Assembly (NCBI RefSeq): GCF_022808715.1 | Contig: NZ_JAKZKX010000019.1 | Location: forward strand, 1-43,049 | Direction: 5' to 3' | DNA: 43,049 nucleotides | DNA from: Fundidesulfovibrio agrisoli | GTDB taxonomy: Bacteria > Desulfobacterota > Desulfovibrionia > Desulfovibrionales > Desulfovibrionaceae | In this document: piece by piece, positions 1 through 43,049 of the stretch | How the letters are laid out: every line of letters begins with the position of its first letter | How positions within the stretch are numbered: position 1 is the first letter of the stretch | Notes under the pieces: generated by a model | Told to the model about the DNA's origin: nothing | The model's input: the letters and a program-made list of their open reading frames with translations, nothing else | Database searches by the model: none | Program-made: the position numbers and the translations under genes

Positions 1-126
1 CATCAGACATATTTGAAGAATGTCGAATGGCTTCCGCCCACGGAGCGCCCAACGGAGGCAATTTGGTTATCGCGTTGGCTTGAGGAATCTGAATCGTGTT
101 CTGTTGAACCAGGTTGGGGACACTGA
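1..126 (+). CDS. 3' end of an unidentified gene (truncated by the window edge)
   Basis: Frame 1 is open from the first base for 41 codons and closes at TGA 124-126. The peptide begins HQTYLKNVEWLPPTERP and ends VEPGWGH, which reads like a normal soluble protein tail rich in Trp and Glu. A strong hairpin lies 35 bases downstream, as expected at the end of a gene. Codons are less GC-rich at third positions than in the rest of the window. The family is not recognised; the reading frame itself is an inference from openness and context. Confidence 0.45.
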   Translation, partial: HQTYLKNVEWLPPTERPTEAIWLSRWLEESESCSVEPGWGH

Positions 127-160
127 AACACGGAATCATGCCCTGAATTCCCAACAAAAA

Positions 161-195
161 GACCCCTCCTGGGCCGGTACGGCCCAGGAGGGGTC
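161..195. terminator. Bidirectional intrinsic terminator
   Basis: A perfect 16-bp stem with a 3-base loop: arms 161-176 and 180-195. On the minus strand it is followed by five T (156-160), so it ends the transcript of the Fe-S gene at 334-1116. On the plus strand it is followed by TTT and lies 35 bases after the partial gene, so it can serve both convergent genes. Confidence 0.8.
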
Positions 196-253
196 TTTCA
201 ACATTCCATCAGTTCGAAAATCTAGCGCTCAAGACGCGAAGCTGAATGGGGTT

Positions 254-273
254 CCAAGGGGCGCAGCCCCTTG
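254..273. repeat. GC-rich stem-loop, possible dispersed repeat
   Basis: CCAAGGGGC, a short loop, GCCCCTTGG, then a second G/C-rich stretch (to about 292). It sits between the Fe-S gene stop and the terminator. The form resembles dispersed intergenic palindromes common in GC-rich deltaproteobacteria, but no second copy was noticed in this window. Confidence 0.4.
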
Positions 274-333
274 GCCGCCGGAGGCCCCTTCCCCTTCGTG
301 CATCAGTTTGGGACAAGGCCGTCCGCCAACTCC

Positions 334-1116
334 CTAAAACATCTGCTTCATCAATCCGGCGGACTGGCCAACCACCAGCTTGCCTTCGCGGGTGACGATC
401 AGGTCCTCCACAGGCACATTTGTCCCGGCCAATTCGGCGGCCTGGTGCACCAGGGAGGACAGCCCGGTGCAGCAGGGCACTTCCATGCGCACCACCTGGA
501 CCCTCTTGAGCCCCGCGCCCCTGAACATGGCCACCAGCTTCTGCATGTAGGGCTGGGGATCGTCGAACTTGGGGCATGCGATCATGACGACCTTTCCGCC
601 CAGGCGGCTGTTGAAGTCCGGCAGGGCCACGGGGGCGCAGTCGGCGGCGATGACGACCTCGGCCCCGCGCAGGAAGGGGGCGTCCGCCGGGACGAGCCTG
701 AGCTTCACGGGCCAGTGGCCCAGCTGCGATGCCTGTTCGGCCTTGGCGAAGCCCGGAGCGGCGGGCGTGGCGGGGGCGGCGGCCTGCGGCGCGCGGTTCA
801 TGGTCATCATGTTGGAGCCGGGGCAGCCGCAACCCAGCTTGGGCGCGGGCTTGGGCTGCTCGGCGGCCTTCATGGCCTCCAGTTCGTGGTGCACGGCGTC
901 CTCGTCGAACTCGTCGGCCTCGCGCTCGATGACCTTGAGCGCGCCCATGGGGCAGTGGCCCAGACACGCGCCCAGCCCGTCGCAGAGCTTGTCGGCCTTG
1001 AGCCTGGCCTTGCCGTCGATGATGCTGATGGCGCCCTCGGCGCAGTTGGGCAGGCACTCGCCGCAGCCGTTGCACAGTTCCTCGTCTATCTGCACGATCT
1101 TACGAATCGTTTTCAT
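334..1116 (-). CDS. Two-cluster ferredoxin-domain iron-sulfur protein
   Basis: 260 residues. The start at 1116 is fixed by a GGGAGGAAG Shine-Dalgarno (1121-1130). Residues about 8-65 hold a 2x[4Fe-4S]-type ferredoxin domain: the first motif is complete (CNGCGECLPNC), while the second reads CDGLGACLGHCP, with Leu where the second Cys is usual. A Pro/Ala linker carries another Cys pair (GCGCPG, about 95-100). The C-terminal half (about 140-260) has further Cys (IACPKF, VPCCTG) and is not a recognised domain. It is likely a cytoplasmic electron carrier or redox sensor. A perfect CRP/FNR-type site at -41 suggests control by a CRP/FNR-family regulator. The HcpR-controlled ferredoxin FrdX of Desulfovibrio is a possible match, not proven. 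Confidence 0.8.
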   Translation of the reverse strand: MKTIRKIVQIDEELCNGCGECLPNCAEGAISIIDGKARLKADKLCDGLGACLGHCPMGALKVIEREADEFDEDAVHHELEAMKAAEQPKPAPKLGCGCPGSNMMTMNRAPQAAAPATPAAPGFAKAEQASQLGHWPVKLRLVPADAPFLRGAEVVIAADCAPVALPDFNSRLGGKVVMIACPKFDDPQPYMQKLVAMFRGAGLKRVQVVRMEVPCCTGLSSLVHQAAELAGTNVPVEDLIVTREGKLVVGQSAGLMKQMF

Positions 1117-1145
1117 CTGTCTTCCTCCCTTCGTCGGTTGGCCAC

Positions 1146-1188
1146 CATATAGGCCCGGGTGAACCCCCAAGCTGTGACGCACGTCACA
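1146..1188 (-). promoter_or_regulatory. Class II CRP/FNR-type promoter for the Fe-S protein
   Basis: TGTGAC-GCAC-GTCACA at 1173-1188 is a perfect 16-bp palindrome of the CRP/FNR family. On the minus strand a -10-like TATATG lies at 1151-1146, which puts the site centre about 41 bases from the predicted start of transcription. That is the usual position for class II activation. The half-sites match the TTGTGA-N6-TCACAA form described for HcpR except at the outer base. Which regulator binds cannot be told from the sequence. Confidence 0.65.
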
Positions 1189-1213
1189 TGGGGCCAAGAA
1201 AATGCATTTTTCA

Positions 1214-2167
1214 TCATTTTCCCGCCGAAAGCCAGATGCCAAGGCCCACCGCCAGACACCCCAGCGCCTGCCCGGCCGTAGGCGCGGCCCCTGAGAGGAG
1301 CCAACTGGAGAACACCGCGCTCACTGGCATGAGCCCCGTGATGACGGCGGCCTGGCTCGCGCTGGCGCTGCCCACGCCCCTGAACCAGAACACGTAGCCC
1401 CCGGCGGTGACCAGCACACCCAGGGCGGCCACGGCCAGCCAGGCCCCGGGCCCGGCCACGAGCGCGGCTGAAGGGTCAAGGGTCCAGAGCGCCCAGGGCA
1501 GCACCATGAAGAAGCCCAGCATGGTGATGCGGAGGGCGGCCTCCAAAGGGGTGAGCCAGGCGGGCAGCCACTTGAGGGCCAGCAGGAACACGGACTCTCC
1601 GGCCACTGCCGCCAGGAGCAGTGCGTCGGAACCGGAGGGGGACCAGCCAGCGCCCGAGTCGGGGCCGACGCCGAACACGTTCCTGGCGGCCAGCACGCCA
1701 GCCACGCAGAGGGCCACGCCCCCGAGCGCGCGCAATCCGGGTCGCTCCCTGAACAGGATCACCCCGAGCAGGACCATCACGGCCGGGGTGGCGCTGGTGA
1801 ACACGCCCGCGGCGGCGGCCCCGCCGCCTTCCATGCCCAGCCAGAGGCAGGCGTTGAAGACCACCACCCCGCACAGGGCCTGCAGCGCCAGCACGGCCCA
1901 GTGGCGCGGCTCCAGGCGCGGGACGGCCCCGCTCCCAGGGCTCAGCGCGCGCAGCACGGCCCAGGCCAGCACCAGGCGCACGGCCAGAACCTGAGGGAGA
2001 GCCATGCCGCGCAGGGCCACCTCGCCCAGCGGGGCCGTGGCCCCAACCAGGAGCATGGCCAGGCACATGGAGAGCAGCGGGAAGCGCGGGCGCATGGCTG
2101 CTCCTGCAGGCGCGGCTTCACCGGAAGAAGCGGCGGAGAGGATGTCGGCGGAAACGGAAGACGGCAT
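1214..2167 (-). CDS. EamA/DMT-family transporter
   Basis: 317 residues with about ten hydrophobic segments in two repeated halves, typical of the drug/metabolite transporter superfamily (two EamA domains, roughly residues 30-160 and 175-310). The first half begins LLVGATAPLGEVALRG and the second has LGVLVTAGGYVFWFRGVG. The start at 2167 has GGAGG seven bases upstream; Met25 would be a shorter alternative that removes a non-hydrophobic leader. It acts in the inner membrane, probably as an exporter of a small metabolite; the substrate cannot be told. It lies 49 bases after the AraC-type gene in the same direction, so that regulator may control it. Confidence 0.85.
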   Translation of the reverse strand: MPSSVSADILSAASSGEAAPAGAAMRPRFPLLSMCLAMLLVGATAPLGEVALRGMALPQVLAVRLVLAWAVLRALSPGSGAVPRLEPRHWAVLALQALCGVVVFNACLWLGMEGGGAAAAGVFTSATPAVMVLLGVILFRERPGLRALGGVALCVAGVLAARNVFGVGPDSGAGWSPSGSDALLLAAVAGESVFLLALKWLPAWLTPLEAALRITMLGFFMVLPWALWTLDPSAALVAGPGAWLAVAALGVLVTAGGYVFWFRGVGSASASQAAVITGLMPVSAVFSSWLLSGAAPTAGQALGCLAVGLGIWLSAGK

Positions 2168-2216
2168 GGGAAACCTCCAGGGAACTTCTGGAGGCGTGCC
2201 CTGCCATGCGGCGGCC

Positions 2217-3044
2217 TCAGCGGTCTTGAACGATCTTGCGGTAGGCCCCGGGGGTCAGGCCCAGGATGCGCCGGAAATGGCGGTTGAGGTGGCTCTGGTC
2301 CGCGAAGCCGGAATCCAGGGCGGCCTGGGCCGCGATCTCGCCGCGCTCAAGCAGGGCGCGGGCGCGGTTCACGCGCAGTTGCACCTGGTATTCATGGGGC
2401 GCAAGCCCCACGGACTGCCGGAACACCCGGTTGAGGTGGAAGCCGGAGAGGCCCGTGGCCTGGGCCAGCTCCTCCAGAGGGACGGATTCGGCGAAGCGCT
2501 CGCGCAGGATGTCCTTCACGGCGCGCACGGCCCCCGGCTCGCGCCGGGGGAGCCTGTCCCTCCTCCCGTCGGCGTGGCGCGCGATCCAGGCCCCGAGCAC
2601 GTTCACCAGCCTGCTCTGGCGCTCCAGCAAGGTGGTCTGGCCCTGGTCCAGGTCGCGGTGCAGGGCGCACAAGGCCGCCGCCAGTTCGGGGTCGCGCAGC
2701 ACCCCGGCCCCGAAATCCGGCAGCTGGCCCGGCTTGCCGCCCAGTTGCGCGGCCACGGCGGCCACGGCACGGGGTTCGAGGTAGAACATGCGGTAGCTCC
2801 AGCCCTGGGGCGTGCCGGGCCAGCCGTCGTGCACCTCGCCCGGGGCCACCATGTTCACCTCCCCGGCGCGGGCCATGCAGTCGCGCCCGAGGTAGCGGAA
2901 GCCCAGCGCCCCCTCGACCAGCGCGCCAACCGCGTAGCCGTCGTGGAAATGCCTGGCGTAGCGCGTGTCGCAGCGGCTGGCCCGCAACAGGTCCACCCCG
3001 TCAAGGCCGGGCGCGCGCCACAGCCTCAAGTCGGATACGTTCAA
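2217..3044 (-). CDS. AraC-family transcriptional regulator
   Basis: 275 residues. The N-terminal part (about 15-100) is a cupin-like AraC ligand-binding domain (HFHDGYAVG, then [14 protein letters not shown]). The C-terminal part (about 175-273) has two helix-turn-helix motifs: [20 protein letters not shown] and [20 protein letters not shown], ending in the usual GLTPGAYR. The ATG overlaps the stop of the upstream chemoreceptor gene (ATGA at 3041-3044), so the two are translationally coupled. The exporter follows 49 bases downstream. AraC regulators of this short cupin type often control an adjacent exporter; the ligand is unknown. Confidence 0.9.
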
Positions 3045-4930
3045 CGCCCGCCCCCCAAAGCTTTTGGCGCGCCGTCCTGCCCGTACCCGGCGATGATCCG
3101 GCCCAGGGCGGCCTGCTCCTGCTCCAGGCGCTCCACCACCCGCTGGGAGCGCGCGGTGTTGGCCGCTATCTCCTCCGCCAGGCTGGAGACGGCCTCAACT
3201 GCCTGGGCCACCTGCTCCATGGCCTGGGCCTGGTTGCGCGCGTCGCCTGAGATAGCGGCGGTCTGCCCGGCGGAGCGGCCCACGATGTCCACGATGGAGG
3301 CGAAGACCTCCCCCGACTCGCGCGAGAGGCCCGTGGCCAGGGAGATGGCCCGCACGGCCTCGTCCATGCGCTCCACGTTGCGCTTGGCGCCCTCCTGGAT
3401 GGCGTGCACCGAGCGGTTGACCTCCTGGGTGGCGGTCATGGTCTTCTCGGCCAGCTTGCGCACCTCGTCGGCCACCACCGCGAAGCCCCTGCCCGCATCG
3501 CCCGCGCGCGCGGCCTCGATTGCGGCGTTGAGGGCCAGCAGGTTGGTCTGGTCGGCGATGTCCGCGATGGTGGTCAGGATGGCTCCGATGGACTGGCTCT
3601 GCGCGCCCAGCTCGTGCATGGAGGCCGCCAGCGCCCTGGCCTGGGCGTCCACCGCCTCGATGGCCTCCACGGAGCGCTCCACCACGCCCGCGCCCGCCCT
3701 GGCCTTGCCGCTGGCGTCTTCGGCGAGCCCGGCGACCTCCTCGACCAGGCGCGACACGTGCGTCAGGGAGGCGTTCATGGCCTGCACCTCGCGGGAGGTG
3801 CCCTCCACGCGCTTGCGCTGCTCCTGCGCGCCCTGGGCGGTCTGGGTGAGGCCCACGCAGAGCTCCTCCACCACGCCGCCGATGCTCTGGGCCGTGTGGC
3901 CCATGGCCGAGGCCGCGGCCTGCTCGCCCTCGCGCCGGGCGTTCTCGGCCCGTTCCAAAGCCTCCCGGGCGATGCCTGTCTGCTCACCGGCCTGGCGGGC
4001 CTGCTCCCCGGCTTCGCGGGTCTTGTCCTCGGCCAGGGCCAGGCTCTCGCGCAGGCGCTCCACCATGGCGCGCATGGCGTCGCGCAGCACGCGCAGCTCG
4101 GCGTGGAAGGCCACCGGCGGCACCGTGGCCGCCAGATCCCCCCCGGCCACGTCCACGGAGTAGCGTGCCAGGGCGTCCACCTGGCGGCCCACGAAAGTCC
4201 TGGTGAGCCAGAGGGTCAGCAGAAGCCCGGCCACGAACACCGCGCCCAGGCCCAGGCCGCACCACAGGCGCAGCTGGTTCACCTTGGCCTTGATGTCGTC
4301 GATGTAGACGCCGGAGCCGATGAGCCAGCCCCAATCCTTGACGATGACGCCGTAGGAGAGCTTGGGCCACACCCCGCTGCTCACGCCGTTTTGCGTGGGC
4401 CGGGGCCAGGAATAGGTGATGAAGCCGTCGCCGGTGTCGCTGGCGGCGCGCAGCAGTTCGGAAAACAGGTTGCCCTTGCCCCCGGCCACGGGGACGAGCT
4501 CGCCCTTGAGCCCCCTCTGGGCGGACGTGGCGCAGGCGAACTTGGGGTCGTCCAGCACCTTGCCATCCAGGGCGGGCACCGTGGGGTGCATGACCATGCG
4601 CGGCACCGGGGTGGTGAGGTCGTTGATCCAGAAGTAGTCGTTGTTGCCGTAGCGCATGCCCTTGATGCGGGCCGTGGCCCTGCGCTTGGCCTCGCCCAGG
4701 TCCATCTCGCCGCGCTTCACCTGGGCGTCGTAGTCCTTGATGAGGGAGGTAACGGAGCCCACCAGGTTGTGGAGGTTCTCCTTGTTGATCTCGATAAGCT
4801 CGCTCTCCATTCTGGGGAGCACGAGCCCGAAGAGCAGCAGGGCGAATATGGCTGTGGAATAGACCGAGATGGAGAGGAACTTGATGGTGAGCCGGGAATC
4901 GGCGAGTCTGCCAAAGACGGAAGAAGCCAT
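3041..4930 (-). CDS. Methyl-accepting chemotaxis protein with Cache sensor
   Basis: 629 residues. TM1 is about residues 18-38. A periplasmic single-Cache domain of the Cache_2 type follows (about 40-215), recognised by [21 protein letters not shown] and [16 protein letters not shown]2 is about 222-243, then a HAMP region, a long coiled coil, and the signalling hairpin with the conserved tip [19 protein letters not shown] and [18 protein letters not shown]. Cache_2 domains usually bind small organic acids or similar ligands. The start at 4930 has GGAGG upstream. It is the first gene of a coupled operon with an AraC regulator and an EamA exporter, an unusual grouping for a chemoreceptor. Confidence 0.92.
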
Positions 4931-5010
4931 GCCGAGTCCCTCCAGTGCGCGTACAGTTGGGGCAACATGCTAATTTTGTTCAAACTGCATCGCTTCGCGG
5001 CGAAAGTAAA

Positions 5011-5033
5011 GGGCGGCCCACGAGGGGCCGCCC
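5011..5033 (-). terminator. Intrinsic terminator of the acetate operon
   Basis: GGGCGGCCC, loop ACGAG, GGGCCGCCC, with a T-rich tract on the minus strand (TTTACTTT, 5003-5010). It begins 26 bases after the acs stop codon and separates the acetate operon from the chemoreceptor operon, whose promoter must lie in 4931-5010. Confidence 0.8.
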
Positions 5034-5058
5034 TGGAATACGGCGATGCGGCGGATGC

Positions 5059-7041
<1,983 letters not shown>

Positions 7042-7145
7042 GAACGGGCTCCTTGCGTATGTATGATGGTCAGTCGGTTATACGAGTCCCGGTGAAATTA
7101 CATCCGCCTTTCAGGCAAGCGGCCTGCATGCGGCGGTGAGCGGCG

Positions 7146-7826
7146 TCAGAAAGCCGGTTGGGGGGCCTGGGCCCCGCCGGGCGCGCCCAGCCTGAGCACG
7201 GTTTCCAGGGGCAGCGGCTCGCCCTGCCTGCTCACGCGCATGATGGAAAGGAATCGTTGCAGCACCTGGGCCGTGAGGTAGGCATCGCCCAGGGCGTCGT
7301 GCGCGCCGCGCGGCGGAATGCCCAGGGCCCGGGCCACGGAGTAGAGGGTGGCGTCCTTGAGGGGCAGCTCCTCCAGCAGTTGGGAGCCGCGCCCGCCCCG
7401 GATGGAGAGGTAGAGCCCCAGCACGTCCAGGCAGCGCTCCGGGGCCTTGGGCAGTTTGAGCCGTTTGGCCCAAGCCTTGAGGAAGGCCATGTCCAGGCCC
7501 ACGTGCCAGCCGACCAGCACCGCGTCGCCGCAGAAGTCCAGGAAGCGGGGCAGGGCTTCGGCCAGGGGCGGCTGGTCAGCCAGTTGGGCCGGGGTGAGCA
7601 GGTGCACGCGCACGCTCTCCGTGCTGGGTTTGGCCCGGGCGGGGCGCACCAGGGCCGAGAACGCGCCCCCGGCCTCGATCCGGCCCCCGCGCATGCGCAC
7701 CGCCCCGATGGAGAGGATGTCGTCGCGCGAGGGGTCCAGCCCTCCGGTCTCCAGGTCGAAGACCACGAAGGCCGTCTCGTCCGCCATGCGCCCGGATTCC
7801 CGGTTGGACCAAGGCCACCAGCTCAT
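7146..7826 (-). CDS. DnaQ-like 3'-5' exonuclease (DEDDh family)
   Basis: 226 residues. The DEDDh exonuclease motifs are present: FDLETGG (Asp24, Glu26), VGWHVGLDMAFL, and HDALGDA near residues 174-180, so a two-metal nuclease active site is predicted to be intact. Length fits a stand-alone exonuclease rather than a full polymerase III epsilon subunit. It follows the cNMP/CBS gene by 3 bases. Exonuclease genes of this type recur next to CBS-DUF294, actP and acs genes in proteobacteria, so a role tied to acetate signalling is more likely than replication proofreading, but the substrate is not known. Met14 is an alternative start. Confidence 0.85.
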   Translation of the reverse strand: MSWWPWSNRESGRMADETAFVVFDLETGGLDPSRDDILSIGAVRMRGGRIEAGGAFSALVRPARAKPSTESVRVHLLTPAQLADQPPLAEALPRFLDFCGDAVLVGWHVGLDMAFLKAWAKRLKLPKAPERCLDVLGLYLSIRGGRGSQLLEELPLKDATLYSVARALGIPPRGAHDALGDAYLTAQVLQRFLSIMRVSRQGEPLPLETVLRLGAPGGAQAPQPAF

Positions 7827-7829
7827 AGC

Positions 7830-9452
7830 CTACCCTCCCGCCGCCGTGCGGCACATGCGCTCCAGGGCGCGGTCCAGGGGGCTGCGCCGCGCGGGCTCCC
7901 CCACCCACTGCCAGGCCGTCAGGTACTCCAGAGACTGCGAGAGGCCCGGCCTGGCCCAGCCCAGGGCCTCCAGGGCCTGAGCCCTCTCCACGCTTGAAAT
8001 TCGGGACACGTTGGCCCGGAGCGACAGGCTCCGGGTCAGCTCAACCAGGCGCTCCACCAGGGGCGCGCCCTCGTAGGAGGGGCCCGGCGGGGCCGCGTTG
8101 GACCCGGCCGCCAGGGAGAGCATCTGCGCGCGCAGGGCCTCGGCCATCCAGGCCAGGCCGTGCACGGGCCGGAAATCGAGCCAGTCCTTGCTGGCGGGGC
8201 CGTGGCGCATCCAGGAGGTCATCCTTTCGCGCCAGTCCTTCAGCGTGCCGCGCCAGGCCTCGTTGGAGGCTCCGGGAGCCCTGGGCCCCCCGGCCATCTG
8301 GGCGGACTCCAAGGCCCGACCCAGCCATTGACCCAGCTGCGCGGCCCAGCGCGCCATCTCGGGCCCCTCCTCGTGGATCAGGGCGTGCCACATGGGGCAC
8401 AGGGCCGGGCCTTCCCTCCGGGCGGCCCGCCCGAACACCATCAGGCAATAGCCGCCGGGGGGCGGCCCAAGGAAATCCTCGCCGAGCTGGCAGGCCCGCG
8501 AGACCAGGGCCTCGCGCACCCCGCCGACCATGCGGCCCAGGCTGGCGGCCCCCGCGCCTTCGCGCAGGAGCGTCAGGGCCAGCCTGTCCAGCCCTGCGGC
8601 GGCCCGGGCCAGGTCCTGCAGGTCGGCGGCCCCCGCGGCCAGCGCGGCCAGGGCCGGGGGCGAGCCCACCCGGCGCAGCATGAGCTCCTGCGCGGAGAGT
8701 ACGCCCAGGGCCAGCCTGCCCTCCATGACCACCACGTGGCGGATGTGGTGGCGGGTCATGGCCATGAAGGCCTCGAAGCAGCTGGCCTCGCCGTCCAGGG
8801 AGACCACGGGGGAGGTCATCACTTCGCGCACCGGGGTGCGCGGCCCCAGGCCCTTGGCCACGGCCTTGGCCCTGAAGTCCTTGTCGGTGACGATGCCGCA
8901 GGGGATGCCCCCCTCGTCCAGGACCACGGCCGCGTCACTATCCTGACGCCCCATGACCCTGGCCACGTCCTCGATGGACAAGTTCTCCGGCACCCCCTCG
9001 CAGCGCCGCACCACCTCGGCCACGTGGACCGCGGCCAGGGGCCGCCCCTCGACCCAGGCCGGGATGCCGCGCACCATGCCGGCCATGCCCAGCTCCAGCA
9101 CGGCCTCGCTCAAGCGCCCGGACAGGAAGTCCTCCAGCTCGGGCCTGCCTTCCACGGCCCGGAGCACGGCCTCCGGCGGCAGCAGGCAGCACACGCAGTC
9201 CTCGAGGGCCTCGGCCCTGCCGTCAGGGCCGAAAATCTCGCCCTCGCCGAACTGGTGCCCGTCGCAGAGCACCAGCCCCTTCTTGACCGCGAGCACGTAC
9301 CCGGCCCCGGCCCCTTTCTGCCCCAGGATGAGCGTCCCGGCCGGATAGAAGTCCACGGCGGCCACGCTCGCCAGTTCCAAAACCCGCCCCGGTTCCAGGA
9401 AGGAAAGGGGCGGGCACTCCCGCAGAAAGGCGACGATGTCTTCTATAATCAT
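7830..9452 (-). CDS. cNMP-binding/CBS protein with degenerate DUF294 nucleotidyltransferase
   Basis: 540 residues from the ATG at 9452, which overlaps the stop of the upstream paralogue (ATGA, 9449-9452); upstream in-frame codons are rejected on this ground. Order: cNMP-binding-like domain (about 5-115), a CBS pair (about 155-275, with VLDEGGIPCGIVTDKDFR and HHIRHVVVMEGRLALGVLS), then a DUF294-like region. The nucleotidyltransferase signature, GSEGRREQ followed by a D-x-D pair in the paralogue, here reads FGRAARREGPALCPMWHAL, so the metal-binding aspartates are gone and the transferase is predicted to be inactive. The C-terminal DUF294_C helical region remains. It probably senses a nucleotide and regulates the active partner or ActP/Acs; this is inference. 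Confidence 0.85.
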   Translation of the reverse strand: MIIEDIVAFLRECPPLSFLEPGRVLELASVAAVDFYPAGTLILGQKGAGAGYVLAVKKGLVLCDGHQFGEGEIFGPDGRAEALEDCVCCLLPPEAVLRAVEGRPELEDFLSGRLSEAVLELGMAGMVRGIPAWVEGRPLAAVHVAEVVRRCEGVPENLSIEDVARVMGRQDSDAAVVLDEGGIPCGIVTDKDFRAKAVAKGLGPRTPVREVMTSPVVSLDGEASCFEAFMAMTRHHIRHVVVMEGRLALGVLSAQELMLRRVGSPPALAALAAGAADLQDLARAAAGLDRLALTLLREGAGAASLGRMVGGVREALVSRACQLGEDFLGPPPGGYCLMVFGRAARREGPALCPMWHALIHEEGPEMARWAAQLGQWLGRALESAQMAGGPRAPGASNEAWRGTLKDWRERMTSWMRHGPASKDWLDFRPVHGLAWMAEALRAQMLSLAAGSNAAPPGPSYEGAPLVERLVELTRSLSLRANVSRISSVERAQALEALGWARPGLSQSLEYLTAWQWVGEPARRSPLDRALERMCRTAAGG

Positions 9453-10885
9453 GTGAGCAGGTGCAGTGCGTAACGGTTGGAGAGAATCGCCTGGAAGGCG
9501 GCCACTGCCTTGAAGCACTCCTTGAGCCGCGCGCGCTCCAGCCCGGAGAGCAGCTCCGGGCGCACGTGGTTGCCCGGCTCGCGGCCCGTGGCCAGGGCCA
9601 TGGCCTGGAAGCGCAATCTGAGCTCTTGCATGAACTCCAAGGCCTGGGTCAAGTCGCCGGCGGTTTCCTCCCCGATGACCCCGGCCCGCGCGGCCCTGCC
9701 CAGGCGGGATGCACTATCCGTGCCCTGGGGTTCCCTGCCCTGCGGCAGGTCCAGGTCCAGCACGCGCGCGCCCTGGGTCAGGGGGAAGATGCCGCCGCGC
9801 TTGATGTCGAGCCCGCCGTGCTCCGGCCCGCCCCGCTCGGTGACGAGCGCCCCGAAGATGGAGAGCGGCGGCTCGAAGCGCACGGCCTCCCGCGCCATGT
9901 AGCGCAAGGCCCGGGAGTTGCCCGCCACGCTCTCGCGCAGGGCCGCGCGCAGGCCCGCGCTGAGCGCGCGCTCGCCCAGGATGTGCCGGGCGTCCGCCAG
10001 CAGGGAGAGGGCCAGCACCGCGTCCGGCCCGAGGTCGCGCCCCAGGGCCTCCAGGTGCTTGCTCCAGGCGGGCAGGGGCATGCGCCAGGCCGCGTGGTCC
10101 GCCGTGACGCCGTGCTGGCAGGGCGGCAGCCCGGCCTGCTCCAGAATGCCCATGAGCCGTATGGCGAAGCCCTCGGCCAAGGCCTCGTCCGTGCTCGCGC
10201 CCAGCACCAGGGCGTTGTCCTGGTCCGTGGAGAGGAACTGCTCCCGCCGGCCCTCGCTGCCCAGGGCCACCAGGGCGAACGGGCCGGGATGCCCGCCTCC
10301 CTCAAGGGCCAGCTCGGCCGCGCGGGTGAAGAGCTGGTCGCGCACGGCGGCGGCCAGCGCCCCGGCCCGGGCCACGCCCGCGCCCTGGGTCAGCCAGCGC
10401 GGCAGCAGCGCCCCCAGGGCCTGGGCCGCCCGGGCGAGCTCCTCCGGCCCCTGCGCCCGGGCGATGGCCGCGCAGAGCGCCACGGGGCTCTCCAGCCGGG
10501 CGGCCAGGAGGTCGCGCTCCTCCAGCAGGGCGACCACGTCGCCGCCCGCGTCCGTGACGCCCAGGCGGCGAATGTTGTGGCGGATCATGAGCAGGAAGGC
10601 CTCGGAGACCAGCTCCTCGCTGCCCACGCTCACGAGCCCCTCGGTCATGAGCGCTCCGGCCGAGGCCTCGGGCGATACCCCGTCGGCCACGGCCCAGACG
10701 ATGTCGCGCTCGGTGAGGATGCCCTGCACGGCCTGAGGCGTGCCCACAAGGCAAGCGCTCAGGCGGGCGGCGCGCATGGCGCGCGCCGCCTCCCCGAGCG
10801 TCGTCCCCGGCTGGGCGAAGACCGGAGCCTTGAGCGCAAGGCTGCCGACCTTCAGGCCCAGGAATCCCTCGTCGCTTTCCGTCAT
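9449..10885 (-). CDS. CBS-domain putative nucleotidyltransferase (DUF294)
   Basis: 478 residues. A CBS pair (about 12-130: [34 protein letters not shown]) is followed by DUF294 with an intact signature [19 protein letters not shown] near residue 205 and by the DUF294_C helical domain to the end. The Gly-Ser and Asp-x-Asp residues match the GlnD-type nucleotidyltransferase fold. The family is typically found beside actP and acs and is thought to act in signalling for acetate or carbon use; no target is established. It overlaps actP upstream (ATGA, 10882-10885) and the degenerate paralogue downstream (ATGA), so the three are translated as a coupled set. It lacks the N-terminal cNMP-like domain that its neighbour has. 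Confidence 0.88.
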
Positions 10886-12429
10886 TCCACGCCCACCCCC
10901 AGGTAGTTGCGCACTTTCTGGTCTTCATAGAGCCGGGTGGCGTCCGGCTCGGGAGCCAGCACCGATCCCAGCCAGCCTGCCGCGAAGGCCAGGGGCATGG
11001 AGATGAGCGCCGGGTTCTTCCAGGGGAAGATGGCCTGCTGGAAGTGGAAGATGTCCACCCAGACCGTGGGCGAGATCACGATCAGGACCACCGCCGTCAC
11101 GGAGCCCACTACGATGCTGGCCGTGGCCCCGGTGGTGGACATGCCCCGCCAGAGGATGGAGAGCAGCAGCGCCGGGAAGTTGCCGCTGGCCGCGATTGCG
11201 AAGGCCAGGCCCACCATGAAGGCCACGTTCTGGCCCTTGAAGGCGATGCCCAGGGCCATGGCCACCACGCCCAGGGCCACGGTTGCCCGCTTGGCCATGC
11301 GCACTTCCTGCTCCTCGGTGGTTTTGCCGCTCTTGAACACGTTCACGTAGAGGTCGTGGGAGAAGGTGGCCGCACCGGCCAGGGTCAGGCCCGCCACCAC
11401 GGCCAGGATGGTGGCGAAGGCCACCGCCGCGATGAAGCCCAGGAACATGGTGCCGCCCGTGGTCTCGGCCAGCAGCAGCGCGGCCATGTTGCCGCCCTTG
11501 TCCAGCTTGGAGATCACGTCCTGCCCCACCAGCACCATGGCGCCGAAGCCGATGATGAAGGTCAGGATGTAGAAGTAGGAGATGAAGCCCGTGGCGTAGA
11601 ACACGCTTTTGCGGGCCTGTTCGGCGTCGGGCACGGTGTAGAAGCGCATCAGGATGTGCGGCAGCCCGGCGGTGCCGAACATGAGCGCCACGCCCAGGGA
11701 CACGGCGTCCCAGGGGTTGGAGACCAGGCCGCCCGGCTCCAGCACCTTCTGCCCGTAGCGGCGCGAGGCCTCGGCCAGCAGCTCGGAGGGGTCGAACCCG
11801 AACTTGGAGAGCACCATGAAGACCATCACGGAGGCTCCGCCCAAAAGCAGCACGGCCTTGATGATCTGCACCCAGGTGGTGGCGAGCATGCCGCCGAAGA
11901 GCACGTACATGATCATCACCACGCCCACGATGATGATGGCCCACTCGTAGGGCAGGCCGAACATCAGGTTCACGAGCGACCCCGAACCCACCATCTGGGC
12001 GATGAGGTAGAAGGCCACCGTCATGAGCGAGCCGCAGGAGGCCGCCACGCGGATGGGCTTCTGGCGCAGGCGGTAGGCCACCACGTCCGCGAAGGTGTAC
12101 TTGCCCAGGTTGCGCAGAGGCTCCGCGATGAGGAACATGATGAGCGGCCACCCGACGAGGAAGCCGATGGAGTAGATCAGCCCGTCATAGCCCTTGAGGG
12201 CCACCAAGCCCGCGATGCCCAGGAAGGACGCGGCGGACATATAGTCGCCCGCCAGGGCCAGGCCGTTCTGGAACCCCGTGACCGAACGCCCGGCGGCGTA
12301 GAAGTCAGAGGCTGTTTTCGATTTTTTGGCCGCGAAATAGGTGATGACCAGGGTGGCGGCCACGAACAGGAAAAAGAAGATGATCGAGACAGTGTTGGGC
12401 TGGCCGATGGTGAAGGTCGTCGTGTTCAT
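10882..12429 (-). CDS. actP: Cation/acetate symporter (SSS family)
   Basis: 515 residues with about 13 hydrophobic segments. The sodium:solute symporter signature region is clear: [20 protein letters not shown], then [18 protein letters not shown] and [19 protein letters not shown]. coli ActP takes up acetate and related short carboxylates with Na+; the pairing with a DUF485 protein and acs supports that substrate. It starts 3 bases after the DUF485 stop and its own stop overlaps the next gene. It lies in the inner membrane. A propionate- or pyruvate-preferring relative cannot be excluded. Confidence 0.93.
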
Positions 12430-12432
12430 GGG

Positions 12433-12726
12433 CTACCTCTTCATGCTCTCGATGCAATCTTTCACGGAGCGATCATACACGGTATTTGCCCAGCGCACGT
12501 ACAGGCCGGTAAGGACGCAAGCGGACACTATCACACCCAAGCCCACAGGTATACCCAGCGGGATGTAGGTTCCCACCTTTTGCGCCAGCACGTGGCGGCC
12601 GAAGGCCAACAGCAGGATGAAGCCGAAATAGATTGTCAGCATGAGCGCCGTGAGCGACAGCGAGATGGACCATTTCTTGCGCACAAGTTCCTGGAACCGT
12701 GACTGGTCGAGGGATGCGTGATGCAT
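12433..12726 (-). CDS. DUF485 membrane protein (YjcH-like)
   Basis: 97 residues with two transmembrane segments (about 23-44 and 55-80), matching DUF485/YjcH: LMLTIYFGFILLLAF and IPVGLGVIVSACVLTGLYV, then a short charged tail. In E. coli yjcH lies between acs and actP. Here it leads the operon and is followed 3 bases later by actP, so it is probably a partner of the symporter. The start at 12726 has GGAGG eight bases upstream. Confidence 0.9.
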   Translation of the reverse strand: MHHASLDQSRFQELVRKKWSISLSLTALMLTIYFGFILLLAFGRHVLAQKVGTYIPLGIPVGLGVIVSACVLTGLYVRWANTVYDRSVKDCIESMKR

Positions 12727-13037
12727 GGTTTTCCTCCTGGGGTGCGGGATGGCGTCGGCTCAGCGCGCTTCCAAGCCGGGCGCGATTCGTATGTATACCG
12801 GGGCGCAAGAAAAAAAAGGGGTGTTTCGGCGAGCGGTTGAAGCTTTGGCAATGGCCGGTGGACGGTTTTTGGGGCCGCCGTTCACCTGCGGCGGAAGACC
12901 GTTTAGCCTGGCGAACGGCTTTCGGCGGGGTGTGGACGGGCGGGCGGTGTTGAGGGCCTGCGCCGGGACGGACCGGAATAGGCCGGGCGCGGCCCTGGCT
13001 GCAGGCAAGACGGGTATTTCTTGAGGGACGCCGGGCT
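12727..13037. other. Intergenic region upstream of the acetate operon
   Basis: No convincing gene. It must hold the minus-strand promoter of the acetate operon. A TATACAT element (minus strand, 12797-12791) could be a -10, but no good -35 and no TGGCAC-N5-TTGC sigma-54 element is seen. A nested inverted repeat lies at 12862-12902 (outer ACGGT/ACCGT, inner CCGCCG/CGGCGG with an 8-base loop). CGTATGTAT (12788-12796) also occurs before acs at 7056-7064. Confidence 0.5.
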
Positions 13038-13334
13038 TCAATCCCTGCCGATCCCGGCGGGCGGGGCCAGGTGCGAAGCTGGCTTCGGGGCAGGGGCCGC
13101 CGAGGGGGCCGAACTGTAAGCAGGACGGGGCGCGGGCTGAACGCTGCCGGGCTTGGAACACGTGGATGGAAGCCACGAAAGGAAGGTAAGGAGGCTCACC
13201 AGCAACAGGGCGATCTCAAAATACCAGCTCTGCGCGTCCTCCCCGCGGTGTTTCCTGTTGATCGCTACGACTCAGCAGACAGTCGACCTGACTGAGGCGG
13301 CTATGCCGAGAAGGACTTCCAATACCAGCTGCAT
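13038..13334 (-). pseudogene. Possible small membrane protein gene interrupted by an in-frame TGA
   Basis: From ATG 13334 the frame reads MQLVLEVLLGIAASVRSTVC, then TGA (13274-13272), then runs on for 77 codons to TGA 13038-13040. The second part has a clear hydrophobic helix (WYFEIALLLVSLLTFLSWL) and then a Pro/Ala/Ser-rich tail, like a small membrane-anchored protein. There is no start codon between the internal TGA and this helix except within it. Either this is a broken gene, or the TGA is read as selenocysteine, or the frame is chance. No convincing SECIS hairpin follows the TGA. It lies in an AT-richer patch between the RCC1 gene and the acetate operon. Confidence 0.3.
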
Positions 13335-13366
13335 ATATGCCAAGCCATACCATACTTGCTTTTTAC

Positions 13367-13558
13367 TCAAGCCTGGACCGGTCCGCATTGCCGGGCGGCG
13401 AGAACGGCCGCCCGGCACGAGGCCCATTCTGCCTCGTCGGGGTTATTGATCCACCACTCGTCGAACTCCTCCGGATCTGGCCGGTCCCGGATCTTCTTTC
13501 CTATCGCGTGTTCCATAAAGTCCTCAGCGCTCTCCATGGCTGCGAACGGGGCCAGCAT
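13367..13558 (-). CDS. Small acidic hypothetical protein
   Basis: 63 codons with an ordinary soluble composition: acidic and Trp-containing (DPEEFDEWWINNPDEAEW), no membrane segment. It begins 45 bases after the stop of the RCC1 gene in the same direction and ends 32 bases before the interrupted small membrane ORF. No strong Shine-Dalgarno precedes Met1 or Met8. It is not recognised. It may be a real short gene, a remnant, or chance; it is listed because the peptide looks more protein-like than the antisense frames. Confidence 0.3.
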   Translation of the reverse strand: MLAPFAAMESAEDFMEHAIGKKIRDRPDPEEFDEWWINNPDEAEWASCRAAVLAARQCGPVQA

Positions 13559-13603
13559 GGGGAGCGCTGGAGCGGGGTATTCAATGAAACGCCGGACGCC
13601 CCC

Positions 13604-16051
13604 CTACCCGCCCTGCAACAGCAATATGCGCAGCGCTGGCCAGGCCCGCATCGTGTGCGTGAGAACACGACTCGGCAGCGATCTGTTCGCGGTGGAACCG
13701 GTGCCGAGCTGGCCATCGGAATTGTTGCCCCAGGCCCAGGCCGCGCCCTTGCCGTCCAGAGCCAGTGAATGGTTGCCGCCGGGGGCGACCGCCACCCAGG
13801 TCCGTTCCGCCCCCACCCGGACCGGGGAGGGCCGTTCCGTCGCGGAGCCGTCGCCGAGCTGGCCGAAGCCGTTGTATCCCCAGGCCCAGAGGCTGCCGTC
13901 CGTCTTGACCGCCAGGTTGTGATAGCTGCCTGAGGCAACCATGGCGCAGTTGTACATTCCGATCATCACCGGCGAGATCTGTTGGGTCGTCCCCCCATCG
14001 CCGAGCTGACCATGCGCGTTGGCCCCGAAAGCATACAGCGAGCCGCCGTACTTCATCGCCAGGCTGTGGATGTAGCCTGCGGCGACCGCGCCCCAGTTGG
14101 TGTCCAGGCCGTAACGCACCGGCCTGAACCTGGTTGTGGTGGAACCGTCCCCGACCTGGCCCCAGTCGTTGCGCCCCCATGCCCAGAGGCTGCCGTCGCC
14201 TCCGATGGCCAGCGCGTGGTCGCCCCCGGCCGCGACCTGGGCCCAGTCCTGAACAGGGTTCACGAGTATGGGCGACAGCCTGTTCTCGCTGCTTCCATCC
14301 CCCAGCTGGCCCAGGTTGTTGTGGCCCCAGGCCCGGAGCGTTCCGTCGCTCTTTATGGCCAGAGAATGGCGGTACCCCGTACTGATCATGGCCCAGTCGG
14401 CATCCTGGCCGACCTGCACGGGGCTGCTCCTGGAGGTGGTGCTGCCGTCGCCGAGCTGGCCGAAGGCGTTATACCCGAATGCCCACAAAGTGCCGTCGGT
14501 CTTAAGCGCCAGGGTGTGGTCGAAATGGGTCGCGACGGCGGCCCAGTCCGTGCCCGTGCCGACCCGCTTGGGGAGCAGCCGGTGCGTGGTGCCGCCGTCG
14601 CCGAGCTGGCCGTAATTGTTCCAGCCCCAGGTCCAGAGCGTTCCGTCGGGGTAGACGATGGCCGAGTGGCCGGAACCCGCCGCCATGTGGGTCGCCCCCA
14701 CGTACCAAACGGCGGGGGTGGCCCAGGAGGTGCTTTGCCAATCGCCCGCGCCGTTTTTCCCGACCGCGCGCAGGATATGCCGACCCTTGGCCAGCCCGCT
14801 CAGCGTGATCGGTGTTCCGACGGGTATTTCCCCGCTCCAGGCTCCGTCGTCGAGCTGATACCTGTAGGCCGTCACCCCGGATCCGCCCACGTCGAGGGCG
14901 GCGGAACTCCGCATGCCGGGACTGGCGCCGGAGACGACCGCCGTGACCCGCGCAAGCTTTGGCGTGATCTGCAGGGACGTCGTCCCGTTCCCCAAGGCGG
15001 AGAACTCCCCCCGGCCCCAGGACCAGAGCGCCCCCCCTGTCTTGAGGGCGAGCGTCTGGTCCGCGCCTCCGGCCACGGCGGCCCAGTGATTGTCCGTGCC
15101 GATCCTGAACGGGGCGGTGCGGTTCGTCGAGCCGCCGTCTCCGAGTTGAGAAAATTCGTCGTTGCCCCAGGCCCAGAGGCTCCCGTCGTTCTTGATGGCC
15201 AGGGTGTGGCTCATGCCGGTCGAAATGGCCATCCAGTCCGTGTCCATACCGATCCTGACAGGAGTTTTCCTGCTCGTCGTGGTCCCGTCGCCGAGCTGGC
15301 CCTTGTCGTTGTATCCCCAGGCCCAGAGGCTGCCATCGTTCTTCAGGGCCACGGTATGCCAGTACCCCGCACTGATGACGGCCCAATCCGTGTCAGTACC
15401 GATCTGCACCGGCGAAGGGCTGTTGAAGACCGGGCCATTTCCCAATTGCCCCATGGAATTGTCGCCAAAACCCCAGAGCGTGCCGTCGCTCTTGATTATC
15501 ATGGAATGCAGGACGCCCGCCGCCGCCCACACCGCCTTGTAGCCTTCGTGGATTTCCGCTGGCTGGTGGACGTCGTCCGTGGTGCCGTTGCCGAGTTGGC
15601 CGTCGGAGTTGATCCCCCAGGTCCAGAGGGTGCCGTTCTTTCTTATGGCCAACACATGGTAGGAGCCCAGGTATACCTTGGCCCAGTCGGAATCGAGGCC
15701 CACCTGTCCGGGCTGGTGCCTGCCAGTTGGGAAGTCGCCGCCGAGTTGGCCGTGGTCGTTGCTCCCCCAGGCCCAGAGGGAGCCTTCCTTCTTGATGGCC
15801 ATGGTGAAGACGGATTTTGCGGCCACCTGGTCCCAGAACTTTTCCTCCCCGATCTGCACCGGTGATGGCCTGGTGACGGTGGTTCCATCACCCACCTGGC
15901 CATAGAAGTTGGCCCCCCAGGCCCACAGTGAGCCGTCCGGGGCGACCCGGGCGCCATGGACCATGCCCGAGGCAATCTTTTCCGCCTGACAGGGAATACA
16001 CGAGAAAAGAAAGGCTGCTGCTACAAAGAGATGGAGAGAAAAATATCTCAT
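13604..16051 (-). CDS. Secreted RCC1-repeat protein, double seven-bladed propeller
   Basis: 815 residues from ATG 16051, chosen for its GGAGG and because it begins a signal peptide (MRYFSLHLFVAAAFLFS, cleavage near QA-EK); upstream codons in frame are rejected. It has 14 RCC1 repeats of about 50 residues, each with a core like DGSLWAWGxNxxGQLGDGTTT and then PVxIGxDxDWAxVAAG. Seven lie before and seven after an insert of about 75 residues (YRYQLDDGAWSGEIPVGTP through WYVG) that looks like an Ig/Big-type bacterial domain. That predicts two seven-bladed beta-propellers joined by a spacer, acting outside the inner membrane. No C-terminal anchor is seen. Neighbouring DNA is AT-richer, and the gene stands alone, suggesting transfer. 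The binding partner is unknown. Confidence 0.85.
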   Translation of the reverse strand: MRYFSLHLFVAAAFLFSCIPCQAEKIASGMVHGARVAPDGSLWAWGANFYGQVGDGTTVTRPSPVQIGEEKFWDQVAAKSVFTMAIKKEGSLWAWGSNDHGQLGGDFPTGRHQPGQVGLDSDWAKVYLGSYHVLAIRKNGTLWTWGINSDGQLGNGTTDDVHQPAEIHEGYKAVWAAAGVLHSMIIKSDGTLWGFGDNSMGQLGNGPVFNSPSPVQIGTDTDWAVISAGYWHTVALKNDGSLWAWGYNDKGQLGDGTTTSRKTPVRIGMDTDWMAISTGMSHTLAIKNDGSLWAWGNDEFSQLGDGGSTNRTAPFRIGTDNHWAAVAGGADQTLALKTGGALWSWGRGEFSALGNGTTSLQITPKLARVTAVVSGASPGMRSSAALDVGGSGVTAYRYQLDDGAWSGEIPVGTPITLSGLAKGRHILRAVGKNGAGDWQSTSWATPAVWYVGATHMAAGSGHSAIVYPDGTLWTWGWNNYGQLGDGGTTHRLLPKRVGTGTDWAAVATHFDHTLALKTDGTLWAFGYNAFGQLGDGSTTSRSSPVQVGQDADWAMISTGYRHSLAIKSDGTLRAWGHNNLGQLGDGSSENRLSPILVNPVQDWAQVAAGGDHALAIGGDGSLWAWGRNDWGQVGDGSTTTRFRPVRYGLDTNWGAVAAGYIHSLAMKYGGSLYAFGANAHGQLGDGGTTQQISPVMIGMYNCAMVASGSYHNLAVKTDGSLWAWGYNGFGQLGDGSATERPSPVRVGAERTWVAVAPGGNHSLALDGKGAAWAWGNNSDGQLGTGSTANRSLPSRVLTHTMRAWPALRILLLQGG

Positions 16052-16660
16052 TTTCTGCCTCCAGGTACGGAAATGCGATTGCCGGAATGGCCACGCACCC
16101 GTCACAACCTCTATAAACAGCGAATCTCACACCGCCTTTGTCTTGCATCGAATGAAATATGCGCCACCTGAACCACACTCTTGTTCGTCGGAAACCGTTC
16201 TGGGCTGGCGACACGCAATCCCCACACCACGCCAGCACGGTCTTATATCTGTATCCTTCCATGCAGGAATATTGAAAACAAGCAAGAACAAATTTCACAT
16301 AATTGCCGCGCATAATCAGCACGTTGCGATCAACGCCATACGCCTGGCGCATAATTCCCTGATTTATCACGAAATAGACAGGAGCGGGCAGAGAACTGCA
16401 CCGACACCCGGGCGCGGTGGCCCATGGAACCAGCCGGGACGGGAAAACGAGCCCGGGCAGATCGCCCCGAGCGCTCCCGCCGGTCACGTCCGGGGATGAG
16501 CGTCGGCATCATACGTCCAAGTCGGTGTCCGGGAAAACCCTAGGGCAATCCAATATTGCCTCCTGAGGCTGACAAATGATTCCAAGCTGGACTTATCTGG
16601 AGGCGCCTCCTTGATTTGTCTCTAAAATGAGTGCCCGCTGCAGCTCATCACGTTCCGAAA
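16052..16660. other. AT-richer intergenic region between RCC1 gene and nifB
   Basis: No gene supported. It should contain the minus-strand promoter of the RCC1 gene (the stretch around 16105-16125 is AT-rich) but no clear -35/-10 pair stands out. A loopless 12-bp palindrome GGAGGCGCCTCC lies at 16599-16610. Base composition is visibly lower in GC from about 16080 to 16380 and 16540 to 16670 than in the flanking genes. Confidence 0.5.
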
Positions 16661-16666
16661 ACGAAA

Positions 16667-16692
16667 AGGCATGGCCGTCTCCGACCATGCCT
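16667..16692 (-). terminator. Terminator of the nifENB operon
   Basis: Minus strand: AGGCATGG, 10-base loop, CCATGCCT followed by TTTTCGTTTT. It lies 32 bases after the nifB stop. Confidence 0.8.
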
Positions 16693-16723
16693 CTCGCACA
16701 ACCCCAAAGTTTCGTCCCTCGAA

Positions 16724-18001
16724 TCAACCGCAGCCCTCGCCGCCGCCGGTGCAGCCGCTGCCCATCTTGCAGCCGCCGCCGCCCTTGGCGCGCAGGTGTT
16801 CGATGTCGCCGGTCTTGTAGATGGCGTCCAGGCCCTGGGTGATGAACCCGGACATGGCCACAACCTTCACGCCCTCCTCCTCCAGGATGGCCTGGGGGGT
16901 GTCGCCCACGCCGGAGACCAGCGCGGCCCTGCAGTCCGAGAGGCTCTTGGCCAGCTCGTACCAGCGCTTGGGGCCGGTGCCCGCGGCCGGGGCCGGGCGC
17001 GTCTCGACCATCTTGTAGCCGCCAGCGCCGTCCTCGCCCCAAATCTGGAAGCTCGCGGCCTCGCCCAGGTGCATGTTCACGAGCATGCCCTCCATGCTGG
17101 CCACGGCCACGTTAGGGCGGGAGGCGTCCAGCCCGGCGGACTTGTCGGATGCGCAGGCCGAGAGCAGCCCGGAGAACTGGCGGGAACAGTCCTTCTCCAG
17201 GAGGCCCACGGCGTCGGCGCGGCAGCGCTGGCAGTGGCGCATCTGGGGCAGGTAGCCCTCGGCCATGGCGCGGATGGCCTCCACGTCGTCCTTGGTGGGC
17301 TCGATGATGTGCTCGAATTTGGTGTCCTTGTTGGGGATGAGCGCCATGCAGTTGAGCAGGTTCACGCCCATGGACTTCATCTTGGCCGCGATGGCCTCGA
17401 TGTGCTGGTCGTTGACGCCGGGGATGATGATCGTGTTGATCTTGACGATCAGGTCCTTCTCCTTGAGGCGACGGATGGACTCCTCCTGGCGCTCAAGCAG
17501 GATGCGGGCGGCTTCGCGGCCGCGGTAGAGCACCTTGCCCACCCGCGCCCAGGAGTAGATCTTCTCGGCGATGTCCAGGTCGATGGCGTTGACCGTCACC
17601 GTGACGTGGGAGACGCCGATCTCGGCCAGCTCGTCCACGTGCTCGGCCAGCTCCAACCCGTTGGAGGACAGGCACAGGATCATGTCGGGCCACTTGGCCT
17701 TGATGCGGCGCATGGTCTCCAGCGTCTGCTTGGCGTTGGCCATGGGGTCGCCTGGGCCGGCGATGCCCACCACGGTGATGCGCGGCTCGGCCTCCAGCAC
17801 CTTCTCCATGTACAGGATGGCCTGGGCCGGGGTGAGCACCGAGGAGGTGACGCCCGGGCGCGACTCGTTCACGCAGTCGTACTTGCGGTTGCAGTAGTTG
17901 CACTGGATGTTGCACTTGGGCGCCACCGGCAGGTGGATGCGCGCGCAGGAGCCCTTGGCGTCCTTGTTGAAACAGGGGTGCTTGGAAAGATCCATGGCCA
18001 T
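16724..18001 (-). CDS. nifB: FeMo-cofactor biosynthesis protein NifB, fused to a NifX-like domain
   Basis: 425 residues. The radical SAM motif CNIQCNYC is at residues 30-37. NifB uses SAM to make the 8Fe-9S-C core (NifB-co) of the nitrogenase cofactor. Further conserved parts: ESRPGVTSSVLTPAQA and VVGIAGPGDPMAN. From about residue 300 a NifX/NafY-like cofactor-carrier domain follows (VAVASMEGMLVNMHLGEA to IYKTGDIE), and the protein ends in a Gly-rich tail with three Cys (GGGGCKMGSGCTGGGEGCG), possibly a metal-binding end. The start at 18001 has GGAG seven bases upstream; it begins 11 bases after nifN. It is the last gene of the operon. No separate nifX is present in the window, so the fused domain may supply that role. 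Confidence 0.96.
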   Translation of the reverse strand: MAMDLSKHPCFNKDAKGSCARIHLPVAPKCNIQCNYCNRKYDCVNESRPGVTSSVLTPAQAILYMEKVLEAEPRITVVGIAGPGDPMANAKQTLETMRRIKAKWPDMILCLSSNGLELAEHVDELAEIGVSHVTVTVNAIDLDIAEKIYSWARVGKVLYRGREAARILLERQEESIRRLKEKDLIVKINTIIIPGVNDQHIEAIAAKMKSMGVNLLNCMALIPNKDTKFEHIIEPTKDDVEAIRAMAEGYLPQMRHCQRCRADAVGLLEKDCSRQFSGLLSACASDKSAGLDASRPNVAVASMEGMLVNMHLGEAASFQIWGEDGAGGYKMVETRPAPAAGTGPKRWYELAKSLSDCRAALVSGVGDTPQAILEEEGVKVVAMSGFITQGLDAIYKTGDIEHLRAKGGGGCKMGSGCTGGGEGCG

Positions 18002-18012
18002 GGGGGTGCTCC

Positions 18013-19410
18013 TTAAATGTATCCGTACCCGATGTCGGAGTCGGTCTGTTTCTTTTCGATCATGGCGTTGACCACCCGGTCGAACAGCTCCTGGGCGCCC
18101 AGGTAGCAGAGGTGGTGCAGCCTGTGGCCGCCGAAACGGTCGTGGATGGGGAAGCCCACCCGGACCAGGGGAACGTTCAGCTCGCGGGCCAGGCGGTAGC
18201 CCTTGGAGTGGCCCAGGAAGAAGTCCGGGGCCAGTTCGCGGGCGCGGTCCGCGATGTCGTAGAAGTCCACGCCTTCGCGCACTTCGGGCATCTCGGGCAC
18301 CAGGCCCTCGCAGGCGGCCTCCACGGCGGCCTTGAGCCTTCCCGAGCGGCCGCCTCCGGCCACCAGCACCGGGGTCACGCCGATCTCGGCCATGAACGAG
18401 GTCAGGCCCACGATGAGGTCCTCCTCGCCGTAGATCACGCAGCGCTTCTGGGAGATGTATTTGTGGCCGTCCACGAAGGCGTCCAGCAGGCGGCCGCGTT
18501 CCAGGGCGTGGCGGCGGGGCGTGGGCGCGCAGGCCACTGACTCGAGGGCCTTGAAGAACTCGTCCGAGGCGCGCAGCCCGATGGGCAGGCCCATGCGGTG
18601 CGCGGGAACGCCGAAGCGCGCGGCCAGCAGCCCGGCTGCGGTGCCCGCCTCGCCCACGGGCGCCAGGGTGGCCCCGAACTCGAAGCTGGCCTTGGCCCCG
18701 CCCAGGGCGCGGATGGCGGCCACGGGGGTGCCGCCGGAGGGCAGCTTCTCGTAGTCGTCCAGGGCCGGGCCGTCGAGGGTCTCGGAGTAGTCGGGCAGGA
18801 TGGCGGCGTTCATCCCGAAGGAGGCGAACACGTCCTTCAGGTGCCGGATGTCCGCGCAGGAGACGAAGCCCGGGAAGCAGCCCACGGAGTCGTTGGGCTC
18901 GCCGGCCTGGGCCAGCTGCTCCACCACGGCCTTGACCGCGGCGGTGAAGCCTTCCATGTGCGAGCCGGAGTAGCTGGGGGTGGACACGTTGACCACGGGG
19001 GCCAGCTCCAGGTCGGCGAATTCGCGGCGGAACTCGCCCAGGATGCCGGGCACGTCGTCGCCGATGGTTTCGGTGAGGCAGGTGGTGGCCACGCCGATCA
19101 GACCCGCGCCGTACTTGTCCATGACAGTGAGCAGGCCCTTCTTCAGGTTGGGGCCGCCGCCGTAGATGGCCTGCTTCTCGCCCAGGGAGCTGGAGGCGAT
19201 GTCCATGGGCTCGCGGAAGTGGCTGATGATGTAGCGGCGCATGTAGGTGGCGCAGCCCTGCGAACCGTGCAGGAAGGGCACGCCGCCCTCGATGCCCTTG
19301 AACACCAGGGTGGCGCCCAGGGGTTTGCACAGCTTGCAGGCGTTGGTGGTGGAGACGAAGTTCTCCGCCGGGGCCTTGGCCGCCTTGATATTCTTCACGG
19401 GGGCGCTCAC
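18013..19410 (-). CDS. nifN: FeMo-cofactor scaffold protein NifN
   Basis: 465 residues starting at GTG 19410, which overlaps the nifE stop (GTGA) and has GAAGGAG upstream; the in-frame codons farther upstream lie within nifE and are not used. NifN is homologous to NifK and forms the NifEN complex, where NifB-co is matured with Mo and homocitrate. It keeps cluster-binding motifs CKLCKPLGATLVFKGI, LHGSQGCATYMRRY and TTCLTETIGDD, and the C-terminal HDRFGGHRLHHLCYLGA. Translational coupling with nifE suggests equal production of both subunits. Confidence 0.95.
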   Translation of the reverse strand: MSAPVKNIKAAKAPAENFVSTTNACKLCKPLGATLVFKGIEGGVPFLHGSQGCATYMRRYIISHFREPMDIASSSLGEKQAIYGGGPNLKKGLLTVMDKYGAGLIGVATTCLTETIGDDVPGILGEFRREFADLELAPVVNVSTPSYSGSHMEGFTAAVKAVVEQLAQAGEPNDSVGCFPGFVSCADIRHLKDVFASFGMNAAILPDYSETLDGPALDDYEKLPSGGTPVAAIRALGGAKASFEFGATLAPVGEAGTAAGLLAARFGVPAHRMGLPIGLRASDEFFKALESVACAPTPRRHALERGRLLDAFVDGHKYISQKRCVIYGEEDLIVGLTSFMAEIGVTPVLVAGGGRSGRLKAAVEAACEGLVPEMPEVREGVDFYDIADRARELAPDFFLGHSKGYRLARELNVPLVRVGFPIHDRFGGHRLHHLCYLGAQELFDRVVNAMIEKKQTDSDIGYGYI

Positions 19411-20804
19411 AGGGAACACTCCTTCGGCAGGTCCGCGCCTTCGCCGGCCAGAACCTTGCCGCTCCTGCGGGGTACGAACTTCCACACCGGGCTCATCACG
19501 GTGCGGTGGACCTCCAGGGCGAAATTGTACATGCCCACGAACCCTTCCAGGGCTTCCTTGCGCTCGTGGTTGTGGTCGCAGAAGCCCACGCCCAGCTTGT
19601 AGGCGATGGGGCGCTCCTTCACGCCGCCCACGAAGATGTCCACGTCCTTCTCCTTGAGGAAGGCGGAGAGCTCCAGGGGGTTGGCGTCGTCCACGATGAT
19701 GGTGCCGGGGTCGCAGATGGAGGCCAGCTCCTCGTAGTCCTCCTCGGTGCCCGTCTGGGAGCCCGCGATCACCACTGACATGCCCAGGTGGCGGAAGGCC
19801 TTGATGAGGGAGAAGGCCTTGAAGGCGCCGCCCACGTAGATGGCGGCCTTCTTGCCTTCGAGGTCCTTTCTGAATTCCTGGAGCTTGGGGTAGAGCACGG
19901 CCAGCTCTTCCTTCACCAGCTCCTGGGTGCGCACCAGGATGCCGGGGTCTTTGTCCTTGAAGAAGCGGGCAACGGTGTAGAGTGCCTCGGCCATGTCCTC
20001 GATGCCGAAGTAGGAGACCTTGACGAAGGGGGTGCCGTACTTCTCCTTCATCATCTTGGCCAGGTCCATGGTGGAGCCGGAGCACTGCACCACGTTGAGC
20101 GCCGCGCCGTGGGCCCGGGCGATGTCGCCCACGCGGCCGTCGCCGGTGATGTTGGCCACCACCTTGATGCCCATGCGCTCGAAATATTCGCGGATGATCC
20201 AGATCTCGCCCGCCAGGTTGAAGTCGCCCAGGATGTTCAGCGACAGCGGCCCGATGTCCGAGGTGTCGCCGGTGCCCATCAGGGTGAACATGGCCTTGCA
20301 GGCGGCCAGGTAGCCCTCGCGCTTGTTGCCCTTGAAACCCTCGGACTGCACCGGGATCACGGGGATGCCCTTCTCGGCCGAGACCTTCTTGCACACGGCC
20401 TGGAGGTCGTCCCCGATGATGCCCACGATGCAGGTGGAGTAGACGAAGGCGGCCTTGGGCTGGTGGCGGTCGATGAGTTCGGTGAGGGCGGCGTAGAGCT
20501 TCTTCTCGCCGCCGAAGATCACGTCGGTCTCCTGCAGGTCCGTGGAGAAGGAGAGGCGGTGCAGCTCCGGCCCGGAGGAGAGCGCGCCCCGGATGTCCCA
20601 GGTGTAGGCGGCGCAGCCGATGGGTCCGTGCACCAGATGCAGGGCGTCCGCGATGGGATAGAGCACCACGCGCGAGCCGCAGAACACGCAGGCCCGCTGG
20701 CTCACGGCCCCTGCCAGGGAGTCGCGGTTGCAGGCCAGCTTGAAGGGCCCTTCGCCCTTGCGGTGGATCTGGTCCTTGCGTTCTTCGAATATCAGGTCGG
20801 ACAC
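19407..20804 (-). CDS. nifE: FeMo-cofactor scaffold protein NifE
   Basis: 465 residues, homologous to NifD and partner of NifN. Recognised by CVFCGSRVVLYPIADALHLV, HGPIGCAAYTWDIRG, YSTCIVGIIGDD and the NifE-type central part GEIWIIREYFERMGIKVVANI, ending near EVHRTVMSPVWKF. It lies 24 bases after a 36-residue small ORF that appears to share its sigma-54 promoter. The stop overlaps the nifN GTG. Confidence 0.96.
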   Translation of the reverse strand: MSDLIFEERKDQIHRKGEGPFKLACNRDSLAGAVSQRACVFCGSRVVLYPIADALHLVHGPIGCAAYTWDIRGALSSGPELHRLSFSTDLQETDVIFGGEKKLYAALTELIDRHQPKAAFVYSTCIVGIIGDDLQAVCKKVSAEKGIPVIPVQSEGFKGNKREGYLAACKAMFTLMGTGDTSDIGPLSLNILGDFNLAGEIWIIREYFERMGIKVVANITGDGRVGDIARAHGAALNVVQCSGSTMDLAKMMKEKYGTPFVKVSYFGIEDMAEALYTVARFFKDKDPGILVRTQELVKEELAVLYPKLQEFRKDLEGKKAAIYVGGAFKAFSLIKAFRHLGMSVVIAGSQTGTEEDYEELASICDPGTIIVDDANPLELSAFLKEKDVDIFVGGVKERPIAYKLGVGFCDHNHERKEALEGFVGMYNFALEVHRTVMSPVWKFVPRRSGKVLAGEGADLPKECSL

Positions 20805-20828
20805 GGTGTGCCTCGTTGGTTGTGCGGC

Positions 20829-20939
20829 TTAGGACGCCAGCGTTCTCAGACAGAGAGCGTAATACAGAGCCTGGATAACCAAACTGCCTGCCAGGGCTCC
20901 TGCCATTTCGAGAGTGTCGCGGATGGTGGTTGCGCTCAT
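20829..20939 (-). CDS. Tiny hydrophobic peptide gene upstream of nifE (36 residues)
   Basis: 36 codons from ATG 20939 with GGGAG seven bases upstream, ending at TAA 20829-20831, 24 bases before nifE. It begins MSATTIRDTLEMAG and its last 18 residues are SLVIQALYYALCLRTLAS, enough for one short membrane-associated helix. Another tiny ORF at 21177-21275 ends in a closely similar stretch (11 of 18 identical: SL-IQA--Y--CL-TLA). It is the first coding unit after the sigma-54 promoter at 20987-21003, so it should be co-transcribed with nifENB. Not recognised as a known Nif protein. Paralogy and good ribosome sites at both copies make a real gene likely; function is unknown. Confidence 0.7.
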   Translation of the reverse strand: MSATTIRDTLEMAGALAGSLVIQALYYALCLRTLAS

Positions 20940-20986
20940 GATCCTACTCCCTGTCTGTTGGTGGCTTGTTGTTTTCTACCAACGAC

Positions 20987-21003
20987 ATCAAGTCTCGTGC
21001 CAA
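20987..21003 (-). promoter_or_regulatory. Sigma-54 promoter of the small ORF-nifE-nifN-nifB operon
   Basis: Minus strand: TTGGCACGAGACTTGAT. TGGCACG (-24) and TTG at -12 have the right spacing; only the C of TTGC differs. It lies 48 bases before the start codon of the 36-residue ORF. No TGT-N10-ACA NifA site was found within about 120 bases upstream. Confidence 0.8.
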
Positions 21004-21076
21004 TAGAAAAAAGTCGCGATTCCAAATGGTTGACAATGCAGACCCTGATGATGCGACACAAAAACGCACACTATTG

Positions 21077-21088
21077 TACAAATTTGTA
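21077..21088. promoter_or_regulatory. Palindromic operator candidate upstream of the nifE promoter
   Basis: TACAAATTTGTA is a perfect 12-bp palindrome, about 75 bases upstream of the sigma-54 -24 element, at a distance usual for an enhancer site. A near copy, TACAATTTTGTT, lies upstream of nifH at 31547-31558. The protein that binds is unknown. Confidence 0.45.
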
Positions 21089-21119
21089 AGACACGTATGT
21101 CCGAAGCCGGAAAAAGGGA

Positions 21120-21152
21120 GCGCCCCCGGCCGCTTCGGGCGGCCGGGGGCGC
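21120..21152 (-). terminator. Terminator after the 32-residue small ORF
   Basis: A 14-bp perfect stem (21120-21133 with 21139-21152) and a 5-base loop. On the minus strand TTTTT follows five bases after the stem. It separates the 32-residue ORF from the nifE promoter region, so the two tiny ORFs are in different transcripts. Confidence 0.75.
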
Positions 21153-21176
21153 AAGGGGAAATGGATGACGTGGGGG

Positions 21177-21275
21177 CTACCTGGCCAGGGTCTCCAGGCA
21201 ATAGACGTACATGCCCGCCTGGATGGTCAGGCTGCTCAGCAAGGTCAAGGCCATGGGCCTGAAAAGGTCCGACAT
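21177..21275 (-). CDS. Tiny hydrophobic peptide gene, paralogue of the one before nifE (32 residues)
   Basis: 32 codons from ATG 21275 with GGAGG seven bases upstream, ending at TAG 21177-21179. It begins MSDLFRPMALTLL and ends SLTIQAGMYVYCLETLAR. Its C-terminal 18 residues share 11 with the 36-residue ORF before nifE, including the IQA, Tyr, Cys-Leu and TLA positions. One short membrane-associated helix is predicted. A strong terminator follows 24 bases downstream and a hairpin (21293-21313) lies just before the ribosome site. An upstream in-frame Met exists but has no ribosome site. Function unknown. Confidence 0.65.
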   Translation of the reverse strand: MSDLFRPMALTLLSSLTIQAGMYVYCLETLAR

Positions 21276-21292
21276 GGTGTATCCTCCGGCTG

Positions 21293-21313
21293 CGGCGGCC
21301 GCGCTGGCCGCCG
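21293..21313 (-). promoter_or_regulatory. Hairpin next to the ribosome site of the 32-residue ORF
   Basis: CGGCGGCC, loop GCGCT, GGCCGCCG: an 8-bp stem ending about five bases before the GGAGG. In the mRNA it could limit ribosome access or protect the 5' end. No sigma-54 or good sigma-70 promoter was recognised in 21314-21553. Confidence 0.4.
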
Positions 21314-21538
21314 GAAAAGGTGCGATTGCGCCGAACCGGCCCAGCGGGCCGCTCGACAAGCTGGAGGAAGGCTAGGCTTGAATTGTTACAGGCCAGCCGC
21401 GCGTGCGTGGACTTTCAGATGACAAACGGGGAATGTTCAGAGCTTGCGCTGGGCGCGCGCCAAGCTGCGGGCAGCGAGGCCCAGGCCAGTGTCGCGCGTT
21501 TGAATGCCCCCCAGAGGGGCGAAGCCTGACCGATCAAA

Positions 21539-21553
21539 AACGCCCTACCGGGC
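21539..21553 (-). terminator. Weak terminator after the GGDEF gene
   Basis: Minus strand: GCCC-GGTA-GGGC-G followed by TTTTT (21540-21536), directly after the GGDEF stop codon. The stem is only 4 bp, so termination may be partial. Confidence 0.4.
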
Positions 21554-22294
21554 TCAGGCCAGGGCCAGGCGTGCCCGGCCGCCGTCCTTGGCGGCGCCCA
21601 GGGCGGCCTGCGCCGCGCGCACCAGGGCCAGGGGGGCGTCGCCGCGCCCGGGCGTCATGGTGGCCAGGCCCACGCTCACGCTGACGAAACCGCCGTGGAC
21701 CGACTCCAGGTGGGGGATCTCCATGCCCGCCACCTCGTCCAGGATGCGCTGGCCCACCACGGCAGCGCCCTCGGCCGCGGTGCCAGGCAGCAGGGCCGCG
21801 AAGGTGTCTCCCTCCAGGCGGGCCACCACGTCCACCTCGCGGTACAGGCAGCGCATGAGCGCGCGGGCCACGGCCCGCAGGCATTCATCCCCGGCCAGGG
21901 AGCCGTAGTGCACGTTGTAGGACTGAAGGCTGTCCACGTTCACCAACAGCAGGGACAGGGAGGTGCCCTCGCGCTGGGCCTGGGCCCAATCGCGTGAGAG
22001 CAGGCGCTCGAAGCTGGGGCGGTTCATGGCCCCGGTGAGGCCGTCCACCTGGGTGAGTTGGGTGACCTGCTCCAGGGCGTCGTCCAGGTCCTGCTGGACG
22101 GAGCGGGCCAGGTCGGCCACGCGCCGGGCGCGCTGGGCCAGGGCTTCGTACTCCTCCAGGAGTTCGGCGAGGTGGGGGGCCAGGGTGTTGGACTCTCCGC
22201 ACGCCACGGCGGCCTGTTCGGCTTCCGAAAGCGCCCGCCTGATCCTGGCGGCGACGCTTTTCTCTTTTTCCAACAGGTCCGGGGCGATTTCCAT
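21554..22294 (-). CDS. GGDEF-domain protein with degenerate active site
   Basis: 246 residues: an N-terminal coiled-coil helical part (about 1-80) and a GGDEF domain (about 82-245). The entry motif DGLTGAMNRPSFERLL and the metal-site region VNVDSLQSYNVHYG are recognisable, but the GGDEF motif itself is EGDTF (161-165): the first Gly is Glu and the catalytic/metal-binding Glu is Thr. Diguanylate cyclase activity is therefore doubtful; it may bind GTP or c-di-GMP or act as a regulator. It is cytoplasmic, with no membrane segment. It lies between the metal-ATPase cassette and the small ORF, inside the nif locus. Confidence 0.85.
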   Translation of the reverse strand: MEIAPDLLEKEKSVAARIRRALSEAEQAAVACGESNTLAPHLAELLEEYEALAQRARRVADLARSVQQDLDDALEQVTQLTQVDGLTGAMNRPSFERLLSRDWAQAQREGTSLSLLLVNVDSLQSYNVHYGSLAGDECLRAVARALMRCLYREVDVVARLEGDTFAALLPGTAAEGAAVVGQRILDEVAGMEIPHLESVHGGFVSVSVGLATMTPGRGDAPLALVRAAQAALGAAKDGGRARLALA

Positions 22295-22563
22295 GGGGGC
22301 TCCTCTGGCGTGTGATGACGGCGCATCTTAGCCGCAGGAGGGGCGGGCGTCCAGCGGACAGGGGCCTCCTGGCAGGGTCAGAAGCAATCCTCCCGGTTGC
22401 CATTATTCCCATTGCCCAGACTTTGAACATGAACAGATCAGGACCAGCGATGCTTTTAACACCTCGGAATCACCTGATCTCATCAAGTGCATTTCATGAA
22501 TATTTCATCTTGACCTTGGAATTGATTTTGATAATCACTGCCAAAATCACTCAGGAAACCTTG
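22295..22563. other. Divergent intergenic region, AT-rich
   Basis: Between the minus-strand GGDEF gene and the plus-strand transposase-like gene. From about 22425 to 22560 the DNA is distinctly AT-rich. ATGAA-TAT-TTCAT (22496-22508) is a perfect inverted repeat that could be an operator. A TTGACC (22511-22516) with TAATCA-like bases 16 bases downstream is a possible sigma-70 promoter for the plus-strand genes. Confidence 0.35.
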
Positions 22564-23181
22564 ATGAAGCCGTATCCAGCCCCCCCGCCCCGCCGCAAGA
22601 ATCGTTACGCCCTGAACGCCAAGGTGGCCGAGACCAAACTGCTCGCCCTGGCCGACGCCATGGCCAAAGGGGCCACCGCCAGCGACGCGTCCCGCTCCCT
22701 GAAGCTCAACCGCAACACCGTCAACCGCTACTACCAACTCTTCAGGCAGGCGCTCTCCAAGGACGTGCCTGAAAGCCTCAGGACGGTGCCCTCCGGCGCT
22801 CCGGTCATCGGGTTGTTCCTGACATCCACGGCGACCCACTTCCGCGTCTTGCCCGACAGCCAGCGCGACACGGCGCTGCAGATCTTCCGCGGGAGCCTGG
22901 ACGCCAACATGGCCTGTCTCACCCCCGGCTGGCCGGGCTACGACGCGCTGGGGCAGCCCTCCACGGATACATTCCAGATCATGCCCTGTTGCCTGGTGAG
23001 CGCGGCGGGACAGCAGCGCCTCAAAAATTCCTGGAGCAACATCCGCGCCCGGCTCTGCAACTTCCGAGGCATCCCGCGCCAGAATTACTGGCAGCACCTC
23101 CACGTCTGCGAGCTGTTCGACACCCTCGGGCAGGAGGAACTGCAGCAGCGCCTGATCCAGGCCCTGCTCGCCGCCGGATGA
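22564..23181 (+). CDS. Transposase-derived protein (IS1595/ISXO2-like) lacking DDE residues
   Basis: 205 residues from ATG 22564. Residues 20-62 form the helix-turn-helix seen at the start of IS1595-group transposases (DASRSLKLNRNTVNRYYQLF). The rest follows the ISXO2-like transposase fold in outline: PVIGLFLTSTATHFRVLP, then TPGWPGYDALG, then LKNSWSNIRARLCNFRGIP and YWQHLHVCELF. The part that normally carries the first Asp is missing, the second Asp (SDGWRGYD in active enzymes) is Pro121, and the Glu of the IESFW motif is Lys154. It is intact as an ORF, with no terminal inverted repeats seen, so it looks like a domesticated DNA-binding protein rather than a live element. It precedes a metal-ATPase operon by 64 bases and may regulate it. 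Confidence 0.7.
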   Translation: MKPYPAPPPRRKNRYALNAKVAETKLLALADAMAKGATASDASRSLKLNRNTVNRYYQLFRQALSKDVPESLRTVPSGAPVIGLFLTSTATHFRVLPDSQRDTALQIFRGSLDANMACLTPGWPGYDALGQPSTDTFQIMPCCLVSAAGQQRLKNSWSNIRARLCNFRGIPRQNYWQHLHVCELFDTLGQEELQQRLIQALLAAG

Positions 23182-23245
23182 CGGCGCTTCAAGGCTTCCA
23201 ACCGTTTCGCATCCCCTGAACCATCACCCACTGGGAGGACACCTC

Positions 23246-23503
23246 ATGAATATCGATTCCAAATCCACATTCCTGTTCCTTGGCGGGGCCGCCCTCGGCG
23301 CCCTGGCCGCATACGCCCTGACCCGCGAGAACTCGGCGCTCAAACCCGTGCTCACCGATCTGATGGCGGGCGGCCTGAACCTCAAGGAGAAATTCCAGGG
23401 CGTGGTGGAACACGCCAAGGAGAACCTGGACGACCTGATGGCCGAGGCCGAGCACGCCCGAAAGTCCCGCGAGGCAACCGCCGGGGAGACCAAGGCCTCG
23501 TGA
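23246..23503 (+). CDS. Small single-helix membrane protein of the metal-ATPase operon
   Basis: 85 residues: one transmembrane helix (about 8-25, TFLFLGGAALGALAAYAL) followed by a soluble amphipathic helical part and a charged tail. The start has GGGAGG upstream. It overlaps the ATPase gene (GTGA at 23500-23503), so the two are coupled. In mycobacteria small one-helix DUF1490 proteins (PacL) sit beside CtpC-type ATPases and act as partners; the arrangement is similar here but sequence homology is not shown and no His/Asp metal motif is seen. Confidence 0.75.
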   Translation: MNIDSKSTFLFLGGAALGALAAYALTRENSALKPVLTDLMAGGLNLKEKFQGVVEHAKENLDDLMAEAEHARKSREATAGETKAS

Positions 23504-25650
23504 ATTGCCAGGTCGTCCATTCCACGCCGGGCCGGGTCCGGGTGCGCTTCACGCCGCCCCGCACGGTGCTCGGCCTCTCTCACAGGCTGAAACACATCGA
23601 GCGGATGGACGGGGTGGCGAGCGCCCGCGTCAGCCCCCGCACCGGCTCGGTATTGCTGCGGTTCGATCCTGAGGCGGTCACTCCCCGCATCCTCCTGGAC
23701 GCACTGGTTTCCCGCGGGGGCGGCCCGTCCGCGGCAAACTCGGCGGATTCCGGGACCGATGCCCTGGTGCCCAAGATCATGCCTGGAGAGGCGGCTCCGG
23801 ACTGCCGCACCCGCAGGCCGGACGAGCGCCCCACGCCGGGCTTCCTGGGCATTGTCGCGCCGCTGCTGTTGCGCCCCGTGCTGCCCGCCGGGTTCCGGCT
23901 GGCCCTGAGCCTGCGCGGTGCGCTGCCCCGCCTGTGGCAGGGCCTGCGGGCGCTGGGTTCGGGGAAGCTCTCCATGGACGTGCTGGACGCCGCCGCCCTT
24001 GGCATCTGCATCGTGCGCCGCGACTACCGGTCGCTCGGCACCATCACCCTGATGCTCTCCGCCGGGGAGTTCCTCGAATCCTGGAGCCGCAGGCGCTCCG
24101 AGGAGAGCCTGGCCGCCACGCTCGCCTCCCAGACCGTCTGGGCCTGGGTCAGGCGCGGCAGCGAGGAGGAGCAGCTGGACGCCAGGCTGGTGAAGCCCGG
24201 CGACCTGGTCGTGATCCGCCTGGGGGCGGTGGCCCCGGTGGACGGCGTGGTGGAGGAAGGCGAAGCCCTGGTGAACCAGAGCTCCATGACCGGGGAGGTG
24301 CGCGGGGTGCCCAAGCGCCCCGGCAGCGCCGTCTTCGCCGGGACCGTGGTGGAGGAGGGCGAGGTCGTGGTCAAGGCCACGGGCGGCAGCGACGCCACGC
24401 GCTGGCGGCGCATGCTCGCCCTGGTGGAGCAGGCCGAGCTGCGCAAGGCCGGGGTGCAGAGCCAGGCCGAAAAATTGGCCGGGAACCTGGTGCCCTTCTC
24501 GCTGGGGCTGGCGGGGGCGGTCTACGCCGTCACCCGCGACCCGCGCCGGGCCGCCTCCGTGCTGCTGGTGGACTATTCCTGCGCCATCAAACTGGCCACG
24601 CCCCTGGCCGTGCTGGCCTGCATGCGCCAGATGGCCGCCTCGGGCGTGGTGGTCAAGGGCGGCGCCCCCCTTGAAAACCTGGCCAAGGCAGACGTGTTCG
24701 TCTTCGACAAGACCGGCACCCTGACCATGGCCGAACCCGCCGTGCGCGAAGTGCTCCCCTTCGGAGGGCACACCCGCGAGGACGTGCTGCGCATCGCCGC
24801 CTGCCTGGAGGAGCACTTCCCCCATCCGGTGGCCCGCGCCGTGGTGCGCCAGGCCAAAATCGAGGACATCGTCCACCAGGAGGAACACGCCCGCGTGGAA
24901 TACGTGGCCGCCCACGGGGTGGCCAGCTGGCTCAAGGGCCAGCGGGTGCTGCTGGGCAGCAGGCACTTCATCCACGAGGACGAGAAGGTGCCCCTGGGGG
25001 AAGCCGAGGACGTGGCGAACGTCTTGGCGGAACAGGGGCACTCCCTGCTGTACCTGGCCGTGGGGGACGCCCTGGCCGGGCTCATCACCCTGGACGACCC
25101 CCTGCGGCCCGAAGCGGCCCAGGCCCTCCAGGCGCTGCACGACACCGGGGTCAAGCGCGTCGTCATGCTCACCGGCGACCTGGACGGCATGGCCGCGCGC
25201 ATCTCAAAACAGCTCGGCATCACCGAGTGGGTCGCCCAGGTGCTCCCGGACGAAAAGCACCGGGTGGTCGAGGATCTGCTGGCCGAGGGCCACACCGTGG
25301 CCATGGTGGGCGACGGGCTCAACGACGCCCCGGCCCTGGTCAGGGCCTCCGTGGGCATCTCCATGCACCAGGGCGCGGACGTCACCAGGGAGGTGGCCGA
25401 CGTGGTGCTCACCACCGGCGACCTCACCGCCCTGGCCAGGGCGCGCCTGCTGGCCAAGTCCGCGCTGGAAAGGGTCAAACGCAACTACCTGCTGATCGTC
25501 GGGGTCAACACCCTGCTGCTGGCGGGCGGGCTGGTGGGCAGGCTTTCGCCCCAGATCTCGGCGCTGATGCACAACAGCGCCACCCTGGCGGCGGCCGTCA
25601 ACGCCCTGCGCCCGCTCAAGGCGGTTCAGCCTGCGACGAAGGAGTCCTGA
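23500..25650 (+). CDS. P1B-type heavy-metal ATPase with non-canonical membrane motif
   Basis: 716 residues starting at GTG 23500. The N-terminal part (about 1-75) is an HMA-like domain without CxxC (VVHSTPGRVRVRF). Core P-type motifs: SSMTGE in the actuator domain, FDKTGTLT with the phosphorylated Asp near residue 405, the P1B-specific HP dipeptide (EEHFPHPVARAV), MLTGDLDGMA and MVGDGLNDAPAL. The ion-site motif in the sixth membrane helix, usually CPC, here is YSCAIKLATP. This Ser-Cys-Ala variant is found in a CtpC-like group whose metal is unsettled (Zn or Mn have been proposed for mycobacterial CtpC). It probably exports a transition metal across the inner membrane. It sits between two HMA/helix partner proteins, within the nif locus but on the opposite strand. 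Confidence 0.9.
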   Translation: MNCQVVHSTPGRVRVRFTPPRTVLGLSHRLKHIERMDGVASARVSPRTGSVLLRFDPEAVTPRILLDALVSRGGGPSAANSADSGTDALVPKIMPGEAAPDCRTRRPDERPTPGFLGIVAPLLLRPVLPAGFRLALSLRGALPRLWQGLRALGSGKLSMDVLDAAALGICIVRRDYRSLGTITLMLSAGEFLESWSRRRSEESLAATLASQTVWAWVRRGSEEEQLDARLVKPGDLVVIRLGAVAPVDGVVEEGEALVNQSSMTGEVRGVPKRPGSAVFAGTVVEEGEVVVKATGGSDATRWRRMLALVEQAELRKAGVQSQAEKLAGNLVPFSLGLAGAVYAVTRDPRRAASVLLVDYSCAIKLATPLAVLACMRQMAASGVVVKGGAPLENLAKADVFVFDKTGTLTMAEPAVREVLPFGGHTREDVLRIAACLEEHFPHPVARAVVRQAKIEDIVHQEEHARVEYVAAHGVASWLKGQRVLLGSRHFIHEDEKVPLGEAEDVANVLAEQGHSLLYLAVGDALAGLITLDDPLRPEAAQALQALHDTGVKRVVMLTGDLDGMAARISKQLGITEWVAQVLPDEKHRVVEDLLAEGHTVAMVGDGLNDAPALVRASVGISMHQGADVTREVADVVLTTGDLTALARARLLAKSALERVKRNYLLIVGVNTLLLAGGLVGRLSPQISALMHNSATLAAAVNALRPLKAVQPATKES

Positions 25651-25651
25651 C

Positions 25652-26062
25652 ATGCTCACGAGCATCCTGCCCGGCCGCATCCGGGCGCGGCTGGAGCCCG
25701 GCTTCCCCGAACACGCGCTGCAGGCACTGCGCGCCGCCCTGGGCGAGGCCGTCACGGGGGTGACGCTTAAGCACAACCCGCGCAGCAACAGCCTGCTGAT
25801 AACCTACCCGCCCGGCCCCGGGCACGACCGCGCGGTGCGCAAAACCCTGGAGGAGCGGCTCGCGCCCGCCGCACCCTGCGCCAAAAGGAGCCTCGCCTGG
25901 CCCTCCATGCGCAGCGTGAAGCGGGGCATGGCCGCAAGCCTGGGCCTGGCCCTGGCCGCCCTGGCCCTGCGCAACGAGCGCGCCCACGCCTGGGCAGGAG
26001 GCGCGTTCGCCGCGCTGCTGGCAAGGCACCTCTACGTGTACCGCAAGCGGCTGTTCAAATAG
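25652..26062 (+). CDS. HMA-like domain membrane protein
   Basis: 136 residues. Residues 1-70 resemble the N-terminal HMA-like domain of the ATPase (LPGRIRARLEPGFPEHALQAL, then VTLKHNPRSNSLLITY) without a CxxC metal motif. A hydrophobic stretch follows (about 92-125) with a basic end (YVYRKRLFK). GGAG lies seven bases before the ATG, two bases after the ATPase stop. It is probably a membrane partner or assembly factor of the ATPase. Confidence 0.75.
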   Translation: MLTSILPGRIRARLEPGFPEHALQALRAALGEAVTGVTLKHNPRSNSLLITYPPGPGHDRAVRKTLEERLAPAAPCAKRSLAWPSMRSVKRGMAASLGLALAALALRNERAHAWAGGAFAALLARHLYVYRKRLFK

Positions 26063-26107
26063 CCGCCCACCCTGGTCCGGCTTTCGTACTCCATGTCACG
26101 ACGCACG

Positions 26108-26138
26108 AAGGGCGCCCCGAACAAGTCGGGGCGCCCTT
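26108..26138 (+). terminator. Terminator of the metal-ATPase operon
   Basis: A 13-bp perfect stem (26108-26120 with 26126-26138) and a 5-base loop, 45 bases after the last gene. The T tract is poor, so efficiency is uncertain. Confidence 0.6.
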
Positions 26139-26204
26139 CTCCCTGAGGTGAGGCAGGCAGGAGGCCCATTCACGCCGGCCTGGCACCCGGCATGAAGTCG
26201 TGCG

Positions 26205-26243
26205 CCCGGCCGGGGAGCGCGCTCTCTTCGCTCTCCGGCCGGG
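26205..26243 (-). terminator. Hairpin after the nif ferredoxin gene
   Basis: CCCGGCCGG (26205-26213) pairs with CCGGCCGGG (26235-26243), with a partly paired middle. It lies 14 bases after the ferredoxin stop on the minus strand. No T tract follows, so it may protect or process the mRNA end rather than terminate by itself. Confidence 0.5.
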
Positions 26244-26257
26244 GCGTAAATAGCAGT

Positions 26258-26560
26258 CTAGATCAGGTAGTCTTCGCAGGGCTCGCCGTTCTCCAGCGCG
26301 TCCAGGATCTCGTCCACCTTCTCCTCGGAGTCGATGCCGCCGTACCACCACTGCTCGGGGTAGACGATCATCACGGGGCCCTGCTCGCACTGCTTGAGGC
26401 AGCCGGAGCCGGTGATGAGGATGTCCAGGCCGCGGTCCAGAATCTCGGTCTCCATGTATTGCAGCATGCCGCCGCCGGCCTTGAAGCAGACGCCCTTGGG
26501 CTCGCCCTTGGCGCGGAAGCTGTTGCAGACCAGGATGTGGTGTTTGGGTTTGTTGACCAT
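26258..26560 (-). CDS. Thioredoxin-like [2Fe-2S] ferredoxin of the nif operon
   Basis: 100 residues from ATG 26560 (AGAGGAG upstream). The four cluster cysteines have thioredoxin-like ferredoxin spacing: Cys12 and Cys25 (C-x12-C), then Cys54 and Cys58 (C-x3-C, GSGCLKQCEQGP). Cys94 is extra. Proteins of this kind (Shethna protein I family) are common in nif clusters and are thought to carry electrons or interact with nitrogenase. It lies 110 bases after nifK, separated from it by a long hairpin, and closes the nifH operon. Confidence 0.9.
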   Translation of the reverse strand: MVNKPKHHILVCNSFRAKGEPKGVCFKAGGGMLQYMETEILDRGLDILITGSGCLKQCEQGPVMIVYPEQWWYGGIDSEEKVDEILDALENGEPCEDYLI

Positions 26561-26583
26561 CTTCGCTACTCCTCTTTGAGTTT

Positions 26584-26632
26584 CCGCCCGGCCCCCGCGC
26601 CCCCCTTTCGGGGCCGCGCGCGGGCCGGGCGG
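26584..26632 (-). promoter_or_regulatory. Long intercistronic hairpin between nifK and ferredoxin gene
   Basis: An 11-bp perfect outer stem (26584-26594 with 26622-26632), an inner CGCGC/GCGCG and a CCCC-TTTC-GGGG tip make a nearly continuous 49-base hairpin. On the minus strand it is followed by AAA, not T, so it is not a classic terminator. It would protect the 3' end of a processed nifHIIDK mRNA or lower ferredoxin expression. Confidence 0.6.
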
Positions 26633-26670
26633 TATGGTGAGGCCGGGGGCGCGCACCCCCGATGTGTCGC

Positions 26671-28053
26671 CTAGTAAACCAGCTCGAACTCGGTCTCGGA
26701 GGCGTCGCGGTCGCGGCGCGTGAGCAGGGCGTCGAGGATCTTCTCCATCAGCCGCAGGGCGCCCTTGTAGCCCACGGTGGGGAACATGGAGTGGCCGAAG
26801 CGGTCGACGATGGGGAACCCGTGGCGGATCAGCGGGATGTCCTCGTCGCGGGCGATGTACTTCATGTAGGAGTTGCCGATCAGCAGGTCCACGGGCTCCT
26901 GCTTGATCCACTGGTGCAGCAGGAACATGTCGCCGGGGCACTTGAACTTGACTTCGCCGGGCACGTCCTTGGTGATCTCGCGGATGGCCTTCTCCAGCTT
27001 GTTGCCGGGGGTTCCGGAGACGATGTAGGCCGGGATCATGTCCAGCTCCACCAGGAACTTGGTCAGGCCGATGATCTGGTCGGGGTCGCCGGCCAGGGCA
27101 ACGCGCTTGCCGTAGAAGTACTGGCTGTAGTCGGAGAGGACGTCCACCACCTGGCCGCGCTCGAAGTCGATGGAGGCGGGCACGGCCTTGCCGCTCATCT
27201 TGGAGAGGGCCATGATGTAGGCGTCGGTGTCCTCGATGCCGAAGGGCAGGCCCATGATCTCGCAGGGGACCTTGAACTCGGCGTCCAGGTACTTGGCCGG
27301 GGCGGCGGCGGCCCACTGGCCCAGGGCGATGGTGCCCACGGCGTCGCCGGAGGACATGATCTCCTCAACGGTGGCTCCGCCCTTGGGGAACATCTCGTAC
27401 TTGCCGGTCAGGGGGGCGTCCATGACGCCGGAGGTGTCCGGGAACATGGTCACGTCGGCGCCCATGAGCTTGGCCAGGCGCTTGATCTCGGCCATGTCCG
27501 AGGGCTCGCAGAAGCCGGGGATCACGTTGACCTTGCCGTTCTTGGTCCCGGTGGACTTGGCCAGGTTCTTGACCATGCCCTGCACCATGTTGGAGTAGCC
27601 CGTGACGTGCGAACCCACGTAGGAGGGGGTGTTGCAGTAGATCACGTGCTTGCCCGCGGGCACCTTGCCCTCGGTGCGGGCCTTCTCCACGATCTGGGTC
27701 ATGTCGTCGCCGATGGTCTCGGAGAGGCAGGTGGTGTGCACCGCCACGACCTCGGGCTCGTACACGGAGAAGATGTTCTGGATGGCGGTGAGCAGGTTGG
27801 CCTGCCCGCCGAACACCGAGGAGCCTTCCGTGAAGGAGCTGGTGGCCGCGGTGACGGGTTCCTTGTAGTGCCTGGTCAGCGCGGAGCGGTGGTAGGCACA
27901 GCATCCCTGGGAGCCGTGGGAGTGCGGCATGCACCCGTGGATGCCCAGGGCCGCGTACATGGCGCCGACGGGCTGGCAGGTCTTGGCCGGGTTGATGGTC
28001 AGGGCCGTGCGGTCGACCGTGATTTCGGCCGGTGTGTGTCTGAGCATAGCCAT
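26671..28053 (-). CDS. nifK: Nitrogenase MoFe protein beta subunit NifK
   Basis: 460 residues from ATG 28053 (GGAGG seven bases upstream), 11 bases after nifD. P-cluster cysteines are conserved: Cys26 (KTCQPVGAMYAALGI), Cys51 (HGSQGCCAYHR) and Cys109 (TTCLSETIGDD). The start lies close to the first cluster cysteine, so the N-terminal extension of aerobic-type NifK is absent, as in the shorter NifK of anaerobes. It forms the alpha2-beta2 MoFe protein with NifD. Upstream in-frame codons lie within nifD and are not used. Confidence 0.97.
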   Translation of the reverse strand: MAMLRHTPAEITVDRTALTINPAKTCQPVGAMYAALGIHGCMPHSHGSQGCCAYHRSALTRHYKEPVTAATSSFTEGSSVFGGQANLLTAIQNIFSVYEPEVVAVHTTCLSETIGDDMTQIVEKARTEGKVPAGKHVIYCNTPSYVGSHVTGYSNMVQGMVKNLAKSTGTKNGKVNVIPGFCEPSDMAEIKRLAKLMGADVTMFPDTSGVMDAPLTGKYEMFPKGGATVEEIMSSGDAVGTIALGQWAAAAPAKYLDAEFKVPCEIMGLPFGIEDTDAYIMALSKMSGKAVPASIDFERGQVVDVLSDYSQYFYGKRVALAGDPDQIIGLTKFLVELDMIPAYIVSGTPGNKLEKAIREITKDVPGEVKFKCPGDMFLLHQWIKQEPVDLLIGNSYMKYIARDEDIPLIRHGFPIVDRFGHSMFPTVGYKGALRLMEKILDALLTRRDRDASETEFELVY

Positions 28054-28064
28054 GGTAGTTCCTC

Positions 28065-29714
28065 CTAGCCGGCCACGTAGCAGGCGGTGAGTTCGGGACC
28101 ATCCGCGGCCCAGGGAGCCTTGACCTTGCTCCAGACCTTGGTGTTCACCATCCTGTCGATGTCTTTGTAGTAGTTCACAGCGCCCCGGAACCCGGCGTAC
28201 GGACCGCCGTAGTCGTAGGAGTGCAGCTGCTTCAGGGGCACGCCCATCTTCTGCACGGAGTACTTCTCCTTGATGCCGGCGCAGAAGATGTCGGGCTTGT
28301 ACATTTCGATCAGCTTGTCGGCCTCGTACTGGTTGAGGTCGTCGATGATCATTGTCTTGGGAGCCATGTCGGGCACCAGGCCTTCGTACTCCTTGTACTT
28401 CCAGCCGGATTCCTCGCGGGCCTTCATGTCCTCCTCGCTCATGCGGGGGCTGTAGCGCTCGGGGTCGGCCTCGACGTGCAGCTCCTCGATGTTGCGGGAG
28501 TCGGCGTCGATCTTGATGGTCGGGATGACGTGGCGGCCTTCGTAGTCGTCGCGGTGGGCGAACTCGTAACCGGCGGCCAGGGTGGTCATGCCCAGTTCGG
28601 CGAAGAGCTCCTGGTAGTGGTGCGCGCGGGAGCCGCCCACGAAGAGCATCGCGGTCTTGCCGGTGGTGCGGGGCTTGATCTTGGCCAGGGCGGCCTCGAC
28701 CAGGGGCATCTCCTCGGCGATGACGGCCTCGACCTTGGCGATCAGCTCGGGGTCGCCGAAGTGGGCGGCAATGCGGCGCAGGCTCTTGGCCGTGGCGTGG
28801 GCGCCGATGAAGTTCACCTTGATCCAGGGGATGCCGTACTTGGTCTCCATCATGTCCGCCACGTAGTTGATGGAGCGGTGGCACATGACGCAGGAGAGGT
28901 CGGCCATCTGGGCGGAGGCGAAGTCGTTGTAGGTCGAGTTGCCGGAGAAGGTGGCGTTCACGGTGATGCCGCACTTGTCCAGGATGCGCTCGATCTCGAA
29001 GGCGTCGCCGCCGATGTTGTACTCGCCCAGCATGTTGATGTTGTACTTGCCGGTGCGGTTGGGGGTGTCGGAGGTGCCGATGACCTCGGTGAAGATCTTG
29101 TTGTTGGCGATGTGGTGGCCGGCGGACTGCGAGACGCCCTTGTAGCCCTCGCAGGAGAAGCCGAAGATGTTGATGCCGAGCAGGGCCTTCATCTCGCGGG
29201 CCACGGCGTGCACGTCGTCGCCGATGAGGCCGACGGGGCAGGTGGAGAAGATGGCGATGGCCTTGGGCTTGAACAGGTCGTAGGCTTCCTGGATGGCCCT
29301 CTTGAGCTTCTTCTCGCCGCCGAAGATGATGTCCTCGTCCTGCATGTCGGTGGAGAACGCATACGGGATGTAGTTCTCGGCGCCGGGGGCGGACGCGTCG
29401 GTCTGGTTGCGCCTGGTCAGCCAGGAGTAGAAGCCGCAGCCGATGGGGCCGTGTGTGATGTTCACGATGTCGCGCGTGGGGCCGAGAATAACGCCCTTGC
29501 AGCCTGCGTAGGTGCAGCCGCGCATGGTCACGATGCCGGGGACGGTGCGCACGTTGGAGAGCACCTCGCGGTCCTCGGGACCCTCGTTTTCCTTGATGTA
29601 TATCTGCTGGGAGCGCTTGCGGCCGACCTTGGGCGGGTACTTGGCCAGAAGCTCCTTCTTGACTTCTTCCGGATCGATCGCCGGGGCGACCTTTTCAGTG
29701 ATTGGGGCGTCCAT
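28065..29714 (-). CDS. nifD: Nitrogenase MoFe protein alpha subunit NifD
   Basis: 549 residues. P-cluster cysteines: RGCTYAGCKG, GPIGCGFYSW and STCPVGLIGDD. FeMo-cofactor ligands: the Cys in SCVMCHRSINY and the His in LHSYDYGGPYAGF. It is longer than Azotobacter-type NifD because of an insertion around residues 385-435 (HVIPTIKIDADSRNIEELHV and on), typical of the anaerobe (group II) Mo-nitrogenase. The start at 29714 has GAGGA upstream. It is followed by nifK and preceded by the two nifI genes, the order known from methanogens and sulfate reducers. Confidence 0.97.
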   Translation of the reverse strand: MDAPITEKVAPAIDPEEVKKELLAKYPPKVGRKRSQQIYIKENEGPEDREVLSNVRTVPGIVTMRGCTYAGCKGVILGPTRDIVNITHGPIGCGFYSWLTRRNQTDASAPGAENYIPYAFSTDMQDEDIIFGGEKKLKRAIQEAYDLFKPKAIAIFSTCPVGLIGDDVHAVAREMKALLGINIFGFSCEGYKGVSQSAGHHIANNKIFTEVIGTSDTPNRTGKYNINMLGEYNIGGDAFEIERILDKCGITVNATFSGNSTYNDFASAQMADLSCVMCHRSINYVADMMETKYGIPWIKVNFIGAHATAKSLRRIAAHFGDPELIAKVEAVIAEEMPLVEAALAKIKPRTTGKTAMLFVGGSRAHHYQELFAELGMTTLAAGYEFAHRDDYEGRHVIPTIKIDADSRNIEELHVEADPERYSPRMSEEDMKAREESGWKYKEYEGLVPDMAPKTMIIDDLNQYEADKLIEMYKPDIFCAGIKEKYSVQKMGVPLKQLHSYDYGGPYAGFRGAVNYYKDIDRMVNTKVWSKVKAPWAADGPELTACYVAG

Positions 29715-29759
29715 AATGCTTCCTCTTCAGGGGCTCCGTTTCGGGGCTCGGGGAGCCGT

Positions 29760-30134
29760 TTACGCGATGGCGCAGTTGCCGCTCTCGCCGGTGCGCACGC
29801 GCACGGAGTCGGCCATGGGCACCACGAAGATCTTGCCGTCGCCGGCCTGGCCGGTCTTGTTGGCGGCCATGATGGCCTCCACCACGGTGCTCACCTGCTC
29901 GTCGGGCACCACCACGGTGATCAGGCGCTTGGCGAAGAGCTTGCCCTTGCTGCCGAGCACTTCGGCCGCTTCCTGGTAGCCCTGGGCCGCGCCCGCGGCC
30001 ACGATCGAGTTCACCAGCCCCTTGCCGCGTCCCCAGGCCTCGTGGGCGAAGAAGGCCGCGATGCCCGCGTCGGTCAACGCCTTCTTGGTCTGGTTCATCT
30101 TGTTCATGCGAACGATGGCGATGACTTCCTTCAT
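29760..30134 (-). CDS. nifI2: PII-like nitrogenase regulator NifI2
   Basis: 124 residues, PII (GlnB) fold: MKEVIAIVRMNKMNQTKKAL at the start, AWGRGKG, then a longer T-loop region (about 45-70) and GDGKIFVVPMADSVRVRTGE at the end. NifI1 and NifI2 together bind and inhibit NifDK when fixed nitrogen is plentiful, and 2-oxoglutarate relieves this (shown in methanogens). The ATG overlaps the nifI1 stop (ATGA, 30131-30134). Confidence 0.94.
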   Translation of the reverse strand: MKEVIAIVRMNKMNQTKKALTDAGIAAFFAHEAWGRGKGLVNSIVAAGAAQGYQEAAEVLGSKGKLFAKRLITVVVPDEQVSTVVEAIMAANKTGQAGDGKIFVVPMADSVRVRTGESGNCAIA

Positions 30135-30493
30135 GGCCTGGCCTCCCCGATGCTCGAGAGGTCGGTCTCCTTCACGCCGGAGCTGATGGTGTACATCTCT
30201 TCAACCGGGGTGACGAAGATCTTGCCGTCGCCGAAGTTGCCCTTCCCGCCGGTGCGGGCCGAGTCAACGATGGTCTTGATCACGTAGTCCTTGTCCTTCT
30301 CGGACACGACGGTCATGATCTGGACCTTGGGAATCTCGTCGTAGGTCACTTCGCCGATCTTGATGCCGCGCTGCTTGCCGCGGCCGGCGACCGCGAGCTT
30401 GGTGGCGGCCGGGAAGCCGGCGTCCATGAGGGCGGCCATCACGTCGTCGGCCTTCTCGGGGCGGACGATGGAACGGATCATGATAAGGGACAT
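30131..30493 (-). CDS. nifI1: PII-like nitrogenase regulator NifI1
   Basis: 120 residues, PII fold: IMIRSIVRPEKADDVMAALM, AGRGKQRGIKIGEVTYDEIP over the T-loop, and GKGNFGDGKIFVTPVEEMY. It is the first of the pair and partners NifI2. It lies 41 bases after nifH, in the same operon. The presence of nifI genes implies post-translational switch-off of nitrogenase by ammonium without needing DraT/DraG, which are not in this window. Confidence 0.94.
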   Translation of the reverse strand: MSLIMIRSIVRPEKADDVMAALMDAGFPAATKLAVAGRGKQRGIKIGEVTYDEIPKVQIMTVVSEKDKDYVIKTIVDSARTGGKGNFGDGKIFVTPVEEMYTISSGVKETDLSSIGEARP

Positions 30494-30534
30494 GCTCGTT
30501 TCTCCTGTCTTGCTCTATGTTGTTCCGTCGGCCG

Positions 30535-31574
<1,040 letters not shown>

Positions 31575-31577
31575 CGA

Positions 31578-31736
31578 ATGTCGACAGCTGCGCCCTCCGG
31601 CCGCTGACACATGTAAAGGGGCCCCCCATCCCATCCGAAAGGCCTGCCGGCGCTTGATTCCACCCGCCTGGGATTGTCGACATCCTCGGCAAAAGTCAGT
31701 AGTCCTGGCCAAGCGGCGGCCTGCGCCGCAATTTTT
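31578..31736 (+). promoter_or_regulatory. Candidate attenuator or riboswitch-like leader
   Basis: ATGTCGACA (31578-31586) and TGTCGACAT (31675-31683) form a 9-bp closing stem around 88 bases. After it GCGGCG-GCCTG-CGCCGC (31713-31729) followed by AATTTTT is an intrinsic-terminator shape ending 17 bases before the TSUP start codon. GCCGGCGCTTG (31646-31656) can pair with CAAGCGGCGGC (31710-31720) at 10 of 11 positions and would break the terminator. No known riboswitch class was recognised. The pairings are seen; the function is inferred. Confidence 0.4.
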
Positions 31737-31752
31737 CGATCCGGAGTATCCG

Positions 31753-32550
31753 ATGGTTACGTACTGGCTGCTGTACGCCCTCGCCGGCGCGGTTGCGGGG
31801 GTCCTGGCCGGGCTCCTGGGCGTCGGAGGCGGCATCGTCATCGTCCCCGTGCTGTCCGTGCTCTTCACCGCGCAGGGAATGCCCCCCGAATACATGATGC
31901 AGATGGCCCTGGGCACCTCCCTGGCTTCCATCATGTTCACCTCCGTCTCCAGCATGCGCGCCCACCACAGACACGGGGCCGTGCGCTGGAACGTGGTCAA
32001 GGCCATCGCCCCCGGCATCATCGTGGGCACCCTGGCGGGCAGCTGGCTGGCCTCCATCCTCTCCAGCGGATTCCTCAAGGGCTTCTTCGTCTTCTTCCTC
32101 TACTACGTCTCCTTCCAGATGTTTTTGAACATCAAGCCCAAGCCCAGCCGCGAGATCCCCGGCGCCAAGGGCATCTTCGGCGTGGGTTCGGGCATCGGCG
32201 TCATTTCCGCCCTGGTGGGCATCGGCGGCGGCACCCTCTCCGTGCCGTTCATGACCTGGTGCAACATCCCCATGCACCAGGCCGTGGGCACCTCGGCGGC
32301 CATCGGCTTCCCCATCGCCCTGGCCGGCACCGTGGGCTACATTTTCGGCGGCCTGGGCAAGGCCGGGCTGCCGGGCGCGACCCTGGGATTCATCTACATC
32401 CCCGCCCTGATCGGGCTGGTGGTCTGCAGCATGCTCACCGCCCCCACCGGGGCGAAGATCGCGCACAAGCTGCCCGTGGCCAAGCTCAAGAAGGTCTTCG
32501 CGGTCTTCCTGTTCATCATGGCCACGCGCATGCTGCTGCAATTCTTCTAG
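31753..32550 (+). CDS. TSUP-family (TauE/SafE) membrane permease
   Basis: 265 residues with about eight hydrophobic segments and the two glycine-rich repeats of the family: LAGLLGVGGGIVIVPVLSVL near the start and SALVGIGGGTLSVPFMTW in the middle. Members move sulfite, sulfoacetate, thiosulfate or other small anions; the substrate here is unknown. The start at 31753 has GGAG upstream and avoids a long non-membrane N-terminal extension. It heads an operon with a PAS-GGDEF-EAL protein (31 bases downstream) and nifV, and is divergent from nifH. A sulfur- or oxyanion-related role is plausible in a sulfate reducer. Confidence 0.88.
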   Translation: MVTYWLLYALAGAVAGVLAGLLGVGGGIVIVPVLSVLFTAQGMPPEYMMQMALGTSLASIMFTSVSSMRAHHRHGAVRWNVVKAIAPGIIVGTLAGSWLASILSSGFLKGFFVFFLYYVSFQMFLNIKPKPSREIPGAKGIFGVGSGIGVISALVGIGGGTLSVPFMTWCNIPMHQAVGTSAAIGFPIALAGTVGYIFGGLGKAGLPGATLGFIYIPALIGLVVCSMLTAPTGAKIAHKLPVAKLKKVFAVFLFIMATRMLLQFF

Positions 32551-32580
32551 ACCCTGCTTCGCGGGCGAAGGCTGACGTAC

Positions 32581-34308
32581 ATGGAATCCACCTATCCCGG
32601 GCTCTCGCAGGACGAGATTCTTCGCCTCTTGAGCACCGTGCTCGGTGTCTGCCGCGAGGGGGTGTCCATCACCTCCCCCGAGGGGAACATCGAGTGGGTC
32701 AACCCGGCGTTCACGGCCATCACCGGCTACGACGCCGGCGAGGTCGTGGGCCGCAACCCGCGAGTGCTCAAGTCCGACCGGCACGACGACGCCTTCTACG
32801 CGGACATGTGGCGGGCCATTTCCGAGACCGGGCACTGGTCCGGCGAGATATGGAACCGCCGCAAGTCCGGCGAGGCCTACCCGGAGTGGCTGGCCATCAC
32901 CGCCGTGCGCGACGGCTCCGGCGCGCTGCAGCGCTATGTGGCCGTGTTCCACGACCTCACGGACATCAAGCGCGACAAGGACCTCATCCACCAGCAGACC
33001 TACCACGACGCCCTGACCGACCTGCCCAACCGGTTCCTCTTCCAGGACCGCCTGGGCGTGGCCCTGCGCAACGCCGCCAAGTCCGGCGGGCTTTTGGGCG
33101 TGATCTGCCTGGACCTGGACCGCTTCCGGGCCGTCAACGACAGCCTGGGGCACCGCGCCGGGGATCTGCTCCTGGCGGAGGTCTCGCGCAGGCTGACCCC
33201 GCTGATGCGCCAGGCCGACACCCTCTCCCGCTACGGGGGCGACACCTTCTACATGCTGCTCACCGGCCTGCGCGAGCCCGAGGACGCCGCGCACGTGGCG
33301 GGCCGCATCCTGACCAGCCTGGCCGCCCCGCTGGAGATACTGGGGCAGGAACTGCGCATCTCGGCCAGCGTGGGCATCGCCATCTCGCCCAACGACGGCA
33401 CGGACCCCGGCCAGCTCATGCGCAACGCCGAGATCGCCATGTACACCTCCAAACGCTCCGGCCCCAGCGGCTACGCCTTCTTCACGGAGGACCTGGGCGA
33501 CAGGGTGCTGCGCGGCCTGCAGTTGGAGAACGACCTGCGCAAGGCCCTGGCCAGGGATGAGTTCAGGGTGCACTACCAGCCCAGGGTGGACCTGCTCACC
33601 GGCTCCATCCAGGGCATGGAGGCCCTGGTGCGCTGGCACCGCTCCGACGGGTCCGTGGTCTCCCCGGCGGAATTCATCCCCCTGGCCGAGGAGACGGGCC
33701 TCATCGTCCCCCTGGGGGAGATCGTGCTGGAGCAGGCTTGCAGGCAGGCCCGCATCTGGGCCGACGAAGGGCACGCCCACCTGAAGCTGGCCGTGAACCT
33801 CTCCGCCCGGCAACTGGAGCAGCCCGGCCTGGTGGACACCGTGATGGCCATCCTGGAGCGCACGGGACTGCCACCCACCAGCCTGGAGCTGGAGGTGACC
33901 GAGAGCCTCTTTCTCACCGGGTTCGAGCAGGCCCACAGCCGCCTTTCCGCCCTGACCGTCATGGGCATCACCGTGGCCCTGGACGACTTCGGCACGGGCT
34001 ACTCCTCCCTGAGCTATCTCAAGCGGTTGCCCATCACCACGCTCAAGATCGACAAATCCTTCATAGGCGGCCTGCCCTCCGACCAGGAGGACGCGGCCAT
34101 CGTCAGCTCCGTCGTCTCCATCGCCAAGAACCTGGGCCTGGAGGTGGTGGCGGAGGGCGTCGAGACTGAGGAGCAGCTTGAATTCCTCAAGGCGCTGGAT
34201 TGCGGCGGCGGGTTCCAGGGCTACCTTTTCTCCAAGCCGGTGCCCGCGCGCGACTTCGCCAGGCTCCTGGCCAGGGAGACCCCCGGCACGGAGGCAGGGA
34301 AGCCGTGA
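32581..34308 (+). CDS. PAS-GGDEF-EAL protein, predicted c-di-GMP phosphodiesterase
   Basis: 575 residues, cytoplasmic. PAS domain about 15-130 (SITSPEGNIEWVNPAFTAIT, then YVAVFHDLTDIKRDKDL). GGDEF domain about 135-295, with the motif changed to GGDTF (about 219-223), so cyclase activity is doubtful. EAL domain about 310-560 with the catalytic set intact: MEALVRW, NLSARQ, ELEVTES, LDDFGTGYSS, KIDKSFI and VAEGVETEEQ. It should hydrolyse c-di-GMP, with the GGDEF part perhaps binding GTP as an activator. The PAS domain has no clear heme or flavin motif visible. Its stop overlaps the nifV GTG, so it is coupled to homocitrate synthesis. Confidence 0.92.
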   Translation: MESTYPGLSQDEILRLLSTVLGVCREGVSITSPEGNIEWVNPAFTAITGYDAGEVVGRNPRVLKSDRHDDAFYADMWRAISETGHWSGEIWNRRKSGEAYPEWLAITAVRDGSGALQRYVAVFHDLTDIKRDKDLIHQQTYHDALTDLPNRFLFQDRLGVALRNAAKSGGLLGVICLDLDRFRAVNDSLGHRAGDLLLAEVSRRLTPLMRQADTLSRYGGDTFYMLLTGLREPEDAAHVAGRILTSLAAPLEILGQELRISASVGIAISPNDGTDPGQLMRNAEIAMYTSKRSGPSGYAFFTEDLGDRVLRGLQLENDLRKALARDEFRVHYQPRVDLLTGSIQGMEALVRWHRSDGSVVSPAEFIPLAEETGLIVPLGEIVLEQACRQARIWADEGHAHLKLAVNLSARQLEQPGLVDTVMAILERTGLPPTSLELEVTESLFLTGFEQAHSRLSALTVMGITVALDDFGTGYSSLSYLKRLPITTLKIDKSFIGGLPSDQEDAAIVSSVVSIAKNLGLEVVAEGVETEEQLEFLKALDCGGGFQGYLFSKPVPARDFARLLARETPGTEAGKP

Positions 34309-35405
34309 AGCTCATCGACTCCACCCTGCGCGAAGGCGAACAGTGCTTCGGGGTCTATTTCCGCCCGGAGCAGAAGGCGGACATTCTGGAGCGGCTGTGC
34401 CGCCTGGGCGTGGACGAGCTGGAGCTGGGCGTTGCCGGCCGCGACGGGAGCCTGGCCGCCCTGCTGGAGCTGGCCCGCGCCCGCGACGGCGCCCCGCCCG
34501 TCTCGGTGTGGACGGCCTGCCGCCGCGACGCCATCGAGACGGCCGCCCCCCTGGGCGCGGACTGGCTGCACATGGGCCTGCCCGTCTCCGCCGCGCACAT
34601 GCGCACCCGCCTGAAGATGGAGGAGGAAGAACTCCTGGAGCACCTGGCCCGCCACGTGGCCCTGGCCGGGGAGTTGGGCGCGGCCCGGGTCTCCGTGGGC
34701 CTGGAGGACGCCTCCCGCGCCGATCCTGATTTTCTGGTGCGCGCGGCCCTGGCGGCCCAGGCCGCGGGGGCGTCGCGGGTGCGGCTCTCGGACACGGTGG
34801 GGGTCTGGAATCCGCTTTCCGTGGCCGAGGCCGTGGTCCGGCTCAAGGCGGGGGTGAAGATCGCGGTGGGCGTGCACTGCCACAACGATTTCGGGCTGGG
34901 CACGGGCAACGCCCTGGCCGGGTTGCTGGCCGGGGCCGACTACGCCGACTGCACGGTGCTGGGCCTGGGCGAGCGCGCCGGGCTGGCCTGCACCGAGGAG
35001 CTGGCCGCCTACCTGCACCTGCGCCTGGGGCGGGACTACGCCGTGGCGGAACTGCCGGGGCTGTGCGGGGCCGTGGCCGAAGCCGCTGGGATTGAAATTT
35101 CGCCGCGCAAGGCCGTGGCCGGGAGCGGGCAGTTCGCCTGCGAAACGGGCCTGCACGTGCACGGCATCGCCCGCGACCCGGCCCTGTTCGAGCCCTACGA
35201 CCCGGCGCGGCTGGGCCTTGCGCGCTCCACCGCCCTGGGCAAGAAGAGCGGACGCGCGGCCGTGGCCGCCAAGCTCAACGAGATGGGCATCGACCCCGCC
35301 GCCGTGGATGTGGAGGCGCTGGTGAGCCGCGTGCGCGAGGCCTCGGAGCGCCTGGGGCGGCCGCTCACGGAGCAGGAGGCGCGCGACATCCTTCGCGTAG
35401 GCTGA
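34305..35405 (+). CDS. nifV: Homocitrate synthase NifV
   Basis: 366 residues from GTG 34305, which overlaps the stop of the EAL gene (GTGA); GGAGG and AGGGA lie upstream. It condenses acetyl-CoA and 2-oxoglutarate to homocitrate, the organic part of FeMo-cofactor. HMGL-like TIM-barrel motifs: IDSTLREGEQ at the start, VRLSDTVGVWNP, the metal-binding HCHNDFGLGTGNALAG, and GLHVHGIARDP near residue 280. Length fits NifV rather than isopropylmalate synthase, and there is no LeuA allosteric C-terminal domain. Isopropylmalate synthase-type activity is the main alternative but the nif setting favours NifV. Confidence 0.88.
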   Translation: MKLIDSTLREGEQCFGVYFRPEQKADILERLCRLGVDELELGVAGRDGSLAALLELARARDGAPPVSVWTACRRDAIETAAPLGADWLHMGLPVSAAHMRTRLKMEEEELLEHLARHVALAGELGAARVSVGLEDASRADPDFLVRAALAAQAAGASRVRLSDTVGVWNPLSVAEAVVRLKAGVKIAVGVHCHNDFGLGTGNALAGLLAGADYADCTVLGLGERAGLACTEELAAYLHLRLGRDYAVAELPGLCGAVAEAAGIEISPRKAVAGSGQFACETGLHVHGIARDPALFEPYDPARLGLARSTALGKKSGRAAVAAKLNEMGIDPAAVDVEALVSRVREASERLGRPLTEQEARDILRVG

Positions 35406-35959
35406 GATCCTCCAAAACTCGATACGCTCCGTCCCGCAATTCGGACCTGTCCGATTTACCGGACGGAGCAAGGCCCTTCTCGCAATATTCCCTGCGTATC
35501 CGGGTGTTTGAACAGCCAGCCTCACCCAAGTCCATCGCCCCCAAGCCGCAACGACACCACTCGGGCCCAATTCACTTCTGGTTTTGTCTGGAAAATAAGT
35601 CTACGATGCAGTTGACGGGAATCGACAACAGCTTGGAATTATGCACCATTGCCAAACATGGACATCTGGCACGGTCCTTGTTAGGGCCTGCGAATCCAGT
35701 TTCGACGGGGCCTCGCCCCGCCGGAGCACAATCCTTGCGTGGACCGTCATGACCCCCACCCTGTCTTTCCTGGCGCGCCACAGCGCGCCCGCCTCCGTAT
35801 ATGCGTCGCCCGACGCCCCGGCCTGCGCGCCGGAACTCCGACTTCTCAGGCCGCAAACCGGCCTTCTTATTGGTTCACTCTCTCATCCGGCGGCAGCCTC
35901 CTCCACCTGTGGCTCTTCCCGCCGGCACCAACCACCCCATTGCAAACGAGGAGAATCGC
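35406..35959. other. Long intergenic region before pta with several RNA-like stems
   Basis: No gene supported. GCTCCGTCC (35426-35434) pairs with GGACGGAGC (35461-35469), with an inner TCGGA/TCCGA: a possible 3' end structure for nifV. ACGGTCC (35671-35677) pairs with GGACCGT (35741-35747) around an inner CGGGGC-CTC-GCCCCG hairpin (35706-35720). GGCGCGC-CACA-GCGCGCC lies at 35772-35789. A weak promoter candidate TTGACG (35612) is upstream of the latter stems. Together these could be a long 5' leader for pta-ackA. Confidence 0.4.
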
Positions 35960-38053
35960 ATGGCTAAAAACCTCTATATCATAGCCACCGAGGCCCGCAG
36001 CGGCAAATCCGCCATCTGCCTGGGCGTTATGCAGCTGCTCCTGAAGGATTTCCAGCGCGTCGCCTTCTTCCGCCCCATCATCTCCGGCTCCACCCAGGGC
36101 AAGAAAGACCACGACATCAACCTGATCCTCTCGCAGTTCTACCTGAACATGCGCTACGAGGACACCTTCGTCTACACCCTGGACCAGGCCCGCGACATGA
36201 TGAACCAGGGCAAGCACACCGTGATGATCGAGAACATCCTTGCCAAGTACAAGGAGCTCGAGTCCAAGTACGACTTCGTGCTGCTCGAAGGCACGGACTT
36301 CCTGGGCAGCGACCTGGCCTTCGAGTCCGACATCAACGCCGAGATCGCCTCCAACATCGGCTGCCCGGTGATCCTGGTCTCCAACGGCCTGGACAAGCCC
36401 GCCGAGGCCCTCATCGCCTCCACCCAGATCGCCATCGACACCTTCTCGGAGAAGGGCCTGGACATCTTCGCCACCATCGTCAACCGCGTGGACCCCGGCT
36501 TCGAGGAGAAGGTCCTCAACGGGCTGACCTGCAAGTACATCGGCGGGCAGGACTGCCTGACCTACGCCATCCCCGAGGACGCCACCCTGGGCAAGCCCAC
36601 CGTGGCCGACGTGACCAAGTGGCTGAACGCCCAGGTGCTCTACGGGCAGGACCAGCTCGACACCCCCATCGACGACTACATCGTGGCCGCCATGCAGGTG
36701 GGCAACTTCCTGGAATACATCAAGAAGGGCGCCCTGGTCATCACCCCGGGCGACCGCGCCGACGTGGTGCTGGGCTGCTACGCCTCCCGCCTGTCCACCG
36801 CCTATCAGGACGTGGCCGGCATCGTGCTCACCGGCGGCATCGAGCCCAACTCCAGCATCAAGAAGCTCATCGACGGATGGACCGGCGTGCCCCTGCCGGT
36901 TCTGCTGGCCGAAGGCCACACCTACAAGGTGGCCCGCATCCTCATGGACCTCTACGGCCGCATCGAGTCCGACGACCAGAAGAAGATCGCCACCGCCCTG
37001 GGCACCTTCGAGAAGCACGTCAACGGCGAGGACTTCCGCTCCCGCCTGGAGGCCAAGCGCTCCTCCAAGATCACGCCCAAGATGTTCGAGTACAGCCTGA
37101 TCGACAAGGCCAAGCTCCAGCGCCAGCACATCGTTCTGCCCGAGGGCACCTCCACCCGCATCCTCAAGGCGGCCGACATCCTGCTGCGCCGCGGCGTGGC
37201 CGACCTGACCATCCTGGGCAAGGAGGACGAGGTCCATCCGCTGATCTCCCAGCTGGGCCTGGACCTCTCCGGCGCCCAGATCGTCAACCCGGCCAAGTCC
37301 GAGTTCTACGAGCAGTACTGGCACACCTACTACGAGATGCGCAAAGCCAAGGGCGTCACCGAGGAGATGGCCCGCGACCAGATGCTCTCCCCCACCTACT
37401 TCGGCACCATGATGGTGCAGATGGGCCAGGCCAACGGCATGGTCTCCGGCTCCATCAACACCACGCAGGACACCATCCGCCCGGCCCTGCAGATCATCAA
37501 GACCAAGCCCGGCATGTCCATCGTGAGCTCCGTGTTCCTGATGTGCCTGGCCGACCGGGTGCTGGTCTTCGGCGACTGCGCCGTGAACCCCAGCCCCAAC
37601 GCCCAGCAGCTGGCTGAAATCGCGATCCAGTCCGCGCACACCGCCGCCGCCTTCGGGGTCGAGCCGCGCATCGCCATGCTCTCCTACTCCACCGGCAGCT
37701 CCGGCTCCGGCGCCGAGGTGGACAAGGTCCGCGAGGCCACCAAGATCGCCCACGAAATGGCCCCCGAGCTCCTGCTGGAAGGCCCCCTGCAGTACGACGC
37801 CGCCATCGACCCCGAGGTCGCGGCGCTGAAGATGCCGGGCTCCGCCGTGGCGGGCAAGGCCACCGTGTTCATCTTCCCGGACCTCAACACCGGCAACAAC
37901 ACCTACAAGGCCGTTCAGCGCGCCGCCTCGGCCGTGGCCATCGGCCCCGTCCTTCAGGGCCTGAACAAGCCCGTGAACGATCTCTCCCGCGGCTGCACCG
38001 TGGAGGACATCGTGAACACCGTCGTCATCACCGCCATTCAGGCGCAGCACTAA
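35960..38053 (+). CDS. pta: Phosphate acetyltransferase (long form)
   Basis: 697 residues from ATG 35960 (GAGGAG upstream). It makes acetyl phosphate from acetyl-CoA. The N-terminal part (about 1-215) is a P-loop CobB/BioD-like domain (IIATEARSGKSAI), then a DRTGG domain (about 225-335, TPGDRADVVLGCYASRL), then the catalytic PTA_PTB domain (about 375-697: LPEGTSTRILKAADIL, GMVSGSINTTQDTIRPALQI, FPDLNTGNNTYKAVQR). This is the long enteric-type architecture, with the regulatory N-terminal domains. ackA follows 21 bases later. In a sulfate reducer this pair yields ATP when lactate or pyruvate is oxidised to acetate. Confidence 0.96.
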   Translation: MAKNLYIIATEARSGKSAICLGVMQLLLKDFQRVAFFRPIISGSTQGKKDHDINLILSQFYLNMRYEDTFVYTLDQARDMMNQGKHTVMIENILAKYKELESKYDFVLLEGTDFLGSDLAFESDINAEIASNIGCPVILVSNGLDKPAEALIASTQIAIDTFSEKGLDIFATIVNRVDPGFEEKVLNGLTCKYIGGQDCLTYAIPEDATLGKPTVADVTKWLNAQVLYGQDQLDTPIDDYIVAAMQVGNFLEYIKKGALVITPGDRADVVLGCYASRLSTAYQDVAGIVLTGGIEPNSSIKKLIDGWTGVPLPVLLAEGHTYKVARILMDLYGRIESDDQKKIATALGTFEKHVNGEDFRSRLEAKRSSKITPKMFEYSLIDKAKLQRQHIVLPEGTSTRILKAADILLRRGVADLTILGKEDEVHPLISQLGLDLSGAQIVNPAKSEFYEQYWHTYYEMRKAKGVTEEMARDQMLSPTYFGTMMVQMGQANGMVSGSINTTQDTIRPALQIIKTKPGMSIVSSVFLMCLADRVLVFGDCAVNPSPNAQQLAEIAIQSAHTAAAFGVEPRIAMLSYSTGSSGSGAEVDKVREATKIAHEMAPELLLEGPLQYDAAIDPEVAALKMPGSAVAGKATVFIFPDLNTGNNTYKAVQRAASAVAIGPVLQGLNKPVNDLSRGCTVEDIVNTVVITAIQAQH

Positions 38054-38074
38054 TACATCGTAAGGAGCCTTTGC

Positions 38075-39292
38075 ATGAACGTCCTGGTTCTCAACTGCGG
38101 CAGCTCGTCGCTTAAATATCAGCTCATCGACATGAACACCCAGGAGGTGCTCTGTTCCGGCCTTGTGGAGCGCATCGGCGACCCCATGGGCAAGATCGCC
38201 CACAAGTCCTTCCCCGGCAGCGACAAGCAGAAGGCCGTGAGCTCCGAGGAGGCCTTCCCCGACCACGGCGCCGCCCTCAAGGCCGCCAACGTGCTCATCA
38301 GCTCCAACCCCGAGACCAAGGTTGTGAGCGCCGTCTCCGACATCGCCGCCATCGGCCACCGCGTGCTGCACGCGGGCACCGTGTACCGCGAGCCCGTGGT
38401 CATCGACACCGACGTGAAGGCCACCATCCGCAAGTTCTTCATCCTGGGCCCCCTGCACAACCCGCCCCAGCTCATCGGCATCGAGGCCGCGGAAGTGCTC
38501 TACCCCGGCGTGCCCCAGGTGGCCGTGTTCGACACCGCCTTCCACGCCACCATCCCCGACTACGCCGCCACCTACGCCATCCCCTACTCCTACTACACGG
38601 AGCTGGGCGTGCGCCGTTACGGCTTCCACGGCACCTCCCACTGGTACGTGGCCAAGAAGACCGCCTCCGTCATCGGCAAGCCCTTCGACAAGACCAGCTG
38701 CATCACCGTGCACCTGGGCAACGGCTGCTCCATGGACGCCGTGAAGAACGGCGTCTGCGTTGACACCTCCATGGGCCTGACCCCGCTGCAGGGCCTGATG
38801 ATGGGCACCCGCTCCGGCGACATCGACGCCTCCATCTACGCCTTCCTGGCCAAGAACAAGGGCATGAGCGTCGAGGAGATCGACAACCTGCTCAACAAGC
38901 AGAGCGGCCTCAAGGGCATCTGCGGTATGAACGACATGCGCGACATCCACGCAGCCCGCGCCAAGGGCGACAAGATGGCCCAGCTTGCCGTCGAGATGTT
39001 CTGCTACCGCGTGAAGCAGTACATCGGCGCCTACCTGGCCGCCCTTGACGGCTGCGACGCCATCGCCTTCACCGCGGGCATCGGCGAGAACGACACCGAC
39101 GTGCGCCAGATGGTCTGCGAAGGCCTGGGCTCCGTGGGCGTGAAGATCGACAAGGACCGCAACTACGGCTTCAAGCGCGGCGAGGTCTGCAAGATCTCCT
39201 CCGACGATTCGCCGGTGGCCGTGTACGTGATTCCCACCAACGAAGAGCTGGAGATCGCCACCCAGACCGTCTCCGTGGTGGCCTCCAAATAG
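38075..39292 (+). CDS. ackA: Acetate kinase
   Basis: 405 residues, full length. It converts acetyl phosphate and ADP to acetate and ATP. ASKHA-fold motifs: NCGSSSLKYQL at the start, GHRVLHAG, FDTAFHATIP, the conserved RRYGFHGTSH, HLGNGCSMDAV, and FTAGIGEND. AAGGAG lies 8 bases before the ATG. It is the second gene of pta-ackA and ends at a strong terminator. Confidence 0.97.
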   Translation: MNVLVLNCGSSSLKYQLIDMNTQEVLCSGLVERIGDPMGKIAHKSFPGSDKQKAVSSEEAFPDHGAALKAANVLISSNPETKVVSAVSDIAAIGHRVLHAGTVYREPVVIDTDVKATIRKFFILGPLHNPPQLIGIEAAEVLYPGVPQVAVFDTAFHATIPDYAATYAIPYSYYTELGVRRYGFHGTSHWYVAKKTASVIGKPFDKTSCITVHLGNGCSMDAVKNGVCVDTSMGLTPLQGLMMGTRSGDIDASIYAFLAKNKGMSVEEIDNLLNKQSGLKGICGMNDMRDIHAARAKGDKMAQLAVEMFCYRVKQYIGAYLAALDGCDAIAFTAGIGENDTDVRQMVCEGLGSVGVKIDKDRNYGFKRGEVCKISSDDSPVAVYVIPTNEELEIATQTVSVVASK

Positions 39293-39323
39293 GCTTTACA
39301 ACCGACCCTGTTCATGTTGCTTT

Positions 39324-39355
39324 TGGGAGCCGCCCGCGCGGCTCCCATTTTTTTG
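39324..39355 (+). terminator. Terminator of pta-ackA
   Basis: GGGAGCCGC-CCGC-GCGGCTCCC followed by A and seven T, 32 bases after the ackA stop. A textbook intrinsic terminator. Confidence 0.93.
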
Positions 39356-39493
39356 ACAAAGAGACGTACAGGCAACCCGATGGTAACGCTTCCACTGCTC
39401 ATGGCGGCCGCCCGCGCGGCTTCGGAAATTGACCACGACGATTTTCCGGTGATAGACGGCGACGAAAGACTCGAACACATGAGGAGGCTATCA

Positions 39494-39922
39494 ATGGACG
39501 AGGCTCACCTGTTGCGGACGCACCTGAAAAACACCTTTCAGCACCTCGACGACGATGAGGTTGAAACCCTGGCCGGCAAAATCGAGACCGTCCGCGAGAA
39601 CTACAAGTTCCGCTACGGCAAGCTCATGGATTTCGCCGAGTTCTTCTCCGGCGTGCTGGTGAACGTGGAGCTTGAGAACCACAGCTCCTTCCCCAGGGCC
39701 GTGGAGATCGAAGACACCGCCACCGGGCTCAAACTTGGGCGCATCTTCTTCAACCCCTGGCAGCGCAAGACCGTGACCATCACCGCTCTGTGCGGCGGGT
39801 TCGGGCGCCTGAAGTACAAGACCCCGAAGATGGAAAGCTTCGTGCACACCCCCTTCCTGATGGAAGGCGACGTGTACCGCTTCACGCACGCCCGCGCCGC
39901 CATCGCCGGACCCTCGTCCTAG
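39494..39922 (+). CDS. Hypothetical protein, 142 residues
   Basis: Start chosen at ATG 39494 because GGAGG lies seven bases before it. The frame is open upstream, and Met at 39380 with a protein-like stretch (ASEIDHDDFPVIDGDERLEH) is an alternative that would give 180 residues with a weak ribosome site. The first half is helical and charged (HLKNTFQHLDDDEVETLAGKI). The second half looks beta-rich (VEIEDTATGLKLGRIFFNPW, KTVTITALCGGFGRLKY). No signal peptide or membrane helix. The family is not recognised. It stands alone between the pta-ackA terminator and the cupin gene. Confidence 0.6.
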   Translation: MDEAHLLRTHLKNTFQHLDDDEVETLAGKIETVRENYKFRYGKLMDFAEFFSGVLVNVELENHSSFPRAVEIEDTATGLKLGRIFFNPWQRKTVTITALCGGFGRLKYKTPKMESFVHTPFLMEGDVYRFTHARAAIAGPSS

Positions 39923-40062
39923 GCGTACACGGCCGGGGGCGCGGCGCAGGCCGCCGGGCGCTTTCTGCCATGCGCCCGCAGCGGATAACGCGCACGCCTG
40001 AAGGCAATCGCAACTCGGCGCGCCGGGGTAGCCTCCCGCCCCGGCGCCTGCAAGGAGACGCC

Positions 40063-40386
40063 ATGCAGACGAGCCCACCCCCCTACGCCATCGCCGGCAA
40101 GCAGACCATCGCCCAGACCCCTGAACTCCGCGTCACGCTCATGGATTTCGCCCCGGGCCAGGAGATACCCTGGCACCGCCACAACACCGTGGACGACACC
40201 TCCTTCTGCCTCAAGGGCGCGGTGGAGATTTCCACCACCGACCCCGACGAAACCCACGCCATCGCGCCGGGCGAATTCAAACGCATCCCCGCTGGGACCC
40301 CGCACCGCGTGCGCTGCCTCGGCCCCGAGCCCTGCCGCGTGCTCCTGGTGCAGGGCGTTGGCGCCTACGATTTCCTGCCAGCCTGA
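40063..40386 (+). CDS. Small cupin-domain protein
   Basis: 107 residues, a single cupin barrel. Motif 1: PWHRHNTVDDTSFCLKG, with the two metal-binding His; the usual Glu position is Asp. Motif 2: PGEFKRIPAGTPHRV with the third His. AAGGAG precedes the ATG; farther upstream in-frame codons lie in the 3' end of the previous gene and in the spacer, and are rejected. It probably binds a metal and a small ligand; no specific reaction can be given. Confidence 0.8.
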   Translation: MQTSPPPYAIAGKQTIAQTPELRVTLMDFAPGQEIPWHRHNTVDDTSFCLKGAVEISTTDPDETHAIAPGEFKRIPAGTPHRVRCLGPEPCRVLLVQGVGAYDFLPA

Positions 40387-40504
40387 TTCCCGCCCGCGGG
40401 CACATGAACATCATTTCATCTTTGAAAGGTTCTGCTCATCTTGCCAAACCCCCGGCCCCACTCTAAATGCAACTGGACTCCACCCCCTTGCTGAAGGAGC
40501 CTGC

Positions 40505-41140
40505 ATGTTCTGGAAATCAAAGAAGGAAGATTCCTACCATCCCCAGTACCCCAAGCTGCCGGACACCCTGCGCATCGGGGCCATCCTGGCCGTGGAGCCG
40601 GGCGAAGCCCTGCGCTACGAGGGCCTGGGCCTGACTCTGCCCCTGCCCTCCGGGGAGATCGTGGTGGAGGCCGTCTCCGGCATGGAGCTCTTCGGCCTGA
40701 CCATCTCCCGGGCCTACGTGAAGGCCGGCGAGCGACAGGCCGTGTACCAGTTCCAGCAGCAGAAGGACGGCACCGTCCTGGACGTTAACTGCCTCCAGGT
40801 ATTGCAGGAGGTCTTCCCGGCCACCCCCGGCGATTGGGACACCTGGCTCGGCGAAGGCGGGCTCATCGGCGGGCAGGACATCACCTCCCCCGACGGGGTG
40901 CGCTACACGCGCGACTGGGGCGACGGGGACTACGCCGAGCCCGTGGAGGCCCAGGAGCGCATCTTCGTGGACCCCACCAAGGAGCCCATCGTGGTCGAGC
41001 ACAAGCTGATGCTCTACAGCCGCGAGCTTGGCGACAGCCGCGAGTACCTGCTGGTCTCGGCCGACGACGAGCCCGGCCAGGCCCTGGTCCGCATCCTCAC
41101 TGGGGTGGTCATGACCCCGCAGGCGCTCAAGATCTATTAA
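40505..41140 (+). CDS. DUF2491-family protein (YjfK-like)
   Basis: 211 residues from ATG 40505 (GAAGGAG upstream). It resembles DUF2491: PKLPDTLRIGAILAVEPGEAL, LPLPSGEIVVEAVSGMEL, then AVYQFQQQKDGTVLDVN and an acidic tail to GVVMTPQALKIY. In E. coli yjfK is next to yjfJ (PspA-like) in a cluster of unknown function, and here too a PspA-like gene follows two genes later. Soluble, cytoplasmic. It is followed 10 bases later by the Ser-rich membrane protein. Confidence 0.75.
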   Translation: MFWKSKKEDSYHPQYPKLPDTLRIGAILAVEPGEALRYEGLGLTLPLPSGEIVVEAVSGMELFGLTISRAYVKAGERQAVYQFQQQKDGTVLDVNCLQVLQEVFPATPGDWDTWLGEGGLIGGQDITSPDGVRYTRDWGDGDYAEPVEAQERIFVDPTKEPIVVEHKLMLYSRELGDSREYLLVSADDEPGQALVRILTGVVMTPQALKIY

Positions 41141-41150
41141 GGAGTCACCC

Positions 41151-42182
41151 ATGCGCTTCAGAACGCTTCTGGCCCTGGCTCTGGCCCTGTGCATGGTGTT
41201 CGGGCCAGCCGCCCTTTCGCTGGCCAAGACATCCTCCAGTTCGAGCTCCAGCCGCAGCTCGTTCTCTTCCAGCGGCAGCCGCTCAAGCTCATCCTCCGGG
41301 TGGTCAAGCTCATCCAAGCCGAGCTCCACCAGCTCCTCCGGTACTTCCAGTTCGACCAGCTCCTCCTCCGGCTGGTCCTCCGGGTCGTCCTCTACTCCGT
41401 CCGGGTCGAGCTCGGGCAGCACGTCCGGCACTTCCTCGGGCTGGTCCTCCGGGTCCGGTTCCTCGGCCCAGAGTCCCTCCAGCCCCGCCGGCCCCTCCGG
41501 CTCGTCCAGTTGGTCCAACAGCTCGGGCGCGTCCTCCTCGACGGGCTCGAAGTCCTCGTCCACCTCGGCCTTCTCCTCCTCCGGGGCCTCTTCGGTGAAC
41601 AAGTCGGCCGCAACCAAGTCCTACCAGGAGTACCAGGGCCAGTTCGGCAAGTCCGGCAACCCGGTGAACCCGGGCCAGGTGAGCACCAGCAAGCCCATCC
41701 TGAACCAGAACCGCACCTTCGGCTCCTACCAGGACTACAGCTCCTACCGGGGCGACTACTACGCGGGCCGCGGCTGGAGCGCGCCGGGCTACGCCTTCCA
41801 CAGCTATTCGAGCTTCGGCATGTGGGACGCCATGTTCATGTGGTTCATGCTCTCGCACCTCGGCTCCGGCTCCAGCTTCTTCTACAACCACCAGAGCGAC
41901 CCCGGCGTGCAGGCTTTCAAACAGGAGGCCCAGAAGCTCTCCGAGTCCAACGCGGACCTCAAGAAGCAACTGGACGAGCTCAACGCCAAGCTCGACCAGA
42001 TGAAGAAGGACGGCACCCCCGTGGACCCCAACGCCCTGCCCAAGGACGTTGACCCCAACGTGGTCATGGCCCAGCCCAAGATCGAGAACAAGAACGCCGC
42101 CTCCAGCATGCTCTGGCCCATCGTGGGCCTGGTGGCCTTCGGCGGCGCCGCGTATTTCATGTTCTTCAGAAGACGCGCCTAA
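41151..42182 (+). CDS. Ser-rich secreted/membrane-anchored protein
   Basis: 343 residues with AAGGAG eight bases before the ATG. Signal peptide about 1-26. Residues about 28-160 are a low-complexity Ser/Gly/Thr tract with recurring GWSS units. A Gly/Tyr-rich part follows (YQDYSSYRGDYYAGRGWSAPGY), then a hydrophobic stretch (about 222-240, MWDAMFMWFMLSHLG), a coiled coil (about 255-290, KLSESNADLKKQLDELNAKL), and a C-terminal transmembrane helix (about 320-338) ending FFRRRA. The topology suggests an extracytoplasmic Ser-rich arm anchored in the inner membrane. Function unknown; the operon with DUF2491 and PspA-like genes points to the envelope. Confidence 0.8.
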   Translation: MRFRTLLALALALCMVFGPAALSLAKTSSSSSSSRSSFSSSGSRSSSSSGWSSSSKPSSTSSSGTSSSTSSSSGWSSGSSSTPSGSSSGSTSGTSSGWSSGSGSSAQSPSSPAGPSGSSSWSNSSGASSSTGSKSSSTSAFSSSGASSVNKSAATKSYQEYQGQFGKSGNPVNPGQVSTSKPILNQNRTFGSYQDYSSYRGDYYAGRGWSAPGYAFHSYSSFGMWDAMFMWFMLSHLGSGSSFFYNHQSDPGVQAFKQEAQKLSESNADLKKQLDELNAKLDQMKKDGTPVDPNALPKDVDPNVVMAQPKIENKNAASSMLWPIVGLVAFGGAAYFMFFRRRA

Positions 42183-42201
42183 CACTCCAAGGAGACAACG
42201 C

Positions 42202-42966
42202 ATGTTTACTTTCCTGAAGCACTTCTTCATCCAGAAGACCCAGGACGCCCAGCAGGGTTTCGTCCAGCTGCTGGTGCAGTTCGACCCCGAGACAGCCTCC
42301 GAGGCCGAGATCGGGGAGCTCGACGACGCGCTCACCAAGCTGACCCAGCAGATGGTGGCGGCCAAGAACGCCTGGGAAAAGGAAGACCGCGAAGCCAAGG
42401 AAATCCAGAAGAACTACGACCTTCGCCTGGCCGCCGCCGAGCGCCTGCAGGCCCGGGCCGAGTCCGCCTCACCCGAGGAGAAGCCCCAGGTGGAGGCCAG
42501 CCTGGCCGCCCTGCTGGGCGAGCTGGAGAAGATGGTTCCCGAGGTGGAACGCGAGCTGCGCGAAGCCACCGAGGCCAAGGGCTATTACGACGAGCTGGCC
42601 CAGGCCGTGAAGGACGCCTCCGAGCGCCTGAAGACCGCCCGCGCCCGCCTGAGCGACGCCAAGCGCCGCATGGACGCCGCCCAGGTGCGCATGGAGCGCG
42701 CCAAGGAGCAGGAGGAGCGCGCCAAGGTGGTGGCCGGCATCAAGCAGCAGGCCTCCACCATCGGCACCGCCTTCGACGCCATGTCCAAGAAGGCCGCGGA
42801 GCTCGAAGCCAAGACCGAGGTGCACAACACCAAGACCCAGCTGCTCACCCCGCCCAAGTCCGAGGACCCCTACCTGGCCCAGGCTCTCAAGGAAGCCGCC
42901 GGGGAAAAGCCCGCCGCTGAGCAGCAGAGCCTCTCCGACCGCCTGGCCGCCCTGAAGAAGAAATAG
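42202..42966 (+). CDS. PspA/IM30-like coiled-coil protein
   Basis: 254 residues from ATG 42202 (AAGGAG upstream). Almost entirely alpha-helical with heptad-like charged repeats (about 40-215), no membrane helix, and a short amphipathic start (MFTFLKHFFIQKTQD), as in PspA/Vipp1 (ESCRT-III-like) membrane-stress proteins. The C-terminal tail ends LSDRLAALKKK. The match is by pattern rather than by a clear signature, so a generic coiled-coil protein remains possible. The setting after DUF2491, like yjfJ-yjfK, supports the PspA reading. Confidence 0.65.
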   Translation: MFTFLKHFFIQKTQDAQQGFVQLLVQFDPETASEAEIGELDDALTKLTQQMVAAKNAWEKEDREAKEIQKNYDLRLAAAERLQARAESASPEEKPQVEASLAALLGELEKMVPEVERELREATEAKGYYDELAQAVKDASERLKTARARLSDAKRRMDAAQVRMERAKEQEERAKVVAGIKQQASTIGTAFDAMSKKAAELEAKTEVHNTKTQLLTPPKSEDPYLAQALKEAAGEKPAAEQQSLSDRLAALKKK

Positions 42967-43049
42967 CCCTGACGTTCTCACGACAACAAAGGCCCGCGCC
43001 GGACAGAGTGAGGGGGCGGGGGGGTGTTTTGGGTGTGGGTGGGGGGGGG
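42967..43049. other. Window end with G-rich low-quality sequence
   Basis: After the PspA-like stop the sequence becomes G-rich from about 43005 and ends in almost pure G/T (GGGTGTGGGTGGGGGGGGG). It resembles read-end artefact at a contig edge; no feature is claimed. Confidence 0.6.

Follow-up and report, generated by a model that had tools for sequence, protein, structure and literature searches.

How, at the membrane, nitrogen-fixing bacteria keep nitrogenase cofactor assembly in step with the supply of iron is, to our knowledge, poorly understood. A stretch of 43,049 nucleotides from Fundidesulfovibrio agrisoli (contig NZ_JAKZKX010000019.1, positions 1 to 43,049, analysed whole and here termed the window) raises a related question, namely what two very small hydrophobic peptides, designated a and b, are doing at the promoter end of its nifENB genes. 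Such genes are of a kind that annotation tends to miss and, if the role proposed below is correct, the pair at the nifENB promoter would be a small, testable link between the iron and nitrogen-fixation regulons.

Two paralogous peptides upstream of nifE

Peptide a (36 aa, MSATTIRDTLEMAGALAGSLVIQALYYALCLRTLAS; 36 codons with an ATG start) is encoded at 20829-20939 and peptide b (32 aa, MSDLFRPMALTLLSSLTIQAGMYVYCLETLAR; 32 codons from an ATG) at 21177-21275, both on the minus strand, with the mechanically defined ORF of b beginning at a TTG upstream of its ATG. Along the minus strand toward nifE, the order is GGDEF gene, b, terminator, sigma-54-type promoter, a, nifE, nifN and nifB, with a the first gene of the nifENB unit and b monocistronic by layout. 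Both ORFs are positioned as given in the initial annotation, and the 11 identities it reported within the last 18 residues are exact. Of the 66,693 18-residue windows drawn from every open frame of the 43 kb, the next-best match to the tail of a has 7 of 18 identities, and 200,000 shuffles of the tail of b never exceeded 9 identities to the tail of a.

Seven genomes of the genus were compared, designated G000 (the window species) to G006, with G003 the nearest sister; G006 is 66% complete and the six others are near-complete. A profile search of the genus identified 11 family members in six of the seven genomes, with E-values from 8e-14 to 8e-18. Both peptides are present in G000, G001, G002, G003 and G005, so that among the near-complete genomes a homologue of a is found in five of six and of b in all six. 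G004 has b alone, as neither the profile search nor reading the locus revealed an a homologue, and a is therefore dispensable in G004. G006 has no peptide and is also without a NifE match at E <= 1e-120. The order GGDEF gene, b, [a], nifE is constant in all six genomes with peptides, b starts 267-387 bases past the GGDEF stop codon, and Shine-Dalgarno-like motifs, judged by eye, precede all 11 family members, consistent with the ribosome sites originally claimed for a and b. The NifE proteins of the genus members are 93-98% identical. G002 also has a second NifE-like gene (G002:C28:425160-426482; 47% identity), perhaps an alternative nitrogenase cofactor gene, and the peptide profile has no match on that contig.

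The initial annotation had suggested that rates of synonymous and nonsynonymous change be compared, and a synonymous excess is apparent. Over the last 25 codons, third-position changes are the commonest and the pooled pN/pS is 0.37 for b (15 pairs) and 0.56 for a (10 pairs), with the pairs non-independent and several dS values saturated. For the closest pair, G000 and G003, the core of b has 5 nonsynonymous versus 3 synonymous changes, mostly at first positions (dN 0.10, dS 0.18), and this comparison by itself is weak evidence of constraint. The original description of hydrophobic, paralogous peptides that are transcribed separately by layout and conserved in related genomes is supported. Judged by presence and conservation, b appears to be the older gene, with a seemingly a duplicate that came under the nifENB promoter.

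The promoter of the nifENB unit

The nifE gene (19407-20804, minus strand; 465 aa) scores 625.8 bits against TIGR01283, for which the cut-off is 505.1, and nifB (16727-18001, minus strand) scores 398.1 against TIGR01290, above the cut-off of 343.65. The gene between them (18016-19383, minus strand) scores 283.9 against TIGR01285, below the cut-off of 326.8, and is named nifN by best fit and position. Downstream of nifB, 13604-16105 (minus strand) encodes an 833-aa protein with many WAWG-type repeats, RCC1-like by eye, and G003 has an ORF comparable in size and location.

The sigma-54-type -24/-12 promoter of a-nifENB, TGGCACGAGACTTGAT, is located at 20987-21002 (minus strand) and is conserved in all six genomes, as TGGCACG-N4-TTGA in five and with TTGG in G002, and 9 of 10 consensus positions are present in all six. 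The -12 box thereby differs from TTGC, the canonical sigma-54 form. With one mismatch allowed, the window has 5 sigma-54-type sites versus 3.6 expected, and the case for this promoter rests therefore on its conservation in the relatives. Region by region, 0.3-3.7% of shuffles equal its score. The initial proposal that a leads nifENB behind such a promoter is supported in five of the six genomes.

NifA-type upstream sequences conform to TGT-N10-ACA. None is present near the promoter of a, and the single exact match in the window is at 1173-1188. Alignment does reveal a 10-bp-period repeat, TTAC-N6-GTAC-N6-GTGC-N6-GTGT, at 21056-21089 (minus strand) that begins about 87-100 bases before the -24 element and is recognisable in five of six genomes, with TTAC-N6-GTAC exact in just G000 and G003. 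No such repeat was found before the nifH of the window. This repeat is a candidate enhancer of the a-nifENB promoter that may be used by an unusual nif activator, and we take it to resemble VnfA/AnfA sites. An AnfA/VnfA-like regulator has been proposed for the nitrogenase operon of D. vulgaris, according to the sections of PMC4641369 used here.

Of 104 loci in other genera, 56 have a nifK on the nifE strand and upstream of nifE; the remaining 48 have none within the available sequence, often only 1.5 kb. The exact-pattern sigma-54-type site is present in all six genomes of this genus and in none of 24 family loci of other genera, inspected over the 1.5 kb before nifE. Given this difference, and nifK being upstream in many loci elsewhere, the sequences suggest that an insertion in this genus separated nifENB from nifHDK and that nifENB has its own promoter.

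Iron and the regulation of b

An intrinsic terminator at 21120-21152 (minus strand), with 14 G-C pairs followed by TCCCTTTTTC (z -6.3), separates b from a, and the claim that b has its own terminator is sound for the window. In all six genomes, the best hairpin within 200 nt of the b stop codon begins 24-36 nt after that stop. The 12 bases after the hairpin contain 6, 2, 3, 6, 7 and 5 T in G000 to G005, respectively, the low T counts of G001 and G002 making these two hairpins poor examples of a classical terminator.

No sigma-54 site above shuffles is present upstream of b in any of the six genomes. The best candidates match 6-8 of 10 positions and the best of these, in G004, is matched by 11% of shuffles. 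Overlapping double Fur boxes are, in the parts of PMC545781 consulted, a feature of Desulfovibrio, and the regulon listed there includes gdp (GGDEF) and feoAB. A Fur matrix was constructed from 42 Desulfovibrio sites taken from that source, and pairs of boxes offset by 6 bp were scored. In the six regions upstream of b, 1,935 bases in total, the best double Fur box scores 44.2 in G001, 36.4 in G002, and 33.2 in both G004 and G005; there is no double Fur box before b in G000 (best -4.4) or G003 (best 1.0). The cut-off of 33 was picked after the scores were seen, and the G004 and G005 sites barely pass it. When a 19-bp Fur consensus was used, the best site was equalled in 0 of 300 shuffles for G001, G002 and G005 and in about 4 of 300 for G004; in G000 and G003, 71% and 97% of shuffles, respectively, were as good. 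Two further consensus forms were applied, of which one agreed and with the other the G005 site did not stand out (18% of shuffles). As a positive control, the regions upstream of FeoB score 39.3-44.7 in six of the seven genus genomes and 25.2 in G001, with the sites 350-980 bases before the FeoB_N match. As negative controls, 2 of 104 nifE loci from other genera (729 kb) reach 33 (40.1 and 35.3), as do none of 24 other-genus GGDEF loci (best 30.3).

With a double Fur box in four of six genomes and no sigma-54 site in any, the likely signal for b is iron, a control that probably extends to most of the species. As G000 has no such box, iron control is not established for the window's own b, and the box was either lost, or never gained, in the window species and G003. 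The initial annotation had tentatively assigned both peptides to diazotrophic growth, which agrees with the sigma-54-type promoter for a but is not supported for b, and it missed the iron link.

The best double overlapping Fur box in the 43-kb window (score 41.5) is at 22516-22538 (plus strand), between the GGDEF gene and a divergent HTH gene. The double boxes upstream of the GGDEF gene in the relatives score 35.1 in G003, 40.5 in G004, 29.9 in G005, 27.1 in G002 and 21.7 in G001. This box precedes the divergent gene, which is the HTH gene in the window, an arrangement checked in the genomes except G001. Each of the six genomes therefore has, in the GGDEF-b island that adjoins nifENB, one or more double boxes scoring at least 33.

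A predicted single helix with one conserved face

Nine columns are invariant across the a and b types (L12, S15, L16, I18, Q19, Y23, C26, L27 and L30, b numbering). The b types carry CLE[TS]LA, and the a types have R, K or T where b has E. The invariant residues are positioned on one helical face, with a best period of 95 degrees (permutation p 0.0004 for all 11 peptides, 0.0006 for a and 0.021 for b). All 11 peptides have one moderately hydrophobic stretch, with maximum 19-residue mean hydropathies of 1.38-2.01, and AlphaFold2, run on b only and with an 11-row alignment, predicts a single helix spanning residues 2-31 (mean pLDDT 90.5). The peptides accordingly fit the pattern of a single-helix small membrane protein, with one hydrophobic helix of about 20 residues, the helix itself being that of the b model. 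As the hydropathy is moderate, insertion of a and b into the membrane is likely, and no more than that, in line with the membrane character first suggested. The single conserved face leads us to propose a common docking site.

We tentatively suggest, as a reading that falls a little short of probable, that the paralogues a and b are both translated as membrane peptides of one helix each, and that this one face docks them on a common membrane partner and so links NifENB assembly to iron. The suggestion builds on features read from the genomes: a family kept at a constant position, a sigma-54-type promoter ahead of a, Fur boxes ahead of b in four species, a hairpin that isolates b, and conservation concentrated on one side of the helix. 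It further supposes translation, a membrane location, particular inducing conditions and action on the same membrane protein. The docking face would be the L-S/L-Q-Y-C-L residues on the conserved side of the helix. Peptide b would be made at iron shortage, when Fur is derepressed, and a while nitrogenase is being built, and both would act on one membrane protein, altering how active or how stable it is; the most plausible target would be a protein that functions in the handling of iron or another metal. Cofactor assembly by NifENB would thereby be matched to iron supply. A rather unlikely elaboration is a peptide adaptor with two inputs, the same membrane-docking helix being issued by Fur as b and by the nif activator as a, with one membrane protein integrating iron status with cofactor demand, for example in that an iron importer or store is directed toward NifB/NifEN.

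MgtS, a single-helix small membrane protein, acts on MgtA. AcrZ, which acts on AcrB, is also small, with apparently one membrane helix, and is thought to bind the larger membrane protein (PMC7267776, as far as the portion used here describes it). Peptides a and b, set beside these two without sequence comparison, are likewise small with apparently one membrane helix, but differ as a paralogous pair that is apparently under two regulators, of iron and of nitrogen fixation. A small protein that acts on a membrane transporter, AmtB1, in nitrogen adaptation is exemplified by sP36 of Methanosarcina mazei; in contrast to a and b, sP36 is a soluble protein of 61 aa with no transmembrane helix, and no nif or iron tie is described for it in the sections of PMC10714827 drawn on here. 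The Desulfovibrio Fur regulon is similar in having double Fur boxes that overlap and a GGDEF gene tied to Fur, gdp being compared by description, but the available part of PMC545781 names no small hydrophobic peptide, and here the island adjoins nifENB.

The main rival of this regulatory role is that a and b are small structural components of an enzyme complex in the membrane, two paralogues expressed under two regimes. Their size, single helix and one conserved face would fit such subunits equally well. KdpF, for example, is a small subunit of the Kdp pump. CydX, of 37 aa and with a single helix (PMC4325964 and PMC6005532, in part), is a component of cytochrome bd oxidase, described among small proteins of a single hydrophobic helix (PMC6005532, same part). 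The likeness of a and b to CydX and KdpF considered here is one of size and helix, and, unlike these, a and b do not have a gene for a large membrane subunit beside them in every species. In about 20 kb per genome, no membrane enzyme gene is beside the peptides in all species, and the neighbouring ATPase gene is absent from G003 and G005. As the initial annotation had found no Nif protein to match, so neither peptide matches a family in Pfam, NCBIfam or PHROGs, and a structural role is, on balance, unlikely. Their layout suggests a mode of action like that of known small membrane proteins.

A role for a chiefly as a leader ORF is improbable; in that case its translation would open or couple the nifE ribosome site, and the peptide itself would matter little. 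As the first gene behind the promoter, a is suitably positioned, and the a-to-nifE distance is 22-26 bases in all five genomes with a. However, the amino acids of a are conserved, its invariant residues are the same as those of b, and b has no downstream gene before its hairpin. In G004, moreover, the same promoter precedes nifE without a.

The length and hydrophobicity of a and b and their tandem, paralogous arrangement would also suit the small hydrophobic toxins of type I toxin-antitoxin systems, but this is very improbable given the sigma-54-type promoter, the Fur boxes, the position in the nifENB unit and the conserved polar face, and no Rfam family is recognised in 20700-22700. The hairpin initially noted at the b ribosome site is present but ordinary (z -1.35, with 16 of 200 shuffles as good). 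As it does not exceed shuffles and no Rfam family matches within 20700-22700, it was rejected as a regulatory RNA.

Distribution beyond the genus

Outside the genus, searches of 59 relatives gave weak matches only, with E-values of 0.155-0.70 in four genomes for a and 0.338-0.858 in six genomes for b. A profile search of 199 genomes of the order had matches at E <= 0.1 in 18, of which 5 are genus members and the remaining 13 have partial matches only (E 0.024-0.093). At the level of the phylum, 1 of 395 genomes had a match at E <= 0.001, this being the genome of the window; other genus members were apparently not drawn. Nothing was found in 104 nifE loci from other genera, 729 kb in total (best E 1.2). 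These consist of 24 loci plus the best 80 of 571, those 80 having NifE identities of <= 83%, and a control search of five genus loci recovered all nine of their peptides. The conservation at Desulfovibrionales nif loci that was first envisaged therefore holds within the genus, in six of seven genomes, but not for nif loci of the order generally. Four pattern matches in a general genome contig collection were not confirmed, which is weak evidence as near relatives were possibly left out and matches to a query of 31 residues are difficult to confirm. None of 32 pattern matches in viral contigs was confirmed as a relative, plasmids gave one weak match (Sulfitobacter, E 0.4), and a profile search of the PDB returned no significant match (the best, at E 0.091, was partial). 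Among the papers searched, no title or opening of an abstract mentions these peptides.

Such short peptides hold little information and their family is confined to one genus, but a chance or non-coding resemblance of a and b has a negligible probability, being already contradicted by conservation. The next-best tail match in the window is just 7 of 18, and 11 family members share invariant residues, ribosome sites and a fixed position. The initial annotation had likewise argued against chance.

Neighbouring genes

The GGDEF-domain protein encoded upstream of b (21554-22294, minus strand; PF00990, E 5e-36) is syntenic in all six genomes. By eye its GGDEF motif is degenerate, EGDTF in the window and EGNTF in G004, and it is probably not a normal diguanylate cyclase. 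Copies of the island elsewhere were considered and rejected: the GGDEF relatives at the 24 loci of other genera have no strong double Fur box, and so are probably different GGDEF proteins.

Divergent from the GGDEF gene, 22564-23181 (plus strand, start codon inferred) encodes a small HTH protein with matches to HTH_23 (E 0.0087) and IS1595-like (E 0.0022) that are both below cut-off. This is followed, at 23246-26062 (plus strand), by genes for an 85-aa protein, a heavy-metal P-type ATPase (TIGR01525, 484 bits versus a cut-off of 346) and a 136-aa protein, the three possibly being read from the Fur box at 22516. Together, 22516-26062 comprises a double Fur box followed by four genes in a row, located within the nif cluster, an arrangement that presumably resembles a ferrosome (fez) operon. 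The ATPase is syntenic in four of the six near-complete genomes. It was rejected as a general partner of the peptides, as the two species without it, G003 and G005 (best identities of 38% and 35%, respectively), keep both a and b. A second cyclic-di-GMP-type protein, with a PAS-GGDEF-EAL organization, is encoded in the nif region near nifH, at 32581-34305 (plus strand).
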